This document shows, in pieces, positions 1 through 64,000 of a stretch of 64,000 nucleotides of DNA. The stretch comes from Turneriella sp. (GTDB taxonomy: Bacteria; Spirochaetota; Leptospiria; Turneriellales; Turneriellaceae): contig JABARV010000005.1 in assembly GCA_019186965.1 (NCBI GenBank), positions 1 through 64,000 of the forward strand. Direction: 5' to 3'. How positions within the stretch are numbered: the stretch's first letter is position 1; the number at the start of each line of letters is the position of its first letter. The position numbers and the translations under genes were made by a program. The notes beneath the pieces are model-generated. The model was not told where the DNA came from. It did no database searches and saw only the letters and a list, made by a program, of their open reading frames with translations.

Positions 1-32
1 TCCAAAAATTTCGGCTGTTTTTTGCATTTCAT
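1..32 (-). CDS. 5' end of a gene leaving the window
   Basis: Only the first codons are visible. An AGGAGG ribosome-binding site (45-40) lies 7 nt before an ATG at 32-30; a second in-frame-independent ATG at 27-25 lies 12 nt after it. The first reads MKCKKQPKFL, the second MQKTAEIFG. The second resembles the start of the gene at 10659 (MQKITAIEF), whose promoter is nearly identical to this gene's, so the two may be paralogues. No function can be given from so short a fragment. Confidence 0.5.
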   Translation of the reverse strand, partial: MKCKKQPKFL

Positions 33-80
33 TGTAATTCCTCCTGTCAGGCGGATTAACTTTCGCGTAGATAACAATCT

Positions 81-123
81 GCCCCTATATATTAAATACC
101 AGAAAACACGTAAATTTTCTCAC
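81..123 (-). promoter_or_regulatory. Promoter with AGAAAA-N8-TTTTCT dyad, copy 1
   Basis: On the minus strand -35 TTTACG (114-109) and -10 TATATA (91-86) are 17 bp apart. The -35 sits inside a perfect inverted repeat, AGAAAA (120-115), 8 bp, TTTTCT (106-101). The same module, including the 19-base string TTTTCTGGTATTTAATATA and a following GGGC, recurs at 10581-10623 on the plus strand. It drives the gene that starts at about 32. That the dyad is an operator is inference from its position. Confidence 0.65.
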
Positions 124-164
124 TTTTGGTAAAAAAAATACAATTTTTGGGAAAAAGCTGTTTT

Positions 165-210
165 AGCTATGAAATTCCATAGCTATGGCAGTATTTCATA
201 GCTATGGAAA
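165..210. repeat. Cluster of CATAGCTATG palindromes
   Basis: AGCTATG occurs three times in 42 bp (165-171, 181-187, 200-206). The second and third are centred in palindromes, CCATAGCTATGG (177-188) and CATAGCTATG (197-206, within TTTCATAGCTATGGAAA). The cluster lies between a minus-strand promoter (81-123) and the plus-strand gene at 286. This is a likely tandem operator for one or both; no regulator is identified. Confidence 0.6.
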
Positions 211-252
211 TCCGGCGCTATTGAAATTGATTGTTGGAATAACCACTTCGCT

Positions 253-279
253 TTGCCGCATATAACGCCCTTTTACACT
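253..279 (+). promoter_or_regulatory. Possible leaderless promoter of the gene at 286
   Basis: TTGCCG (253-258), 15 bp, then TACACT (274-279) ends 6 nt before ATG 286, with no Shine-Dalgarno sequence between. This matches the arrangement before several other genes in the window. Single-site evidence is weak. Confidence 0.35.
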
Positions 280-285
280 GGATGC

Positions 286-1227
286 ATGCGAAACCTTATT
301 GCTACAACCGTAATTTGCACACTCCTTATTTCATGCAAAAAAAGTCCACATATTTCGTCGAAAGAAATTAGTAGTTTGGCGAGTATTCCAGTTACCAAAA
401 TACTCTCACAGAAAAAATACCAATTAGATGAAAATCCATCGTTAGAAGATATTTCGCTATTCGAAGGAGACAAGAAGACGCACATCGCGTTTTTCACTCC
501 TACGGAGAAAGGATATACTTTGCTACGCAAATATACTTTTGATCAAGAAATTATCGATCCCAAAATACATTTCGTAAGTATTGGAAACAAGAAGTCGCAA
601 CTTCTTCTTACGTATGGATCCAAAGAAAAATCTATTTTTCTTTTGGATACAAAAGACTTCATTCAGGAATTTTCTTCAAAAATGGTAGATATAGCGACAG
701 TTAAAATAATCAAATCTGAAGAAAAACCGTTTGACGAACTTCTCGTTTTCGGCGATAAAAACTACCGTTTTAATGGAATCCGGTGGATACCTTTTAACGC
801 AGATGAGATTTTTCCATTCCTTGAAACGTTTAATGTCCAAGGTGAAGATAGTCTTATAGAAATTGTGAACCGCGGGCAATTTGGTACACGTGTAATTGTT
901 ACTTTAGCGTTTGCTGGCATTACGGGCGATATTGGAAAAAAAATAAGGCTTACAAAAGATATCCCAACGGTACGGCTCTACAAGCCAGGCTATCCTGCAC
1001 ACAAAAAAGGCGGAGGTAACCAAGCGCTCAATTATCCATTAGTAGAAATTCAAAAAGATTCTTGGGGGAAAAATGGCCGTATCAAGCTTCCATTATTTAT
1101 GGATGGTATTGAACACTTTTCTATACGTGCAGTATATTCGCAACGTGGGCATACACTCGAGTGGCCGTCTATTGCCGCCGCAGGAATCATAAAAGATGGC
1201 CAAGGCTATTTAGCGGTTACGAAATAA
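286..1227 (+). CDS. Lipoprotein of unknown function
   Basis: 313 aa. An N-terminal signal sequence (MRNLIATTVICTLLISC) ends in a lipobox L-I-S-C, so this is predicted to be lipidated at Cys17 and anchored in the cell envelope. I recognise no domain in the mature part; it is rich in alternating hydrophobic residues typical of beta structure, and its last 110 residues contain several Gly/Pro turns. A TTG 33 nt upstream is also in frame, but ATG 286 gives the proper signal peptide. A second lipoprotein gene follows after 16 bp, so the two are probably co-transcribed and may work together. Confidence 0.75.
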   Translation: MRNLIATTVICTLLISCKKSPHISSKEISSLASIPVTKILSQKKYQLDENPSLEDISLFEGDKKTHIAFFTPTEKGYTLLRKYTFDQEIIDPKIHFVSIGNKKSQLLLTYGSKEKSIFLLDTKDFIQEFSSKMVDIATVKIIKSEEKPFDELLVFGDKNYRFNGIRWIPFNADEIFPFLETFNVQGEDSLIEIVNRGQFGTRVIVTLAFAGITGDIGKKIRLTKDIPTVRLYKPGYPAHKKGGGNQALNYPLVEIQKDSWGKNGRIKLPLFMDGIEHFSIRAVYSQRGHTLEWPSIAAAGIIKDGQGYLAVTK

Positions 1228-1243
1228 ATCCGAAAATAATAGT

Positions 1244-1708
1244 ATGCGCCTTCTACTCCCTACCCTAGTATTTATATTTTCGACAGGCTGTAGCTTTTTT
1301 CAAAGCCATGGCGAATTTTCGTTTAACATTGCTGACCATAGAACGCTTTCCAATTTGGAACAACATTTTTTTCGTCCATCCCGATTTGAGAAACCAAAGG
1401 CAATCCCAATTTTTGAAACCGACGATGTTTTTTGGTACGCATACCGACCAGCCAATATCGACTCTACTGCATTTTATGGAATTTCATTACAGAAAAAAAG
1501 TTTAGGTTTTCAGGAGATTGATTTACGCAATCGAACTATTACGCAAGGCCAAAATTTGGTTATCGACCACTACGAAAATTTAGAAGAAGGTGAATATAGG
1601 CTTAGGATTGCTTATCGCAATGAAGTCATCGATCAAGTAGAATTTATCGTTGTAGCCGATTCTGCAAGTGAATCTATCGACTACGAAAAAGACGAAACCG
1701 AAATTTAA
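1244..1708 (+). CDS. Small lipoprotein of unknown function
   Basis: 154 aa. The signal peptide ends in S-T-G-C (Cys16), a lipobox, followed by a mature region of about 138 residues without a family I recognise. The C-terminus is acidic (DYEKDETEI). It starts 16 bp after the preceding lipoprotein and is probably in the same transcript. Its stop codon overlaps, tail to tail, the stop of the histidine kinase on the other strand by 4 bp. An overlapping out-of-frame ORF at 1308-1505 is not supported. Confidence 0.7.
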   Translation: MRLLLPTLVFIFSTGCSFFQSHGEFSFNIADHRTLSNLEQHFFRPSRFEKPKAIPIFETDDVFWYAYRPANIDSTAFYGISLQKKSLGFQEIDLRNRTITQGQNLVIDHYENLEEGEYRLRIAYRNEVIDQVEFIVVADSASESIDYEKDETEI

Positions 1709-3309
1709 TCGCAGGGAAGCGCAATTGTAAAACGCGTTTTTCCCGGTTTGCTCGACAATGCTAAAAATCCTTTGTGTTTTAGAACAACATTGCGGATAAT
1801 TCCTAAGCCAAGTCCAGTTCCTTCTCCCGGAGCTTTTGTTGTAAAAAAAGGATCAAAAATTTTGGATTGGTACTCCGCAGGAATTCCGGATCCTGAATCT
1901 TGTATTGAGATGAGTACATAACGGTTTTCGCTTTTTTTTCCCAACGCTGCTTCGAGTTTTTCGTCACTTAGAACATTTTTTGAATCGAAAGTTGTATCTA
2001 TAGATCTTTCGCGTACAAAAATTTCAAGCACTCCTTGTCCCTTCATCGCGTGCACAGCATTCACGATTAAATTCGAATATATTTGGTTAAGCTCCCCAGG
2101 ATTACAGGAAATTTTTGATACATCTTCGTAGTGTCTTTCTATACGTATACCATGTTTAAGCTGGTTATGGAAAACTGTTAGTGTGTTTTCAATCCCATCG
2201 CGTACATCGACATTTTCCGCTTCTGCTTGATCACGGTGTGAATAGTGTTTCAGCGCTTTGACAATATTAAGGATAGAGGAAAGAGCAAACTGCATGTTGT
2301 GTAAATTTTTATCAATATTGACAAGAGCGCGAAACACATGGAACTCCCTCTCATCTACTGTTGAGGCTAATCCGATAATTTTTTCATCTTCCTGAAGTCC
2401 CATATCCAAGAGAAAATCTGCGCGGTCTTTTGCTGCATCCTCCGAAAGAGTTGGCGATGCAATTTTTTGTGTAAGAATTTTGGCTACTCGAAATTTTTCA
2501 GTTGCGCTCAACGCTTTTTTTTCTTTATTTTCGCGAACCCGCGCAACCTCAGTTAAAAGAAAACGCATAGGCTGCGATGCAATCCTGTTTTCGACAATCG
2601 TAGAGATTATGAGGTTCAAATTATGGTTCAGATTTTCTGCTGCGCCGCTGACGACAGACGTGGGGGTATTGATTTCGTGTGCAATGCCTGCAACCATGAC
2701 GCCTAAACTTGCCATTTTCTCCTGCTGGATTAACTGCGCTTGCGCGTTGGAAAGTTCGCTTGTACGTTCTTTTACTTTTTCTTCCAAGTGAAATAGCATT
2801 GCATGTAGACGTTCGTAAAGCGTAGCGTTCGAAAGCGACACCGTTGTAATATCGCGGATTTCTAAAAGGAAGCGCAATTCTTTTTTGTTAAAGCTTTTAT
2901 TTTTATCGCGCCCTACTAAATACAGTATTGCCAAGACAGAATTGTTTAAGTTGAAGGGAACAAGAATTTCTGCGTTTGTTGTTTTAAAAAAATCAAGAGC
3001 GTCTTTTCGGATATTAGAAAATCTTTTTGCATGCTCGAAATCATGTCTACTAAAAATACGGTCTTGCTCGCCAAGCCATAAAATAAAATCGTCAAAAATA
3101 CGAAAATTAAGTTTCTCTTCGCGATCTGCCACCTTAACTGGAATAAAAGCCCCAGCTTTGTCGTTCCAGTACAATACAACGGCGTGGGTATCGTTAAATA
3201 TCTCGTCGATAAGTTCTTGTACGCGTGCAATTGCGTCTTCGACGTTTAGCAGTGAAATAATATTCTTTTGGTAATAGCGTCTTTTGAGAGAAAAAGAACC
3301 ATTGCGCAT
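1705..3309 (-). CDS. Cytosolic sensor histidine kinase with GAF-like domain
   Basis: 534 aa with no membrane segment. Residues ~20-160 look like a GAF-type sensor domain, followed by a coiled linker (~168-198) and a HisKA H-box with the phospho-accepting His211 (GIAHEINTP). An insertion of about 130 residues then precedes the dimerisation/ATPase part: N-box (NQIYSNLIVNAVHAM), G1 (DSGSGIP), F-box (FDPFFTT) and G2 (GTGLGLGI). All catalytic motifs are intact. No response regulator is adjacent; the upstream gene, 12 bp away, encodes a TPR protein. The signal sensed is unknown. Confidence 0.9.
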   Translation of the reverse strand: MRNGSFSLKRRYYQKNIISLLNVEDAIARVQELIDEIFNDTHAVVLYWNDKAGAFIPVKVADREEKLNFRIFDDFILWLGEQDRIFSRHDFEHAKRFSNIRKDALDFFKTTNAEILVPFNLNNSVLAILYLVGRDKNKSFNKKELRFLLEIRDITTVSLSNATLYERLHAMLFHLEEKVKERTSELSNAQAQLIQQEKMASLGVMVAGIAHEINTPTSVVSGAAENLNHNLNLIISTIVENRIASQPMRFLLTEVARVRENKEKKALSATEKFRVAKILTQKIASPTLSEDAAKDRADFLLDMGLQEDEKIIGLASTVDEREFHVFRALVNIDKNLHNMQFALSSILNIVKALKHYSHRDQAEAENVDVRDGIENTLTVFHNQLKHGIRIERHYEDVSKISCNPGELNQIYSNLIVNAVHAMKGQGVLEIFVRERSIDTTFDSKNVLSDEKLEAALGKKSENRYVLISIQDSGSGIPAEYQSKIFDPFFTTKAPGEGTGLGLGIIRNVVLKHKGFLALSSKPGKTRFTIALPCD

Positions 3310-3321
3310 TGTTGTTTAAGT

Positions 3322-4191
3322 TTAGTACTTTTCTTTTTTTTTCTTAAGATTTTCAAGAGCACTCGAAAGACGCTCCAGTGTTTCAAATGCCTGCGTTGGA
3401 TCTCCGTCAAAAAATTGTAATAGGGATAAATCTAACATTTCCTTTGCAGTACGTTTTTCTTTGTTCTCGATACTTTCTCGTTTATGCCGAATATTTTTTT
3501 TAGTCTCTTGTGGAACTTGTTCGCGTAAAGAGGTATAAAATTTCTTGAGTTCCGTGTCGCGTGCAGCAATCTTTTTAAAGCCTGCTGCCGCTTGGCGTAA
3601 ATTTCCACCCGATAGACTAATCTTTGCGCTTAGATCGAGAAGTATTCTATCTTCTGGATTTCGAGCAAGAAGTAAATTAATCTGCCTAAGCGCCAATTCT
3701 GGTCGATTAGTATGGAAATACAGAAGAGCCAACGCAGTTTGTGCTTGCGTATTTTGTGGTTCCACTTTTAACGCATTTTTAATTGAAATTTCTGATTTAT
3801 CGTTTTGCCCAAGTTTTCCGAAAACATACCCCAAAAGAATATGCGCGTTAAGGTAGCGCGAATCGAGGCGCAGTACCGAACGCAATTCCTTCTGAGCACC
3901 CGTATAATTGCCTTTTTTGTAGAATTCGACGGCAAGGTTATAATGTGCACGCACATCGTTTTTAGAAACAAGAGCACGCTCGTAACAAACGATTGCTTTA
4001 TCGCTCTTGCCTTGCCGAGTATAAATCGCGCCCGCGTTAAGCCAAGCGTCAAAGAAATTTTGGTCTATCTGTAGCGCCATTTTATACTTCTCCAATGCGG
4101 TTTTAAAATCGCCTTTCTTTTCGGCTAAAAGCGCCTGCTCAAAAAGAGCCTTTCGCGACGTACTTTGTCGTGCCGATATTTTTTCAGGCAT
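3322..4191 (-). CDS. TPR-repeat protein
   Basis: 289 aa from ATG 4191; an in-frame GTG at 4242 would add 17 residues. From about residue 15 there are five to six tetratricopeptide repeats (for example ALEKYKMALQIDQNFFDAWL and HYNLAVEFYKKGNYTGAQKE), then a basic linker and a helical C-terminal region ending in a lysine-rich tail. There is no signal peptide or membrane segment, so it probably acts as a cytosolic protein-interaction scaffold. It lies 12 bp upstream of the histidine-kinase gene, probably in one operon, and may be its partner. Its partner proteins cannot be deduced. Confidence 0.8.
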   Translation of the reverse strand: MPEKISARQSTSRKALFEQALLAEKKGDFKTALEKYKMALQIDQNFFDAWLNAGAIYTRQGKSDKAIVCYERALVSKNDVRAHYNLAVEFYKKGNYTGAQKELRSVLRLDSRYLNAHILLGYVFGKLGQNDKSEISIKNALKVEPQNTQAQTALALLYFHTNRPELALRQINLLLARNPEDRILLDLSAKISLSGGNLRQAAAGFKKIAARDTELKKFYTSLREQVPQETKKNIRHKRESIENKEKRTAKEMLDLSLLQFFDGDPTQAFETLERLSSALENLKKKKEKY

Positions 4192-4285
4192 CTTTCTATA
4201 AATCGGTAGTTTTAACGTGTTTTTGGCATAAATTTTTCGCACGAAAAAGATTTACCGTGCGTATTCAACTTTGGCTCCTGCGTTT

Positions 4286-5485
4286 ATGTCGCTGACTTCC
4301 CTCGAACAGGTAGATTGTTCCGGTAAAAAAGTACTTTTACGCGTTGATTTCAACGTTCCACTCGATAAATCTACCCACGCAATTACGGATGACACCCGCA
4401 TGGTGAAGACGCTTCCAACAATCGAGCTACTGCTAAAGCGAGGCGCAGCGCTTATTCTCGTTTCGCATTTGGGACGCCCAGAGAAAAAGGGTGATGCTAC
4501 TTTATCGTTGGAAAAAGTAGCTACACACTTGGCAAAGCTGCTTCCTAATACTAAAGTACACTTTTCTCCCGAAGCAGTGGGACATTCTGTTGAAAAACTC
4601 GCACACGATTTAAAAAGCGGAGAGATTTTAGTATTGGAAAATATCCGCTTTTATAAAGAGGAAACATCTAAAGACGAAAAAGAACGTACCGAATTTGCCA
4701 AAAAGCTCTGCAGCCTTGCCGATATCTACGTTAACGACGCCTTTGGCGCAGCACACCGCGCACACGCGTCTATTTACGAATGCGCAAAAATTCTTCCCAG
4801 CTATGCTGGGCTTCTACTTAAAAAAGAAATTGAAGTTTTAGAAAAGCTCGTAACCAATCCGCAACGTCCTTTTGTTGCGGTTATTGGCGGTTCTAAAGTT
4901 TCCTCGAAACTAGCTGTCCTCGAAAATTTAGTCCTTAAAGCCGACTCTATACTTATTGGCGGAGCGATGGCGTACACATTTTTAAAATCACGCCTTATTG
5001 AAGTGGGTAGCTCGCTTGTAGAAAAAGAATACCTCAGCCAAGCTTTCCAAATTATTGACAAAGCTGCCTATAACAAGCACGCAATGCTTCTTCCCGAAGA
5101 CCACATTGTCGCTTCCGAATTTAGTGAAAACGCAAAAATAAAAACGGTTAAACGCGCAATTCCAGATGGCTTTATGGGAATGGACATTGGCCCTAAAACA
5201 AGAGATGCGTATTCACGCGTTATCAAAAACGCTAAGACAGTACTCTGGAATGGACCAATGGGTGTTTTTGAAATGAAAAAATTTTCGCAGGGCACTTTTG
5301 CAATCGCCAAAGCAATGTCTAAAGTTAAAGGAACAACAATTGTCGGTGGTGGAGATTCTATTTTTGCGCTTACACAATCTGGCTTGGAAGACAAAATGAC
5401 GCACATCTCGACAGGCGGCGGTGCGACATTAGAATACCTTGAAGGAAAAAAACTACCGGGGGTTGAAGTCCTTCTGCGTAAGTAA
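4286..5485 (+). CDS. pgk: Phosphoglycerate kinase
   Basis: 399 aa, the usual length. It transfers the acyl phosphate of 1,3-bisphosphoglycerate to ADP in glycolysis. Signatures are all present: LLRVDFNVPLD near the N-terminus, LVSHLGRP, NDAFGAAHRAHAS, the hinge and nucleotide segments VIGGSKVSSKL and WNGPMGVFE, and the C-terminal IVGGGDS and STGGGATLEYLEGK. ATG 4286 fits the family start; a TTG 15 nt earlier is less likely. It diverges from the TPR gene and is followed after 27 bp by an aminotransferase gene. There is no Shine-Dalgarno sequence. Confidence 0.98.
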   Translation: MSLTSLEQVDCSGKKVLLRVDFNVPLDKSTHAITDDTRMVKTLPTIELLLKRGAALILVSHLGRPEKKGDATLSLEKVATHLAKLLPNTKVHFSPEAVGHSVEKLAHDLKSGEILVLENIRFYKEETSKDEKERTEFAKKLCSLADIYVNDAFGAAHRAHASIYECAKILPSYAGLLLKKEIEVLEKLVTNPQRPFVAVIGGSKVSSKLAVLENLVLKADSILIGGAMAYTFLKSRLIEVGSSLVEKEYLSQAFQIIDKAAYNKHAMLLPEDHIVASEFSENAKIKTVKRAIPDGFMGMDIGPKTRDAYSRVIKNAKTVLWNGPMGVFEMKKFSQGTFAIAKAMSKVKGTTIVGGGDSIFALTQSGLEDKMTHISTGGGATLEYLEGKKLPGVEVLLRK

Positions 5486-5512
5486 TCTACGGTTCCGCAG
5501 ATAAATCGGTGT

Positions 5513-6697
5513 ATGATTGATTGGAACCAAGAACTTTCCCCTATTGTCCAAAGCCTTAAACCTTCTGGAATCCGTGCGTTTTTCGATATCGTCGCTACGC
5601 GCAAAGACTGTATTTCGTTGGGCGTTGGAGAGCCCGATTTTGTTACGCCGCAAATCGTCGTCGACCACGCAATCCAAGCTTTGCGCGATGGTTACACGCA
5701 TTATACAGGAAACTCAGGGCTGTTATCGTTACGCCGCGAAATAGCAAAATACCTTGATAAAGAATATGGCCTTTCATACAATCCCGAAAAAGAAATTTTG
5801 ATCACAGTTGGGGTTTCGCAGGGTGTCGACCTTGCTTTTCGAGCGTTACTTTCATCGGGCGAAGGCGTTCTTTATGGAGAGCCGTGCTATGTCTCGTACG
5901 ACCCAATGGTGCGTCTCGCAGGCGGGTGTCCACAAAAAATTGACACAACTGCGGAAACAAATTTTTCGCTTACTGCAAATGCAATCCGTAAGAAAATAGA
6001 AAGCGCAAACGAAAAATCAAAGATCTTATTTTTAAATTATCCTTCAAACCCAACAGGCGCTTCAATTACAGAAAGCGAACTCAATAAAATTGCATCGCTT
6101 GTAAAAGAAAAGAATCTTATTGTTTTTTCTGACGAAATATATGGCGAAATTTCATACGAACAGAAGCATATCCCATTTGCAACGCTCCCTGGCATGAAAG
6201 AGCGCACTTTGCTTTTAGGTGGTTTTTCCAAGGCGTTTGCAATGACAGGTTGGCGTATCGGTTACGCATGTGGACCTGAGCACCTTATTAAAGCGATGAC
6301 AAAAATCCACCAGTACTCGATGCTTTGTGCGCCAACAATTAGCCAAATTGCCGCAGAAGTTGCACTAAAATATGCAACAGCCGAACGGGATAAAATGGTC
6401 GACGAGTACCGCATGCGTCGCAATTTAATTGTCAAAGGGTTTAACGGTATGGGACTTACATGCTTTATGCCTCAAGGAGCATTTTACGTTTTCCCCGATA
6501 TACAAAAAACACGGCTAAACTCAATGGAATTTGCACAAAAATTACTCGAAGCAGAAAATGTCGCGGTTGTCCCCGGAACTGCGTTCGGCGACTCGGGAGA
6601 AGGATTTATTCGCTGCTCTTACGCAACAGGGAAACGTGAAATCGAAGAAGCGCTTAAAAAAATTGCGGCATTTGTAAAGAAATTGGCCTCTGGCTAA
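5513..6697 (+). CDS. Class I/II PLP-dependent aminotransferase
   Basis: 394 aa, full length for fold-type I aminotransferases of the aspartate/aromatic subgroup. The PLP lysine is Lys240 in GGFSKAFAMTGWR; N-Y-P-S-N-P-T-G (about 175-182) and the substrate-binding Arg in the C-terminal FIRCSYA are present. It probably transfers amino groups between an amino acid and a 2-oxo acid, but the substrate cannot be set from sequence. It lies 27 bp after pgk on the same strand. A related enzyme is encoded at 56756-57889. Its stop is 11 bp from the stop of the next, converging gene and no terminator hairpin is visible. Confidence 0.93.
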   Translation: MIDWNQELSPIVQSLKPSGIRAFFDIVATRKDCISLGVGEPDFVTPQIVVDHAIQALRDGYTHYTGNSGLLSLRREIAKYLDKEYGLSYNPEKEILITVGVSQGVDLAFRALLSSGEGVLYGEPCYVSYDPMVRLAGGCPQKIDTTAETNFSLTANAIRKKIESANEKSKILFLNYPSNPTGASITESELNKIASLVKEKNLIVFSDEIYGEISYEQKHIPFATLPGMKERTLLLGGFSKAFAMTGWRIGYACGPEHLIKAMTKIHQYSMLCAPTISQIAAEVALKYATAERDKMVDEYRMRRNLIVKGFNGMGLTCFMPQGAFYVFPDIQKTRLNSMEFAQKLLEAENVAVVPGTAFGDSGEGFIRCSYATGKREIEEALKKIAAFVKKLASG

Positions 6698-6708
6698 ATT
6701 TTTATTTT

Positions 6709-7884
6709 TTAACGCCATACGCGCAGCGCTTCAAAATAAATAGCTTTTTGCTCTCCCACAAGTCCTTTGAAACGCCCATAGAATTGTACATCGCTTTTAT
6801 TATTAGAGGATTCATTGGATTCTTCTAATACTTTTTCACTCTTGAAAACGTGCACCAAATAGTCTTGCCCAAGCTCGTGCACAATAAGCCGGTAATTACT
6901 TCCTTGCCCATTTGGATCTTTTGCGACATCACGAACACTACCAGAGAAAACCAGAAGACTATCCACATAAAATTTAGGATATTTGAGTAGTTGATTTAAG
7001 GCAACATTGTCATTGAAATCTGTATAGGGAACGTCTGGAATAAAACCCAAAAAAACTCTCGATTTTTCACGGCTTTGGAAATCTGCGTTTGAGTTAATAA
7101 GGCGGTTTAAAATATAACGCGCTTGGTTAATTTTTTTCTCTTTTAATTTCGTTTTTGCTTTTTCAAAATCGGAAATTATGCCTTCCCGCGTATGGTATGT
7201 ATATAGAGTCGCCTGTGGATCAACTATTGGCATTACTGCAGCGAAATCCGCTATTTGAAAATTGGCAGCACTATTTTCATTAAGCGTTCTATAGGTATAC
7301 CACAAAGAGATTACTATAGCGGAAGATACAAGTAGTAACAAGCCTAAAAAAGTTTTAAGTAAAAATTTTTTTTTGCGGAGTGAAAAAAAATATTTTTTTT
7401 GTTCTGCTTTATTAGTTTTTGAAGAGTTAGGTATATTTGTATATACAGCAGAAGAAGGAAGGCTTGGCTCTATCGTAACTGGTGGCGGTAATTCAGGAGG
7501 CAGAACAATATAGTCAGCAGCGTGAAACGCAATATTTTCTATAGTTTTTATTTTACGAAATTTTTTAACGAGAGCGCGTGCAAGCCATCCTTCGTTACCA
7601 TCGACGATTTGCAAATAGTACCAAAGCGCTTTTTCTACGTCGTTTTGGAGTAATGCATAATACGCTTTTAAATAATGTAGGTAGATATTTTCTACACTAA
7701 AAGATTTAAGTTCAGAGAGGTATTCTTCAAAGGCTTTAACATCCGGCTCGAAAGCGGCGCTTAGCGCTGATAAATACCACGCCCAAAAGTTCTGCGGTTC
7801 TCTATCGGCAATCTCTAACGCTGCGTTACGAGCCTCAAGAAAATTGCCACGCCGGAATAACTCAAAAGCCGCAGCAAGTTCCAC
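6709..7884 (-). CDS. Membrane-anchored protein with TPR-like N-terminus
   Basis: 391 aa. The first ~120 residues form TPR-like helical pairs (LFRRGNFLEARNAALEIADR), followed by a Pro/Lys-rich linker and a single membrane segment at roughly 175-197 (FLLKTFLGLLLLVSSAIVIS). About 190 residues would then lie in the periplasm, ending in a beta-rich region. The TPR part would therefore be cytosolic. I do not recognise the family. The GTG start lies 4 nt after the efp stop, so it is co-transcribed and probably translationally coupled with efp. Confidence 0.75.
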   Translation of the reverse strand: MELAAAFELFRRGNFLEARNAALEIADREPQNFWAWYLSALSAAFEPDVKAFEEYLSELKSFSVENIYLHYLKAYYALLQNDVEKALWYYLQIVDGNEGWLARALVKKFRKIKTIENIAFHAADYIVLPPELPPPVTIEPSLPSSAVYTNIPNSSKTNKAEQKKYFFSLRKKKFLLKTFLGLLLLVSSAIVISLWYTYRTLNENSAANFQIADFAAVMPIVDPQATLYTYHTREGIISDFEKAKTKLKEKKINQARYILNRLINSNADFQSREKSRVFLGFIPDVPYTDFNDNVALNQLLKYPKFYVDSLLVFSGSVRDVAKDPNGQGSNYRLIVHELGQDYLVHVFKSEKVLEESNESSNNKSDVQFYGRFKGLVGEQKAIYFEALRVWR

Positions 7885-7888
7885 AGCT

Positions 7889-8455
7889 CTACTTTTGGTT
7901 TACGCGTTCAACGTAGGTAAGATCGCGCAGGTCGATTTTTATAACATCTCCCGTTTTTACAAAAAGCGGAGTTTGGATTTTTCCACCGCCTTCAACAGTA
8001 ACTTCTTTATACGCAGTTGTCGCGGTATCGCCTTTTAACCCCTCTTCTGCATATTCGACTTTTACAGTTACAAAATTGGGTGGAATAACGCTAACAGGCT
8101 TTTCGTTATAGAGAAGAATTTGGAACTCCATTCCATCTGTGATATAGGCAAGGATGTCTTCGAGATCTTTTTTATCGACGTGTATTTGGTCGTACGTTTC
8201 GGTGTCCATAAAAACAAGCTGATCGCCGTCTTCAAAATTGTACGTTGCGTTGCGTTTTTCAAGTTCGACATCCTCGAGCATCTCACCCGAACGCCAAGTA
8301 CGTTCTACAGTTGTTCCTTTGCTTAGAGACTTGATACGCACGCGCACAATTGCCGCACCTTTTCCCGGTTTGTGGTGTTCAAAACTTTGGATAACTACAA
8401 GGTCTCCATCAACTTTAAGCGCCATACCGCGTTTGATATGATTTGAGTTAATCAT
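7889..8455 (-). CDS. efp: Elongation factor P
   Basis: 188 aa, exactly the normal size. EF-P binds ribosomes stalled on proline stretches and speeds peptide-bond formation. The three beta-barrel domains are intact and the loop HHKPGKGAA carries Lys32, the residue that is post-translationally modified in most species. The enzymes for that modification (epmA/epmB or others) are not in the window, so the type of modification is open. The C-terminal domain holds the expected G-D-x-I-x-I-D signature (GDVIKIDLRD). The gene is followed after 4 nt by a membrane protein gene; a terminator hairpin upstream isolates it from tatC. Confidence 0.98.
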   Translation of the reverse strand: MINSNHIKRGMALKVDGDLVVIQSFEHHKPGKGAAIVRVRIKSLSKGTTVERTWRSGEMLEDVELEKRNATYNFEDGDQLVFMDTETYDQIHVDKKDLEDILAYITDGMEFQILLYNEKPVSVIPPNFVTVKVEYAEEGLKGDTATTAYKEVTVEGGGKIQTPLFVKTGDVIKIDLRDLTYVERVNQK

Positions 8456-8494
8456 GCGGATGGATAGACTTACGCGATACGGCGAAAAGCGCGA

Positions 8495-8551
8495 ATTGAA
8501 AAATAAAAACCCGCTTACCCTGCTGGATTTTTTTCTTTCAGGGAAAGCGGG
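8495..8551 (-). terminator. Intrinsic terminator after tatC
   Basis: CCCGCTTACCCTG (8510-8522) pairs with CAGGGAAAGCGGG (8539-8551) with one mismatch in 13, around a 16-nt loop. Read on the minus strand the hairpin is followed by TTTTTATTTTT, the form of a strong rho-independent terminator. It lies downstream of tatC and upstream of efp. The rest of the 190-bp gap includes only a GGGTATACCC palindrome of unknown meaning. Confidence 0.8.
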
Positions 8552-8645
8552 CGAGAAGACGCCCCGTTGGGTCGCCCCATCGGGTATACCCCCACTGGGA
8601 GGAGGATTGCTTGTTTATCGGCTTAAAAGGCAAATAACTTGAACT

Positions 8646-9503
8646 TTAACCCTTAATTTGCCGTTTTTCAATCGTCTTAACTAAGAACCCTGAAAGAAAG
8701 TATAAAACCATCATTGGAACCATAAGTGTAAGCATCGCAAAAACATCCGGCGGCATAACAACAATCGAAAAAAGGCATAAAACAACAATCGCATGCCGCC
8801 AATAGCGAAAATAAAGTCTACTCGATACTATGCCAAGCGACCCCAAAAGGACAGACACGATTGGTAGCTGAAAACTTAAACCAAAAGCCAAATGAAACCC
8901 TGTAAAAAAGGAGAGATAGTCGGCAACCGTTAAATTGACCTCTGGACGAATACTTTCAGTTGCAGAAAGCACGACGGGAGGCGGAAGCCACTGGAAAATT
9001 AAAAAATCAGCGACTGTTCCCCATGTGACAAGCCGAGCAAAAATAACTCCACTCCAAAAAAGTGCCATCGAGGCTAAAAGTATAACGCTCCCCTTACGCC
9101 TAAATTTCTCCGAAAGCGCAGGAGTGATAAAACGCCAAATTTCGAAGAGGATAAAAGGGAACGCCAAAATAAACCCAGCGAGTAAGAGAATTTTAAATTC
9201 AATCGCGAAATTATCCCCCAAGCGAGTCGTCATTATCTTAACAGAAGGCATGTCGGGCAAGCGCGATTTTCGGATAAGCGCGGCGACAGGTCCCATGATA
9301 AAATCCCAAACGCGTGCATAAAAAAAATAGCTTACCGTAGAAAATATAAGAATCCACAAAAGAGAACGCATCAAGCGCGTACGCAATTCGTTTAAATGCC
9401 CTGCCATCGGCATAAAGCCCTGGTCTTTGCGTAGCTTTTTAAGGCTAGCATTTGCGGCACTCTGCCGCGACGATTCGTTGCCTATTTCCTGATCCAGTGG
9501 CAT
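8646..9503 (-). CDS. tatC: Sec-independent protein translocase TatC
   Basis: 285 aa from ATG 9503, which lies 7 nt after the upstream stop; a longer frame would begin inside the upstream gene. TatC recognises twin-arginine signal peptides and exports folded proteins. Six membrane segments are visible, together with the family signatures HLNELRTRLMRS near the N-terminus, FPFILFEIWRFITPAL in the first periplasmic/second helix region and FGLSFQLPI before helix 4. An N-terminal extension of about 30 hydrophilic residues precedes the core. No tatA or tatB is next to it. It sits in a minus-strand unit behind the nitronate-monooxygenase-like gene. Confidence 0.96.
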   Translation of the reverse strand: MPLDQEIGNESSRQSAANASLKKLRKDQGFMPMAGHLNELRTRLMRSLLWILIFSTVSYFFYARVWDFIMGPVAALIRKSRLPDMPSVKIMTTRLGDNFAIEFKILLLAGFILAFPFILFEIWRFITPALSEKFRRKGSVILLASMALFWSGVIFARLVTWGTVADFLIFQWLPPPVVLSATESIRPEVNLTVADYLSFFTGFHLAFGLSFQLPIVSVLLGSLGIVSSRLYFRYWRHAIVVLCLFSIVVMPPDVFAMLTLMVPMMVLYFLSGFLVKTIEKRQIKG

Positions 9504-9510
9504 TGCAAAC

Positions 9511-10416
9511 TTAAGGAAGACTTTTTTTGACTTCAAAATATTCTGAGGCAATTTTGTGGACAATATCGGCCGCTTTTTCAATACTTTTTATTTGCGCCAC
9601 ACCATGCCCTGCTGACCAAACCTCTTTCCACGATTTTGCCGCTACAGAAAGCCCAACATCTGACTTAAAATTGGGATCTAATTTATCCAAAGAACGTTTA
9701 AGCCAATTCGCGGGAATTCCTGAAATTTTAGCCGAATACATAATTTCTTCAGGCGCAGAATCAATCAGCATTTGCTTGTACTCTTCGTACGCATGCGCTT
9801 CAGGTGTTGCAATAAGACGTGTACCCACGTAAACAGCATCTGCGCCCAACGCAAACGCTGCCGCCATCTGCTTCCCCGAAGAAATTGCACCCGATGCAAC
9901 AATAGGAATGTTGGGAATTTCGGACTTTAGATAAGGAATAAGCGCAAAAGGACTGATTGCCCCCGCATGGCCACCCGCTCCTTGTGCGACAGCAATTATT
10001 GCGTCTGCTCCCGATTTTGCAACAATTTCTGCATGGCGGAGCGTTGTTACATCACAAAAAACTTTTGTACCATTTGACTTTGCTTCCTTAACTATAGAAC
10101 GTGGACTTCCCAGCGAAGTAATAAGGAGCTCAACCTTGTACTGCATACAAACTTGAAATTGGTCCATCCAACGCGGATTGTGTTCTTTGTGTAAAATAAT
10201 GTTTATCCCGATAGGCTTGGACGTTTTTTGGCGGATTTCGTCAAGACCACGCCTAAACTCGTCGGTTGTGCGGTAGTTTAAAGCAGGCATTGTACCTACC
10301 CCACCTGCGTTCGAAACTGCTGAAACAAGCTCGGGATACGAAACTAAAAACATCGGAGCACCAATGATGGGAAGATCGACTTTGAGCATGCTGGTAATTG
10401 CTGTCCGTATTTTCAT
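9511..10416 (-). CDS. Nitronate monooxygenase / 2-nitropropane dioxygenase-like flavoprotein
   Basis: 301 aa from ATG 10416; an in-frame TTG at 10461 would add 15 residues but overlaps a likely -10 (TATAGT, about 10467-10462). This is an FMN-dependent TIM-barrel enzyme: the N-terminal APMFLVS, the AQGAGGHAG loop carrying the conserved His, and the phosphate-binding VASGAISSGKQ and GADAVYVGTRL segments are clear. Relatives oxidise alkyl nitronates or, as FabK, reduce enoyl-ACP; the absence of fatty-acid genes nearby favours the first, but substrate is uncertain. Followed after 7 nt by tatC. Two palindromes upstream (10472-10531) may control it. Confidence 0.88.
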   Translation of the reverse strand: MKIRTAITSMLKVDLPIIGAPMFLVSYPELVSAVSNAGGVGTMPALNYRTTDEFRRGLDEIRQKTSKPIGINIILHKEHNPRWMDQFQVCMQYKVELLITSLGSPRSIVKEAKSNGTKVFCDVTTLRHAEIVAKSGADAIIAVAQGAGGHAGAISPFALIPYLKSEIPNIPIVASGAISSGKQMAAAFALGADAVYVGTRLIATPEAHAYEEYKQMLIDSAPEEIMYSAKISGIPANWLKRSLDKLDPNFKSDVGLSVAAKSWKEVWSAGHGVAQIKSIEKAADIVHKIASEYFEVKKSLP

Positions 10417-10471
10417 AGGGGGAAGATTATTTCGTTTAACAGGCTGTAAATCAGTCCGCAACTATACAGCA

Positions 10472-10531
10472 TTTCTTAGTTAAGAAAAGCTAATTTTATT
10501 TAAGATTTATACTATTTCTTAGTTAAGAAAA
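10472..10531. repeat. Two copies of a TTTCTTAGTTAAGAAA palindrome
   Basis: The 17-mer TTTCTTAGTTAAGAAAA occurs at 10472-10488 and 10515-10531, identical, with starts 43 bp apart (about four helical turns). Each is an inverted repeat, TTTCTTA and TAAGAAA around GT. The second extends outward to ACTAT...ATAGT. They lie between the divergent genes ending at 10416 (minus) and starting at 10659 (plus), next to a minus-strand -10. These are probable operators for a dimeric repressor or activator. Confidence 0.65.
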
Positions 10532-10580
10532 TAGTCTAAAAAGTATAAACCGATATTTTTTTCAAAAAAAATTCAAAAAA

Positions 10581-10623
10581 TGAGAAAATTTAAACATTTT
10601 CTGGTATTTAATATATAGAGGGC
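10581..10623 (+). promoter_or_regulatory. Promoter with AGAAAA-N8-TTTTCT dyad, copy 2
   Basis: -35 TTTAAA (10589-10594), 17 bp, -10 TATATA (10612-10617). The perfect inverted repeat AGAAAA (10583-10588) and TTTTCT (10597-10602) surrounds the -35. Aligned with the minus-strand copy at 123-81, only the 4 bases in the middle of the dyad and one inserted A before GGGC differ. It would start a transcript at about 10624, 35 nt before ATG 10659. Confidence 0.65.
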
Positions 10624-10658
10624 TACTTCCTACATGGAATACCTCCAAATAAGGTATT

Positions 10659-11243
10659 ATGCAAAAAATTACAGCAATAGAATTTCACAAGTCATCTGTT
10701 TCTCTTTCGAAATTAGCACGAAGGCGTATAAAAATATGCCAACAAATTTTACTGCGGCATGGAATTTTTTTGACCGATGGCGAAGTATATGAACGGATCT
10801 TGAAACTTTACCTTAATAATTGGGCAGGGCACGGCAAAAAGAGCGCAACCGCACGGCGTTATAATAAAGAGGGCAAAGGGTATAAAATTTGTTCGCTTTA
10901 TATCAACAAAATCCTGTATTCGGCGGTTTGGGAACGCGCTATCCATTCGGGAGAGTCGGTATCGCGTATTCTCGACGTGGCGATACGCGTGTACATGGCG
11001 CGCATGTTGGAGATGCTGCTTTCAAGACGTGTAAGTCCGTTCCAGCGCGAGAGGAATATACGTTATTGGGGTATGCGTCTTGCGCGACGCACAAAACAAT
11101 ATCCTGACTTTTTTCTTAGTTACGAATGTAGAACGGAAACAAATAATTTTTGTACACTAAAATACCAACAAATTACGGAGTTAATCAGCGTAGATGGCCT
11201 ACCACCTTCGCAAATCGAAGAACTTTCCTCGATTGCCGCGTAG
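10659..11243 (+). CDS. Unrecognised protein, possible double ribbon-helix-helix regulator
   Basis: 194 aa, strongly basic in its first two thirds. Two segments share a pattern: a short strand followed by two helices (about 12-50, with RIKICQQILLRHGIFLTDG, and about 75-112, with YSAVWERAIHSGESVSRILD then VAIRVYMARM). This order of strand, helix, G/E turn, helix is what CopG/Arc-type ribbon-helix-helix proteins show, so one chain may mimic a dimer. I do not recognise the family and the fold is inference. Its promoter carries a dyad copied upstream of the gene at the left window edge, and both genes may start MQK. Self-regulation through the dyad is plausible. Confidence 0.55.
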   Translation: MQKITAIEFHKSSVSLSKLARRRIKICQQILLRHGIFLTDGEVYERILKLYLNNWAGHGKKSATARRYNKEGKGYKICSLYINKILYSAVWERAIHSGESVSRILDVAIRVYMARMLEMLLSRRVSPFQRERNIRYWGMRLARRTKQYPDFFLSYECRTETNNFCTLKYQQITELISVDGLPPSQIEELSSIAA

Positions 11244-11249
11244 ATCCTT

Positions 11250-11855
11250 TCACATACCCAGCGATGCGATAAAGGTGCGCAGGTATCCCAGATTCAATCG
11301 TTTTTCTGCAGAGACGAGGAGAACCTCAAAAAAGGTTTTTGTACCTTCGTATGTTTTTATAACTTGAGTTGTTTCCTTTTGGCGTAATTGATCACTTTTG
11401 TTGAGGCACAAGAGTATTGGAATTTGTAATACTTTCGCTGCATTTATAATACCACTTTCTTCTTCACCAAGAGAGCGGCGTACATCCATGACCAAGCACA
11501 GAGCCTTTATTTTTCGTTTAGCTTTTAAATAGCCATTGAGCATTTGTAGAAAACGTTCACGGTAAAATCGCGAGCTTTGCGCGTACCCGTAACCGGGAAA
11601 ATCAGCGACTGTTATATTCGATCCACCAATTTGGTAAATATGGATAAGCCGAGTACTTCCGGGGCGTGATGAGACCTGTGGCATTTTATGCGCATTAAGT
11701 AGTGCGCGCAAGAGAGAAGATTTACCACTATTAGAGCGCCCGATAAACGCAATTTCACCGCTTGTTTCTGGTAGAAGTTTTGCGTGGTTAAATTTTCCTA
11801 AATAGTGTGCGGGAAGCCTTTCTGTATCGGGAAAGGTTTCTTTTCCATAAATCAT
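11250..11855 (-). CDS. engB: Ribosome biogenesis GTPase EngB/YsxC
   Basis: 201 aa, normal length. This essential GTPase takes part in late 50S subunit assembly. The G motifs are complete: G1 GRSNSGKSS (39-47), G2 in SSRPGSTR, G3 DFPGYGYA, G4 LNKSD and G5 VSAEK. It starts 12 nt after the stop of a 59-aa gene and ends 6 bp from the converging gene at 10659-11243, with no terminator between. Confidence 0.97.
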   Translation of the reverse strand: MIYGKETFPDTERLPAHYLGKFNHAKLLPETSGEIAFIGRSNSGKSSLLRALLNAHKMPQVSSRPGSTRLIHIYQIGGSNITVADFPGYGYAQSSRFYRERFLQMLNGYLKAKRKIKALCLVMDVRRSLGEEESGIINAAKVLQIPILLCLNKSDQLRQKETTQVIKTYEGTKTFFEVLLVSAEKRLNLGYLRTFIASLGM

Positions 11856-11867
11856 CCGTAAAGAGGC

Positions 11868-12047
11868 TTAGATGCTTTGCCGCGTGCCTGTGTTTGTAAG
11901 GCGCAGCCACATTTTAAATTTGCCTGATTTATCCTCGTACCAAGTTACTCCAACATCGGCAAGTTTTTTCTTTAGACGGTATCTATCCAGATCGAGAATT
12001 TTTTCAGTGGATAAATTTTTTATTCCAGTATTGCTATTAGAAGCCAC
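11868..12047 (-). CDS. 59-aa conserved-looking small protein upstream of engB
   Basis: A GTG-started frame of 59 codons, with an in-frame TAA two codons upstream fixing the start at 12047. The product contains a charged helix (DLDRYRLKKKLADVG) followed by a beta-like stretch (VTWYEDKSGKFKMWLRL) and no signal peptide. Amino acid composition is protein-like, and the frame fills the gap between ubiD and engB, ending 12 nt before engB, so co-translation is likely. A possible promoter (TTTTCC, 17 bp, TATAGC) lies just upstream. I do not recognise it. The opposite-strand frame here is Cys/Arg-rich and less convincing. Confidence 0.6.
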   Translation of the reverse strand: MASNSNTGIKNLSTEKILDLDRYRLKKKLADVGVTWYEDKSGKFKMWLRLTNTGTRQSI

Positions 12048-12116
12048 GCTTTAGTATCGACTACCCGCTATACTGAAATTGAAGTTTACGGAAAATGTTA
12101 TGTCGCTTTAAAAATT

Positions 12117-13940
12117 TTAATCGAATTTTTCAAGCGATGCGCCTTTACGAAAAAAGCGGTTAATGTTTGCATTTACATCCTCGTCTTCGGTAAGTACGCC
12201 TGCGTGGTGGTGCTTTGCCCGCGCATCTATAATAAGCGAACCTTTGCAGCCCCAGTGTTTATATTCGGTAAAGCTATCGACGCCGTAAATATCGCGTGCA
12301 GGGTCAGAACGTGTAAAAGTTGTCCAAAGAAAGTTATCTAAATTTTTTGCACTATATTCGGCATCGTCGGCAACTATAATAAAAACAATACCAAGTTCAA
12401 GAAACTCACGACAACTACTTGCAAAAGAGCGCATTTCGTACTCAGCGCTTTTATAATCTTTAAAAGGCGTCGTCCGTACAACCAATACTCCAGGAAGCGC
12501 AAGCCGAGCATCCCGAAATGTATACCGCTTCAAAGCACGCTCGGGCAATTCGTGTGCAAGAGTTCTTTTTTTCTCTCCGTAAGATGCAATAACGAGTTTT
12601 GAACCTTCGTGGAGTGCGTGCCCTGTATAGTCTAAAGAATCCATCGTAGTACACGTTTGAAAATGTAAATCACGAGTTAAATCGACACGTTCTAAAATAT
12701 GGATTAAAAATTTATCGACACGGTTTACCGAAATTTTTTCTTCTTTTTCTTCGGCTGTTATAAAGAGGTACTTTGCCAAAGACATTTGGTTAAAGCCTAA
12801 AATCGCATTTGCTTGGGTTAAAATTTCACGCGGCTTTTTTTCCGTGTAAGGTAAATAGCGCTCGCTTCCTAAAGCCAAAAGGAGTGGATGTACTCCTGCG
12901 GCGTCGACAGCGTTTACTTCTTTAACCCCTGGAACTTCATAGCTAATTAAATCTTTTGTAAGGTTATGTATAAGCCGCCCAAATTCCGAATCTTCTTGCG
13001 GTGGACGTCCGACTACAGTAAAAGGCCAGATTGCATTTTTTTTTCGCACAAAAATATTGTTAACCTGCAAGTATGGGAAATCATGCGCCAGCGAATAGTA
13101 TCCCAAATGGTCTCCAAAGGGGCCTTCGGGTAGCATTGCATCGGCAATTTCTCCGTGGATTGCAAAATCGACTTGGGGTGAAAGTAAAAAGCCACCGTAC
13201 TTACGGTACTTAAAGGCACGCTTTCCCAGCATTGATGCAAAGAGGACTTCGCTAATCGTTTCGGGAAGAGGCATCACCGCCGCCAAAATGAGTGCAGGAG
13301 GGCCACCCACGAGTACGCTTACTTTCAGCCGTTCTTTTCTTTGAAGCGCAATTGTGTGGTGGATTCCAATACCACGGTGTATTTGGTAGTGCAGCCCCAT
13401 CGTCTTGTTGGGAGTGTATTTGTTACCGCTTGTCTGTACGCGGTACATCCCAAGGTTGGAGCGCATAACTCCTGGAAATTCGGGATTTTCCGTATAGACC
13501 ATAGGTAGAGTAATAAAATCACCGCCATCTTTAGGCCACGATTTAACAACGGGAATTTTATCAATAGTTGTTTTTTCAAAACGCGGCATAATGCATGCAC
13601 GCCGTGGCAACGCATGCACGCCAATGCGTAAAGCGCTCAGCGCGTTTTTGGGATTTAACGCTGCAAGAGGATTAACTTTGATTTGGAAAACATCACGAAT
13701 TTGTTTTAAAGATTTGCGAAATAAAAATTCGCACCGCTCTTGTGTACCAAATAAATTAGAAACCGCAGGAAAGTTTCGACCTCTTACGTTCTCAAAAAAA
13801 ATCGCAGGTCCCTTTTGTGCATGTATACGCCTATGGACAGACGCCATCTCAAGCTCGGTGCTGATCTCTTCCTTTACACGAACAAGTTTTCCGTGCCGCT
13901 CTAAATCCAGAACCGCGTCGGCAAGAGTTTTATACCGCAT
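12117..13940 (-). CDS. ubiD: UbiD-family decarboxylase
   Basis: 607 aa, longer than the E. coli enzyme (about 497). UbiD enzymes use prenylated FMN to remove carboxylate from aromatic or unsaturated acids; in quinone synthesis they decarboxylate the polyprenyl intermediate. Family marks include the N-terminal KTLADAVLDLERHGKLVRV, NLGMYR, HRGIGIHH, VLVGGPPAL, the active-site EGPFGDHLGYY and TVVGRPPQED. A role in menaquinone synthesis is the likeliest, but no ubiX (which makes the cofactor) or other quinone gene lies nearby. Its start overlaps the end of pdxJ by 11 bp, so the two are translationally linked. Confidence 0.9.
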   Translation of the reverse strand: MRYKTLADAVLDLERHGKLVRVKEEISTELEMASVHRRIHAQKGPAIFFENVRGRNFPAVSNLFGTQERCEFLFRKSLKQIRDVFQIKVNPLAALNPKNALSALRIGVHALPRRACIMPRFEKTTIDKIPVVKSWPKDGGDFITLPMVYTENPEFPGVMRSNLGMYRVQTSGNKYTPNKTMGLHYQIHRGIGIHHTIALQRKERLKVSVLVGGPPALILAAVMPLPETISEVLFASMLGKRAFKYRKYGGFLLSPQVDFAIHGEIADAMLPEGPFGDHLGYYSLAHDFPYLQVNNIFVRKKNAIWPFTVVGRPPQEDSEFGRLIHNLTKDLISYEVPGVKEVNAVDAAGVHPLLLALGSERYLPYTEKKPREILTQANAILGFNQMSLAKYLFITAEEKEEKISVNRVDKFLIHILERVDLTRDLHFQTCTTMDSLDYTGHALHEGSKLVIASYGEKKRTLAHELPERALKRYTFRDARLALPGVLVVRTTPFKDYKSAEYEMRSFASSCREFLELGIVFIIVADDAEYSAKNLDNFLWTTFTRSDPARDIYGVDSFTEYKHWGCKGSLIIDARAKHHHAGVLTEDEDVNANINRFFRKGASLEKFD

Positions 13941-14667
13941 TACAATCCAAGATTTTTTTCATTTCATAAATAGCTTGGTTAAGCCCCACTGCGATGCTGC
14001 GTGAAATAATTGCGTGGCCAATATTAAATTCGCTAATTTCTAAAATCGGCAACAAATACGACGCATTAAAATAATTTATCCCGTGCCCTGCGTGTACTTC
14101 AAGCGATTCCTTGTGCGCAAAACTTGATGCCATACGTAGGCGCTCAATTTCTTTATCGCGCTCTTTCGCAATTAAAAATGCACGGGCAAAAGATCCTGTA
14201 TGGAATTCAACACCACTTACATGCGCCTCTTTTGCAGCACGCACCATTTTTTCTTCTGGTTCTATAAAAAGGTATGTTTGTATTCCATGATTGAAAAGTT
14301 TTTCAGAGTACTCTGCAATTTTATTTTTATATTGAACAGCGTCTAAACCTCCTTCGGTGGTAACCTCTTCACGTTTTTCGGGAACAATACAAACCGAATA
14401 CGGTTTTAATTCAAGGACGGTAGACAAAATTTCGTCGCTCAACGCCATCTCAAAATTTATAGGAATCTTGAGATGTTTTTTTAATTCGAAAACATCTGCG
14501 TCGCGTACATGCCGTCTATCTTCGCGCAAATGTACGGTAATAAGGTCTGCACCAGCGTTTTGTGCGCACATTGCCATTTCAAGTAAAGAAGGATCGTTTT
14601 CTCCACGTGCGTTGCGCAACGTCGCTACGTGGTCTATATTTACTCCTAAATTAATTTTTCGTTTCAC
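13930..14667 (-). CDS. pdxJ: Pyridoxine 5'-phosphate synthase
   Basis: 245 aa, typical. PdxJ condenses 1-deoxyxylulose 5-phosphate with aminoacetone 3-phosphate to pyridoxine 5'-phosphate in the DXP-dependent vitamin B6 pathway. The N-terminal LGVNIDHVATLRNARG, the ITVHLREDRRH loop and the C-terminal EVHAGHGINY and IGHAII phosphate-binding segments are intact. The GTG start directly follows the stop of the YbbR-like gene (TAAGTG), and the end overlaps ubiD. Its placement with cdaA and folP in one unit is a matter of co-expression rather than a shared pathway. Confidence 0.97.
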   Translation of the reverse strand: MKRKINLGVNIDHVATLRNARGENDPSLLEMAMCAQNAGADLITVHLREDRRHVRDADVFELKKHLKIPINFEMALSDEILSTVLELKPYSVCIVPEKREEVTTEGGLDAVQYKNKIAEYSEKLFNHGIQTYLFIEPEEKMVRAAKEAHVSGVEFHTGSFARAFLIAKERDKEIERLRMASSFAHKESLEVHAGHGINYFNASYLLPILEISEFNIGHAIISRSIAVGLNQAIYEMKKILDCNAV

Positions 14668-15696
14668 TTAGTTTGCCTCTTCGCCTGACGGTTGTGATTT
14701 TTTTTGGAATTCTGGTTTTACCGAATAACGCACGCTAATATTTTCTGGAGTTACACTCACTATTTGAATTTTTTTTCCCGTTGATAAAATTTTTGCACGC
14801 ACCAAAACCCCCGTTTCATTTGCATAAGGAAGAATACTTCCCGTACGTGCATTATAGCGTGTATCCTCGGCATTTATATACGCGTAGATTTCGCTTGCGT
14901 CTATTGATTTAATCGCACTCGATTCGCCTTGGAGTAAAACTTGCACCGTTGCATCTGAAAGGGTTGCTAAAAGTTGAGAGTCGAGATTTTGTATTTTTAC
15001 TGGAATGTGCTCGAATTTTTTCTCTTCACTATACGTTTTTGGAATAAAATCTACGCGCACTAAAATTTCTTTTGTCTTGTTTATAGAAATTGATTCAGGA
15101 AGCCTAAGGTTAACCTTACGCGAGAAGCTGCGTTGTGCACCTTCTATATCAACGGGTTCTGTGTCGATACTCGTTAAATTTTTGACTGTTTCTGTTGGAC
15201 CTTCAACTTCAATTTCGCGAGGATTTGTACTTGTTCTTTGTAGCCTAAACGCGCTATCGGGAGTTCCCACTGTAACGGCGCGTATTGCAACCTTTTTAAA
15301 TAGAGCGCGTTCTAACGCAACAGAAATCGCCTCCGGTTTTTGTACAACGTCGACACGTTCGGGAAGCTGGCGTGCGTCAAAAATAAGTGGATACTTTGCT
15401 TCTCCACCCTTGGCATTTTCTAAATTAACTTCTGCTTTAAGCGCGGTTGTCGAAAATTTAATAAACTCATCACGGCCACGTATTGTTATTTTTACAAACC
15501 GCGTTTGCCCACTTTTAAGATAAAGATTTTGTGGTTTTTTTATATATTCAATCTGTACGTTAATGGTTGTTTGGGAGACACGAGCAAATTCAACATAAAG
15601 CCAAAGCCCCGCGCCAATAACAAGGCAAATAAGTTTTGCAATAAAATCTTCAATAAAAATATAACGAAGGGTTCGACGGATCACAATGCCCTCCAT
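14668..15696 (-). CDS. YbbR-domain protein, CdaA partner
   Basis: 342 aa. One N-terminal membrane segment (about 20-40, LICLVIGAGLWLYVEF) is followed by an extracytoplasmic region with repeated YbbR-type beta domains (repeats near residues 45-125, 125-205, 210-310). In Firmicutes the cognate protein CdaR binds and modulates the diadenylate cyclase CdaA. The gene overlaps the end of cdaA by 16 bp and precedes pdxJ without a gap, the usual cdaA-ybbR arrangement. Function as CdaA regulator follows from synteny and domain type. Confidence 0.88.
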   Translation of the reverse strand: MEGIVIRRTLRYIFIEDFIAKLICLVIGAGLWLYVEFARVSQTTINVQIEYIKKPQNLYLKSGQTRFVKITIRGRDEFIKFSTTALKAEVNLENAKGGEAKYPLIFDARQLPERVDVVQKPEAISVALERALFKKVAIRAVTVGTPDSAFRLQRTSTNPREIEVEGPTETVKNLTSIDTEPVDIEGAQRSFSRKVNLRLPESISINKTKEILVRVDFIPKTYSEEKKFEHIPVKIQNLDSQLLATLSDATVQVLLQGESSAIKSIDASEIYAYINAEDTRYNARTGSILPYANETGVLVRAKILSTGKKIQIVSVTPENISVRYSVKPEFQKKSQPSGEEAN

Positions 15697-16442
15697 TCTT
15701 CGACAAGCGTATTTTGGTTAAACGCAATAAGTATTTTACGCAAACGCGCTTGGTCGATATTTTCTTTCATTCCTCCTAAAAACGCCAAAGACACTTTGCC
15801 ATTTGTTTCAGAAACAACTATAATAAGAGCATCGGAATCTTCAGCAAGGCCTAACGCAGCGCGGTGCCGTGCTCCGTGTGCACGTTTCACTTCTCTGGAG
15901 GTGCTCATGGGTAAATAGCAGGCAGCAGCATTAACCAACCCTCCTTCGATAATTACCGCGCCGTCGTGTAGTGGGTTTTTACCGTAAAAAATCGAAACAA
16001 GTAGTTCTTTAGAGACGCTCCCCGCTATTTGTACCCCCGACTCGGCAAATTGTTTAAGTCCAACTTTGTTGACAAGAACAATAAGCGCTCCGCATTTTGC
16101 ATCGCTCATTTGTTTAACTGCACCACCAATTTCATCAACAGGTATTTGTTGTACTCGGATAAATGTCCTGTACCACCGCGCTTGGCCAATTTGGTAGAAG
16201 AGCCTACGCAGTTCAGGTTGCAGTACAAGAATAATGGCAATTACAAAATAAGCAGATATCGAATCGAAAAGCCAGCTTAGAGTTTCAAGCTGTACACGGT
16301 GGCTAAGAACACTCAGCGCAAGAAAAAGTGCGACACCACCCAAAATAGGAACAGCACGTGACTGGCGTATTAAACGGTAGCCATAGTACACGACAAGGGT
16401 AACAAGGAGGATATCGAAAATGTCTTTCGCATTAAAATTCAT
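15681..16442 (-). CDS. cdaA: Diadenylate cyclase CdaA
   Basis: 253 aa. It makes cyclic di-AMP from two ATP. Three N-terminal membrane helices (within 10-80) precede the DAC domain with both catalytic motifs, DGA at 160-162 (LHDGAVIIEGG) and RHR at 192-194 (GARHRAALGLAEDSDA). Start ATG 16442 gives a normal N-terminus. The gene overlaps folP by 11 bp upstream and the ybbR gene by 16 bp downstream. c-di-AMP usually controls potassium and osmolyte transport and wall homeostasis; no such target is next to it here. Confidence 0.96.
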   Translation of the reverse strand: MNFNAKDIFDILLVTLVVYYGYRLIRQSRAVPILGGVALFLALSVLSHRVQLETLSWLFDSISAYFVIAIILVLQPELRRLFYQIGQARWYRTFIRVQQIPVDEIGGAVKQMSDAKCGALIVLVNKVGLKQFAESGVQIAGSVSKELLVSIFYGKNPLHDGAVIIEGGLVNAAACYLPMSTSREVKRAHGARHRAALGLAEDSDALIIVVSETNGKVSLAFLGGMKENIDQARLRKILIAFNQNTLVEEWRAL

Positions 16443-17271
16443 ACTGGACCAAATGAGAAAGAATGCGTAATATATCTGCCATTTCTTTTACATCGTGAAC
16501 GCGCAAAATGTCACAGCCTCGTAAAGTTAAATATGTTTGCACTCCCAAAGTTGCAAAAAGCCTATCCTCGGCTTCGCGGCCATCCAAAATTTTCCCAATA
16601 AATGATTTTCGGGAAACTCCAGCAAGTAAAGGATAACCATGCTTGCGCAAATGAGGATGTGCGGCGATAAGGCGTAAATTATGTTCGACTGTTTTTCCAA
16701 AACCAATTCCGGTATCCCAAATAATGCGCTCTGGAGAAACCCCACGCTCTTTAAGTGACTGTGTTTTTTTAAGAAGGTAGTTTTCGACTTCACGCACAAC
16801 ATCGCTGTAGCTTGGGTTTATTTGCATTGTCTGAGGAGTGCCTTTCGTGTGCATGAGCACATACGTAGCCCCTGCATCTGCAATAAACCGATAAGTTTCG
16901 TAATCCCCACCCGAAACATCGTTAAAGGTAGTTATCCCAAGCGCTGCCGTTTTTTGCATCACGTATAAAGAGCGTGTATCGATGGATATTTTCTTTAGCG
17001 CTTCTTTCCCCATTTTATCTACGAACGCTTGAAGAAATTTTGTTAAAATTTCCAATTGATCCTCTGGCAAAACAGGAGTAGCTCCCGGGCGTGTGCTTTC
17101 GGCGCCAACGTCGATAACCGAGGCTCCGCCAGAGAGCATCGCTTCAGCGCGACTTAACGCAACTTCACCTATTGCACACGAAGCAGAATAAAAAGAATCT
17201 TTAGTAAGATTTATAACTCCCCATAACTGGGGAGCTTTGTTTGTTCTAAGCGCTTTATCTTTTTCCAACAA
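16432..17271 (-). CDS. folP: Dihydropteroate synthase
   Basis: 279 aa. FolP joins p-aminobenzoate to dihydropterin pyrophosphate in folate synthesis and is the sulfonamide target. Motifs are GVINLTKDSFYS (the usual proline before D-S-F is Lys here), DVGAESTRPGA, ISIDTRS, FNDVSGG, WDTGIGFGKTVEHNL and AGVSRKSF. The N-terminus is uncertain: a TTG 5 nt after the preceding stop is the first in-frame start. The end overlaps cdaA by 11 bp. The folP-cdaA neighbourhood is seen in several bacterial groups. Confidence 0.94.
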   Translation of the reverse strand: MLEKDKALRTNKAPQLWGVINLTKDSFYSASCAIGEVALSRAEAMLSGGASVIDVGAESTRPGATPVLPEDQLEILTKFLQAFVDKMGKEALKKISIDTRSLYVMQKTAALGITTFNDVSGGDYETYRFIADAGATYVLMHTKGTPQTMQINPSYSDVVREVENYLLKKTQSLKERGVSPERIIWDTGIGFGKTVEHNLRLIAAHPHLRKHGYPLLAGVSRKSFIGKILDGREAEDRLFATLGVQTYLTLRGCDILRVHDVKEMADILRILSHLVQYEF

Positions 17272-17276
17272 AAAAT

Positions 17277-18323
17277 TTAGAAAGAAAAATTAAGTTCGCC
17301 AAAATACTGGAACTCTTTTCCCAATACGTCGCGGTTTGCCGAAACGGCTAACTGGAAAGTTTTTCCCAAGTTGACGCCAAAGCCAATTGCGGGTTTTGAT
17401 CCGTTAAGCCCCAGCATTGCATACATATACCGGTTAAACCCGTACGCAAGCCCCATATTGAGGTTTACCCCGTCGCCAGCAGGTTTATCCAAATTTGCGG
17501 TAAACCCAAGTATTAATTTAAAATTCGAGTTTGGCGGAGGCGCTTGGATTTGCATCGAAAAAGAAAAAAGCGTATCGAGCTTACCCACATCTTTAAAGCC
17601 GCTACCGCTACGCTTATCGACAAAAGCTAAATTCTTTATATCTGCTGCAACAGCCAAAAGTGGAGGCAAGACAACCATCTGTGCGCCGACGTTGATACCA
17701 CCGCCGTTAACGGTGCTACCCGATAGATCTTCGCGGAGTGCAAAACCGCTGATGCCCAAACGCAAAGGGCCTGCGCCCCAACCATACCCTATATACGCAA
17801 CATGCGACATAGCAAACGCATCGCCTGTCGATACTCCCGACGCGTCGTATGTTTTAATTGCAGAAACTCGCGAGCCTCCGTAACCTGCGCCAATGGCTCC
17901 GTTACCAACTGTTAAACCAACACCGCCGAAATAAAGAAGGCGACCGTTGGAAAGCATGCTTCCCGATGTATTCAGTTGCGTTTGCATACTACGTTCAGTA
18001 ATCTCTACTGTTTTGGAATCGGGTGTCCCCTTAGTGTTTTGGTCTTCTAAAAGCTTATTAAACTCAGCGTCGTCTCCAGCGAGGTTGTCACCCCCGCGTG
18101 CAGTATCGACGGTTTGTGTGATGCGCTTTTCGGAGTAAATTTGTGCAAGCCCTGCGGGATTCCAATAAAGCGCCGAGGGGTCAGAAACTACGACGCCGTA
18201 TGCGTTTCCTAAGCCCGCACTTTTAGCACCAAAACCATTTTGCAAAAATTCTGCAGACGAGGCCAGCGCAAAAACAGGACTTACTCCAGCGGCAATAAAA
18301 AGGCTGATTAATTTATTTTTCAT
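17277..18323 (-). CDS. UPF0164/PorV-type outer-membrane protein
   Basis: 348 aa with a signal peptide cleaved after about residue 22 (PVFALASSAEF). The sequence after cleavage (GFGAKSAGLGNAYGVVVSDPSALYWNPAGLA) is the hallmark of the UPF0164/PorV branch of the FadL superfamily, well represented in treponemes. About 14 amphipathic strands follow and the chain ends in aromatic F-S-F as outer-membrane barrels do. FadL relatives carry hydrophobic compounds across the outer membrane; PorV shuttles substrates of type IX secretion. Which applies here is unknown. The gene lies 9 bp behind a FlgD-Ig lipoprotein gene. Confidence 0.87.
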   Translation of the reverse strand: MKNKLISLFIAAGVSPVFALASSAEFLQNGFGAKSAGLGNAYGVVVSDPSALYWNPAGLAQIYSEKRITQTVDTARGGDNLAGDDAEFNKLLEDQNTKGTPDSKTVEITERSMQTQLNTSGSMLSNGRLLYFGGVGLTVGNGAIGAGYGGSRVSAIKTYDASGVSTGDAFAMSHVAYIGYGWGAGPLRLGISGFALREDLSGSTVNGGGINVGAQMVVLPPLLAVAADIKNLAFVDKRSGSGFKDVGKLDTLFSFSMQIQAPPPNSNFKLILGFTANLDKPAGDGVNLNMGLAYGFNRYMYAMLGLNGSKPAIGFGVNLGKTFQLAVSANRDVLGKEFQYFGELNFSF

Positions 18324-18332
18324 AAAATTTCC

Positions 18333-18704
18333 TTACTGGACAATAATTTTGAGCATTTCGTTTGTGCCTTCAACTTTTGTAGGCGTCGTCACAACCACTT
18401 TGATGTAGTAGACCCCGGGGGCAACCGAGGTGCCGTTGGATTCAATACCGCCCCAAAAAATTTGACCGCTACCGTTGGGTGTAACCTGTGTACGGTAAAT
18501 TTCTGTTAGGTTGTAATCGTACACAATTAAATCGTGCTGGTTAGTATTTATAAACGCTGGCGCACTTATCTTTTCTATTTTTAAGACTCCTTGTGCGGGA
18601 TTGTATGGATTTGGGTATGCTTTAAACGTCGCCTCTTCGACAGGTAAATTGCTGCATGCCGTAAAAATGACTACTACCCCTAAAATATAACGTAAATAAT
18701 TCAT
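18333..18704 (-). CDS. Lipoprotein made of one FlgD-Ig-like domain
   Basis: 123 aa from ATG 18704, which has a good ribosome-binding site (AAGGGG, 6-7 nt before). The signal peptide ends in a lipobox (IFTAC, Cys17). The whole mature part is one FlgD-type immunoglobulin-like domain: AYPNPYNPAQGVLKI at its start, LIVYDYNLTEIYR in the middle and the closing GVYYIKVVV. Such domains cap secreted and sorted proteins in many phyla and resemble type IX sorting domains. Here it stands alone and is lipid-anchored, directly before a PorV-like barrel gene. Confidence 0.8.
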   Translation of the reverse strand: MNYLRYILGVVVIFTACSNLPVEEATFKAYPNPYNPAQGVLKIEKISAPAFINTNQHDLIVYDYNLTEIYRTQVTPNGSGQIFWGGIESNGTSVAPGVYYIKVVVTTPTKVEGTNEMLKIIVQ

Positions 18705-18723
18705 AGTTATCCCCTTTTCTTTT

Positions 18724-19080
18724 TTAGCGGACAAGACTTTTTGCCGCTTTTTTTTGTACTTCTTTAGCCACGTCGCGAATCGATGTCTCCAAAAACTCTA
18801 ACACGTATTTGAGCGCTTTATCGTCCATTGTTTCAAATGCGTCTTGACGGCGGTGTTCCTGGTAACGGTTAAACGCCCCATTTAATTGTGCAATAAACTG
18901 GTGTGCCCCCATGTTGATAATTTCACGTTCCACTTTAAGGTCACGAAAAAGTTTTTCAAACTGCTGGATTTGTGCTAAACTAATTGTTCCATAAAATAGG
19001 TTGAGAAATGGGTCGGAAACGGGTTTTCCTCCCGCAAGTTCCAGTGGTTCTTTTGCATCGTAAATAAGTTCATCAGCCAT
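18724..19080 (-). CDS. Helical cytosolic protein of unknown function
   Basis: 118 aa, no signal peptide, predicted almost wholly alpha-helical (for example LAQIQQFEKLFRDLKVEREI and KYVLEFLETSIRDVAKEVQK). I do not recognise it. It is the first gene of the long minus-strand run down to engB. A TTGACA/CATAAG promoter ends 8 nt before its ATG, so the transcript would begin about at the start codon. The gene ends 19 bp before the lipoprotein start. Confidence 0.7.
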   Translation of the reverse strand: MADELIYDAKEPLELAGGKPVSDPFLNLFYGTISLAQIQQFEKLFRDLKVEREIINMGAHQFIAQLNGAFNRYQEHRRQDAFETMDDKALKYVLEFLETSIRDVAKEVQKKAAKSLVR

Positions 19081-19088
19081 ATACGTAC

Positions 19089-19116
19089 CTTATGCCTCTT
19101 TCCTAAAGCGTGTCAA
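19089..19116 (-). promoter_or_regulatory. Promoter of the 19080-11250 gene run
   Basis: On the minus strand TTGACA (19116-19111, perfect consensus), a 16-bp spacer, then CATAAG (19094-19089). The ATG at 19080 lies 8 nt downstream, leaving little or no leader. An AAGG inside the -10 cannot act as ribosome-binding site if transcription starts here. Confidence 0.5.
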
Positions 19117-19127
19117 CCGATTATCTA

Positions 19128-21155
19128 TCACAGCGTTGCTCCCAAGTGGGCGCCTTCGTAAATTGCGCGTTTAGCATCGAGCTCCCCCGCTTCTTTTGCC
19201 CCTCCAATGACGTGAATAGTTATCCCAGCGTCACTAAGTCCTTTTTCCAAATCGCGTTGTGGCTCTTGCCCTGCGCAAACGACGATTGTATCAACCGGCA
19301 ATACTCTTGTTTCTCCTTTGACGGCATAGTGCAAGCCTTTGTCATCAATTTTTTCGTATGTAACGCTTGAAATTTGTTCAACGCCGCGTTCTTGAAGAGT
19401 AAGCTTGTGTATCCATCCCGTTGTTTTACCGAGTGACGAACCGAACTTTCCATTGCTACGCTTGAACATTGTTACTTTGCGTGGCGGCGTTGTATAGTCT
19501 TTTGCCTTTTCGGTAAGTCCTGCACGGGTGCCAACGTTTAAATCGAACCCCCATTCTTTTGCAAATTCTTTCGGATTTTTCCAGCTATCAAAACCAGGGT
19601 CAGTTAAGTAAAGCGCGATGTCAAAGCCAATACCACCACCACCGATAACGGCAACGTTTTTACCGACTTTTTTCCGTTCGCGTAAAACATCAATATAGCT
19701 GAGGACGTTTGCGTTTTCAGAACCCGGAATATTAAGGCGGCGCGGAGTAATTCCGGTTGCTAAAATAACTGCGTCGTAACCTTCGCTTGATAGCTCTTTG
19801 GCGTCAACTTTTTTCCCAAGCTTCAAAAATACTCCGTATTCTTTGAGCATATTGCCAAAATAGCGCACGGTTTCGTCGAACTCTCTTTTAGAAGGAATTT
19901 CACGCGCAATACGCAATTGTCCACCGATTCCGTCGGATGCATCGTAGAGCGTAACTTTATGGCCGCGTTCTGCCAAGACACTTGCGCACGAAAGACCAGC
20001 AGGGCCAGCACCCACAACGGCATATTTTTTGGGATTTTCCGTTTTCACATAATTTAACAAGGTTTCTGCGCCTGCACGTGGATTAACCAAGCAACTGGTT
20101 GTTTTGCCGCTAAAGGTATTGTCTAAACACGCTTGGTTACACGCAATACAGGTATTAATAAAATGTGATTTTCCCTCACGCGCTTTTGCGACAAAAAAGC
20201 TATCGGCAAGAAAAGGACGCGCCATTGAAACTAAATCCGCCTGTCCCTTAGCGATAATTTCTTCTGCAATTTCAGGCGTATTGATACGGTTCGATGTTAC
20301 TACGGGGATAGAGACTTCTTTTTTAAATTTTGCCGTTACTTCCGCAAAGGTTCCACGAGGAACAACCATGTAAATTGTAGGAATGCGCGCTTCATGCCAA
20401 CCAATCCCTGTGTTGATGATTGTCGCCCCCGCCTTCTCGATTGCTTTTCCTAAAAGAACAACCTCTTCCCATGAGGAACCACCCTCGACAAGATCCAAAA
20501 GCGATAAGCGGTAAATAATGATAAATTTTTCCCCTACTGCCCTACGTACCGCTTTAACGACTTCGACAGGAAAGCGCATCCGCTTTTCGTACGTTCCCCC
20601 CCATTCGTCGTCACGGTTATTGGTACGTTGTGCGGTAAACTGGTTGATGAGGTAGCCTTCACTCCCCATAATTTCTACACCATCGTACCCTGCGTACTGG
20701 GCAAGTTTTGCCGTACGCGCATAATCTTCAATTGTTTGTAGAATTGCTTCGTGCGATAATTTTTTAGGTTTTACAAAGTTTATGGGCGCCTGGATTTCCG
20801 ATACCCCCACCGCGTCGCGGTGGTAGCCGTAGCGCCCTGTATGCAAAATTTGCATCGCGATAAGCCCGCCATGGTCGTGTACCGCTTTAGGAAGAATTTT
20901 ATGCGCCTCTGCTTCTTCTTCCGTATCCATTTTGGCGGCATCTTTAAAAACGCGCCCTGCAGGGTTTGGGGCAATCCCCCCCGTTACAATAAGCGCGGCC
21001 TCGCCTTTGGCGCGTTCTGCATAAAAAGCGGCAAGGCGCTCGAAGCCTCCTTCGGTTTCCTCAAGCCCTGTGTGCATTGACCCCATTAGGGAACGGTTAC
21101 GTAAACTAACGTATCCTAAATTAAGCGGCGAAAGAAAGTGCTCAAATGCCTGCAT
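19128..21155 (-). CDS. fadH: 2,4-dienoyl-CoA reductase (NADPH), FadH type
   Basis: 675 aa, matching E. coli FadH (672). It reduces 2,4-dienoyl-CoA during oxidation of polyunsaturated fatty acids. Order of domains: FMN-binding TIM barrel of the old-yellow-enzyme class ([11 protein letters not shown] at the N-terminus, to about 330), a 4Fe-4S cysteine cluster (CIACNQACL and a further Cys in TTSCLVNP), then FAD ([12 protein letters not shown]) and NADPH ([10 protein letters not shown]) domains. ATG 21155 matches the family start; an in-frame TTG 33 nt upstream is discounted. It is 58 bp downstream of dnaX. No other beta-oxidation gene is near. Confidence 0.95.
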
Positions 21156-21213
21156 GGGGCAATTTGCGAAAGTGAAACAGACGTTCAAACCCTTCTTCAG
21201 ATTGCTACGGATA

Positions 21214-22542
21214 TTACTCGAACATTTTTTGCGTATCGGCAGGCACTGAAACTTCTTCTGCTAAAAATGCTTTTTGTAAAATAGAACTAGTGTCTTCTGT
21301 TTCTATAGACTCTATCCCAACGGTATTGTGCGGTTGATTTCCCTCTACTTTTTTTATGGGCGGAGTAGCTGTTTTATCTTCAAATTTTTCACCTTTTTCA
21401 ATAGCACTTTTAAGGCGTTCTATTTTTTGTACCAGTTGCGTTACCGAGGGCTCTTGCATTTTTTGGACAAGATCAACCACAGCAATTTCAAGCGCCATTT
21501 TTAGTTCGCTCGATTTTGCAGAGAGCATTTGTGCAAAATCTTGGTTGAGTCGAAATAGTTGCTGAAAAACACGGATAAGGGTTGCTCTATCCCAAAGAGA
21601 GGCTCGCGATGCGATTTGCTCTTTTTCTTCTTTTGATAAAGAGTGTATTTCTACCTTCTCGGACAAAAGGACAAGCGCACGCATGTACGCAAGTAAATCT
21701 TTAAGGAATACCCGTAAATTTGCTCCAGACTGCGAAAGCTCGTGGAGGGCATTAAGTAGCTGGTGTAAATCATTTTGGCGTAAGCCTTCGACAAAGTTAT
21801 TATAGACGTCTAAGGGCAAAATATCTAAAGATTCACGCACAATTGCTGTCGTAAGGGCACTTTGCCCCGAAAACGCGAGGGTTTGGTCTAAAAGCGAGAT
21901 AGCGTCGCGCAACGACCCTTCTCCCCGCTCGGCAATAGGCAGGAGCGCATCTTTTTCAAACGCAATTTTTTCCTGCGTTAAAATATGCTCTAGCCTTTCT
22001 GCAATTTGGCGTGTATTAAATTTTTTAAAAGTAAATACTTGGCAGCGTGAAAGGATTGTCTCTGGAATTTTATGCAACTCAGTCGTTGCTAAAATAAATA
22101 CAACGTGCTGCGGCGGCTCTTCCAACGTTTTTAAAAGAGCGTTAAAAGATTCTGTCGTAAGCATGTGTACTTCGTCAACAATGTACACTTTGTAGCGGGA
22201 CTTCATCGGCGCAAAAACAGCTTGCGCACGCAGCTCACGGATATTTTCAATACCACGGTTAGAAGCAGCGTCTATTTCGATAACGTCGGTAGACATTCCT
22301 TCGGTAATCTCAACGCAATGTTCGCACGTATTACAAATAGTTGAAGTTGGTCCATCGACGCAGTTAAGCGCCTTTGCAAGGATACGCGCCATTGTTGTTT
22401 TCCCCACACCACGGGCGCCGTGGAAAAGATACGCATGCCCTATTTTTTTAAAATCGAGCGCATTTTTTAAACTTTGTGAAGCCGCAAGTTGCCCAACCAA
22501 GTCGTCGAATGTTTGGGGGCGGTAACGTGTCGCAAGGCTCAT
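21214..22542 (-). CDS. dnaX: DNA polymerase III gamma/tau subunit
   Basis: 442 aa: a clamp-loader ATPase with Walker [10 protein letters not shown] (42-50), a zinc-binding set Cys61, Cys70, Cys73, Cys76, the DEVH Walker B (YIVDEVHML) and the SRC sensor (ILSRCQVF). Domain III extends to about 370 and a short acidic tail follows. A long tau-type C-terminus is missing, so binding to the replicative helicase and polymerase may be reduced or arranged otherwise. It starts 7 bp after the PBP1A gene, an unusual partner; recR and ybaB, often nearby, are absent. Confidence 0.96.
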
Positions 22543-22549
22543 GTGCTTA

Positions 22550-24970
22550 CTATTCGTCGTCTCCTTCGAAAAAATCTTTATTGCGGAAAGGTGGCTTTGG
22601 CGCCGTTGTGGGGATTGTTATAGAGGGAGGTAATCCTTCTTCGTTTGGCGTATCTCCCAAATCAATTTTATTACCCGTCTCGGGGCCTGTGTCAGGCAAA
22701 AAATATTCGGTGTATGTTTCGGCACACGTGGAACCATCCGCCAAAGGCATTCCACTACCACGGCAAAGCGTTAACGAATTTACTCCACCCGATTTCAAGT
22801 ACGGTTCTTCATTCCTAATTTTATCTTGGATACGGGCTTGGTAGTTTGCCCAAATAGGCGCGGCGACGCCAGCGCCCGCTTGGCCAGGCCCCAGAGAAAG
22901 GCTTGGGCGATCGTAACCCACCCAAACAGCAGATGTATAACGTCTATTGAAACCTACAAACCAAGCGTCTCTGTAACTGTTGGTTGTACCCGTTTTACCC
23001 GCAGCGTATCCACCGTACCCTGTTTTGCGTACACTCGAACCTGTACCTTGGTTAACCGCCGTTTCTAAAAGAGAACGCGTAATTGTAGATGCGCCCAAGC
23101 TCAAAATATGGATTTTTTTTGGTGGAGGCGTAAAATCTTTTAACAATTTTTTACTACGATTAAAAACCTTACGTATAAAAATAGGTTCGATACTTTCTCC
23201 CCCCCGCGCAAAATGAGAAAACGCACGCGCCATTCCCAAAGGAGAAACTTCGTACGTACCCAACGCAATCGACAAATTGTAAGGGACTTGCTGCGGCTTA
23301 ACATAAAGCTCGTTCGCAATTATAGGAATTACATTGCCAAGCCCAACTTCTCGCAGAAGGGCAATACTCACCGTATTTACCGAATAACGGAGCGCATCGC
23401 GTAACGTAATAAATCCACGAAATCCCGAAGAGTAATTTTGGGGCATCCATAAGTCGCCACGTTCGTCGATGCTTACAATAGGAGAATCGGGAAATTGTGT
23501 TGCCGCAGTTACTTTTTTCGTTTCAATAGCAGCTGCGTAAAGGAGCGGCTTAAAAGAAGAACCCGGTTGTCTTTCCATTTGGAGGGCTCGGTTCATTTGG
23601 TTTTGCGTGTTAAAAGGTAAGCCTCCGACGACTGCTGTAACCTCGCCTGTCATATTGTCGATTTCTACAAACGCCCCTTGCACGGCAAGGTAGCGGTTAG
23701 CAAATGGGTTATCTGCCCGTAAGCGCAAAAGAAGCGCATCAAGTTTTTCATCGCTACCAAATCCCAAATTGACAAGTTCTAAAGGATCAAGAAAATCTTC
23801 AAAGAAGATCATCTGTTGTTCGTACTGCTGGAAGCGCCGTTCTGGAGTAAGCGCCGGTAAGTTGAGTGCAAATTGTGAAAGAGTAAGGAGTGCTGAATAC
23901 TCGTGCGAAAGCTCAAGCTGTTTACTAAAGAAGTAATTACGCGAAATTGAATTTTGTGCACGTAGCCCTCGCCATAGCGCCGACTGTGCCGCCTTTTGGT
24001 GGTCTAAATCGAGTCCAGTATAAATTTTCAATCCTTCGTTATAGAGTGCCTGCTTACCAAACTCCTTCTCTAAAATTGGGCGTACCCATTCCGAATAGTA
24101 TGGCGCATTATCTACCCGACGCCCGTACGCAGTTTCTGTGGGGGCTATGTTGAGTGTGGTGTAGTAGTTAACCGCTTCTTGGTCTGCTTTTTGAGCAGCA
24201 CGTATGTCGATAAAGCCTAAATCGACCATTTTAAGGAGCGCCTGTTGCAAGCGGATTCGAGAGACGTGTGGATTACGGATGGGAGAGTAACGGTTGGGAG
24301 AGCTTGGTAATGTAGCAAGTAACGCAGACTGCGCAATGGTCAAATTTTTAACGGTTGTTTCAAAGTAGAATTGTGACGCAGCCTCTACCCCGTAATTTCC
24401 ATGCCCAAAATAAATTTGGTTACAGTATAAGTGAAGAATTTTGTCTTTGGGATAAAGTGCGTCGATAATGATGGCAAGCACAGCTTCTTTGATTTTTCGT
24501 GTATACGTACGTTTTTGATCCGTAAGAACAACTTTTGCAAGCTGCTGCGTAATTGTTGACCCTCCCTGTTTTACCTGCCCCGCTTGCAAGTTAATTAAAA
24601 ACGCCCGAAAAATTCCTTGTAGAGAAATTCCCCAGTGGTCGTAAAAGCGGTTATCTTCCATTGCAATAAAAGCTTGCTTTAGGTGTGCGGGAATATCTTT
24701 TTCTGGGACTAAAATCCGTTGGTCTTGAAAAAATGTCGTGATGAGCCTATCTTTTCTATCGTAAAGTTCGCTTGGAACAGAGGGTTTGTAATCGTCTAAG
24801 TGGAATGCCCTCCACGCTTGGCTAAGCAACGCCAAAGAGAAAAAAGCAACAATAAACAGAGGAAATCCGTACGCTGCAAGTGTACCCCAGCGTTGTGCAG
24901 GCTTTGGAAGCTCTGTACAACGTGCGATTAAAAAAGCAAATTTAGAAAGCCTCTGGATAAGAAAACGCAC
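22550..24970 (-). CDS. Class A penicillin-binding protein (PBP1A type)
   Basis: 806 aa. It polymerises and cross-links peptidoglycan. One N-terminal membrane segment (about 30-52) precedes a GT51 glycosyltransferase domain with Glu105 in EDNRFYDHWGI and GGSTITQQLAK (136-146), then a transpeptidase with S-S-F-K (serine nucleophile, in QPGSSFKPL), SVN and KTGTTNSY. The last 70 residues are Gly/Pro-rich and acidic. The GTG start at 24970 is the first in frame; a shorter form would lose the cytosolic tail. A 78-bp gap separates it from the divergent HPt gene. Confidence 0.96.
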   Translation of the reverse strand: MRFLIQRLSKFAFLIARCTELPKPAQRWGTLAAYGFPLFIVAFFSLALLSQAWRAFHLDDYKPSVPSELYDRKDRLITTFFQDQRILVPEKDIPAHLKQAFIAMEDNRFYDHWGISLQGIFRAFLINLQAGQVKQGGSTITQQLAKVVLTDQKRTYTRKIKEAVLAIIIDALYPKDKILHLYCNQIYFGHGNYGVEAASQFYFETTVKNLTIAQSALLATLPSSPNRYSPIRNPHVSRIRLQQALLKMVDLGFIDIRAAQKADQEAVNYYTTLNIAPTETAYGRRVDNAPYYSEWVRPILEKEFGKQALYNEGLKIYTGLDLDHQKAAQSALWRGLRAQNSISRNYFFSKQLELSHEYSALLTLSQFALNLPALTPERRFQQYEQQMIFFEDFLDPLELVNLGFGSDEKLDALLLRLRADNPFANRYLAVQGAFVEIDNMTGEVTAVVGGLPFNTQNQMNRALQMERQPGSSFKPLLYAAAIETKKVTAATQFPDSPIVSIDERGDLWMPQNYSSGFRGFITLRDALRYSVNTVSIALLREVGLGNVIPIIANELYVKPQQVPYNLSIALGTYEVSPLGMARAFSHFARGGESIEPIFIRKVFNRSKKLLKDFTPPPKKIHILSLGASTITRSLLETAVNQGTGSSVRKTGYGGYAAGKTGTTNSYRDAWFVGFNRRYTSAVWVGYDRPSLSLGPGQAGAGVAAPIWANYQARIQDKIRNEEPYLKSGGVNSLTLCRGSGMPLADGSTCAETYTEYFLPDTGPETGNKIDLGDTPNEEGLPPSITIPTTAPKPPFRNKDFFEGDDE

Positions 24971-25015
24971 ACAGGCAAAACCGCCACTTTTCTTGCGCTG
25001 TAAACCGTTATACCG

Positions 25016-25042
25016 TTGACGCGTCTTACGCTAATCTAAAAT
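25016..25042 (+). promoter_or_regulatory. Leaderless-type promoter of the HPt gene
   Basis: TTGACG (25016-25021), 15 bp, TAAAAT (25037-25042), then 6 nt to ATG 25049. No Shine-Dalgarno sequence is possible between -10 and start. The -35 and -10 match consensus in 5 of 6 positions each. Confidence 0.5.
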
Positions 25043-25048
25043 AAACCA

Positions 25049-25393
25049 ATGGGAACAGAAATTTCTCCAGAAAAACTCGCCGAGCTTCGAAACTTAGGGG
25101 GAGACGCCCTTATAACTAAACTTTTAGCCAAGTTCGTTGAAAACTCAGCCACGCTGCTTGCGGACGCAAAAAAAGCACTCGATGCAAACGACGCAACTAA
25201 GCTCGATTACTGCGTACACACGCTCAAAGGCAGCGCAATGAGTTTGGGGCTTTCTACGATGGGTGCCATTCTTGTCGATTTAAACACACGTACCAAAGCA
25301 AAAAATCTTGAAGGCGCAGGTGCCGATTTAGATAAATTAGAGATACTTCTTAAAGAAGTAAAAACGTACAAAGACAGAGCGTTTCCTGGCTAA
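25049..25393 (+). CDS. HPt phosphotransfer protein
   Basis: 114 aa, a single histidine-phosphotransfer domain. The phospho-accepting His57 is in CVHTLKGSAMSLG, the standard signature, flanked by four long helices. It would relay phosphate between a hybrid kinase and a response regulator. No such partner lies beside it; the nearest kinase in the window is at 1705-3309 and is not hybrid. A likely promoter sits directly upstream and a small hairpin with T-run lies 90 bp downstream. Confidence 0.92.
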   Translation: MGTEISPEKLAELRNLGGDALITKLLAKFVENSATLLADAKKALDANDATKLDYCVHTLKGSAMSLGLSTMGAILVDLNTRTKAKNLEGAGADLDKLEILLKEVKTYKDRAFPG

Positions 25394-25397
25394 TCTT

Positions 25398-25455
25398 TTA
25401 CGCAGCTAAAGTAGCGCGAATAACCTCTTTAACTTTTTCAGCGTGGAAACTCACC
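25398..25455 (-). pseudogene. Possible 3' remnant of a disrupted gene
   Basis: On the minus strand a frame reading V-S-F-H-A-E-K-V-K-E-V-I-R-A-T-L-A-A and stop (25400-25398) looks like a real C-terminus, comparable to the last helix of response regulators, but it has no start: it runs into the inverted-repeat element. A 43-codon frame from ATG 25722 enters the same element from the other side. The two may be halves of one small interrupted gene. This is inference from position only. Confidence 0.3.
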
Positions 25456-25625
25456 CTCGGCGGGGAGGTTTTTAGAGCCTGTGCGGCAATGTGCCGTTTT
25501 TGATTACTGCCGATTGCTGTGCCGTTCAAAAGCCGCGCTCACCCGTGATGGTTCATGATCATTCGTTGTGACAAGCCTTGAGGATGCAGATCAAGCAATC
25601 GACCTCCCCCGCCGAAGGTAAGTTT
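25447..25625. repeat. 179-bp element with terminal inverted repeats
   Basis: The ends 25447-25469 and 25602-25625 are inverted copies: AAACTCACCCTCGGCGGGG then AGGT, against AAACTTACCTTCGGCGGGGG then AGGT, differing by two substitutions and one extra G over 23-24 bp. The interior has no ORF and holds a short hairpin. No target-site duplication is seen. It may be a MITE-like insertion or a long-stem RNA. The rest of the 408-bp gap (25394-25801) contains ORF fragments but no complete gene I can support. Confidence 0.6.
25484..25501 (+). terminator. Short hairpin with T-run after the HPt gene
   Basis: CGGCA (25484-25488), loop ATG, TGCCG (25492-25496), then five T. The 5-bp stem is short for an intrinsic terminator but the position, 90 bp after the HPt stop, suits one. 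It lies inside the inverted-repeat element. Confidence 0.4.
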
Positions 25626-25801
25626 TTATGATAGCCGAAGCACTCAATACGCCAATTATAGATCTTTTTGAAGAAGACTCAATGTAAGTGCGGCTTTTAT
25701 TATCTACAACCGTTAGTTCCATAATTTTGGGTAATCCCTAACCAAGCGGTTAATACAAAAAATCGTCAGTTTGGTTCCCAAATTGTATATTTTTTACACC
25801 A

Positions 25802-26215
25802 ATGGTCAAGACGGGTGCGGCGTTGAAAGGCAATAAAAAAAAATCCAGATCTGCTATTCAAACAACAGAAAAATACCAACTCAAATGCAAAAATTGCTCT
25901 GGCTTTGAGGAAAAGCTTGGTGTTGTCGAAGAGAACTATATAAAAGAAGAAGTTACTCTTATGCAAAAGCACGAGATCATCCGCCAAATGTCGATGTGCA
26001 TGGGCGCAGACATCGAATGCCTACAACACGCAGAAAAACTCTTCGATAATTTCAAATACCTCATTACCGAATACGTCGTCAAACACGAATTTAATCGCGA
26101 AAATAAACTATCGATGCAAATGGTACTTTGGCTCGAAGAAAAATGCTGCCCCACCTCAATGGCTCCTTTGCATAGCGTAATAACAGAATACCTACAACGC
26201 CGTATTTGCAAATAA
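25802..26215 (+). CDS. Unknown 137-aa cysteine-containing protein
   Basis: 137 aa. A basic N-terminus precedes a C-x2-C pair (KCKNCSGFEE, about 29-32), then long helices and a C-C pair (EEKCCPTS). No signal peptide. The protein looks mainly helical. I do not recognise it; the paired cysteines could bind a metal, but too few ligands are evident to claim it. It stands alone: a damaged region lies upstream and its stop is 2 bp from the stop of the converging rlmM. Confidence 0.55.
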   Translation: MVKTGAALKGNKKKSRSAIQTTEKYQLKCKNCSGFEEKLGVVEENYIKEEVTLMQKHEIIRQMSMCMGADIECLQHAEKLFDNFKYLITEYVVKHEFNRENKLSMQMVLWLEEKCCPTSMAPLHSVITEYLQRRICK

Positions 26216-26217
26216 AA

Positions 26218-27129
26218 CTATTTTTTCTCCCACACCCACGTAAGCTCATGCCCATTGTTCCACAAATGGTAAATTTGTGAATAAGGAATTTTTGCAAATT
26301 CGTAAATAATGTCTTTGTTAGAGACGCCACTAAATTTGAGCGTACACACCATAAATTTTAAATGTGGTAAATGAACCCATTCGCGCACTTTATAAAGAAG
26401 CTTTTGACTGTCGCACGCCATATCGCTCAAAAGAATATCCGTTTCACCTAAAAGCGTCTTATCGGCTTTAAGGCCATCGCCTTTTAAAAAACGTAGCGTC
26501 GAAAATCTTTTTAGTAATTTGGCGTCGCACATACTACGGTCAACAAGGGTTACCGTTGCGCCCAAGCTTGCCGCCACATAACTCCACCCCCCAGGGGTAC
26601 CTCCTAAATCTAATACACGCTCCCCTTTTTTTATTGTGTTTTGTGTAAGCGTTAAAACTTCCCACAGTTTTAAGTATGCGCGGCTTGGCGGCCCTATTTT
26701 GTCTTCGGCAAAAAGAATTTTTCCTCCCGCAAAACCACGCTTAAGTGTGCGTGCAGAATAAAGAAGAGTATTTGCATCAAGTAGGGTAAACGCTCCACAA
26801 GGCGGATCTACTCTGCGCACGTTAAACTTCACTATTTTTTCTTTAGCCACCTTTAGCGTATCTGCGATAAGTTTTCCTCTACGAAAAAAAGAGGCGCCTA
26901 CGTAATCCAACTTTTTTTCACGTAAGCGGAGTTTTTTTGCCGCGTCGGTGATAGACGTAAAAGAAATTTTTTCTACATTGGGCCAAAAATCTAAAACCCA
27001 GTAAAGCCTTTTGCCTAAATCGCTTAAAAATACATTTTTCGAGATTTCGTGGATTGGTACAGCGCTATACTTTGCTTCTGAAAGGAATTCAGGGCGTAAT
27101 TCGTCTCGAATAAAATAAACGCACAGCAC
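26218..27129 (-). CDS. rlmM: RlmM-like 23S rRNA 2'-O-ribose methyltransferase
   Basis: 303 aa. The C-terminal half is an FtsJ/RrmJ-type SAM methyltransferase with LDLGGTPGGWSYVAASLGA for SAM binding, LLSDMACDSQKLL with the catalytic Asp, and KFMVCTLKFSG with the catalytic Lys; a lysine upstream and a Glu in HELTWVW complete the K-D-K-E set. The N-terminal 130 residues would hold the RNA-binding part. In E. coli RlmM modifies C2498 of 23S rRNA; the same target is inferred. It lies 5 bp after the hydrolase gene. Confidence 0.88.
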   Translation of the reverse strand: MLCVYFIRDELRPEFLSEAKYSAVPIHEISKNVFLSDLGKRLYWVLDFWPNVEKISFTSITDAAKKLRLREKKLDYVGASFFRRGKLIADTLKVAKEKIVKFNVRRVDPPCGAFTLLDANTLLYSARTLKRGFAGGKILFAEDKIGPPSRAYLKLWEVLTLTQNTIKKGERVLDLGGTPGGWSYVAASLGATVTLVDRSMCDAKLLKRFSTLRFLKGDGLKADKTLLGETDILLSDMACDSQKLLYKVREWVHLPHLKFMVCTLKFSGVSNKDIIYEFAKIPYSQIYHLWNNGHELTWVWEKK

Positions 27130-27134
27130 GTTGG

Positions 27135-28139
27135 TTAATCGGCCTTGAGGATAGTGCGCATACGTTTTAATTTAGAAATCCACGAATTTTTACCTGCTTT
27201 AAGGATTACCGGTTTTAAATCAAACCCACGCAAGGTATCGTGGACAAATTTTATAATATAATGGAAAACTTTTTCGCGAGCCAATTGGTGCGTTAAAAGT
27301 ACGTGATGCGTACTTAAATTTTCGTCGAGCTTTAGTACAAACGCGCATTTTTCGCTTGAAGAGACGCGGCGGAAAATATAGTGCATGTTCTCGATATGTA
27401 CTGTTTTATCGTCGTTTGCATGTATAAAACACGCGGGCGCTCGAATGCGGTATAGACGCTGCTTTACTTCGCCGACTCCCCTTTTAAAAGAATGTAGTGT
27501 CGAAAGCGTATACGCTTCCTCGTAGCCAACCCACGGTATCATGATTTTTTCAGAAAGTGCACCTTTCGCTTTGGGGATATGCTTTAGAAAGTATTTGAGA
27601 ACTCCTGTAAAAAAAAGGCGTGGATCGCGTACAATAAAGCGTCCGTTCAAAAATCCGTTGAGCGTAACAGGCGCGGCGATGGTAATAATCCCCGTAGGCG
27701 GTGCATGCCGTTGAACGCGGGATGCTACGTTAAGGCATAAATTTCCCCCCATTGAAAATCCGACAAGAAAAAAATACCGAAAATTAGGACGCTCGTGTAT
27801 GTACGTGTCGAGCACTTTGGTAAGCCAATGTTCATAGCGCGTGTGTGAAAAATTTTTGATGTTTGTTCCATGCCCAGGAAGAAGCGGCGCGATTACAGTG
27901 TGCCCTTCGCTATGGAGGAGATTTCCTAAGGTATGCATTGTGTAGGGTGAATCTTCAAAACCATGGACAAGTAAAAAACCTACGTCTGTAGACCCCCTAA
28001 GGCGAAAAGGTTCTGCGCCACGCATAAGTTGCGAAACCGGAGGAGTTTCCTGAAAATCGCGGGGATTAACTTTTTCTGGAAAGCCATAGTGCCCAACGAT
28101 AAAGAGGGCTAAAAGGAGTATAATGACTAACAGCAACAC
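27135..28139 (-). CDS. Membrane-anchored alpha/beta hydrolase
   Basis: 334 aa. An N-terminal hydrophobic segment (2-19) anchors or exports it. The hydrolase core shows HGFEDSP (oxyanion region), nucleophile elbow G-F-S-M-G-G with the catalytic Ser, D in HANDDKTV and the catalytic His in STHHVLL. The closest type is the monoacylglycerol-lipase/carboxylesterase group that includes thermostable Est30-like enzymes, suggesting short-chain lipid or ester hydrolysis at the membrane. It overlaps nothing; the outer-membrane protein gene upstream ends 34 bp away. Confidence 0.85.
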   Translation of the reverse strand: MLLLVIILLLALFIVGHYGFPEKVNPRDFQETPPVSQLMRGAEPFRLRGSTDVGFLLVHGFEDSPYTMHTLGNLLHSEGHTVIAPLLPGHGTNIKNFSHTRYEHWLTKVLDTYIHERPNFRYFFLVGFSMGGNLCLNVASRVQRHAPPTGIITIAAPVTLNGFLNGRFIVRDPRLFFTGVLKYFLKHIPKAKGALSEKIMIPWVGYEEAYTLSTLHSFKRGVGEVKQRLYRIRAPACFIHANDDKTVHIENMHYIFRRVSSSEKCAFVLKLDENLSTHHVLLTHQLAREKVFHYIIKFVHDTLRGFDLKPVILKAGKNSWISKLKRMRTILKAD

Positions 28140-28173
28140 TCAGGCTGAGTAAAAATGGCGTATCGTATGTAAA

Positions 28174-29652
28174 TCAGAACTGCGCTTCTGCGGCTATAAG
28201 CGCCGACACCGTTTGGTAAAATGCTCCTCCCTCCGAACGGGGTACTCCCCAAAAACCATTCACGAGGAGTTGTAACGAAACGTAATCGTTCATTTTGTAC
28301 GTAAGCTCTCCGGCAAGAAGCCCTGAACCATCGGTTACAAGTACGCTTGTGTAAAGCGCTCCTTCCCATTTATTAGAACCAAAAAGCTCAGGATCGTAAA
28401 GCCGCATAAACGCATAGTGCATCCCCAGCGAAAGGTATGCAAAATTCTGGTTTGCCGCAAGGAGAAAAAGTCGGTATGGATTTTGTGTCCCAAAGATAAA
28501 TGCGCTGTTGTCGTACCGACTCCCCGCCACACCCAATGCATTGTAGAACAAGTTCATCTGCGACGCGTTATACCCTTCGCCGTTAAAATAGTACTCAATA
28601 GAAAGATTAAGCTTATTTTCAAAAGTGTACTGCGCACCCACAAGGCTACGCACGTACGCTTTGCCGCTTGAACGCTCCTCAAAAGTATAAAGAGCGCCTT
28701 GGACAAGGGTTGGCCCAACATAAATATCGTCATTGAGCTGCTTTACCGTTTGGACAGCGCTTCCCTCTTGCACGCGAACTTCGCCGTGGAGCTCTAAAGC
28801 GTCGCCAAAAACCTTTGCCAAGGTAACGCCTGCATTGTGGCGGTTACGATAAAAATAATGGAGGGATAAATCAATTCCCCAAACATACTCGTAGAGTTTT
28901 ACCCAGTGTGCATCTTTCCGGTTAAATTGCGTAAGGCGGTCTATTTCCGTTGCAACTTTCGCGTCGGAGTAATTACTTTGCGTAAATTCGGGAACATAAG
29001 TGTACGAAAACGAACCTCCCTTCCATAAAAATTCGTTACGGAGCAAAATAGTTCCTTCGCGATTTTTAATGCGAACACGGTTATCAAGATTAAACCCAGG
29101 AAGCGTTGTCGGGTTTGCTAAAAAATCAACAACGTTGCGCGAATACCCTACCCCGTCGGTAATGTTTTTCCTACCCAAACTTAAAAGCCAAAAAGAACTT
29201 GGCCTAAAATTTAAGTACGCCTCTTTTAAAAAATTTTGTGCATGGCTGAGCGAAGGCTTTGCAAGGGATTCGTGCCCTTCGTATTGAAGGTAGAGGAACG
29301 TATCCGCAACGACTAATTCCAAAACAGGGTTTATTCCACCCCCGCCGATAATGGGGAGTTTTAAATCGACGCTTGCAAGAACACGGTTTTGTACGCGGGG
29401 TAATCCCAAAAAGTCGTCGGGATTAAGGAGTGAGTCTTTACGCGCTACTGCATACCCGGGTTCTTCACGTAAAAGTATTTGCCAAAAAAGAGGAAATGCT
29501 GGCGTTTCTTCTTCGGTTGTTTCATCTACTGTCGTCGTGGCGGAGGATGTATCAACGTTCTGCTTTTTTGCCCAAAGAGGCGCAGATAAAAAAAGTAAAA
29601 GTAAAATTTTAGAACTTACGCTATGAAAATATTTTTCTACAACCTTATGCAT
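28174..29652 (-). CDS. Outer-membrane beta-barrel protein of the export operon
   Basis: 492 aa. The signal peptide ends near A-K-K (about 28), then a short Thr/Glu-rich stretch is followed by many alternating amphipathic strands and turns, and the chain ends Q-F, as outer-membrane barrels do. The N-terminal part of the barrel (PRVQNRVLASVDLKLPIIGGGG) and the overall type resemble porin-like proteins encoded with LolA-like carriers and LolDE-like transporters. It is the last gene of the tetR-led unit, 70 bp after the LolA-like gene; that gap contains a 20-bp A/T palindrome. Probably the outer-membrane end point of a lipid or lipoprotein route; cargo is unknown. Confidence 0.78.
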   Translation of the reverse strand: MHKVVEKYFHSVSSKILLLLFLSAPLWAKKQNVDTSSATTTVDETTEEETPAFPLFWQILLREEPGYAVARKDSLLNPDDFLGLPRVQNRVLASVDLKLPIIGGGGINPVLELVVADTFLYLQYEGHESLAKPSLSHAQNFLKEAYLNFRPSSFWLLSLGRKNITDGVGYSRNVVDFLANPTTLPGFNLDNRVRIKNREGTILLRNEFLWKGGSFSYTYVPEFTQSNYSDAKVATEIDRLTQFNRKDAHWVKLYEYVWGIDLSLHYFYRNRHNAGVTLAKVFGDALELHGEVRVQEGSAVQTVKQLNDDIYVGPTLVQGALYTFEERSSGKAYVRSLVGAQYTFENKLNLSIEYYFNGEGYNASQMNLFYNALGVAGSRYDNSAFIFGTQNPYRLFLLAANQNFAYLSLGMHYAFMRLYDPELFGSNKWEGALYTSVLVTDGSGLLAGELTYKMNDYVSLQLLVNGFWGVPRSEGGAFYQTVSALIAAEAQF

Positions 29653-29690
29653 GTTTAAATTTCAAAAATAAAAATTTATTTTGCATTTAT

Positions 29691-29710
29691 AAGTTTTTTT
29701 AAAAAAACTT
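29691..29710. repeat. 20-bp perfect A/T palindrome
   Basis: AAGTTTTTTTAAAAAAACTT reads the same on both strands. It lies in the 70-bp gap between the LolA-like gene and the barrel gene. It could form an unstable hairpin that lowers expression of the barrel gene, or be a bent-DNA or protein-binding site. Confidence 0.45.
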
Positions 29711-29722
29711 TCACAAAAATAT

Positions 29723-30448
29723 TTAACGCAATTCCGGTAGCGCAGACTGCTGGAAAATACTTGCAGGGAATTTCCTTTTCCCCATCGAAGTATAGTGGAT
29801 TTCGCTTTTCCAATCGGGCTTTATTCCGTCGGTAATGTGGACGACAGTGGGCCGAGTTTCCCCTGCAATACTTTTATACCCTGTGTACGTTGCATACTTT
29901 AAAGGTTTACCTGATATGGCAAAAAAAGTTGCTTTAACGGGTCTATACGTTTTATGCTCTACCCAGTAGTGGATGCGGTAATAACTTACTTTATTTTTTG
30001 CGTTAAGCTCTAAAAGATAGCAATTTTTGCCATCCACTTTTTCGCTTTGCTTTAAAATTTTAGCGTTGTAATCGTCTGCGTAGTTGACGCGTGCAACGTC
30101 TGCGTTTGAAACTTCACCCATTAGACGCTGTTGTGGCGAAATCCTAAATGTGCGTTTAGAGCCAGGGATATACATCCAAAGGTCGTCATTTACCATAAGC
30201 ATCGCTTTACCCTTTTCGCGTGGCGGGTTTAAAAATTTGACGACAGACGTTGTGCGGTCTTTGACATAAGTTTCAAGAGTCATTTCTTGCGCATCTTGGT
30301 CGGGTCTTTGCGAAACTACGCGTACCTTCATTTGGAACGATCCTTGTGGACCTCTTACTGCATCTGCGTGCCGGATAATTTGTGTCGCATCCTGTGCGTA
30401 AATAAACCCGGCGTTTAATAGCAAAATTAGTATTGTATTTTTTTTCAT
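29723..30448 (-). CDS. LolA-like periplasmic carrier protein
   Basis: 241 aa, signal peptide cleaved after about residue 18 (GFIYAQD). The mature protein fits the LolA/LolB-fold family annotated as outer-membrane lipoprotein-sorting protein: repeated antiparallel strands, KFLNPPREKGKAML and WMYIPGSKRTFRI near the middle, and a strand-rich C-terminus. Such proteins are coded with LolE/MacB-type permeases and usually carry a lipid or lipoprotein through the periplasm. A good ribosome-binding site (GAGG) precedes the ATG. Lies between the permease gene (21 bp) and the barrel gene. Confidence 0.9.
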   Translation of the reverse strand: MKKNTILILLLNAGFIYAQDATQIIRHADAVRGPQGSFQMKVRVVSQRPDQDAQEMTLETYVKDRTTSVVKFLNPPREKGKAMLMVNDDLWMYIPGSKRTFRISPQQRLMGEVSNADVARVNYADDYNAKILKQSEKVDGKNCYLLELNAKNKVSYYRIHYWVEHKTYRPVKATFFAISGKPLKYATYTGYKSIAGETRPTVVHITDGIKPDWKSEIHYTSMGKRKFPASIFQQSALPELR

Positions 30449-30469
30449 TTTTCGCCTCTTTAATTTTTT

Positions 30470-31735
30470 TTATACATGCCTTAATGCATCGACAACGCGC
30501 AATTTGGCCGCTTTAAACGCAGGATAAATGGAAGCGACAAAGCTTGAGCAAATTGCAACTAAAAATCCAATAAGGAAACTTGAGGGGTAAAGCTTTAGTT
30601 GCAACACAAAACTTTGGCTACTTCCGGGAGGGGGAGGCATGAGGAGTTTTGCGTGGTTTACAATAAAACCGACAAGCCCACCCATCGCCATGCCAATGAG
30701 TCCACCTATTACCCCAAGTAAAATTCCTTCAAGAATAAAAAGTTTTAGGATCGACGAACCTTCTGCGCCCATCGCGCGTATAGTTCCAATTTCTTGGACG
30801 CGTTCAAAAACCGACATTGTGAGCGTATTTACAATGGAGAAGACCACGACAAAAACAATAATAGTCGCAATAACCATAAACATCCCTTTAAGGAAAATCA
30901 TTACCTGTTTGTAGTAATCTGCCAATTCGTACCAAGACACCATTTCTAAGTCGTAACCCTTTTTCGCAAAAACTGTTTTTAAATCCTCCATCGCTCGGTT
31001 TGTCATGTCGGTGTCGTGGAGCATCACGACGAGCTTTAAGACGCCATCGGTCGCTGAGAACCGTTTTGCATCGGCAAGCGGCATTACTGCAGCGACTTTA
31101 TCGTACTCTTTAGAGACAGTCGAAAAGCATCCTTTCCAAAGAAGGTCTGTCGCGTTGAGCGCACCAATTGCGCTTGCCCCCATAAGGCTTAAAAGGTCGC
31201 CTTCTTGGACGCCAAGCGCGTCGCAAAGCTCGTTTCCAAGAAGAACGCTTCCTGTATCCTCTCCCGTTAAACGCGAGCCACGTTTGAGGTTAAGCGCACT
31301 CGATGTTCCATCGTCAAGGATTGACATAATGCGCTCGGGCTCGACCTCGATGCCTTGCGCGATAAAATTATACGATTGCCCGCCCTTCGTAATAAGTCCG
31401 TTAAGTTCCAAACGCGCTGTTACAACTTTAAGGCGGTCTTTTAAAGTGTCTCGAATAGTGTTTTTTATATCGTCCGAATTTTGTATAAGGTATGCAAATG
31501 GATTCATCCCTTTTGATTCACGGTAGCCTTTTTTGTAAATTTGTATATGCCCCAATTGCGAACGGATATACATTTCACGAAGCCCCCAGTCGGCAAAGTT
31601 TTGGTAGCCATCGAAATTGATGAGAGCGGCACAACCTAAAACAATCGAAAATAATGTAAGTAAGGTGCGCCGGCGGTTACGAAAGACATTACGGAATGCG
31701 ATTTTTAAATCGGCGGGAATTTTAATTTTACTCAT
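30470..31735 (-). CDS. LolE/MacB-type ABC transporter permease
   Basis: 421 aa. One membrane helix near residues 23-42, a periplasmic domain of about 230 residues, then three helices within 280-410 forming the FtsX domain (VFSIVNTLTMSVFERVQEIGTIRAMGAE is the coupling-helix region). This four-helix layout is the type VII, mechanotransmission class, used by LolCDE and MacB, which moves lipoproteins or toxins out of the inner membrane without channel transport. The start overlaps the ATPase gene by 4 bp (ATGA type). Confidence 0.92.
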   Translation of the reverse strand: MSKIKIPADLKIAFRNVFRNRRRTLLTLFSIVLGCAALINFDGYQNFADWGLREMYIRSQLGHIQIYKKGYRESKGMNPFAYLIQNSDDIKNTIRDTLKDRLKVVTARLELNGLITKGGQSYNFIAQGIEVEPERIMSILDDGTSSALNLKRGSRLTGEDTGSVLLGNELCDALGVQEGDLLSLMGASAIGALNATDLLWKGCFSTVSKEYDKVAAVMPLADAKRFSATDGVLKLVVMLHDTDMTNRAMEDLKTVFAKKGYDLEMVSWYELADYYKQVMIFLKGMFMVIATIIVFVVVFSIVNTLTMSVFERVQEIGTIRAMGAEGSSILKLFILEGILLGVIGGLIGMAMGGLVGFIVNHAKLLMPPPPGSSQSFVLQLKLYPSSFLIGFLVAICSSFVASIYPAFKAAKLRVVDALRHV

Positions 31736-32469
31736 GCGGATTTCCTTGTGCGGGCACTTTTCTTTTTTGGTGCAGATTTTTTTTGTGCGCCGTCTTTTTC
31801 TATTTTACCGTCGTGGATGCGTATAACGCGTTTGGCAAAAGAAAGTACATCGGGATCGTGCGTCGCAAAAATAAACGTTGTCTTGTAACGGTTATTCATC
31901 TCTTGCATAAGGTGCAAAATTGATTTTCCTGTTTGCGAATCTAAATTTGCTGTTGGCTCATCGGCTAAAACAATACGGGGACGCGTTACAAGCGCCCGCG
32001 CAATTGCGACACGTTGCCTTTGGCCTCCCGAAAGCTGGTTGGGACGGTGGTTACGGTGTGCTGTAAGCCCCACTTGTTCAATAATTTCGTCCACTGCGTT
32101 TTTTCTTTCACCTTCGGGAATGCCTTTTAGAAGAAGCGCGTATTCGACATTTTCGTAAACCGATAAAACAGGAATTAGGTTAAACGCCTGAAAAATAAAT
32201 CCGATATTTTTACGGCGCACTTTTGCTAGCTCTTTCTCCGATTTACTATTTGTCTCTTCACCGCAAACAATAACCTTTCCTTCGGTTGCTACATCGATAC
32301 AACCCAAAAGGTTAAGGAGGGTACTTTTTCCAGAGCCAGAAGGCCCCATAATAACGGTAAATTCTCCTTCGCTGATTTGTAAATCTATCCCCCGAAGCGC
32401 AGGGACTTCAAAGTCTCCCATCGCGTATCGCTTTTGGACGTTATCGAGAGCAACTATTGGCATACCCAT
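31732..32469 (-). CDS. LolD/MacB-type ABC transporter ATPase
   Basis: 245 aa. Walker [11 protein letters not shown]-loop, signature [15 protein letters not shown], Walker [15 protein letters not shown] and the H-loop THD are present. It powers the permease encoded by the overlapping downstream gene. The C-terminus has a 20-residue Lys/Ala/Ser-rich tail after [12 protein letters not shown], not usual for LolD. ATG 32469 lies 2 nt after the tetR stop, so expression follows the regulator gene. An ATG two codons later is also possible. Confidence 0.95.
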
Positions 32470-32471
32470 GT

Positions 32472-33107
32472 TTACACCGTAAACTTTTCGAGTGTTGCGT
32501 CAACTAAAATTCCAGAACCCATTTGGAGGAATGCGCTCATAAACATTGCCCGAAATTCGCTTTCTTGAACATCGAGCATTCCTATAACGTAGAGCGACGC
32601 CATGCCGTGGCAAAGCCCCCAAATTGCTCTGGCGACTTCTTCGTTCGTGCCTTCTTTTAAAAAGCCCTCGCGCATTCCGTCTGCAACGCGGTCTAAAAGA
32701 AATTGGTATGTTTGGTGTGCACGTATGCCTACTGAACCTTCATTATGGACTTTCTGGAAAATATCCGGCGACATGAAAATTAACCTAAAAATTTTGGGAT
32801 TTTCAACGACAAAATCGACAAATGCCTTGCCGGCTAATAAAAGTCGTTCCGCAGCAGTTTTTCCCGCTAAAGCGCGGTATTGGTACTCGCCAAAAACTGT
32901 AAAACCTTGTTCGACAAGGGCAAGGAGAATTGCGTCTTTATTAGGGAAGTGGCGGTAGAGCGCCATTGCTGTAATATGTAGCTTTTGTGCAATGCGGCGC
33001 ATCGAAACAGCGCTTATGCCATTTGAAAGGTAAAGCTCTAACGCTGTAGACAAAATTTTTTCCGGCATAGTTTTTTGTTTCTTTTTAGGAGGCACAACAG
33101 CTACCAC
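32472..33107 (-). CDS. TetR-family repressor of the export operon
   Basis: 211 aa from GTG 33107; the frame is open to 33134, but that part coincides with a 27-bp palindrome and is probably not translated (GTG 33095 or ATG 33068 are other options). Helix-turn-helix: ILSTALELYLSNG, then VSMRRIAQKLHITAMALYRHF with the classic Y-R-H-F end. The C-terminal ligand-binding domain is of the large, helical TetR type with a PF13305-like pattern. It leads the unit tetR-ATPase-permease-LolA-like-barrel and probably represses it through the palindrome at 33114-33140. The inducing ligand is unknown. Confidence 0.9.
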   Translation of the reverse strand: MVAVVPPKKKQKTMPEKILSTALELYLSNGISAVSMRRIAQKLHITAMALYRHFPNKDAILLALVEQGFTVFGEYQYRALAGKTAAERLLLAGKAFVDFVVENPKIFRLIFMSPDIFQKVHNEGSVGIRAHQTYQFLLDRVADGMREGFLKEGTNEEVARAIWGLCHGMASLYVIGMLDVQESEFRAMFMSAFLQMGSGILVDATLEKFTV

Positions 33108-33113
33108 AGAAAC

Positions 33114-33140
33114 ATATCTGTATACACTGTACACAAATAT
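33114..33140. promoter_or_regulatory. 27-bp palindromic operator at the tetR start
   Basis: Half-sites ATATCTGTATACA and TGTACACAAATAT flank a central C; 22 of 26 paired positions are symmetric. A minus-strand -10-like TATACA (33124-33119) lies inside it. Size and placement match typical TetR autoregulatory operators, so binding by the neighbouring TetR protein is likely. Confidence 0.7.
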
Positions 33141-33155
33141 CTATTTCTCGATAGC

Positions 33156-34259
33156 TTAAACGTTTCGTTTGGGTTCAAACTGCAAATAACGTTCGACGAG
33201 GCTCACGCTCTTGTCGCTCTCGCGGCGCATTGGGGGTAAAATTGTATCGGGAACACGGCTCATCGTATCCATTGTGCGTAAAAGATTTGAACGAAAATCA
33301 GCAAAGACGCGGCGGGGGAACGCAAGTGTATTTCCTTTATGGAATGTTTTTAAAAGCTTGCGTGCTTCGCTTCTATCGATGAGCTTCCGGCGCAAGAGGT
33401 CTTCTGTAGAAGCAGTAAACTCATTCGCGCCAAAACCGTAATTGCGAATCATATCAGAGATAACACGAAAAAGCCCTGCACGGGTGATAACATCTGCCTT
33501 GTACAAAAACACTGCCGTTTGGAAATAATTTTGTGTTGGAATTACTTTTTCGGAGAGAGTTGTATGGGTGTGTGCTGGACTTTTTTGCTCTAAATGGATA
33601 AATATTTGCCGCACGGCATCACGTGGCCTATACCCACTATCGCTTAGCCTTTTAAGATTATCCGCAATCAACTGCATTTCGTCGCGGGCGACCTCCCACT
33701 TTTTTAAAATCGTTAAAACTTCATAGGCCTCTAAATTTCCTGCGGCAATATCTGCATAAAGAGAATAAATCGCGGCATCGTATTCGGAGTCGTCGCCAAA
33801 AAGGATTTCCTCAGCGCGTACGGGAAAAATTCCTCGTGCGTAAATTAAAGCGGCAAGCTTAAAACCGATTTTATCGATAATTTTTTTGAACTGAAACTTC
33901 TTCATTGCCGCACGCCAGTTTTTAAAAAGAATACCGTCAAAAGAAACGCCGTCGAGTTTTAATTTTTCGGCGACAACCTTGTGGAGCCCCTCGGGAGAGC
34001 CTGAAATAAAATAAATGGGAACGGGTGGCTTTGAAGTATCTGGGCCACGCCGGATTTCCCGCACCACTGCAGCGACGCCAGGAATATTCTTTTTCTCTTC
34101 TGCTTTTTCAAAAGGGATCCGCATAAGTTTACGGAACGATTCAAAACGGGTATCCAAATACGTTTTGTCTAAATCGAAGGTACAGACAAGGCCATCGTAT
34201 TTGGAGTTACTCCGCTTAACTCCGTACATCTGTTCGAGGGACTTAAGCATCGGGTACAA
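33156..34259 (-). CDS. App1-like HAD phosphatase
   Basis: 367 aa. Haloacid-dehalogenase fold with the motif I F-D-L-D-K-T-Y-L-D-T (nucleophile and acid aspartates), motif II F-I-S-G-S-P, a lysine region (FKNWRAAMKKF) and motif IV GDDSEYDAAIY. The DLDKT-YLDT pattern is that of the DUF2183/App1 family, whose studied members are phosphatidate phosphatases. The C-terminal 170 residues are helical and basic. The start overlaps the end of the phosphate-transporter gene by 17 bp, so it is translated with it. Lipid substrate is inferred. Confidence 0.8.
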   Translation of the reverse strand: MYPMLKSLEQMYGVKRSNSKYDGLVCTFDLDKTYLDTRFESFRKLMRIPFEKAEEKKNIPGVAAVVREIRRGPDTSKPPVPIYFISGSPEGLHKVVAEKLKLDGVSFDGILFKNWRAAMKKFQFKKIIDKIGFKLAALIYARGIFPVRAEEILFGDDSEYDAAIYSLYADIAAGNLEAYEVLTILKKWEVARDEMQLIADNLKRLSDSGYRPRDAVRQIFIHLEQKSPAHTHTTLSEKVIPTQNYFQTAVFLYKADVITRAGLFRVISDMIRNYGFGANEFTASTEDLLRRKLIDRSEARKLLKTFHKGNTLAFPRRVFADFRSNLLRTMDTMSRVPDTILPPMRRESDKSVSLVERYLQFEPKRNV

Positions 34260-35235
34260 AAATGTGTATTATATGGTAGAATAAAAGCGCAAAAAGGCCG
34301 CTTACGGGGATAGTAATTATCCACGCCCAAAAAAGCTTAACGGTAATTCCCCAACGCACCGAACTGATGCGTTTTGCAAGCCCAACGCCAATGATACTTC
34401 CCGTAATCGTGTGTGTTGTGCTTACGGGAATCCCTAATTCGCCTGTTGTAAAGAGTGTCACCGCGCCCGCCGTTTCGGAAGCAACGCCTTCAAACGCAGT
34501 GAGCTTGGTAATTTTAGTACCCATTGTTTTTACGATACGCCATCCGCCAAAAAGGGTACCAACGCCAATTGCTGAATAACAACTAATGACAACCCATTGC
34601 GGTAATTCGGTCAAAACTTGAATTTTACCCGTAACGAGCATTGCCGCGCCAATAATTCCCATTACTTTTTGCGCGTCGTTACCACCGTGTCCCAACGAAA
34701 ACGCTGCAGAAGATAAAAGCTGTAATCTACGAAACCATTTTTCTGTACGCATCGGGTGCGAGTTTTTGCACAGGTGTAAAAGGATAATCGAGTTCATATA
34801 CGACATAATCATCCCTAAAAAAGGCGCAAGTACAATAAAAAGGATAATCGGCCAAATTTTTTCCATGTGCACGACGCCAAAACCTGCGTGCGCAACAGCA
34901 GCGCCCGCAAAGCCGCCTATAAGCGTATGCGACGAACTCGAAGGAATACCAAAATACCAAGTAATAAGGCTCCATGCAATTGCCGCGAGTAGCCCCGCCA
35001 TAATAACAAAAAGGGTGATTGCGCTCGTATCGACAGTTTTTGCGACTGTGTCGGCGACATGGTGCTCAAAAATATAGTACGCCAAAAAGTTAAAAACCGC
35101 TGCCCAAATAACTGCCTGCAGTGGGGATAAAACCCGTGTCGCAACAATTGTCGCTATGGAATTTGCTGCATCGTGAAAGCCATTGATAAAATCAAAAAGT
35201 AACGCTAAAATAATAACAATGACAAAAAGTTCCAT
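34243..35235 (-). CDS. pit: Pit-family inorganic phosphate transporter
   Basis: 330 aa, about ten membrane helices. Both signature copies of the family are present: FINGFHDAANSIA at the N-terminus and LGHGGNDAQKVMG at mid-length, plus GIPSSSSHTLIGG and GIPVSTTHTITG. It takes up phosphate (usually as metal-phosphate) with proton or sodium. The gene starts 1 bp after the DUF47 gene stop and its end overlaps the phosphatase gene, forming one unit. No PhoB or pho box is evident. Confidence 0.96.
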   Translation of the reverse strand: MELFVIVIILALLFDFINGFHDAANSIATIVATRVLSPLQAVIWAAVFNFLAYYIFEHHVADTVAKTVDTSAITLFVIMAGLLAAIAWSLITWYFGIPSSSSHTLIGGFAGAAVAHAGFGVVHMEKIWPIILFIVLAPFLGMIMSYMNSIILLHLCKNSHPMRTEKWFRRLQLLSSAAFSLGHGGNDAQKVMGIIGAAMLVTGKIQVLTELPQWVVISCYSAIGVGTLFGGWRIVKTMGTKITKLTAFEGVASETAGAVTLFTTGELGIPVSTTHTITGSIIGVGLAKRISSVRWGITVKLFWAWIITIPVSGLFALLFYHIIHIFVPDA

Positions 35236-35236
35236 T

Positions 35237-35884
35237 TTAAGAATACTTTATAACGATGCTTTCCATAACATCCGCGACATCTTCGCAACTGTCGGTTGCC
35301 GTTTCGAGAACGGCAAAAAGTTCCTTCATTTTAATGAGATTAATCGCGTTTTTTTGTTTAAGGAAAAGGTCTTTGATGGCAGCGTTAAAAATATGATCTG
35401 CCTGGTTTTCCAAGCTATGCACTTGTACAAGAAGCTCAGTAATTTTGTGCCGTTCTTTTAAATTCATGAGAAGAGGGGTCGCTTGCGCCAAAATTTCAAT
35501 TTGTTTTTTGAGCACCTTGGCGATTTCAATTGCAGGTTCGGGAAAAGTCGCAATATTATAGAGCCGCGTACGCGCCGCCGCCCCTTGGATGTTGTCGGCA
35601 ATGTCGTCCATTGAGGATGCTAAGGCATGCACGTCTTCACGATCAAACGGGGTGATGAATGTTTCTTCCAAAGCGACATAAACGGAATGGGTTATATCGT
35701 CCCCTACGTTCTCGAGCCGGTCAACCTCTTTACAAAGCCTTTCCCTGTTTTTTGCGTTACGCTCTGCCATTAGCTGCGTTAGCGCGTCGGCAAGTTGGAT
35801 TAAGTTATCGGTATCTTTTTTAAAAAGTGGGCCGAAAGTGCGATCCTTAGGGGATAAGAATCTAAAAAAGCTTGTAAGGGACAT
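35237..35884 (-). CDS. DUF47/PhoU-like phosphate transport regulator
   Basis: 215 aa, all helical, of the PhoU-like DUF47 family (EDVHALASSMDDIADNIQG and the C-terminal EDVADVMESI are the paired E/D-xxx-D metal-binding repeats). The family is coded directly before Pit transporters and is thought to hold back transport or join the transporter to phosphate sensing. A good ribosome-binding site (GAGG, 6 nt before ATG) is present. It is the first gene of the unit. Confidence 0.93.
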   Translation of the reverse strand: MSLTSFFRFLSPKDRTFGPLFKKDTDNLIQLADALTQLMAERNAKNRERLCKEVDRLENVGDDITHSVYVALEETFITPFDREDVHALASSMDDIADNIQGAAARTRLYNIATFPEPAIEIAKVLKKQIEILAQATPLLMNLKERHKITELLVQVHSLENQADHIFNAAIKDLFLKQKNAINLIKMKELFAVLETATDSCEDVADVMESIVIKYS

Positions 35885-35934
35885 GTGTTACCTCGTAAGA
35901 CTGAAATGAGACGCCTCTTATATCGTAAAGTCGT

Positions 35935-35963
35935 TTGACAGCGTGTTTTTAATCAAAGTTATC
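35935..35963 (+). promoter_or_regulatory. hisB: Promoter of hisBHA
   Basis: TTGACA (35935-35940, perfect), 17 bp, GTTATC (35958-35963, weak -10). ATG 35972 follows 8 nt later, so little or no leader is expected. There is no attenuator or leader peptide between promoter and hisB, so classical histidine attenuation seems absent. Confidence 0.45.
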
Positions 35964-35971
35964 CCTGTTCC

Positions 35972-36565
35972 ATGAGAAAAGCGCGTATCGAACGCAAAAC
36001 CAACGAAACGGGCATCGAACTTACCTTAGACCTCGACGGCACGGGAAAACTTTCGGGCAAAAATCCCATCCCCTTTTTCAACCACATGCTACAGCATACC
36101 GCAAAATACAGTATGTTCGATTTAGACCTCAACCTTAATGGAGACATCGAAATCGACTGCCACCATTCTGTCGAAGATACAGGGATTGTACTGGGCGAAG
36201 CGTTGCGGCAAGCGGTAGGTATTAAGGAAGGAATTTTTCGTTATGGTTCGTTCACCCTCCCCATGGACGAGACGCTCACAACAGTCACGGTCGATTTATC
36301 GGGAAGGCCCTACTTCATATACCGTGGCGAACCATTAAAGACAATGGGTAAATTTGGTATTTACGACTCTGAACTCAGCCTTGAGTTTCTACACAAGCTT
36401 TCGATACACGCCGCAATGAATCTGCACGTACAAGTACACTACGGCGAAAACCGCCACCACATACACGAGTCGATTTTCAAGGCTTTGGGGTTTTCCTTGC
36501 GGCAAGCGGTTGCTATCGATGCACGCCGTGCAAACGAAATTCCGTCTACAAAGGGAAGTTTGTAG
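35972..36565 (+). CDS. hisB: Imidazoleglycerol-phosphate dehydratase
   Basis: 197 aa, the monofunctional form. It carries out the sixth step of histidine synthesis and binds two Mn ions. The metal-binding repeats are intact: [26 protein letters not shown] and [14 protein letters not shown]. No phosphatase domain is fused, so histidinol phosphatase must be separate. hisH follows after 4 nt; the two are co-translated. Confidence 0.97.
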
Positions 36566-36569
36566 CAGG

Positions 36570-37202
36570 ATGCGTGCGCGTGCAGCGAATGCAGATATTA
36601 CCCTCCTCGATTTTGGCATGGGCAACATCCGTTCGCTCCAAAAAGCGTTCGAGTTTTTAGGTGCGCACGTTACTGTAACAGAAGATGCAGCGCGTGCGGC
36701 AAAGTCGGATGTTCTTTTGCTACCGGGAGATGGCGCCTTTGTACAAGCAATGCGCGGCCTAAAAAATCGCCAACTCGACGAAGCAATTTGGGAAGCACAC
36801 CAAAAACAAAAAATTATTTTTGGTATATGTATTGGTTTCCAAATTTTTTTTGAAAGCTCTACCGAATTTGGTGCCGAAAAAGGATTGGGTCTTGTAAAAG
36901 GAAAAATTACCCGCCTTAAAAAAAATACTGAGGCGAAATGGATACCGCACGTCGGATGGACGACGACTGATTTTTTACCGCATAGTATTTTAGGAAAAAA
37001 TATCGAACCCCACTCGATGTTCTATTACGTACACAGCTTCGCAAACCACGGGAAACATGAATTTGCGGCGGCAACAACAAACTACGGGCAGCTTTTTACG
37101 TCAGCCTTGGAACACGAAAATTTATTCGCGGTACAATTCCATCCCGAAAAATCGCATACCGCCGGATTAACTCTTATCAAAAATTTTTTGGAGTGTTTAT
37201 GA
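36570..37202 (+). CDS. hisH: Imidazole glycerol phosphate synthase, glutaminase subunit
   Basis: 210 aa from ATG 36570, which lies 4 nt after the hisB stop behind CAGG; a longer frame inside hisB is not used. Class I glutamine amidotransferase: the nucleophile Cys is in GICIGFQ (the usual form is GICLGMQ), His and Glu in AVQFHPEKSHTAG. It supplies ammonia to HisF; hisF is not in the window. Its stop overlaps the hisA start (ATGA). Confidence 0.94.
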   Translation: MRARAANADITLLDFGMGNIRSLQKAFEFLGAHVTVTEDAARAAKSDVLLLPGDGAFVQAMRGLKNRQLDEAIWEAHQKQKIIFGICIGFQIFFESSTEFGAEKGLGLVKGKITRLKKNTEAKWIPHVGWTTTDFLPHSILGKNIEPHSMFYYVHSFANHGKHEFAAATTNYGQLFTSALEHENLFAVQFHPEKSHTAGLTLIKNFLECL

Positions 37203-37942
37203 AACTTATCCCAGCGCTCGATATCTTGGACGGTAAAGTTGTGCGTCTTTCGCAAGGTAACTACCAAACAGCCAAGGTCTACTACCAGTACCCTGTCGAT
37301 TTGGCGTTCCACTTTGCCGACAACGGCGCCGAAAGGTTGCACTTGGTTGACCTTAAAGGCTCAAAAGAAGGGCGGGTATGCGAAGGAAGGCTTTTTGCCG
37401 ACATCCGCCGTAGCGTCAATATCCCCTGCGAAGTAGGCGGAGGAATCCGCAAAATTGAGGACTTCCACTTTTATTTCGACAATGGCTTTCTACCCGAAAC
37501 CGATTTTCTGATGGTAGGCTCACTGCCTTTTGTCGACAAAGACGAATTTGAAAAAATTGTAACGTCTTATGCAAATTCTCTCCTTATGACGGTAGACGCA
37601 TGGGGTAACGAGGTAAAACATTCGGGGTGGCTTAAGGATGCAGGGTACACGGTCGAAAAGCTTATCGGCGAACTTTTTGCCAAAGGGATAAATAACTATT
37701 TAGTAACACAAATCAAAAGAGACGGAATGCTTGAAGGGCCTGATTTTGGGCTTTACGATTTTATCTTACAAAATTTTCCCCAAATAAACCTTATCGCTTC
37801 GGGAGGGGTAAGTTCAATAGACGACTTAGCCCGCCTTGCGCAAAAAAAATTATACGGTGCAATTATTGGCCGTGCGTTTTATGAAGGAAAAATTACTGCA
37901 CAAATGATGCGGGACTTTTCTAACCTACAACAGAAAACTTAA
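37199..37942 (+). CDS. hisA: ProFAR isomerase HisA
   Basis: 247 aa TIM barrel. Catalyses the Amadori rearrangement of ProFAR to PRFAR. The catalytic Asp8 (IPALDILDGKVVRL) and Asp in TVDAWGNEVKHSGW are present, with phosphate-binding GGGIRKIED and ASGGVSSIDD. HisF is a relative, but W-G-N-E-V-K-H-S-G-W near residue 130 is the HisA form. The ATG overlaps the hisH stop. The 3' end overlaps the converging gene by 23 bp. Confidence 0.93.
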   Translation: MKLIPALDILDGKVVRLSQGNYQTAKVYYQYPVDLAFHFADNGAERLHLVDLKGSKEGRVCEGRLFADIRRSVNIPCEVGGGIRKIEDFHFYFDNGFLPETDFLMVGSLPFVDKDEFEKIVTSYANSLLMTVDAWGNEVKHSGWLKDAGYTVEKLIGELFAKGINNYLVTQIKRDGMLEGPDFGLYDFILQNFPQINLIASGGVSSIDDLARLAQKKLYGAIIGRAFYEGKITAQMMRDFSNLQQKT

Positions 37943-38726
37943 AATCACGCATTTTAGTTTCTACATCTTTATAATATTTTTCGTTAAAGACAGCTTCTTC
38001 ATAAGGTTTATGCGTAAAGATGAGCATCTCGCCGCCATGCCACTCGACAACCGCCTTTTTTTTATCGACAATGTTGCCCGAGGTCAAGTTACGCGAAATT
38101 TCGCGAGCACCAATTCCTTTAAGGTCGCGTAAAAGAGAGCGAAAAAATGCTTCTTTAGCGGGATCGTAAAACCTAAACGCACGGTGGAAAAGAAGCGCAT
38201 CGTGAAAGTATTCGGGAAGATTGAACCCCCCGTATGCGTGTGTATCGACAACAAGGCTTCGCAAAAAAGTTTCGATACGGTTAAAAATCCCAAGCCCAGG
38301 AAAATCTTGCCCGGGAAAAAGCAACTTTTCCCAAGCACGGTTTGTTTTTTTATCATGTGCGCGTAAAATATGGCGCGACTCGAGCCAATCGATAAAAAGC
38401 ATTTTAAGTGCGGGCATTAAAGGATGGCGGTGGAGTTTAAAGTGCGAAAGCCTTAGGCGCATGTGGAGAATTTTTTCGCCTTTGTATGTTAAATAAAACC
38501 TGTGGTCGCGCTCCGTCAAAAAATCAAGCTCAAGCTTAATAGGATAATAACCACGCGCCTTTAGCTCAGTAATAATCTGCGCTTTTTCGAGCGCATGCCA
38601 AAGCTCTTCTTCTGTATAGGTCGATAAAAAAAGTTTTTTTCCATCACCAAAATGTGTTGCCCCTAAAAGCTCATCGCTAAAATCGATTTCTTCCAAGTCT
38701 TGAAAATCGAAGCGTTTAGAGTTCAT
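37920..38726 (-). CDS. Unknown 268-aa protein coupled to a deacetylase gene
   Basis: 268 aa, no signal or membrane segment. It is rich in aromatic and charged residues; the middle part (HMRLRLSHFKLHRHPLMPAL) is notably His/Arg-rich and a LPEYFHDALLFHRAF segment follows. I do not recognise a family. The start overlaps the stop of the HDAC-like gene by 4 bp, so both are made together and may share a task. The end overlaps hisA, tail to tail, by 23 bp, with no terminator. It may bind nucleic acid or a substrate of the deacetylase, but nothing proves this. Confidence 0.65.
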   Translation of the reverse strand: MNSKRFDFQDLEEIDFSDELLGATHFGDGKKLFLSTYTEEELWHALEKAQIITELKARGYYPIKLELDFLTERDHRFYLTYKGEKILHMRLRLSHFKLHRHPLMPALKMLFIDWLESRHILRAHDKKTNRAWEKLLFPGQDFPGLGIFNRIETFLRSLVVDTHAYGGFNLPEYFHDALLFHRAFRFYDPAKEAFFRSLLRDLKGIGAREISRNLTSGNIVDKKKAVVEWHGGEMLIFTHKPYEEAVFNEKYYKDVETKMRDFKFSVVG

Positions 38727-39607
38727 AATCTATCGTGAAATATTCGGATTGTCTGCGCGTGTAGGTGTACCGTTTCTTTCATGTTACGCGCATAACCACC
38801 CGCTGTAAGAGTTACAATGGGCACACTAGGCATAAAACTTTTAATGCACCTATCGCGTTCAGCAATCCCTTCTGCAGTAAGCGAAAGTCCACCCAATGTA
38901 TCTTCTTTATACACATCGACACCTGCAAGATAGAAAATAATTTCAGGTTGGATGATTTCTTTAACGATTGCAAGGTTCTCTTTAAGTATTTTTAAATACT
39001 CACCATCGCCAATATGGGACTCTAATTCAACATCATGGCTCGACTGTTCTTTAGGCGGATAGTTCTCCTTCTCGTGCATAGAAAAAGTATATGTGTTTTC
39101 GTCTTTTTGGAGGAGCACCGCAGTTCCATTTCCTTGGTGAACATCAAGATCAATAACGGCGATTTTCATTTTCGGATTTTCTTGGCGCAACGCCGCAATT
39201 GCCACGGCAACATCATTAATGTAACAGAAGCCTTCTGCATGGTCTGCAAACGAGTGGTGAAAACCTCCCGACAAGTTTGACGCAACGCCATGCTTTAAAG
39301 CTATTGCCGCAGCCAGCACTGTTCCTTGCGTTGCTGCAAGCACCCCCTCAACGATTCTATTGTCGATGGGAATTTCAGCACGCTTTGTTTTTTCGGTAAG
39401 GCGTGCGGCTAAAAAGTCTTTAAGGTATTTTTTAGTGTGCACACGCAAAAGATCTTCTTCGTCGATAAGGGTGGGTTCGTTCCAAATCCATCTTTCGTAC
39501 TTGAGTTCATCGTAAAGCAAGCGGTATTTCTCAGCAGAAAGAACATGCGTATAGTCAGTTAAATCGTATTTGGGGGAGTAAATAAGGTTTCCTGTTTTTC
39601 GTATCAT
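38723..39607 (-). CDS. Histone-deacetylase-family amidohydrolase
   Basis: 294 aa. Zinc hydrolase of the arginase/HDAC fold, class II-like (AcuC, acetylpolyamine amidohydrolase). The charge-relay histidines are in LSGGFHHSFADHAEGFC, zinc ligands in VIDLDVHQGNGT and in the later D in LAGVDVYKED; the active-site glycine-rich LTAGGYARN is present. Bacterial relatives deacetylate acetyl-lysine of enzymes such as acetyl-CoA synthetase, or acetylpolyamines. A TATAAA box ends 8 nt before the ATG. A sirtuin is coded elsewhere in this window (55397), so both deacetylase classes occur. Confidence 0.92.
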   Translation of the reverse strand: MIRKTGNLIYSPKYDLTDYTHVLSAEKYRLLYDELKYERWIWNEPTLIDEEDLLRVHTKKYLKDFLAARLTEKTKRAEIPIDNRIVEGVLAATQGTVLAAAIALKHGVASNLSGGFHHSFADHAEGFCYINDVAVAIAALRQENPKMKIAVIDLDVHQGNGTAVLLQKDENTYTFSMHEKENYPPKEQSSHDVELESHIGDGEYLKILKENLAIVKEIIQPEIIFYLAGVDVYKEDTLGGLSLTAEGIAERDRCIKSFMPSVPIVTLTAGGYARNMKETVHLHAQTIRIFHDRL

Positions 39608-39615
39608 TGTTAATC

Positions 39616-39644
39616 TTTATAATTTGCTATTTAGCGCACGGGAA
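39616..39644 (-). promoter_or_regulatory. Promoter of the HDAC-like gene
   Basis: Minus strand: TTCCCG (39644-39639, weak -35), 17 bp, TATAAA (39621-39616), 8 nt to ATG 39607. No Shine-Dalgarno sequence fits between; initiation is probably nearly leaderless. Confidence 0.4.
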
Positions 39645-39685
39645 ACGAGTATTGATTTCCACCGGCTCTATAATCAAGCAATATA

Positions 39686-39736
39686 ATGGGTAAACGGCGT
39701 AAAGGCTTCTTTAAGAAAAAAAAGCGTAAACTTTAG
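39686..39736 (+). CDS. Candidate 16-aa basic peptide
   Basis: ATG-started frame of 16 codons reading MGKRRKGFFKKKKRKL, then TAG. A perfect -10 consensus TATAAT (39669-39674) ends 11 nt before the ATG; the -35 is poor. The last codons form the left arm of a hairpin (39722-39762). Tiny, strongly basic proteins of this kind are known as ribosomal accessory proteins, but the sequence matches none I can name. It could equally be chance in a regulatory gap. Confidence 0.35.
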   Translation: MGKRRKGFFKKKKRKL

Positions 39737-39762
39737 GATGTCCGATAAAACCATTTACGCTT
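39722..39762 (+). terminator. AAGCGTAAA hairpin
   Basis: AAGCGTAAA (39722-39730) and TTTACGCTT (39754-39762) are perfect inverted copies around a 23-nt loop, followed by GATTTTAT. It may end the transcript of the small upstream ORF. Its right arm overlaps the -35 (TTGATT) of the P83/100 gene promoter. Confidence 0.45.
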
Positions 39763-39790
39763 GATTTTATGAGGCCAAATTCCCGATAAT
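39761..39790 (+). promoter_or_regulatory. Leaderless-type promoter of the P83/100 gene
   Basis: TTGATT (39761-39766), 18 bp, GATAAT (39785-39790), then 5 nt to ATG 39796. The -10 matches 5 of 6 consensus bases. The transcript would begin about at the start codon. Confidence 0.5.
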
Positions 39791-39795
39791 CACTT

Positions 39796-41358
39796 ATGTG
39801 CAAAAAATATTTTTACCTTTTTTTTCTTGGCCTTTTTATGCCGCTTGCGGCTTGGGCGGTTGGTGTTGACGAAAAAGAAATCAAAAGCCAAACAAGCTTC
39901 AAATTTATCAACAGTCCCGATACAAGCGGCTCAGATACTGTTCGTGCGATCAAAGGTATTGGGCGTAACCTCGCCATAAGCGGTAATTCTGGCGCATATA
40001 GCGTAATCCATGCAATTGGGCCTAAAGGCGAAAAATTTGACGCTGACATTATTTTAATTGGTAAAAACGCGACCGTAAACCATATCAAAAACATCCGCCG
40101 CATCATAGAGGGCTACCTTGTACAAAAATATAAATACTCGCAACAAGACGCCGCGTCGCTTGCGCTTTTTGTTACTTATTACAATGGATTTTATAGAAAA
40201 AATATCAATTACTTTAAAGAAAACTACAAACCTGTAGTCACGCGACACATTACGCCACAAAATGTGGGGCTCGACCGCAAGTATTCAGGTTGGCCCGGCA
40301 AGTCGCGTATTATAATTCCACTAAGCGATGGTGGCGAAAAGCCCGATGCAGGAAAAATTGGTGAAAAGGATGTCATGGAAGAGGTCCGTAAAAACGAAAA
40401 GAAGACCAAGGACCGCGAAAACATAACGAAACTCCAAGAAAAAGAGATACAAAGGAAAGAACGGCAAATTACCAAGCAAAAAGAACAAATTACTAAACGA
40501 AAAGAAAATATAGCAGAAAAGGAAAAAAACATCCAAGAAGAAAAGAAAAAGAATGAGAACAACCCAAACGCAGAAGATAAAAAGAAAAAAGAAGATGAGA
40601 TAGCAAAAAAAGAAGAAGAAATTAGAAAAGAGAAAGAAGAAGTAAAAAAAGAAGAAGAAAACGTCGCAAAAGAAGATAAAAAAATTGAAGAAAGAAAAAC
40701 AGAAATCGCGCAAAACAAGCAAAACATACAAGCCGATAAAAATGCGCAGGCGCGGGCAGAGCAACGTAAAAACGAAACTCCTGCACAGCGAGAGGCAAGA
40801 CTTGACGCTAAAGAAAAAGAACTAAAAGAGAACCGTAAAGAAGACAGCATCTTTGGCGGCAACCTATACTATTTGCGCGTACGCGATTTTTCTTCCGACG
40901 GAAAATACCGAAACGACTTTTACATCATCGATCCTAAAAACCGAAAAGTACGCGTAAAATCGCCTTACACAGGTATCGTAGGTAAAAAATTTGACGTTGT
41001 CGATAAAGACGTCATCGTAATTGGCGAGAAAAAAACTCCCGCAGGCGTGAAGCATTATCTTGTCCGCTTAGACGGTGAAACTCTTATCGATAAAAAATAC
41101 GGTAGCGACGAGGTGTTTTGGCGCGGTTTTGTCGAGGTACGCGAAAACGAGATCTACGCCATTGTAAATCACAACGACGCATACTATCTTGGTAAATTCG
41201 ATAAAGATTTAAAATTGTTGCAACGGAGCGAGGTTAAAGTATACGAAGACACTTTTTTCTCTTTCTACGAAAATACCATTTACGTAAATAGCGCCGACCG
41301 TAAAATTGAAGTTTTAAACCGCGCCGATTTAAAAGCAGCGGGTAGTATCATCCCCTAA
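39796..41358 (+). CDS. P83/100-family antigen (spirochaete)
   Basis: 520 aa. Signal peptide to about residue 21 (MPLAAWAVGVD). Three parts: an N-terminal domain (about 22-190, with QTSFKFINSPDTSGSDTVRA, NLAISGNSG and YNGFYRKNI) characteristic of the P83/100 family of Borrelia and Treponema; a highly charged coiled coil of Lys/Glu/Asn/Gln (about 195-350); and a C-terminal beta domain from about 355 (SIFGGNLYYLRVRDFS) that ends without a membrane anchor. It is exported; P83/100 is associated with the cell envelope. The exact function is not established. Followed after 9 bp by the PlsC-GpsA fusion gene. Confidence 0.93.
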   Translation: MCKKYFYLFFLGLFMPLAAWAVGVDEKEIKSQTSFKFINSPDTSGSDTVRAIKGIGRNLAISGNSGAYSVIHAIGPKGEKFDADIILIGKNATVNHIKNIRRIIEGYLVQKYKYSQQDAASLALFVTYYNGFYRKNINYFKENYKPVVTRHITPQNVGLDRKYSGWPGKSRIIIPLSDGGEKPDAGKIGEKDVMEEVRKNEKKTKDRENITKLQEKEIQRKERQITKQKEQITKRKENIAEKEKNIQEEKKKNENNPNAEDKKKKEDEIAKKEEEIRKEKEEVKKEEENVAKEDKKIEERKTEIAQNKQNIQADKNAQARAEQRKNETPAQREARLDAKEKELKENRKEDSIFGGNLYYLRVRDFSSDGKYRNDFYIIDPKNRKVRVKSPYTGIVGKKFDVVDKDVIVIGEKKTPAGVKHYLVRLDGETLIDKKYGSDEVFWRGFVEVRENEIYAIVNHNDAYYLGKFDKDLKLLQRSEVKVYEDTFFSFYENTIYVNSADRKIEVLNRADLKAAGSIIP

Positions 41359-41367
41359 GGATCGGGC

Positions 41368-43428
41368 ATGTCTAAAGAACCAAAAGAATTACAGCTCGAT
41401 AGCGGCACTTACGCCCCTTGGCAGCGTGAATTTTTTAAAAACATCGACATTTTTGTCAAAGCAGGTTTAAAAGAAGATAAAGCGCGAGAGATACTCATCA
41501 AATATTTGAAGCTCTCCTCCGAAACGCCCATTCCACGCGTCATGGAGACATTCAAAGACGAAAGTAAACTCGAAGAAGTAGGAGTTTTTACCCAACGCGA
41601 CGATAATTTACGCGACTTCATGATTGATTTCTTGACGCCAATGCTCAAGAAATTCCATATCGAAGGGGAAGAAAATTTACAAGAAATTTTGCCTCTCTTG
41701 GGAAAGTATCCCGTTACTCTCGTTTCAAACCACCTAAGCCATTTTGACACCGCCGCGATGTACGGCCTTCTCTACAACCACAGTAAAGAGGCACGCAAAC
41801 TTGCAGATTCCATGGTTTTTATCGCGGGAAGGCTTGTCTTCTTGGCAGATTTTACGCGGTTGGGGCTTTATACAATAGAAAGCCTTTTGGTTTGCTCTAA
41901 GCGCGACATGACCGATAACCCGGGAATGGCCGACATGATGACGCGCATCAACATGCGTTCTTTTCGGCAAGCGGCAGATTTACAAAAGCAAGGCAAAGTT
42001 ATCTGTATTTTTCCCGAAGGCACACGTTCGCGCACGGGTAGGCTTATCACCTTTGTCGACACGGTGTACCACTATGTAATGAATAAAATCATCGTTCCTA
42101 TTTCTCTCGTTGGTACCGATAAAATTCTTCCTGCGGAAAGCTTCCTTTTCCAACAAGCAACGGGAAAGCTCGTGATTGGGAAGCCAATCCTCGTAGGGCG
42201 TATACCCGGTAAAAATCCTCCTGAAAGCGTACAACGTTTAGAAATTCCCGAAGTGGAAAATAAAAAACAGTTCGTTATCGATTCACTCGCCCTTTTAATT
42301 GGCCAAAACCTTGACCGGCACATGCATGGTACGTATAGGAACTTGTATTTGGACGACGGTAAAGTTAAAAAGAAGAACATCCTCATCCATGCAAAACCTT
42401 CAACAACTCCCGAAGTGGGTATTGTCGGCCACAGCCCCATGGGGACTGCAATCGCAGCGGTTTTAGCAAATAAAGAGGTGAATATACGCATCTATTTGCC
42501 CAGCCCCGATAAAGCAAGGGCATTTAACGAAGTAAACACCGACTTAACAAATTTCCCCCTTTTTAAACTACCGCCCAATATCGCGTTTACTGCTGATCCC
42601 AAAGACCTTTCCAAGTGTAGCCTTTACGTACAAGCCGTCCGTCCATGGGAAATTGACGAGTATTATGAAAAAATTACTCCAGTCCTCAACGAAAGCTATG
42701 CCACGATTGTGGGTGTCGTCAAGGGATTTACCGGTTCTAAGTACGGTATCATTTTCGACGATTTGGAGAAAATTTTTAAGATCAACCCTGCTCGTTTTGC
42801 TGTAATGTCTGGCGCTAATTATCCCGAACACATAGTAGAACGTAAACCCAGCGGTTTTGAACTTGCTGCGGTAAATACGTCTCTTCTTGCAGAGCTCATC
42901 GAGTTTTTTACCGTAGGGTATGTTTTTACGCGCCCGGCAGTTAATCCGTACGATGTACGTGGGTTACAGTTAGGAGGTGCAATAAAAAATATTTATGCGT
43001 TGGGCGTTGGCCTTGTTGACGGTTACTACGAAAAATATTTAGGCGGAAATAACGACTCCACCCTATTCCATTTAGCGCACCGGATTTCTGCCGAAATGGC
43101 GAATTTAGTCGTCGAAATGGGCGGGCGTAAATCGACGCTTGCAGGGGTTGCAGGAATAACAGACCTTATGCTAAGCTGCTTTGGCCAAGACAGCCACAAC
43201 CGCCAGTACGGGCACGATTTCGTTTTTGAAACGCACGATAAATCTAAAACGCTTTCGGGTGTATACGGGATTAAAGCGTTACCACGTTTGGTAAAACTAC
43301 GCGACGAAAAATATCCTATTGCAAAGGCAATCCACGACGTAATAGAAGGGGGCAAAAAACTCGACGATGCCATAGAACACATCGCGGATACGTTTTCAAT
43401 TTCGCGCAGTGTGCAATTTAGGGATTAA
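41368..43428 (+). CDS. PlsC-type acyltransferase fused to glycerol-3-phosphate dehydrogenase
   Basis: 686 aa. Residues ~60-330 are a glycerolipid acyltransferase with NHLSHFD (121-127) and FPEGTRSRTG (215-224). Residues ~345-686 are NAD(P)-dependent glycerol-3-phosphate dehydrogenase GpsA: nucleotide loop GIVGHSPMG (351-359), Lys452 (VVKGF), Lys540 (GAIKNIYALG), Asp599 (GITDLMLSCFG) and Asn611-Arg612. All expected catalytic residues are present in both halves, so the chain probably makes glycerol 3-phosphate from dihydroxyacetone phosphate and acylates it or its lyso form. A Shine-Dalgarno AAGGA precedes ATG 41368. Confidence 0.93.
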   Translation: MSKEPKELQLDSGTYAPWQREFFKNIDIFVKAGLKEDKAREILIKYLKLSSETPIPRVMETFKDESKLEEVGVFTQRDDNLRDFMIDFLTPMLKKFHIEGEENLQEILPLLGKYPVTLVSNHLSHFDTAAMYGLLYNHSKEARKLADSMVFIAGRLVFLADFTRLGLYTIESLLVCSKRDMTDNPGMADMMTRINMRSFRQAADLQKQGKVICIFPEGTRSRTGRLITFVDTVYHYVMNKIIVPISLVGTDKILPAESFLFQQATGKLVIGKPILVGRIPGKNPPESVQRLEIPEVENKKQFVIDSLALLIGQNLDRHMHGTYRNLYLDDGKVKKKNILIHAKPSTTPEVGIVGHSPMGTAIAAVLANKEVNIRIYLPSPDKARAFNEVNTDLTNFPLFKLPPNIAFTADPKDLSKCSLYVQAVRPWEIDEYYEKITPVLNESYATIVGVVKGFTGSKYGIIFDDLEKIFKINPARFAVMSGANYPEHIVERKPSGFELAAVNTSLLAELIEFFTVGYVFTRPAVNPYDVRGLQLGGAIKNIYALGVGLVDGYYEKYLGGNNDSTLFHLAHRISAEMANLVVEMGGRKSTLAGVAGITDLMLSCFGQDSHNRQYGHDFVFETHDKSKTLSGVYGIKALPRLVKLRDEKYPIAKAIHDVIEGGKKLDDAIEHIADTFSISRSVQFRD

Positions 43429-43458
43429 AACTTGCTAAAAGAAACGACATAACTCCAC

Positions 43459-43464
43459 GATAAT
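43459..43464 (+). promoter_or_regulatory. -10 hexamer before the gene at 43471
   Basis: GATAAT ends 6 nt before the GTG start, as at other leaderless-type starts in this window. No convincing -35 is seen. Confidence 0.3.
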
Positions 43465-43470
43465 ATAAAT

Positions 43471-44160
43471 GTGGAATATGTCGCTTTTTTATTTTTAGCC
43501 TTGGGCGTTGTGCTGGTTCTTGCAGGGGTGATACTGCAGGTACGCGAAAAGCAAAGCCTTGCAACTTCGTCGGGTATCCGTATTGACGAATACCTCCGCA
43601 GCCGTAACGCAAAGTATTTTGAAGGAGCACCTACCGAAAAGGCGCCCACACAAAAAGTTACTTCGCCTATTACCTCCCCAAACCCGGGGTTTCCTTTACA
43701 AGCAGCATCTTCCGCTGCGCCACAGGGGAGTGTACCAGGGCCATTCCAGTTTGTTGAAAACGCTCCTCCTGTTGAAGCGGCAAAAGTACAACAAGATTCT
43801 GTGCCGGTAAGCGTCCAGCGTACAAATCCACGCTTTTTTGAAAAATTTGCATTTCTTTATTTAGATTCAAGCCAACGCAACGTATACGATGGCGCGGGAA
43901 ATTCTGCTGCGTTCGACCTTTCTGAAGTAAGCGGTATCCGCCGCTTTGGCCGTGGAGTTTTCGCGTACGATGGATTTAGCTTCTATTTCGACCACACAAG
44001 TGGGCAAGAACGCTTTCCCCTCTCGAATTTAAAAACAGTGGGATTTTATCCCAACTGCGTCGCTCTTACGTTCAAAGGGAATCAGCCAGTTGCTTTACTC
44101 TTTATGGAAGAAACCGATAGCATCCGCAAGGTTTTAGAAACCTTTCGGACAGCCCACTGA
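43471..44160 (+). CDS. Membrane-anchored protein with C-terminal beta domain
   Basis: 229 aa. One N-terminal membrane segment (3-22, FLFLALGVVLVLAGVIL), a Pro/Ala/Ser-rich flexible linker (about 50-115) and a compact C-terminal domain (about 118-229) rich in strands and aromatic residues (YDGFSFYFDHTSGQE). The hydrophobic segment followed by charges suggests the domain is cytosolic or periplasmic depending on topology; the sequence does not decide. GTG start. The end touches the next gene (TGATG), so the two are co-translated. Not recognised. Confidence 0.65.
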   Translation: MEYVAFLFLALGVVLVLAGVILQVREKQSLATSSGIRIDEYLRSRNAKYFEGAPTEKAPTQKVTSPITSPNPGFPLQAASSAAPQGSVPGPFQFVENAPPVEAAKVQQDSVPVSVQRTNPRFFEKFAFLYLDSSQRNVYDGAGNSAAFDLSEVSGIRRFGRGVFAYDGFSFYFDHTSGQERFPLSNLKTVGFYPNCVALTFKGNQPVALLFMEETDSIRKVLETFRTAH

Positions 44161-45188
44161 TGCGCACGTATGATTTTAGCATCCACAACAAAACAGTAAA
44201 GCGGGATAAAAGCCGCTACTTCACCTACGCGTTCATTATTCTTCTTTTAGGCGTCATCGTCTGGTTTGCCTCTTACGTTGTGCTTAACTCGCCGAGCATT
44301 ATGTACTATTTCCGCGAAAATAAATATTCGGGAATTGAAAAAGCGCATTCACAAGCAATGGCAGTAATTGAAAAAGCCAGTGGTGCAGATTCCGAAAGCC
44401 TCTTAGAGACAAATGAAGTTATAGACTTTCTTGAATTAGCGCACACCTTGCAAAAAAGCCATAACGAAGACCCAATCCTTTACTACCACGAAGCAATCGT
44501 ACTTTCTGAAATTTTACGAAAACAAATCCACGCGAAAGGTGCAGCGCTAATTTTTATTTTTTTTCGCGACTTTATCGAAAAAACAATTTTCCCTTCGGAT
44601 TACGACCACACGCTCTGGCAGCGTGTTATTTTGTTGGGAAGACAGGCCCGCGCATTGGGACTTCCCGATGTACTCCAAGAAAAACTTAAAGAAGCGCAAA
44701 TTGACGCATACTTAATCGGTGGTAGGCCATGGTGGGAAAGCGCACTCGAATTTGGTGAAACTCCATCTGTGCGAAAAACGCCTGCGTGGCAGCTTATCCA
44801 AGCAGGGCTTGCACGTGAGACGCCCAACTTTGAACTCATCAAAGCCGCGTACGGGCACATGCTTCTAACATTTGTAAAAGCCTGCTATTATTTGCGTTCA
44901 GGAAACTCACCCCTTGGAATATCCAATTTGCGCGAAGTTGCTAAAAATCCCTCCGACGCCGCCGCAAAGGACGCTGCGCTCTATATGCTTGGTTATTTAA
45001 GCGGGCGCGATAAACGCGTTAAAGAGCAGTTGGCATACTACCAAGATATCCGCTTTAAAGAATTTCAACCTAAAAATCCCTTTTTTGTGGACGAATACCA
45101 ATACCTACTGCGCTTTACAGGCCAAAAAAGCGAGGCTGACCAACTTGTGCGGGCATGGGAAGAACTTTCATCACAGAACAAGGAATAG
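44160..45188 (+). CDS. Membrane-anchored helical-repeat protein
   Basis: 342 aa. A basic 24-residue cytosolic start, one membrane segment (about 25-46, YAFIILLLGVIVWFASYVVL), and about 290 residues of helices resembling degenerate TPR units (HTLQKSHNEDPILYYHEAIV; KACYYLRSGNSPLGISNLRE). The repeats would lie outside the cytosol. The start overlaps the previous stop. Probably partner of the preceding protein; function not recognised. Confidence 0.68.
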   Translation: MRTYDFSIHNKTVKRDKSRYFTYAFIILLLGVIVWFASYVVLNSPSIMYYFRENKYSGIEKAHSQAMAVIEKASGADSESLLETNEVIDFLELAHTLQKSHNEDPILYYHEAIVLSEILRKQIHAKGAALIFIFFRDFIEKTIFPSDYDHTLWQRVILLGRQARALGLPDVLQEKLKEAQIDAYLIGGRPWWESALEFGETPSVRKTPAWQLIQAGLARETPNFELIKAAYGHMLLTFVKACYYLRSGNSPLGISNLREVAKNPSDAAAKDAALYMLGYLSGRDKRVKEQLAYYQDIRFKEFQPKNPFFVDEYQYLLRFTGQKSEADQLVRAWEELSSQNKE

Positions 45189-45217
45189 TTGACCGGCCTC
45201 GTCGAAATTTCTACCTT
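45189..45217 (+). promoter_or_regulatory. Possible leaderless promoter of the gene at 45223
   Basis: TTGACC (45189-45194), 17 bp, TACCTT (45212-45217), then 5 nt to ATG 45223. Confidence 0.35.
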
Positions 45218-45222
45218 CCCGC

Positions 45223-45957
45223 ATGGATATTCTCTCGAACCCCTATCTTAATATTTTCTTTAACGCACTAATTAGCGGCGGTGCATTTTTATTTTTCGTT
45301 TTAGCTTTGGGTACAATTGCCTTCAAATACCCACGCGCATCCGCACCATATTTAACCCTGCTTTGTTTTGTAATGGGTATAACCCAACTTTACGCATGGC
45401 TAAACCTTAATACAATATTCTTTAGCCCTGCGTGGGCAAATTATATTTTCGTTGGCGCTAATTTCTTTATAGGGCCTGGGGTGTACTACTTTTACAAATC
45501 GACTGCAGATGAAAATTTTTCTTCTACGCATAAAACATACCTCGCGTTTATTCCTGGCGTTGTTGTCTTAATTGCAATTCCACTCGTAAGTTTAATTCTA
45601 CCACAGGCAGTCCCCAAAGACCCACGGCAGTTTTTTTTAACGGGTACTCCCAGCTTCGTCGACGTCACATTTTCGATCGCAATGGTGCACAATGCCCTCT
45701 ATTATATACGGCTCTTTTTTGTCACACGCCCACTTCTTAAGCAAAATCCACAAATCCAAAAAAATGGCGGATTTACTGCGTTTCTACTTTTTTTTGGAAT
45801 AATTACATGCATAAACCTCTATGGGCTAGTTGCATACTTTACGCGTGACATTCGGCATTTCTATGCAGACGCATGCATCATCACGCTCCTTATTGTATCC
45901 ATCCTCATTTTTGCCCTACGCTACCCACAATATTTTTTGAAAATAAAGCCCGAATAA
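45223..45957 (+). CDS. Orphan seven-helix membrane sensor domain
   Basis: 244 aa with seven predicted membrane helices (about 9-34, 43-62, 71-91, 104-124, 145-167, 184-206, 214-233) and an end F-A-L-R-Y-P-Q-Y-F. This layout, with R-Y-P directly after the last helix, is typical of the membrane sensor part of spirochaete regulators that carry AraC-type DNA-binding, cyclase or other output domains behind it. Here the protein stops 11 residues after that motif, so no output domain is present. The following gene encodes a HAD phosphatase starting 1 nt later. Either a free-standing receptor or a truncated regulator. Confidence 0.7.
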   Translation: MDILSNPYLNIFFNALISGGAFLFFVLALGTIAFKYPRASAPYLTLLCFVMGITQLYAWLNLNTIFFSPAWANYIFVGANFFIGPGVYYFYKSTADENFSSTHKTYLAFIPGVVVLIAIPLVSLILPQAVPKDPRQFFLTGTPSFVDVTFSIAMVHNALYYIRLFFVTRPLLKQNPQIQKNGGFTAFLLFFGIITCINLYGLVAYFTRDIRHFYADACIITLLIVSILIFALRYPQYFLKIKPE

Positions 45958-45958
45958 C

Positions 45959-46624
45959 TTGGTAATTTTTGACTGCGATGGTGTCTTGGTTGACACCGAA
46001 GACATTTATTTTTCGATGAACCAAGAGTTTATCCGCCAAAATGTTGCGGACGCTAAACTTGCCTCGGTATTTAATTTTGCATACTACGAACATTTTATCG
46101 GCCTTTCCTCCGACCTTATGTGGAAAGAAATCCGAAAAAAGTTTAATTTAACCCCGAGCGTAGATGGCTTAATTGCAGACGAAAAAGAACGTAAAGCTAT
46201 TGCGCTAAAAAACGCTGCGCTTAAACCGATACCTGGTGTGCGCGACTTTATTCTGGCGCTTAAAAAAGCAGGCATTAAACTCGCCGTCGCCTCTTCGGGA
46301 AGGGGGGACATTGTACGCTTAATTTTGGAAAAAAGCGGACTCAAAGATTTTTTTCCTGTTGTTGTTACCGGAGAAGACGTTAAAAATGGGAAGCCTGCGC
46401 CAGATATTTTTCTTAAAGCCGCTTCCTTAAGCGCCGTTTCCCCTCAAGAAGCAATTGTTATCGAAGATAGCCGTAACGGTACTTTAGGAGGAAAAGCTGC
46501 ACAAATGCGTGTCGTCGGCTATGTAAACCCTAAATCGGGTACACAGGATTTATCTAAAGCGGATATCCGCGTAAGTAGTTTTATGGATCCCCTACTCTAC
46601 GAATTTTGTAATATCCGTAAATAG
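45959..46624 (+). CDS. HAD-superfamily phosphatase (beta-phosphoglucomutase-like)
   Basis: 221 aa. Motif I F-D-C-D-G-V-L-V-D-T, motif II A-S-S-G-R, motif III lysine in GEDVKNGKPAPD, motif IV IEDSRNGTLGGKAAQM: the subfamily IA set with a small helical cap. Substrate is probably a sugar phosphate or 2-phosphoglycolate; not decidable. Starts with TTG one base after the seven-helix protein stop, so it is coupled to it. It converges with the TonB-receptor-like gene 3 bp away. Confidence 0.88.
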   Translation: MVIFDCDGVLVDTEDIYFSMNQEFIRQNVADAKLASVFNFAYYEHFIGLSSDLMWKEIRKKFNLTPSVDGLIADEKERKAIALKNAALKPIPGVRDFILALKKAGIKLAVASSGRGDIVRLILEKSGLKDFFPVVVTGEDVKNGKPAPDIFLKAASLSAVSPQEAIVIEDSRNGTLGGKAAQMRVVGYVNPKSGTQDLSKADIRVSSFMDPLLYEFCNIRK

Positions 46625-46627
46625 CAT

Positions 46628-49015
46628 TTAAAAATTCATTCCCAGCCCTAAACGTACCGTACGTTCAATCCCTTGCTCAACAGGGTCACGGAAAGAGGTT
46701 CCTGAAAGGGGGTACTCTGCAAGTTCGGTACGTGAATTCAAAAGATTGTAGATATCAAGAAATGCCCATGCTGTGTTTCCCACAAAAAGGGTTTCGTAGC
46801 GCAGGCGTAAATCCCACGCAAAGGAATACGTATGCCTGCCGATACCTGTAACACCGCCACCGCGCTCGGTCAAAGGAACAACAATTGGTCCTTGCGCCAG
46901 TCCTGTAACAAGTTCGTCACGCACCATAGGCTCTCCATCGCGGTAGCGCAGCACATTTACTGCCGAGAAAACACGCGCAAATTTATAACCAAAAACAATT
47001 TTACCCATGTACCCACGGTCGTTATCTAACCTACCAAAACGGTTTTCCCGAAAATTAGTATCGGCAGTCGATTCGTTGTAAACACCGGTATCGTTATAAA
47101 ACGCGGAAAGCCCATGCGGTGTATACCCCACACCGTAGTAGGCGCCAATAGAACCTTGGAATATCCAACTCGTGTCTGTCGGCAAACGTGCAAGCTGTAT
47201 CTCAAAATGCGCGTAGTACGCGTTAGTGTCTTGGTTGGTGAGCTGGTATATTTCATTACCGCCAGCTACCCTATTAAAAACTGCTATACCTGTACTATTA
47301 TTTACCGCGTTAAAGCCTGGAGATGCCCCTTCTTTATAACGCACCTCTAAAAGGTTACGGTAAATACGTGCGTTGGTATTAACTTTTAGAACCCAATGCA
47401 TCCACGCCCTATACCCAAAACTTAAACTGAGTTCCTCTTTTTGCGGCGCTTGGAGGTTTTTTGCGGTACTGTGGTATTTTCCCCCTGTACGTGTACCGTT
47501 TGTGAGCTCCCCCGCGTCGCCATTTTGGTTGCCGTTTGCATCCGTCCACAGGTAGCGTGTACCACTTAGAGAGTCTTTGTTAGCAAATGCAACCTCTTCC
47601 AAAGAAAAACCTAATGTATCGTGTAAAAGAGCGCCTGCCAAAAAGAACGAACGACCCAACTGGCTTTTTACATTAATGTTCGCCGCGGGATGTATGAACG
47701 CAAATTTAGTCCCTGCATCGGTAAAGCCCCAGTCGATGTGTGCATTCACACCACCTGCAAGCGTTGTTTTACCCAATTCTTTTTGTGCACGCACAAAAGG
47801 CTGCCACCGCAACAAATAATTTGCTTCACGCGTTGCGCTCTCGTACTCGGTTAATGCAAAAAAAGTACCGTATAAATTTTCTGCCATTTTGCTGCCGTTG
47901 GGTAGAGCACGGCGGAATTCTGTTTCTAAACGTGAATTAGTACCGTATTCGATGCGGGCCCACGAGAGTTCTTTTTTACGAAACCCCGATGCATCCCAAA
48001 ATAAGGTGTGTACATCTTGCGGGAATGTAGGCGGAGGCGTAAGAAGGCTATTAATAAGGGATCTATTAAGAAAATTTGACTGCATTTTTGTACTACGGTA
48101 CGCATACCCTAAGGCAAGGCTTCCTGTACTTTTTGTATTATCAAATGCGTAGTTAAGAAGCGCGGCATATTGGGTCTCTCGGAGCGTTTCTTTTTCGTCC
48201 ATAAAGTACTCAGCCCCCCAAGCCGAGCGTGAGCGCAATTGGGTTGAAAAAAAGAGCGAATCGTTTTGAACCCACCGCGGCGTATACGTACCCAAAAGTG
48301 TTGAACTGTATGTGCGTTCTGGATTTTTAAGGGTATTAAATTTTCTCTCCGAAGTTTGTGCGTCTGCAAAAATATACCCTTCTTGCCCCAAAGGAATTAA
48401 AGTTCTCCCTTCTGCGGAAGGGAAAACAAATGCTCGGCTTTGCGTAGGGGCGCCCCAATCGCTTGCAGGTTCGCGGTCTGCTGTCGCACGGGGGATAAAC
48501 GGAATGCCACCTACGGCAAAGGGTAAGGAAAGCTCGGCAAACCTTTGCGCACGTTCGCTTTTTATCGCAGTTAAATGGATGCCGTTTTTATTTGCTTCCG
48601 AAACAGCATATTTTCGCGTCGTAATATTTTCAAGAACGCCCAGCGGCATGTAAATAAGCGGCTCGCCCCTACTCGAAGGGTTTGAGATATCCGCTCCCAA
48701 AAAATACCACCGTTGCCATTTATGCGATTCCCCAAACATCGATACCTGAACTCTTTCGGGGCTTGAAAATCCGCCTGTATCGGTATTGGAAAGTACTGCT
48801 GGTTGGAATAAAAATTCTAAAAGAGACGCAACATGCCCCCCGTTGGGTAAAACTTTTAAGTCGCTTGCAGAAAGATTAAACTCCGTAGAGTAAATGGATA
48901 AACTGGGTTCATTTTCTGCCGTCTTTTCTTCGCTTTGTTCCTCCTCAGCCAAAAGTGGAAATAACGTACACATAACCCAAAAAAAGGAGTGCAGAGTTAA
49001 TCGGACTATATTCAC
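46628..49015 (-). CDS. TonB-dependent-receptor-like outer-membrane protein
   Basis: 795 aa. Signal peptide to about residue 23 (FPLLAEEE), an acidic stretch, a plug-like region (about 40-150, with VLENITTRK where receptors have the I-E-R-I-E-V-x-R-G-P-like strand) and a barrel of many amphipathic strands ending G-M-N-F. The plug is divergent and no clear TonB box is evident, so energisation is uncertain. The GTG start overlaps the stop of the upstream TPR-like gene, so they are translationally coupled. Substrate is unknown. Confidence 0.78.
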   Translation of the reverse strand: MNIVRLTLHSFFWVMCTLFPLLAEEEQSEEKTAENEPSLSIYSTEFNLSASDLKVLPNGGHVASLLEFLFQPAVLSNTDTGGFSSPERVQVSMFGESHKWQRWYFLGADISNPSSRGEPLIYMPLGVLENITTRKYAVSEANKNGIHLTAIKSERAQRFAELSLPFAVGGIPFIPRATADREPASDWGAPTQSRAFVFPSAEGRTLIPLGQEGYIFADAQTSERKFNTLKNPERTYSSTLLGTYTPRWVQNDSLFFSTQLRSRSAWGAEYFMDEKETLRETQYAALLNYAFDNTKSTGSLALGYAYRSTKMQSNFLNRSLINSLLTPPPTFPQDVHTLFWDASGFRKKELSWARIEYGTNSRLETEFRRALPNGSKMAENLYGTFFALTEYESATREANYLLRWQPFVRAQKELGKTTLAGGVNAHIDWGFTDAGTKFAFIHPAANINVKSQLGRSFFLAGALLHDTLGFSLEEVAFANKDSLSGTRYLWTDANGNQNGDAGELTNGTRTGGKYHSTAKNLQAPQKEELSLSFGYRAWMHWVLKVNTNARIYRNLLEVRYKEGASPGFNAVNNSTGIAVFNRVAGGNEIYQLTNQDTNAYYAHFEIQLARLPTDTSWIFQGSIGAYYGVGYTPHGLSAFYNDTGVYNESTADTNFRENRFGRLDNDRGYMGKIVFGYKFARVFSAVNVLRYRDGEPMVRDELVTGLAQGPIVVPLTERGGGVTGIGRHTYSFAWDLRLRYETLFVGNTAWAFLDIYNLLNSRTELAEYPLSGTSFRDPVEQGIERTVRLGLGMNF

Positions 49016-50124
49016 GGAGAATTTCCCTGAGAAAAATTATTTTGTTGGAACGCTTGCCAAACCGCGTGGTCGATTGCCGTCATCTCGCCGCGGAACGCTT
49101 CAAATTTTTCGTAGTTTTGTGTCTGGTGCGCGTGGATAATAAGCATCGCTAAAAGCTGCAAAAGGCGTGGCTCAAACGCTTTTTTGTGCTCCCTAGCAGA
49201 AATATATTCCTGCTTAAGCCTATTAAACTCGCTCTCCACTTGCCGTGCTTCATCGACCTTAAGTTTTCGCCTATAACGGTAAACACCATTTACTTCGAGC
49301 AAAAGTGCATAAATCCTCTCGCGTATCCCTTTTGTGGAATTTTGTTCTGTACCGCTATAGCCTTCTTCACGCACAAGTTGCATTAAGTCGCGAAAAATTC
49401 CCCCTGGCATAAATTCAGGGTATTCGGAAACAACTTCGGGGCGTAAATAAAGTGCCTCACGGTAATGCTCAAAAAAGTTTTGTTCATCCCCCGTCATATT
49501 TGCCGCATGCGCTGCTAAATAATGCGCTCCCGCATGCGTCGAATGGTTTGCTAAAACAAACCCTAACACGTCTTTTGCCGAAGGATAGTTTGCAATAATT
49601 AAAAGCGAATATGCCAGTTGAAGAAGATCCTTAATTTGCAGTTGGTAACTTTTTTGTCCTGCTAAATCACGCGCAAAATTATCCGCAATTTGCGCATGGC
49701 AAAGCATTATAGCCGCACGGCGTACCGTCGAATACTCGCCGTTTACCGTCAACTCATCCAAAATCTCTAAAAAAGCGCGTCCCTTTTCCATACCCTGCGG
49801 CATTATGTTTAACCGTTCGCTACGGTGTAAAAGGTAACGTGTGATCTCAAAGGCTTCGTCGGCCTGGATATGCTCCGCCGATTTTGTCGCGCCGTTACTT
49901 GCGGGTAGTTCTTTAATGTAATGCGCTGCCAATGCAGATGCACGGGAGAAATTTTGAGAGACGATTTCGTCAGCAATTGACTGCGCGTAAGAGGCGTCCA
50001 CCGGCGGCAAAATATGTTTTAAAGAAGCGGCGTAAATCAATAGAGTGTAGATTAAATACTCAAATATATACCAACTTTGCGTGGTGCACCAGTGGTTCAA
50101 GAAACGCCGACCGCTGTGTTCCAT
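49012..50124 (-). CDS. Exported helical/TPR-like protein
   Basis: 370 aa from ATG 50124; the true start may be later, because this one lies 65 bp inside the 3' end of the helicase gene. A hydrophobic stretch (about 19-36, YIFEYLIYTLLIYAASL) is probably a signal peptide or anchor. The remainder is helical and contains TPR-like pairs (SAKDVLGFVLANHSTHAGAHYLAAHAANMTGDEQN, spanning two units). Coupled by a 4-bp overlap to the downstream barrel gene, so perhaps a periplasmic partner of that barrel. Family not recognised. Confidence 0.65.
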   Translation of the reverse strand: MEHSGRRFLNHWCTTQSWYIFEYLIYTLLIYAASLKHILPPVDASYAQSIADEIVSQNFSRASALAAHYIKELPASNGATKSAEHIQADEAFEITRYLLHRSERLNIMPQGMEKGRAFLEILDELTVNGEYSTVRRAAIMLCHAQIADNFARDLAGQKSYQLQIKDLLQLAYSLLIIANYPSAKDVLGFVLANHSTHAGAHYLAAHAANMTGDEQNFFEHYREALYLRPEVVSEYPEFMPGGIFRDLMQLVREEGYSGTEQNSTKGIRERIYALLLEVNGVYRYRRKLKVDEARQVESEFNRLKQEYISAREHKKAFEPRLLQLLAMLIIHAHQTQNYEKFEAFRGEMTAIDHAVWQAFQQNNFSQGNSP

Positions 50125-51325
50125 CGCTCTTTTCCCAACCGACAAATCCCAAAAAATGGCGTGCACGCGTCAATGCGACGTATAAAATGCGTACCTCTTC
50201 GTCTAAATCGTTATCACGGTGCGGCATCAAGTGTTCGGCTATCCCAAAAACAATAACGTTATCAAACTCAAGTCCTTTACTTTTGTGTATAGTCATAACT
50301 TCAAAATTATTAGGCTTATTTCTTTCGAGTTTTATACGTACATGGTTTGTCCTCACTAAAACGTGTACGCTTTCTTCTGTAAGAAATGCTAATTTTTTCC
50401 TTGCATAAACTAAAAAATCCTTCCAAGCATCTTCTACCTTTGTAGTTTTGGAGGTAAAAAACAAAACAGGTTTCTTTTGTTTTTTATGTATCGCTTCAAG
50501 CTTCTTTTTTACGTACGTTTTGGATTCACGGATAATTTTGTTGCCCAGCTTTACAATGTACTTCTGGCTACGGTAATTTTTGACCAAATACACACGCTCG
50601 AAGTTTTTAAACCGACGACCAAAATCACGCGTTAAGGATACATCCGCCCCACGGAAGCGATAGATACTTTGCCAATCGTCCCCAACGGCAAATAATTTTT
50701 TCGCGCCTAAAGACTCGATAAAGCTTACCTGATCGGGAGACGTATCTTGGAATTCATCGACAAAGACGGCGTCGAATAAATCTTTCCCCGCATTATTTTT
50801 TGTTGCGCGGCTTATCATTGTATCGAAATCGATAAACCCATTTTGGGTAAGATACTGGGCATAAAGAGAATCTCCTTGTGCGTATTTTTCAGTGGATAAA
50901 AATTGCCGCGAAAGAAGAATCGCATCCGGCACATTTTTGTATTCAGCAAAAAGATTGCGGAGGATATTGGCGCGTATACTTTGCTGGTGGAGTAAAATTT
51001 TTTCTTTCGCGCCTAAACTACGTAAAAGCTTCCACGCAAGTGCGTGCATTGTACCCGCATAACCTACTTTTACATTTTGTTTTGCAAGCCTTTCTTTAAG
51101 TTCGTAAGCGGCCTTACGTGAAAAAGTAATAATTGCGATACGGCTTGCTACAAAGCCTGCGTCGATTGCAGCCAAGACAGATGCAACAAGCGTCGTCGTT
51201 TTTCCACTACCTGCGCCAGCAATTACCTGTAGTGCACTTTTATCGCTTTCCCAAAGCCGTAGCGCTGCGTACGCTTGCTCTGGATTTAACTCTGCTAAAT
51301 ATGGTTTTATATCCTTGCTACTCAA
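50060..51325 (-). CDS. Compact UvrD/Rep-type helicase
   Basis: 421 aa, much shorter than UvrD, Rep or PcrA (about 650-750). Motifs: I AGAGSGKT (36-43), Ia ITFSRKAAYEL, II VFVDEFQDTSPDQ, III GDDWQSIYRFRGA, IV KNYRSQ, V VMTIHKSKGLEFDNVIVFG and VI RILYVALTRAR. The motor core is complete; the 1B and 2B subdomains are reduced. It would unwind DNA in the 3'-5' direction. It is flanked, with overlaps, by a RimK-like ligase gene (4 bp) and the TPR-like gene. Small UvrD-like proteins occur in several lineages; role is uncertain. Confidence 0.92.
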   Translation of the reverse strand: MSSKDIKPYLAELNPEQAYAALRLWESDKSALQVIAGAGSGKTTTLVASVLAAIDAGFVASRIAIITFSRKAAYELKERLAKQNVKVGYAGTMHALAWKLLRSLGAKEKILLHQQSIRANILRNLFAEYKNVPDAILLSRQFLSTEKYAQGDSLYAQYLTQNGFIDFDTMISRATKNNAGKDLFDAVFVDEFQDTSPDQVSFIESLGAKKLFAVGDDWQSIYRFRGADVSLTRDFGRRFKNFERVYLVKNYRSQKYIVKLGNKIIRESKTYVKKKLEAIHKKQKKPVLFFTSKTTKVEDAWKDFLVYARKKLAFLTEESVHVLVRTNHVRIKLERNKPNNFEVMTIHKSKGLEFDNVIVFGIAEHLMPHRDNDLDEEVRILYVALTRARHFLGFVGWEKSDGTQRSAFLEPLVHHAKLVYI

Positions 51326-52233
51326 GACGTGATTACCTCTTCTAAATACCCGATCACCCTTTCAGCAATATTAACTCCCGTTGTGCCTTCAATCCCTTCA
51401 AGACCAGGCGATGCATTTACCTCAAGCACCATGGGGCCTCGGTTAGATTCTATAAGGTCGACACCTGCAAAATCGAGTCCTAAAATGCGTGCGGCAAGTT
51501 TTACCGTACGCGCCGCTTCAATCGAAAGCTCCACTTTTTCTGCATCCGCTCCTCGATGGATATTAGAACGAAAATCGTAGCCTGTTGCTTGCCTGCGCAT
51601 CGCAGCAATAAGCTCTCCCCCCAAGATAATTGCACGGTAATCAGAACCACGAGACTCTGCGATAAATTCTTGTACAATAAGTTGCAAACCTTGGTCGAGA
51701 AGAGTCTCAATAAGGCTACGCGCTGCACCTTTAGAGTCAGCAATCATAACGCCGGTACCTTGAGAGCCTGTTGGCACTTTTAGTATGTAAGGGGGAGCGC
51801 CAATTTTTTCAAACGCCGTATCTATATGCGCGGGATCTTCTAAAAGAACGCTACGCGGCACAGCGATTTTGTTTTGCGCTAAAATTTGCATCGTTACAAA
51901 TTTGTCGCGGCAACGCGCCATCGCGTGGCTTGTGTTTAAAGATTTAACATGCATCATTTCGTAGTGACGGATAATTGCAAGGGTGTGCGCGCTTTTTTTC
52001 TGCCCTAAACGGGGAATAATGCAGTGTGGCGTCTCAATTTTTTGGTCCGCGTAATAAAGTTCGAGTGCATTACGCTCTAAATATGCAGACATTTGTACGG
52101 GAGGGTACACGCGCATTTTGTGCCCACGCTTATACCCTTCTTCAAAAAAACGGCGGGTTGAATAAAGTGTACGCGCATTCGATAAAACATGGATTGTGAG
52201 GGGAATTAGGCTTTTTTCGTTATTAGGCGGCAC
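51322..52233 (-). CDS. RimK-family ATP-grasp ligase
   Basis: 303 aa. ATP-grasp ligase of the RimK group, which adds glutamate or other amino acids to protein tails or cofactors. ATP-binding: KVPTGSQGTGVMI, the QEFIAES hinge, RSNIHRGADAEKV; metal ligands D-L and E-V-N in FAGVDLIESNRG and VLEVNASPG. The N-terminal half holds RimK-like PRLG (CIIPRLG). GTG start at 52233. It overlaps the helicase gene by 4 bp. Ribosomal protein S6 is a guess for substrate only by family analogy. Confidence 0.9.
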   Translation of the reverse strand: MPPNNEKSLIPLTIHVLSNARTLYSTRRFFEEGYKRGHKMRVYPPVQMSAYLERNALELYYADQKIETPHCIIPRLGQKKSAHTLAIIRHYEMMHVKSLNTSHAMARCRDKFVTMQILAQNKIAVPRSVLLEDPAHIDTAFEKIGAPPYILKVPTGSQGTGVMIADSKGAARSLIETLLDQGLQLIVQEFIAESRGSDYRAIILGGELIAAMRRQATGYDFRSNIHRGADAEKVELSIEAARTVKLAARILGLDFAGVDLIESNRGPMVLEVNASPGLEGIEGTTGVNIAERVIGYLEEVITS

Positions 52234-52331
52234 ATGCTCTGCTTAAAAGACGAATCCACACGCAAAGAGATATTCACTCATTTTCAAGATTAACAGCATA
52301 AAAGGTCGATACTATACAAGGTCTATTTTGG

Positions 52332-53834
52332 ATGTCTTATAAGGGTAAAATATTTTTTCTCTTTTTACTAACCCTACCTTTTGGGTGCTCGCGTGAAGTA
52401 TGGCAATTTTCGACAGCACAAGGGCTTCCTACAACGGAAAAATTGTGGCGTATCGCGGATGTTCTTCTTTACGAACCAGGGTACGCACAGGCGCGGATGC
52501 TCGCAAGCGATTGGGAGACGTACACCCAAAAAATAACGCACGCCGAAAGAGAAGCGCACCTTCTTGACACACTCGCCAACGACCCCACTATTTTAAATTT
52601 TCTTAAAGAAAAAAAGCCGCTTCCTTCTTCTACTTTGGAGCGCGACACAGCAACCCTTCTCGATAATTTTGCCAACGGTGCCCTTAAAGCATGGCGTCTA
52701 CGCGATATCTACCAAAAAACTATTCTTGAACGCGACGTGCGTCGCCTATCCTCAATTGATACAACAATTGTTCGCCGTGAAATAGGAAAGCGCTATTTTA
52801 CCATCCCCATCACGGGCGCAGGTTCTAATTACATACTCGATGGAGAATGGGATATTACACGCTTGCCGGATTTCCCCTTAAGCCATGCGAATTCTGAGTA
52901 TTTATTTTTAACTACAGATAAGGAACTCAATGTTTTAGCGTTAGGTAAAAAAGGAGGCACTTTTTTACAAGACACAGCTTGGTTTAAAAATGGAAAGTTT
53001 GCTTCTCCCCTATACGGGCTTTTCCGTGGGCAACGGATTTTTGCGTTACACGAAAAAGATTTCATTTTTATTGTTGTCTACCCTTTTGCCGGAATTTTGT
53101 TCTATATTATCCGTGCCGTAATATTCCTTTTACTACTTACCGCAGCGCCTGTAACATTTATCAAATTAAAAGCTATCCGCCGAAGCGCTAAAAATGCCTC
53201 AGAGAATGGTTCGCGCAACTGGGTTCAAGAACACTACGCAAAGAGTTTAACAATGAACGCCGACGCCCTGAAACTGGGGGATAAAGCGCTTGGGGTAGTC
53301 TCTTCGCTTAAAGAACGCGAGCTACAAATCTTGAATGAATTTGGTAAACACCTCACCGAACTAAACACAAACCTCTCAACACAAACACGGCGTATCTTGG
53401 ACGAAACAGCAACCACACCACAAACGCAACCCCTCCCAAGGCTACAGCCCACCAAGAAAAAGGCTCCGCTATACAAAAAACATGTCTTCAAAGAACCTAT
53501 TCGTATAGAAGGTAAAGAAGGCAGTGAAGTCGAAGTTTCCATTGAACTTGATCTTCCACTTTCTGACGAAAAGGAACTAAGCCCAGCGGAAAAATCGACT
53601 TACATTGGTTCGTTACGCCGCCGTGCGCGTGAAAAAATGAAAACAGGACACGATTATATTCCCGACGAAACTGTAGAAAATTATAATTTTAACGTGGAGC
53701 CCCCCCTTCCTCTCCCTAAACCCAAGGATATCCCAGAAGAAAAAACACCTAAAAATATCGATGTTGACGCAATACAAAACTTTAAGTACTCTGGAAAAAA
53801 CCGTGTACTCCCCATTGTTTTACCTGATAAATAA
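52332..53834 (+). CDS. Membrane lipoprotein-like protein with large cytosolic tail
   Basis: 500 aa. An N-terminal signal ends in a lipobox-like LPFGC (Cys19). About 220 residues follow that look extracytoplasmic, then a long hydrophobic stretch (about 244-277) and some 220 charged, Pro/Lys/Glu-rich residues that would be cytosolic, with a coiled segment (LKERELQILNEFGKHLTELN). A protein with lipid anchor, membrane span and cytosolic tail is unusual. Not recognised. The gene stands alone, 98 bp from the divergent ligase gene; a TATACA box lies 17 nt before the start. Confidence 0.65.
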   Translation: MSYKGKIFFLFLLTLPFGCSREVWQFSTAQGLPTTEKLWRIADVLLYEPGYAQARMLASDWETYTQKITHAEREAHLLDTLANDPTILNFLKEKKPLPSSTLERDTATLLDNFANGALKAWRLRDIYQKTILERDVRRLSSIDTTIVRREIGKRYFTIPITGAGSNYILDGEWDITRLPDFPLSHANSEYLFLTTDKELNVLALGKKGGTFLQDTAWFKNGKFASPLYGLFRGQRIFALHEKDFIFIVVYPFAGILFYIIRAVIFLLLLTAAPVTFIKLKAIRRSAKNASENGSRNWVQEHYAKSLTMNADALKLGDKALGVVSSLKERELQILNEFGKHLTELNTNLSTQTRRILDETATTPQTQPLPRLQPTKKKAPLYKKHVFKEPIRIEGKEGSEVEVSIELDLPLSDEKELSPAEKSTYIGSLRRRAREKMKTGHDYIPDETVENYNFNVEPPLPLPKPKDIPEEKTPKNIDVDAIQNFKYSGKNRVLPIVLPDK

Positions 53835-53916
53835 GAGCCTGTGTAGGTAGACCCACCCGCAAACAAGTTTACAAAGCTGTTGACGCTTTGAGAAAATTCT
53901 ATTTCTGCACTCCACC

Positions 53917-54360
53917 ATGAAAAAAATATTTGTTTGGAGCCAAGTGCTCCTCCTCACGTGTTACTTTGCCCTCCCGACAATTTTGTCGGCGTCTAAATGC
54001 CAGGGGTTAAGCCAAAGCCAGTGCAAAAGCGACGATGATTGTACTTGGGTTAGTGGCTATACGCAAAAAGACGGGGACAAAGTAAACGCATACTGCCGTG
54101 CGAAGCCGGGTAAGGGTGACAGCTCTAAGAAATCAAAAAAGAAAGAGAAGAACGCAACCCAACCCGAATCGAGTGAAGATACAAGCGCAAAAGACGATTC
54201 TAAAGCAGAAAAGAAAGAAAAGAAAAAGAAGAAAAATAAAAAAGAAAAAGCTGAAACTTCCTCAAGCGCAGAGGCAAAAGACGCCAAAGAAAACAAACCT
54301 AAAAAAGAGAAGAAGTCTAAAAAATCAAAAAAGAAATCGAAGAAAGATAAAAGCGAATAA
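53917..54360 (+). CDS. Exported Cys-motif protein with Lys-rich tail
   Basis: 147 aa. Signal peptide cleaved near ILSAS (about 24). A 40-residue cysteine module follows: C-x7-C-x5-C-T-W-V-x-G-Y-x-n-C-R-A-K, with Cys at about 27, 35, 41 and 58, spaced to form two disulfides. The remaining 85 residues are Lys/Glu/Ser low-complexity and strongly basic. I know similar Cys modules in scattered bacteria but no function. The gene is single, preceded by TTGACG at -37, and followed by a strong hairpin. The base pattern of the tail is A-rich. Confidence 0.7.
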   Translation: MKKIFVWSQVLLLTCYFALPTILSASKCQGLSQSQCKSDDDCTWVSGYTQKDGDKVNAYCRAKPGKGDSSKKSKKKEKNATQPESSEDTSAKDDSKAEKKEKKKKKNKKEKAETSSSAEAKDAKENKPKKEKKSKKSKKKSKKDKSE

Positions 54361-54368
54361 AAAAATTA

Positions 54369-54401
54369 CCTAATTTTGTGCGCGTAGCGCACAAAATTAG
54401 G
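54369..54401. terminator. Strong bidirectional terminator
   Basis: CCTAATTTTGTGCGC and GCGCACAAAATTAGG form a perfect 15-bp stem with a 3-nt GTA loop, between the converging genes ending at 54360 (+) and 54423 (-). It is A-rich on its left and T-rich on its right. It is the only clear intrinsic terminator between converging genes in the window. Confidence 0.85.
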
Positions 54402-54422
54402 CAGTTAATTACTTTAAGCTAA

Positions 54423-54815
54423 TTACTCGTCGCTACCGTCGTCAGGAAGCTCGTAATCGTCGTAAGCGTATCCATCTTCGCCAGGGTCTTCTTGACCCAT
54501 GTACTGTATTGGGATAATTTTATCGAGCATTACTACGTCAAACGAACTTTTGAGTTCGGGGTTTGCGTTAGTAACGTTTAGCCTTCCGTCGGTTCGCACG
54601 AGAATACTTTGCAATTCGACAAATTTTGCGATTAATTCGGAATTTGCTGCATTCAATTTTGCTAGATCAATTTCGAGCAATAGCTCAGGAATTTTTGCCA
54701 TTTCAAGTTCACTGACAACTTTGTCTAAATGGCGAATCATGTTGATTAACCCCAGCTTGTTATCGTGGTCTTCGATAAGGACAAGCCATTTCTTTTCACT
54801 TTTATTTACTTGCAT
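54423..54815 (-). CDS. Divergent STAS-like protein
   Basis: 130 aa. The core (about 8-105) follows a STAS (anti-sigma antagonist) fold: a strand with W-L-V-L-I-E, a helix, ELLLEIDLAKLN (the D-x-S-x loop region), a helix, RTDGRLNVTNANPELKSSF and LDKIIPI, which matches the STAS C-terminal strand and helix. At the phosphorylation loop F-x-D-S-S-G-L the protein has N-A-A-N-S-E-L, so the regulatory Ser position is Asn. The last 25 residues are acidic (DDYELPDDGSDE). No kinase or sigma gene is nearby. Confidence 0.6.
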   Translation of the reverse strand: MQVNKSEKKWLVLIEDHDNKLGLINMIRHLDKVVSELEMAKIPELLLEIDLAKLNAANSELIAKFVELQSILVRTDGRLNVTNANPELKSSFDVVMLDKIIPIQYMGQEDPGEDGYAYDDYELPDDGSDE

Positions 54816-54909
54816 AAGAGATTACGGAGCGGCATAGAATTTTTTTAAGCTCCCGTGTCGACTAAATCACGATTTACGGCTACAATAAAAATTTACCTAT
54901 TTCCATGGT

Positions 54910-55407
54910 ATGCAAGGCCAATCTTCCAAAACCTGCAATTATCGCTCACAACTTGATTACATTACCATTGGTCTTCCCTTTGGTATCTTTAAAATTTTAT
55001 TTGCTTTAGCGCTTTCTCGTGCATCAACCGATTTAGTTTCTACAGGGATTGCTTTTTCTTTAATTGCACTTGGTACATTAGATTTACTTATCAACACCCT
55101 CAACATTATCGTTTGCCTCGCCTTACGTAAACAAATGATTCCCGTTTGTACATTCGCTATTTTGTTCACATACCTAAGCCGTAAAGCGGGGGATGACGCA
55201 CCCAAACATGCACGGCGCGTTGACTTCGGGATGGCTCTCGACGTGATGCTTTCTTTTGTCTTGGTCGCGCTTTGTTTAGGGTTAAAATACCTTGTGTACT
55301 TTACACCAAACGAACTTTTGTTGTGGAATATCTCTGTTATTTTTAACGTGCTGGGAGCAGGAATTTCTCGCATGCTTGCTTCAATGGAAAAGTCGGATGC
55401 CCACTGA
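54910..55407 (+). CDS. Four-helix membrane protein
   Basis: 165 aa with about four membrane helices (17-37, 46-68, 112-130, 138-155) separated by a basic cytosolic loop (RKAGDDAPKHARRVD). The last 11 bp overlap the start of the sirtuin gene. I do not recognise the family and see no catalytic motif. Probably co-expressed with the sirtuin. Confidence 0.62.
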   Translation: MQGQSSKTCNYRSQLDYITIGLPFGIFKILFALALSRASTDLVSTGIAFSLIALGTLDLLINTLNIIVCLALRKQMIPVCTFAILFTYLSRKAGDDAPKHARRVDFGMALDVMLSFVLVALCLGLKYLVYFTPNELLLWNISVIFNVLGAGISRMLASMEKSDAH

Positions 55408-56146
55408 AACCCAATTGGCCATCCAACGCGCCGCTCAAATCCTTTTAACAGCGAAACATCCCATTCTTCTTACAGGAGCGGGAATTTCTGCAGAAAGTGG
55501 AATTCCCACCTTTCGCGGCAAAGAAGGTTTATGGAAAAACTTCCGCGCAGAAGATTTAGCAACTCCTGAAGCGTTTAGCCGTGATAGAAAACTTGTGTGG
55601 GAATGGTACAACTGGCGTAAAAGACTCATTCTCTCTAAAAAACCAAACGAAGCGCACTACGCAGCATACCGCTTAAAAGAAAAACTACCCAACCTTTTGT
55701 GCATCACGCAGAACGTCGATTCGCTCCATAAACGCGCAGGGCTTAAAGATATTTTAGAAATGCACGGTAATATTTTCCGTGTACGCTGCCAAAAATGTTT
55801 TCGTGTCGGTATAATCGAAGGTGAAGTTACGCACGAGACAGCATGCAAGTATTGCAACTTACCTGAACTACGTCCCGATATCGTCTGGTTTGGCGAAGCT
55901 TTAGACGCATCGCTTATGCACGAAATCCATTCACAACTTTTGCGCTGCGATGTAATTCTCGTGGTGGGTACATCAGGCCATGTTTACCCAGCGGCGGGAT
56001 TTGCTATCGAAGTAAGGCGGCGGGGTGGTTATGTTATCGAAATAAATACCGACGAAAACCACCGTGCGTTTCCTAACGATATTTACCTGCAAGGTAACGC
56101 AGCAACACTATTGCCGCAATTAGATAGCTTACTATCAGGCGACTAA
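55397..56146 (+). CDS. cobB: NAD-dependent protein deacylase (sirtuin)
   Basis: 249 aa from ATG 55397, which fits the family. Removes acetyl or succinyl groups from lysines using NAD. GAGISAESGIPTFRG (NAD loop), TQNVDSLH, catalytic His123 (EMHGN), zinc ligands Cys131, Cys134, Cys150 and Cys153, GTSGHVYPA and IEINTD are present. Y-R around residues 69-76 are replaced by Y-N-W-R-K-R, so Tyr and Arg typical of desuccinylases appear to be kept (Y71, R74), suggesting but not proving that function. Overlaps the membrane protein gene upstream by 11 bp. Confidence 0.95.
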   Translation: MPTETQLAIQRAAQILLTAKHPILLTGAGISAESGIPTFRGKEGLWKNFRAEDLATPEAFSRDRKLVWEWYNWRKRLILSKKPNEAHYAAYRLKEKLPNLLCITQNVDSLHKRAGLKDILEMHGNIFRVRCQKCFRVGIIEGEVTHETACKYCNLPELRPDIVWFGEALDASLMHEIHSQLLRCDVILVVGTSGHVYPAAGFAIEVRRRGGYVIEINTDENHRAFPNDIYLQGNAATLLPQLDSLLSGD

Positions 56147-56736
56147 AAGGGAATAAAAACGGCGGGTGACCAACTCCATTCGCTCGTTTTTGAACTTCCC
56201 ACAACAAATGTATAGTACCCAACGGAAATTCCCCAATACACCCGACCAAAAAGGTTCGACATAAGACCTACCGACGGGCCATACGACCACCCTTCAGCAT
56301 CAACACCGCCGCGTAAATAGTACTTTGTCGCACCAAAAGAAGGCGTTAAAAGATAACCAGCAAAAGGACCAATAAAATACGTTAAAGAAGGGCCAATGGA
56401 ATACTGCTTGTAGGTAGAACCAAACAGCATTCCTCCTCCTAACCCAGCGCCCAAACGCTCGAAAAGGAAATATGTATAGCTTGCGCTTAAACCGTAGACG
56501 GCGCCACTTTTGTCGCTCGTTACCACAGGGCCAAAACCAAAGCCTTGGCACCCTGCGCCAAAAGCAAATTCTTGGCAGCGTAAACGCCGTTGGGTTGCAC
56601 TATCTGCTACGGGGGCATGGGTTTCTTTTTGCGCCTCTACATCCGTCGAATGCGCCTCGCCTTTTGCCGCCTCTGCATTTATTTTGAGGGTGGACAAAAA
56701 AAACGCTACTATAAAAAAATATTTTTTACACCGCAT
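56143..56736 (-). CDS. Small outer-membrane beta-barrel protein
   Basis: 197 aa from ATG 56736. Signal peptide to about residue 22. After a Gly/Ala-rich plus cysteine-containing region (CQEFAFGAGCQGFGFG, about 55-70) come eight to ten amphipathic strands with aromatic girdles, ending in F-I-P-F. It resembles small OmpA-like barrels of unknown function. An ATG five codons earlier gives an additional start. It converges with cobB (4-bp overlap) and starts 19 bp after the aminotransferase gene. Confidence 0.7.
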   Translation of the reverse strand: MRCKKYFFIVAFFLSTLKINAEAAKGEAHSTDVEAQKETHAPVADSATQRRLRCQEFAFGAGCQGFGFGPVVTSDKSGAVYGLSASYTYFLFERLGAGLGGGMLFGSTYKQYSIGPSLTYFIGPFAGYLLTPSFGATKYYLRGGVDAEGWSYGPSVGLMSNLFGRVYWGISVGYYTFVVGSSKTSEWSWSPAVFIPF

Positions 56737-56755
56737 CGCTTTCTCCCGCATTCTC

Positions 56756-57889
56756 TCAACTTAGCTCGTTGACAAGTTGAACAAAAATTTGCGCTCCTTC
56801 TTCTAAAATTTCTTCTTTAACGGCGTAGCTAATGCGGATAGATTTTTTATTCTGGCTAAAAATATACCCGGGAACTAAAAGAAGACGCTTCTCAATTGCA
56901 CGCGGTACAAATTCGGCAGAATCTATAGGGATGTCGGGGTACACATAAAAAGCACCATCGGGATGCGGAAGGTTTGTCGCCTTGGAAAGTATTCCGTAGA
57001 CCAGGTCGCGGCGTTTACGCATAAATTTAAGTTCTTCTTCAATCGGTGTTTTTAACGCGGTTATCGCACCCCACTGGACTACATGCGGTGCACATACCAT
57101 TGTATATTGCTGCAATGTTACCATCTTTTGCACAATGGGAGCAAACCTTTCGGGAGATGCAAGATAGCCTACGCGAAGCCCTGTCATTGCATGGCTCTTG
57201 GAAAATCCATTTAGCGTAAGCGTACTTTCGGGGGCAAGCAAAGCCATACTTACATGCCTTTTTTCGTAATCAAAAGCCGAATAAATTTCATCAGAAGCTA
57301 TAATCGCGTCGTTTTCTTCTGCAAGGCTTTTTAACAGGTTTAGTTGTTCACGGCTTAAAATTTTGCCTGTAGGGTTTGAAGGGGAAGCAAAAATAATAAG
57401 TTTGAGTTTGACCGAATCGCGTTTTAATTTTTCACGTAGAAAATCAACTTCGTTTATTCCAAAATTTTCAGGAATTGTATATTCTTTTCCTTCGTGGTAT
57501 TTTATGAGCGCTTGGTAAATCATAAAATAGGGATCAACCATGAGCACTGCATCACCCTTCCCGATAACCGTTTGAAAAAGGAGGAACAAAATAGACGCAA
57601 CCCCTGTTGATACGATAACATTATCGGGTTTTATTAAGTAACCAATTTTAGGTTCTAAAAATTCGCCGATTGCCTCGCGTAAAGAAACAAGACCAGCGGT
57701 TGGTGTGTACGCAGTTTTATTATCTTGAAGCGCTTTTATTATAGCTTCTTTTACTACCTGCGGCACAGGAAAATCCGGTTGGCCAATCGAGAGGTTTAAC
57801 GGATTTTTTATTTTGGCAGCTAAGTCGAAGACCTTGCGGATTTCACTCGTATCAATACCATGGATACGGGCGCTTAAAAAATCGCGCAT
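56756..57889 (-). CDS. Class I/II PLP-dependent aminotransferase 2
   Basis: 377 aa, full length. PLP lysine Lys231 in NGFSKSHAMTGLRVGY; SIGQPDFPVP near the start, ASPSNPTGK (about 168-176), ASDEIY (198-203) and a C-terminal RISYA substrate Arg. The closest general type is the aspartate/alanine/aromatic group, as in the enzyme at 5513-6697, with which it shares about the same motif order but low overall identity. Amino-acid substrate is undetermined. Overlaps the upstream lipoprotein gene by one base. Confidence 0.93.
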   Translation of the reverse strand: MRDFLSARIHGIDTSEIRKVFDLAAKIKNPLNLSIGQPDFPVPQVVKEAIIKALQDNKTAYTPTAGLVSLREAIGEFLEPKIGYLIKPDNVIVSTGVASILFLLFQTVIGKGDAVLMVDPYFMIYQALIKYHEGKEYTIPENFGINEVDFLREKLKRDSVKLKLIIFASPSNPTGKILSREQLNLLKSLAEENDAIIASDEIYSAFDYEKRHVSMALLAPESTLTLNGFSKSHAMTGLRVGYLASPERFAPIVQKMVTLQQYTMVCAPHVVQWGAITALKTPIEEELKFMRKRRDLVYGILSKATNLPHPDGAFYVYPDIPIDSAEFVPRAIEKRLLLVPGYIFSQNKKSIRISYAVKEEILEEGAQIFVQLVNELS

Positions 57890-58128
57890 TACTCTTCCAA
57901 AATTTTTTCCATCTTTTTTTCTTGCTCTTCAATAACAAGATTGTTGAACTCAATACGGCACTGGTTAGACGACCACGATTTTACCTTTTCTTGCGCAGCC
58001 TTGCATTCGGCAGAGTTTACATCTTTACACAATTTTTCCGTGTACTGTTTGCAATACGATTTGCCACAATTAAGCGTAAATGCGGTTGCCGCGCTAACGC
58101 AAAGAAGAAGAAATACTCTTTTAAGCAT
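57889..58128 (-). CDS. Small lipoprotein with paired cysteines
   Basis: 79 aa. Signal peptide ends at a lipobox (T-L-N-C, Cys21). The mature 58 residues include four more cysteines (Cys26, Cys34, Cys42, Cys57; SYCKQYTEKLCKD, AECKAAQEKV, NQCRIE) in a helical hairpin, probably two disulfides, and a charged Glu-rich end. Probably an envelope protein; not recognised. Start ATG overlaps nothing; a plus-strand unit starts 97 bp away. Confidence 0.7.
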   Translation of the reverse strand: MLKRVFLLLCVSAATAFTLNCGKSYCKQYTEKLCKDVNSAECKAAQEKVKSWSSNQCRIEFNNLVIEEQEKKMEKILEE

Positions 58129-58224
58129 GGCATGGAAAAGAAAAAACAGAGTACTGCGTCAAGACAAATGGAGTCTACGCACCAACGCAAAAACTTTGTA
58201 TACGCAATTTAAAGGTACCTTAGC

Positions 58225-58773
58225 ATGAAAAAGGCTGTTTTAGCAGTTATTGCTATACTGCTTATTACAGCAGCGTTCCTTTTTCTTAAAGAATATTTTC
58301 TCCTTAAAAAAATTGAAAGTGTACTTAAAGACGCTTCTTCTGGAAATACGGCGCAAGCACAAACAAAAAATCAAGAAAATCTTGAAGAAAACTTATCTTC
58401 TATAAAAAAAGAAATCCCCCTTTTTGTCTACGGCGTAAAGCAAAATGGGAACACAATTTCTGCACGCGTGCATTTCGCAAAATTCAAAAGTACGGTCGAA
58501 CGCTCTCCAGAGATTTTACGCTCGTGGGGACATTTGGGATGGAAAGTTTTGGAAGATATTCCTGCGTTGTGTATCAAAAATTTAGGAGAGAGGACTCCTT
58601 TTTCTCCCTTGGGTGTTCGCCCGGGCGAATGCATTATCGAGATAAACGGGGAGACCATCAACCAACCTATGCGTAATTTGGGAATTTGGCTAACCCTCCA
58701 AAACAGGAAAAATTTGCACATCGTTACTTTACGCGCCGGAAAAAGAGTGGAATACTTCCTTAGAAAAGGATAA
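58225..58773 (+). CDS. gspC: GspC-like inner-membrane protein with PDZ-like domain
   Basis: 182 aa. One N-terminal membrane helix (4-20), a short linker, then a GspC homology-region-like part (about 65-95) and a PDZ-like end (about 115-180: GVRPGECIIEINGETINQ). In type II secretion GspC links the inner platform to the secretin. The identification rests on this layout and on gspD and gspE in the same unit. A Shine-Dalgarno AAAGG precedes the ATG. Confidence 0.65.
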   Translation: MKKAVLAVIAILLITAAFLFLKEYFLLKKIESVLKDASSGNTAQAQTKNQENLEENLSSIKKEIPLFVYGVKQNGNTISARVHFAKFKSTVERSPEILRSWGHLGWKVLEDIPALCIKNLGERTPFSPLGVRPGECIIEINGETINQPMRNLGIWLTLQNRKNLHIVTLRAGKRVEYFLRKG

Positions 58774-58778
58774 CTGTT

Positions 58779-59288
58779 TTGTCTGAAAAAAGTAGAATCC
58801 AAAATACCATCCGGTTGTTTGCCGTTATTTTCTCCACGTTATGCGTTGCATGGCTTCTTGTAAAAACGACACAAATTGTGGGGATTGATTTCGTACGCGT
58901 AAAGAACGAATCGATGCTTCCCTACCTTAAACCCGACGACCTACTTGTTATTTTAAAAACATCGCCATGCATACAAATTCCGTTTACACAAAAAAAGATT
59001 TTTTGTACTCCCTGTGATACCGGCCATGCGTACGTTTTCCAAAATCCACTACACAACGGGCTTTACCTTGTGAAGTTTGCCGTTAAAAAGCCGCACTTTA
59101 CAAGAGACATAATCTGGTTTACGCACCAATCCAAAAATTCGTCCGCTTCTTTCGATGCAAATGTTTCGTGTTTTTTTGAAGGTTCAAATACCGAGCACTC
59201 GATTGATTCGCGCCATTTTGGAGCAATTAGCCTCCAAAAAATTGTAGGGAAAGTAATTTACCCAACTGTAAAAATACCGCATGATTGA
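58779..59288 (+). CDS. lepB: Signal peptidase I (S26)
   Basis: 169 aa, near the minimum for this family. One N-terminal membrane helix (about 11-28), the catalytic Ser45 (VKNESMLPYLKPDDLL) and Lys99 (LYLVKFAVK), and the C-terminal box G-S-N-T-E-H-S-I-D-S-R-H-F-G close to the canonical GDN-xxSxDSRxFG. Processes exported proteins. TTG start at 58779. It overlaps the next gene by 8 bp, so translation is coupled to the penicillin-binding protein. Confidence 0.9.
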   Translation: MSEKSRIQNTIRLFAVIFSTLCVAWLLVKTTQIVGIDFVRVKNESMLPYLKPDDLLVILKTSPCIQIPFTQKKIFCTPCDTGHAYVFQNPLHNGLYLVKFAVKKPHFTRDIIWFTHQSKNSSASFDANVSCFFEGSNTEHSIDSRHFGAISLQKIVGKVIYPTVKIPHD

Positions 59289-61158
59289 CGCAAAACACAA
59301 CCACAGCCAAACACTCTTTTCGTTACGTTACAAAATTATCCTTGTTTTTTTACTTTTTATATTTTTTATTATGGCGTACCGCGCAGTTGAACTTGCGCTT
59401 GCCTCACCACTTCCCCCTTCGGTTATTGGAGATGCCCCAAAAGTGCGGCGCGGGGTCATTTTCGATGCACGCGGCCACGAGCTTGCCATATCACGCGATA
59501 CGGTTTCGGTTGGGATAAAACCACTTGAAGCGCGGTTACAACTTGAAGGTGTCGATGTTCTTGCGCGGGTTACCGGAGTTCCCAAAACAGAAATTTTACA
59601 GAAGATTAAGTCGAGTGAAAAGTTTTTTTACCTACGCCGAAAAATGCCAATCGAGGAAGCTGCATCGCTTAGGAAGCTCGACATGGCTGGGCTTGTTCTA
59701 CAAACCGAACCCGACCGCTACTACCCCAACGGAAACCTTGCTTCGCAAATTCTTGGGTTTACCGGAGTTGACGGCGAGGGGCTTTCGGGAATTGAATTTG
59801 GCCAAAATAGCATCCTTGCACAACCCCGCGCCAAAACGCCTACTTCGGGTATAAGTAACCAAGACTTCATTGGGCAAAACATCCATTTAACGATCAATTC
59901 ATTTGTGCAGCACCAGTTAGAAAAAACCCTTGCAAGGGGACTTACCGAAAGCGTGTCAAAACACGCAATGGGAGTTATTTTGGAAACTCCAACGGGAAAG
60001 GTGCTCGCGATGTCGTCGCAACCCGACTTTGACCCCAATAATCCTACAAAGGCAGCCGAAGGTACGCGTAAAAACCTTCCGATTAGTTTCCAGTACGAAC
60101 CCGGTTCTACATTCAAAGTTTTCACGATGGCTGCGCTTTTACGCGAAAACATGCTCGACGACAAACACGAGTATTTTTGCCCCGGATATTTTGAGTACAA
60201 AGGAACTCGTATAAGTTGCACGCATAAACACGGCAAAGAGACTTTTACCGACGTGATGAAAAATTCGTGTAACTACGGGGTTATTACCGCATCGTGGCAG
60301 TTACCTGTACTTAAACTCTACGAAAATTTAAAAGCGTTCGGTATTGGATCCACAACCGAAATAGCGCTTCCCGGCGAAGCCAAAGGACATTTACCCAGTC
60401 CAAAGGATTGGGATTACTTTTTAAAAATGTCTATTCCCATTGGGCATGGGGTAAGCGTTACCCCTTTACAACTCGCTGTCGCTGCAAATGCCATTGGTAA
60501 CGACGGTAATTTTATGCCACCGATGCTCATCGACCACATTACCGATTCCCAAGGGAATGTGGTTGAACGCTTTTCTCCCAAAGCTAAGTACCGCGTGGCA
60601 AGTCTTGAAAACAGCCGCAAAATCCGTGCGACGCTACGCGAAGTGGTTAAAAGTGGAACTGGTACAGGGGCAGATTTAGGGCTTAAAGAATTCGACGTTT
60701 GTGGCAAAACAGGTACCTCGATTAAATCGGACAAGCGCGGCTATACAGATAAATACCAAGCGTCCTTCGTTGGTTTTTTTCCGTGCGATAAACCCGAAAT
60801 CACGATACTACTCATGTTCGACGAGCCCAGGGGAGAATACCACCAAGGAGCAACCGTCGCCGCACCCGCGTTCCGGCGTATTTTGCGCGAGATTATCCCT
60901 GCAATCCACGTAGGAGAACTGCGGCAAGTACGTGCGCTCCCCACTGCTCAGTACCGCTCAATTTCTACAGAAAAATCGCAAATGCCCGATTTTCAAGGAT
61001 TTAGTAAGAAAGAACTCCTTTTTCAAGTCCTTTCCAAGTTTCCGGGAGACCATAAATTTGAAGGTTCTGGCTATGTTGTTTCACAAAACCCTAAAGCCGG
61101 AGCAGCGATAACTCCGCCTTATAGCTTTAGTTTTAGGTTAAGTTTTCCCGATGAATAA
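59281..61158 (+). CDS. Class B penicillin-binding protein with PASTA end
   Basis: 625 aa, FtsI/PBP2-like. One N-terminal membrane helix (about 17-36), pedestal domain (RRGVIFDARGHELA), transpeptidase motifs S-T-F-K (GSTFKVF), S-C-N (KNSCNYG) and K-T-G (CGKTGTSI), then a single C-terminal PASTA domain (MPDFQGFSKKELLFQVLSKF, YVVSQNPKAG). It would cross-link septal or other new peptidoglycan. A cell-division partner (ftsL, mraW) is not near. It sits within the type II secretion region. Confidence 0.93.
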   Translation: MIDAKHNHSQTLFSLRYKIILVFLLFIFFIMAYRAVELALASPLPPSVIGDAPKVRRGVIFDARGHELAISRDTVSVGIKPLEARLQLEGVDVLARVTGVPKTEILQKIKSSEKFFYLRRKMPIEEAASLRKLDMAGLVLQTEPDRYYPNGNLASQILGFTGVDGEGLSGIEFGQNSILAQPRAKTPTSGISNQDFIGQNIHLTINSFVQHQLEKTLARGLTESVSKHAMGVILETPTGKVLAMSSQPDFDPNNPTKAAEGTRKNLPISFQYEPGSTFKVFTMAALLRENMLDDKHEYFCPGYFEYKGTRISCTHKHGKETFTDVMKNSCNYGVITASWQLPVLKLYENLKAFGIGSTTEIALPGEAKGHLPSPKDWDYFLKMSIPIGHGVSVTPLQLAVAANAIGNDGNFMPPMLIDHITDSQGNVVERFSPKAKYRVASLENSRKIRATLREVVKSGTGTGADLGLKEFDVCGKTGTSIKSDKRGYTDKYQASFVGFFPCDKPEITILLMFDEPRGEYHQGATVAAPAFRRILREIIPAIHVGELRQVRALPTAQYRSISTEKSQMPDFQGFSKKELLFQVLSKFPGDHKFEGSGYVVSQNPKAGAAITPPYSFSFRLSFPDE

Positions 61159-61192
61159 CTAAGAGCTTGTAGCTTTATCGCAAAATCCTTGT

Positions 61193-63154
61193 ATGACGGC
61201 ACAAAAGCCTTACTCTGTGTTAACTCGAATGCTAAATTGGTCAAAGAAACGCGTGCACTACGCGATGCTCGCAATAATTATTTTTAGTAGTGCGGTTATC
61301 GTAGCGCAAGACGCCGAACTCGCTCCTCCCAAGCCTCCTACGCATAGCGACGAGAAACCCAAAACAACCAGCCCTGACGATGCACAAATAGAGAAATTAG
61401 CGACCGAAAGTGAAGCGGTTGAAAACGATGAAAAACCGCAAAAGAAAAAAAAGGGCAAAAAAAATCAAGTAACAGAAAGCAAGCAAAAAGAGAAGGCACC
61501 CCCTACTTTCCGTCCTGATTTTCGCGACCAAGAAATACAAGACGTTCTTAAAATTTTCTCGAAAATTATCGGAAAAAACATAATTGCGGACGAAAAAGTC
61601 AAAGGTAAAATTACCGTTATTTCTCCGTACAAAATTCCACGTTCGCTCGCATACCCGTACCTCTATTCAATGCTCGCGATTAAAGGTTTTGGTATTGTCG
61701 AAGAAAACGAAAACCTTATCCGCGTGGTCGCCCTTAAAGACGCGCTTGCGGGAAGTGTCCTCATTTTCTTAGGGCGCGACGAAATAAAAGAAAAAGAAGT
61801 AAAAAGCGATCTTCCGGTAACGCAAATTCTTCCCGTATACGGGAGTAAACCATCAAAACTTTCAGCAATTCTTAAAAGGCTAACCAGCGCAAATACCGAA
61901 CTTGTCGATTACGACGACATCAACATGCTTATTATTAGCGGAAGTCTTTTTGAAGTAAACCGCCTCATCCGTATCGCAAACCTTATCGATCTTATGCCCG
62001 AGAAAAAAGAATGCGATACAACTAAAGATCCTGACTGCGGCGTTATCCGGCAAGACGGTAACGTACACGTGTACCGCCTGGAAAATATGCAAGCAGAGAA
62101 CGTGGAAGCAACGCTTAAAAAAATCCAGCTTCCCGTAGAACCCCTGCGCTCTGCCCCCGCCTCCACTTCTGCAGCAGGGGGCAATCCACCGCCTGCTGTC
62201 ACACAGGCAAATGTACAAAAAAGACCCATCGACGTTGTAGCGCACAAAGAAACCAACAGCATTATTTTTGTCGGTACAAACGACGAGTTCGAGCTTGTAC
62301 GTAGCCTCATTAAACGTATCGATTTGCAGCGCCAACAGGTGTTACTCGAAGTCTTAATTGTCGAAGTGGGTGTCGACAACACAAACGAATTTGGTATTGA
62401 CTGGCTTGTTGGTAAAGGATACAACGCCCAATTTAACAGCACCAAAATTGCCGCAACCTCGGGTTACATTGCGCAAGACGGAACCGTAAAAACCTCGGGA
62501 TTAAGTTCGCTTCCCGGGTTTACTTTATCTTTTACCGATAAATCTATTTCTGGGTTAATGGGCATTTTAAACGCACACGTTGGGCGCTCCAATTTTATGG
62601 TCGTCTCTGCGCCGCAAATTTTGACATTAGATAACCAAGAAGCGGAAATCAATGTCGGTGAAGATAGGCCAGTCCAGGTAAATACAATTTCGTCGGCTGT
62701 TACTGCAACGGGGCTTAGCCAATCGAAAAGTTTTGAATACCGTCCGGTTGGGGTTAAACTCAAATTTACCCCACAGGTAAATAAAAACCGTATGGTGACA
62801 CTCAACCTATACCAAGAAGTAAAAAGCATTACAAGCACCGATTCCAATTCTGGAAACCCCATCATTGGAAAAAAAGACATCAAAACATTCGTGCGCGTGC
62901 AAGACGGCCAAACAATCGTTATAGGTGGACTTGTCAGTAGCGACCGCCGCACAGAAATGAAAAAAGTTCCTATTTTAGGAGATCTTCCACTTTTGGGGTA
63001 TATTTTTAAACGCACTGGCACCACTAAAAAACGCAGTAACTTACTTGTCTTTATCACCCCCCACGTTCTTACAAACCGCGCTTTAGCAGACAAGGTAACC
63101 GAAGATTTACGCGAAGACCAAATCAAAGAACTTAAGCGCAGCCAAGTGGAATAG
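61193..63154 (+). CDS. gspD: Type II secretion secretin GspD
   Basis: 653 aa. Signal segment (about 18-40), a Lys/Glu/Pro-rich stretch, then N0 (DQEIQDVLKIFSKIIGKNI), N1 (TQILPVYGSKPSKLSAILKRL), an N2-like part with a Pro/Ala/Gly loop (about 325-345), N3 and the secretin domain from about 385 (VLLEVLIVEVGVDNTNEFGI) with VSAPQILTLDNQEAEI, RPVGVKLKFTPQV, VRVQDGQTIVIGGLV and PLLGYIFKRTGTTKKRSNLLV. Forms the outer-membrane pore. The sequence has no C-terminal S-domain for a pilotin, being short after the secretin part. Gene lies 34 bp after the PBP gene, 43 bp before gspE. Confidence 0.95.
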   Translation: MTAQKPYSVLTRMLNWSKKRVHYAMLAIIIFSSAVIVAQDAELAPPKPPTHSDEKPKTTSPDDAQIEKLATESEAVENDEKPQKKKKGKKNQVTESKQKEKAPPTFRPDFRDQEIQDVLKIFSKIIGKNIIADEKVKGKITVISPYKIPRSLAYPYLYSMLAIKGFGIVEENENLIRVVALKDALAGSVLIFLGRDEIKEKEVKSDLPVTQILPVYGSKPSKLSAILKRLTSANTELVDYDDINMLIISGSLFEVNRLIRIANLIDLMPEKKECDTTKDPDCGVIRQDGNVHVYRLENMQAENVEATLKKIQLPVEPLRSAPASTSAAGGNPPPAVTQANVQKRPIDVVAHKETNSIIFVGTNDEFELVRSLIKRIDLQRQQVLLEVLIVEVGVDNTNEFGIDWLVGKGYNAQFNSTKIAATSGYIAQDGTVKTSGLSSLPGFTLSFTDKSISGLMGILNAHVGRSNFMVVSAPQILTLDNQEAEINVGEDRPVQVNTISSAVTATGLSQSKSFEYRPVGVKLKFTPQVNKNRMVTLNLYQEVKSITSTDSNSGNPIIGKKDIKTFVRVQDGQTIVIGGLVSSDRRTEMKKVPILGDLPLLGYIFKRTGTTKKRSNLLVFITPHVLTNRALADKVTEDLREDQIKELKRSQVE

Positions 63155-63197
63155 TGTACGGGGAGATTAAAGAGCGGCAAATACAGGCTCCTTTAAT

Positions 63198-64000
63198 ATG
63201 CGAAAGTTTGGCGAAATTCTCCTCGACGCAGGCTTAATCGAAGAAGCCGAGCTTAAAAAAGCGCTTTCGCTCCAGCGTAAATCTTCTCTAAAAATTGGGC
63301 AAATTCTCGTCAAAAAAGGACTTATTTCCGAAGACGACGCGCTTAAAGCGCTTTCGCAACAGTACGAAATTGAGTACATTGAAAAACTCGAACCGTCTGG
63401 AATTGAAGCGCTTGTTGAAAAAGTTCCTCTTAAGTTTGTACAAAAATACCGTGTAGCTCCGTATTACGTAAAAGACAGAGAAATAAAAATTGCGCTAAGC
63501 GACCCCTCGCTTTTACATCCCTTGGATGAATTCCGTTTGCTTTTTATTGGGTACGATGTAATTCCTGTACTTACGCGTGAAAGTGAAATTTTACGCATTA
63601 TCCATAACGTCTATGAGGCAAAATCACGTGCGGAAGATTCATCTATAGAAATGGGGGACGGGCTTGAAATTTTGGACGACATCCAAGATTTACAAGACTC
63701 TTCTGAACTTGCAAACCAAGCGCCAATTATTAAACTTGTAAATATGGTTCTCTCGAATGCGGTCAACGAAAAGGCATCCGATATCCACTTTGAACCGCAC
63801 GAAAATAAATTTACCATCCGTTTTCGTATCGACGGTATTTTACACGAGATGATGTCCCCCCCTAAATCTATACAAAACGGCGTTATCTCGCGCGTCAAAA
63901 TTATGGCAAATTTGAACATTGCCGAAAACAGGCTTCCGCAAGACGGGCGTATTCGCGTGCGCTTTGGCGGAAACGATATCGACATCCGCGTTTCGTCTTT
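63198..64000 (+). CDS. gspE: Type II secretion ATPase GspE, 5' part
   Basis: The first 267 codons; the gene continues beyond the right edge. Residues 1-150 are an N-terminal MshEN/T2SSE-N domain (MRKFGEILLDAGLIEEAELK; DDALKALSQQYEIEYI), then the ATPase N2 part (IIKLVNMVLSNAVNEKASDIHFEP; IRFRIDGILHEM; ENRLPQDGRI). Walker A lies outside the window. It drives pseudopilus assembly. ATG 63198 has no Shine-Dalgarno sequence. Follows gspD after 43 bp. Confidence 0.95.
   Translation, partial: MRKFGEILLDAGLIEEAELKKALSLQRKSSLKIGQILVKKGLISEDDALKALSQQYEIEYIEKLEPSGIEALVEKVPLKFVQKYRVAPYYVKDREIKIALSDPSLLHPLDEFRLLFIGYDVIPVLTRESEILRIIHNVYEAKSRAEDSSIEMGDGLEILDDIQDLQDSSELANQAPIIKLVNMVLSNAVNEKASDIHFEPHENKFTIRFRIDGILHEMMSPPKSIQNGVISRVKIMANLNIAENRLPQDGRIRVRFGGNDIDIRVSS

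Follow-up and report, generated by a model that had tools for sequence, protein, structure and literature searches.

In streptococci, the ComX/SigX late competence regulon places recA, ssb, dprA and further genes of recombination, at scattered loci, behind one special promoter, the CIN box (TACGAATA). Of the genes that concern us here, comM and dprA have their role in transformation and do not belong to the usual SOS genes. In Pasteurellaceae, the Sxy/CRP-S competence regulon includes comM, ssb, and dprA (PMC5809987), and in Leptospira interrogans recA is under the control of LexA (PMC3789691). At the protein level, TraY carries both of its ribbon-helix-helix units in one chain and is present in three copies in the relaxosome complex of the F plasmid (PMC12117103). 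In the literature searched, we came across no study of competence or of how it is controlled in either Turneriella or Leptospira, nor any on natural transformation of the species analysed here.

We have analysed a window of 64 kb, i.e., the whole stretch at the start of contig C5 in a Turneriella genome (G000; 3.08 Mb, 27 contigs, 99% complete). An earlier note on this DNA had described a duplicated stretch with four central differences and one insertion, and both copies have been confirmed. The pattern TGAGAAAA-N8-TTTTCTGGTATTTAATATATAG is matched exactly at 122-85 (minus) and 10581-10618 (plus), and no match is found in 100 shuffled versions of the window. Between the left and the right copy the N8 centre differs at four bases (TTTACGTG and TTTAAACA, respectively), and GGGGC in the former stands against GAGGGC in the latter. 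The profile scores of the two window sites are 54 and 57, as compared with -9 for the best background of the window. The features are as follows.

1 to 32, minus strand: first codons (MKCKKQPKFLE...) of a family-A gene, which the contig end truncates at base 1
85 to 122, minus strand: left promoter module, with the box TGAGAAAA at 122-115, the box TTTTCTGGTATTT at 106-94 and the ATATATAG start region; an exact match and one of the 36 genomic sites
164-185 and 199-220: left pair of tandem palindromes, TAGCTATGGAATTTCATAGCTA and TAGCGCCGGATTTCCATAGCTA as read on the minus strand, 5' of the left module
10472-10487 and 10515-10530: right palindromes, TTTCTTAGTTAAGAAA twice, 43 bp apart, 5' of the right module
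10553 to 10572, plus strand: T/A tract that precedes the -35-like box; at about this distance the site set has a conserved T run (profile -16 to -12)
10581 to 10588, plus strand: box TGAGAAAA, proposed -35; across the 80 non-redundant sites each position holds 1.2-1.8 bits
10597 to 10609, plus strand: box TTTTCTGGTATTT, proposed extended -10; GGTATTT has 1.4-1.8 bits per position, and the distance to the first box is constant at 36 of 36 genomic sites
10610 to 10623, plus strand: AATATATAGAGGGC, predicted transcription start; TATAG and AGAGGG conserved
10659 to 11243, plus strand: gene of family C, whose product of 194 aa is predicted to be a tandem ribbon-helix-helix protein with TraY-like fold (AlphaFold model, Foldseek)

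The tandem palindromes that had been noticed 5' of each module are thus present. The suggestion that both downstream proteins may begin with MQK is true of the right-hand protein only. On the left, translation from the ATG at 32 (minus) gives MKCKKQPKFLE, in the frame that all 21 family-A proteins keep, and the apparent MQK comes from a second ATG at 27 in a different frame. The sequence of this start continues identically into a 178-aa ORF at two other loci (L002 and L014). Contigs C5 and C13 start at the identical base of the family-A repeat, which shows that the window begins on the left where the assembly broke at a repeat. Contig ends inside repeated family-A, -B or -C genes are also seen more widely, namely at the starts of C5 and C13 and at the ends of C18, C20, C22, C23, and C25.

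At the genome level, the module (TGAGAAAA-N8-TTTTCTGGTATTTAATATATAGAGG) occurs 36 times, two of them in the window. The earlier idea of a paralogous locus in several copies therefore holds, and the contrary case, in which there would be just two copies in front of unrelated genes, fails. When the second half, TTTTCTGGTATTTAATATA, is searched alone in the whole genome, 36 sites are obtained at no more than two mismatches, with 4 more at three; with AGAAAA-N8 added in front, the search yields 22 + 14 = 36 sites, and the reversed two-box pattern yields none. As both searches give 36, the distance to the upstream box is invariant. The site is also found in all other Turneriella genomes searched, i.e., T. 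parva (G007), G008, G009, G010, G011, and G012, where those of G009 represent a variant with GGTATTTC or GGTATTTA, and in one further genus of the family (G006). The remaining genomes of the family, order and class that were searched have no site, except for one copy in G037, and all exact matches among named genome contigs belong to leptospiral or spirochaete metagenome assemblies. The single copy in G037, which is from another family and otherwise without the promoter, has an IS91-type transposase behind the exact Turneriella promoter (L113, G037:C1:1178600-1181100); it seems that an IS91-type element carries the promoter across families.

The profile of the 80 non-redundant sites consists of a T tract, N9-10, TGAGAAAA, N7-8, and tTTTcTGGTATTTaataTATAGAGGG; a few of its rows are out of register or match by chance, and the later counts use the 73 sites that were kept. 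Conservation is concentrated in the blocks TGAGAAAA and TTTYTGGTATTT, positioned like a -35 and a -10. The view that the conservation exceeds promoter hexamers and reflects a shared regulator is supported. The -10 TATATA that had been proposed finds no support in the profile. Nor does AGAAAA-N8-TTTTCT behave as the dyad of a regulator. Arm complementarity is observed in 357 of 438 cells of the 73 sites, against 355.2 +/- 2.0 in shuffles, the C of the right arm is kept in little over half, and at sites that keep the G of the left arm this C is often T or G. The dyad as an operator has thus been rejected, for its arms do not compensate and symmetry is absent. A start at TATAG would put TGAGAAAA roughly at -36 to -29 and GGTATTT roughly at -14 to -8. 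AGAGG would then serve as the ribosome-binding site of genes with a nearby ATG, as in family B, in which the ATG comes a few nucleotides after the AGAGG region.

For G000, the genes behind the promoter are recA, two ssb, comM, dprA, an exported protein of 313 aa, two IS91-family transposases, and four families, A to D, of small paralogues with ~26 copies between them. At nearly every locus a start codon follows ~20-90 nt past the site. In T. parva the orthologues of recA, both ssb, comM, and the exported protein carry the promoter, and in G009 those of recA, both ssb, and comM. Overall, comM is behind the promoter in six genomes (G000, G006, G007, G009, G010, and G012), and promoter-bearing ssb and recA are further found in G008 and G010, and in G011, respectively. 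Families A to D also lie behind the promoter in other species, and dprA does so in G000 only. The flanks of the orthologous promoter loci are unrelated between species. The loci with the promoter in other species are listed below.

recA: L107, L115, L240
ssb: L105, L110, L124, L126, L148, L235, L236
comM: L109, L234
exported protein: L108, L117, L122

Five of the eleven distinct targets belong to the recombination set, for which the chance is ~1e-7 to 1e-9 if the set is assumed to have 15-40 genes among 3000 in total. On the other hand, comEC has no site in G000, G007 or G009, where the gene is directly behind ftsZ, so the regulon is one of DNA handling and not of DNA uptake.

Several further loci deserve mention. 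The exported protein of ~300 aa (L052, L108, L117, and L122) is kept behind the promoter in four species, and that of G000 matched no Pfam family. At L148 in G010, a family-B gene begins ~480 bp past the site, directly after ssb. At L243 in G009, a weak site precedes a frame of 99 aa that has the look of a membrane helix plus coiled coil and might be RmuC-like. In G043, from another family of the order, comM is preceded by TGAAAAAAACACCCCCCTTTTGGTATTATAGGG, with similar boxes and a spacer one base shorter (L258).

We have also searched for the regulator. There are 12 sigma-family matches in G000, and none of them has a site at its own locus, which is a point against the alternative-sigma reading given below. 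The DNA-binding domain of LexA was not found in G000, G006, G010 or G012, several of these assemblies being incomplete, and a LexA-like protein is present in T. parva and G009, whose recA still carries the module. LexA was rejected as the regulator, as it was not found in G000, G010, and G012 and yet the site is there. A WYL regulator was likewise rejected, since no WYL-domain protein was found in G000.

The small proteins fall into four families.

Family A: MKCRKQP..., 178 aa
Family B: MLKTSISLP..., 141 aa
Family C: MQKITAIEF..., 194 aa, to which the gene at 10659 belongs
Family D: 116 aa

For family C we have observed 10 proteins behind the promoter in five genomes. The AlphaFold models of families C and A have a mean pLDDT of 81 and 77, respectively, and each shows two beta-alpha-alpha units (E9-17 H18-33 H40-53 and E75-83 H84-97 H101-122 in family C; E17-26 H27-40 H44-56 and E84-92 H95-105 H110-125 in family A). 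According to these models, families A and C are predicted tandem ribbon-helix-helix proteins; families B and D were judged from their sequences. In the Foldseek search, chains of F-plasmid relaxosome entries take ranks 1-9 for family C and 1-11 for family A, with probabilities of 0.96-1.00 and best E values of 0.008 and 0.036, respectively. These top chains have the length of TraY, and we read them as TraY, the rows identifying entries by title alone. The alignment of the two window proteins, which had been proposed as a check of their relationship, gave a divided answer: BLAST returns no alignment between them, and their families A and C share the same modelled fold. By profile comparison, families B and C are related (97% probability), and the relation between A and C is weak (42%).

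Pfam, NCBIfam, and PHROGs contain no family that matches the small proteins above cut-off. Family B reaches 18.5 bits with DUF1564 (PF07600), under the curated cut-off of 25, and also matches NikA-like and ribbon-helix-helix models weakly; the Turneriella genomes have no DUF1564 match. In the PDB sequence search nothing was found for families A and C, and family B gave Arc (E 0.14) and ParG (E 0.96). No relative turned up in plasmid and viral collections for family A, or in a phage collection for family C.

In G000, each of three families has its own palindrome, i.e., CATAGCTATG for A, GGGGATAACTATCCC for B, and TTTCTTAGTTAAGAAA for C. A TAGCTATG-type palindrome is located 5' of 13 of the 14 family-A sites (background 0.002 per 200 nt), a GRTAACTA-type one 5' of all nine family-B sites (background 0.016 per 200 nt), and a TTCTTAGTTAAGAA-type one 5' of both family-C copies. 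L020, the other copy of the family-C unit, retains the second palindrome and has one similar to the first. In other species, the A-type palindrome is found at 6 of 15 family-A sites and also at one B and one C site.

The repeated units, composed of tandem palindromes, promoter and gene, have sharp ends. Homology between family-A copies stops at the TAA stop codon, give or take chance matches. For several family-B copies it stops at the stop codon or a few bases beyond, some extend by 7-18 bases, and the copy at L045 is cut shorter. Beyond these ends the sequences are unrelated, and many copies are near-identical. Since the homology ends at the stop codon, the family-A and -B units look mobile. 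Moreover, ~85 bp of the left end of family B precedes comM (78/86 identical) and a family-D gene (72/85 identical) in G000, where two tandem copies of TTATGTCACAT..GGGGATAACTATCCC lie upstream at both loci (L009 and L011, respectively), and at L048 this left end occurs without a gene. No family-B left end was seen before comM or the family-D gene in the other species checked. Families A and B thus look like mobile units, with exchange between promoters. By eye, no target-site duplication is evident in the unit flanks. One may go further and regard the units as a new type of small mobile element without its own transposase, which would carry the host recombination promoter and move via a single-strand state, perhaps with the promoter-sharing IS91-type (HUH) transposase; bearing this promoter, a unit would be expressed when single-stranded DNA is handled. 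We consider this extension unlikely.

Based on the above analyses, we hold with moderate confidence that a single Turneriella regulon has the module as its promoter. In it, putative alternative-sigma boxes would govern a single-stranded-DNA recombination set, with transformation as the likeliest use, and TraY-like proteins would bind palindromes of their own. As far as sequence can tell, promoter and targets point to an undescribed gene-exchange programme. The boxes TGAGAAAA and GGTATTT would be the -35 and -10 of an alternative sigma factor and, being shared, would allow one signal to switch on the cell's single-stranded-DNA recombination set, most likely for natural transformation, that is, for integrating imported strands. 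The tandem ribbon-helix-helix proteins would bind the palindromes 5' of their own genes and may be regulators or DNA-processing partners of the programme.

It is possible, though in our opinion doubtful, that no special sigma factor is involved and that an activator or repressor site lies on an ordinary RpoD promoter whose -10 is extended (TGG-TATTTA). TGGTATTTA indeed resembles an extended -10 and the -35 is poor, and the conserved block, which spans from the T tract to the start site, is longer than most sigma motifs. However, the boxes show neither symmetry nor arm covariation, the two blocks are spaced and placed like -35 and -10, and neither LexA nor a WYL regulator was found in G000. The regulon itself might instead be an SOS-like response to DNA damage that replaces LexA in this lineage, which we can entertain only tentatively: recA and two ssb are among the targets, but comM and dprA are not usual SOS genes. 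As such a replacement would have it, LexA was not found in G000, which is 99% complete, or in two relatives with less complete assemblies. A LexA-like protein is present in T. parva and G009, however, and their recA carries the module all the same. In favour of a damage response, recA of Leptospira interrogans is under LexA (PMC3789691).

The mobility of the units offers another account, in which the promoter was spread mainly by mobile units and recA, ssb, comM, and dprA received it by chance insertion or recombination. The sharp-ended family-A and -B units with their many near-identical copies, the ~85 bp of family-B left end at comM and the family-D gene of G000, and the IS91-type copy with the exact promoter in the otherwise promoter-free G037 all speak for it. 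Nevertheless, the recA, ssb, and comM promoters exist in several species, mostly without unit sequence 5' of them, and chance does not account for five recombination genes, which makes this account improbable. A dispersed repeat without promoter role, as might be supposed from the 36 copies and from the contigs that end at many of them, is hardly credible at all. A start codon lies ~20-90 nt ahead at nearly every locus, and orthologues elsewhere have the site within unrelated flanks; this relation of the sites to genes refutes it.

If the module is indeed the promoter of a recombination regulon, a defined recA/ssb/comM promoter in T. parva, the cultured type species, makes the control of recombination directly testable. 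Large families of small proteins without a name would also gain their first functional context, and so, perhaps, would the DUF1564 families of Leptospiria. For the latter, many DUF1564 genes of G037, from another family, share a TTTTTTACCTTATA promoter element. Its 31 exact matches in this genome mostly belong to DUF1564 genes or fragments, and one of them is located 31 nt 5' of the ATG of comM. Because the reversed control gives 9 matches, the element shared by DUF1564 genes and comM is a lead and not a proof. In the same genome, TTTTTTACCTT 5' of the start codon is common to comM and multi-copy DUF1564 genes (L288, L279-L308).

Among the described systems, the ComX/SigX regulon resembles the present one in that a special promoter is common to recA, ssb, and dprA at scattered loci, which in Turneriella is seen by sequence only. 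The Turneriella motif, however, is unrelated to the CIN box, comEC is outside the regulon, dozens of small-protein genes are inside it, and the host is a spirochaete. With the Sxy/CRP-S regulon, Turneriella has comM, ssb, and dprA in common as targets. CRP-S is a symmetric CRP site of 22 bp that covers uptake genes (rec-2, comA-F, and pilA), while in Turneriella the two boxes are asymmetric and the targets include no gene for uptake. The LexA/SOS system of Leptospira likewise controls recA (PMC3789691), but it works with LexA and a TTTGN5CAAA dyad, whereas G000 has a different motif and no LexA was found in it. The small proteins are reminiscent of the DUF1564 proteins of Leptospiria, which are also small and multi-copy and which family B matches below cut-off. 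For the models of families A and C, the top match in structure is TraY, with two ribbon-helix-helix units per chain. The proteins differ from it by C-terminal extensions, no sequence similarity to it was found, and no relaxase or oriT was seen at the loci examined; the targets lack a relaxase, though they include an IS91-type transposase.
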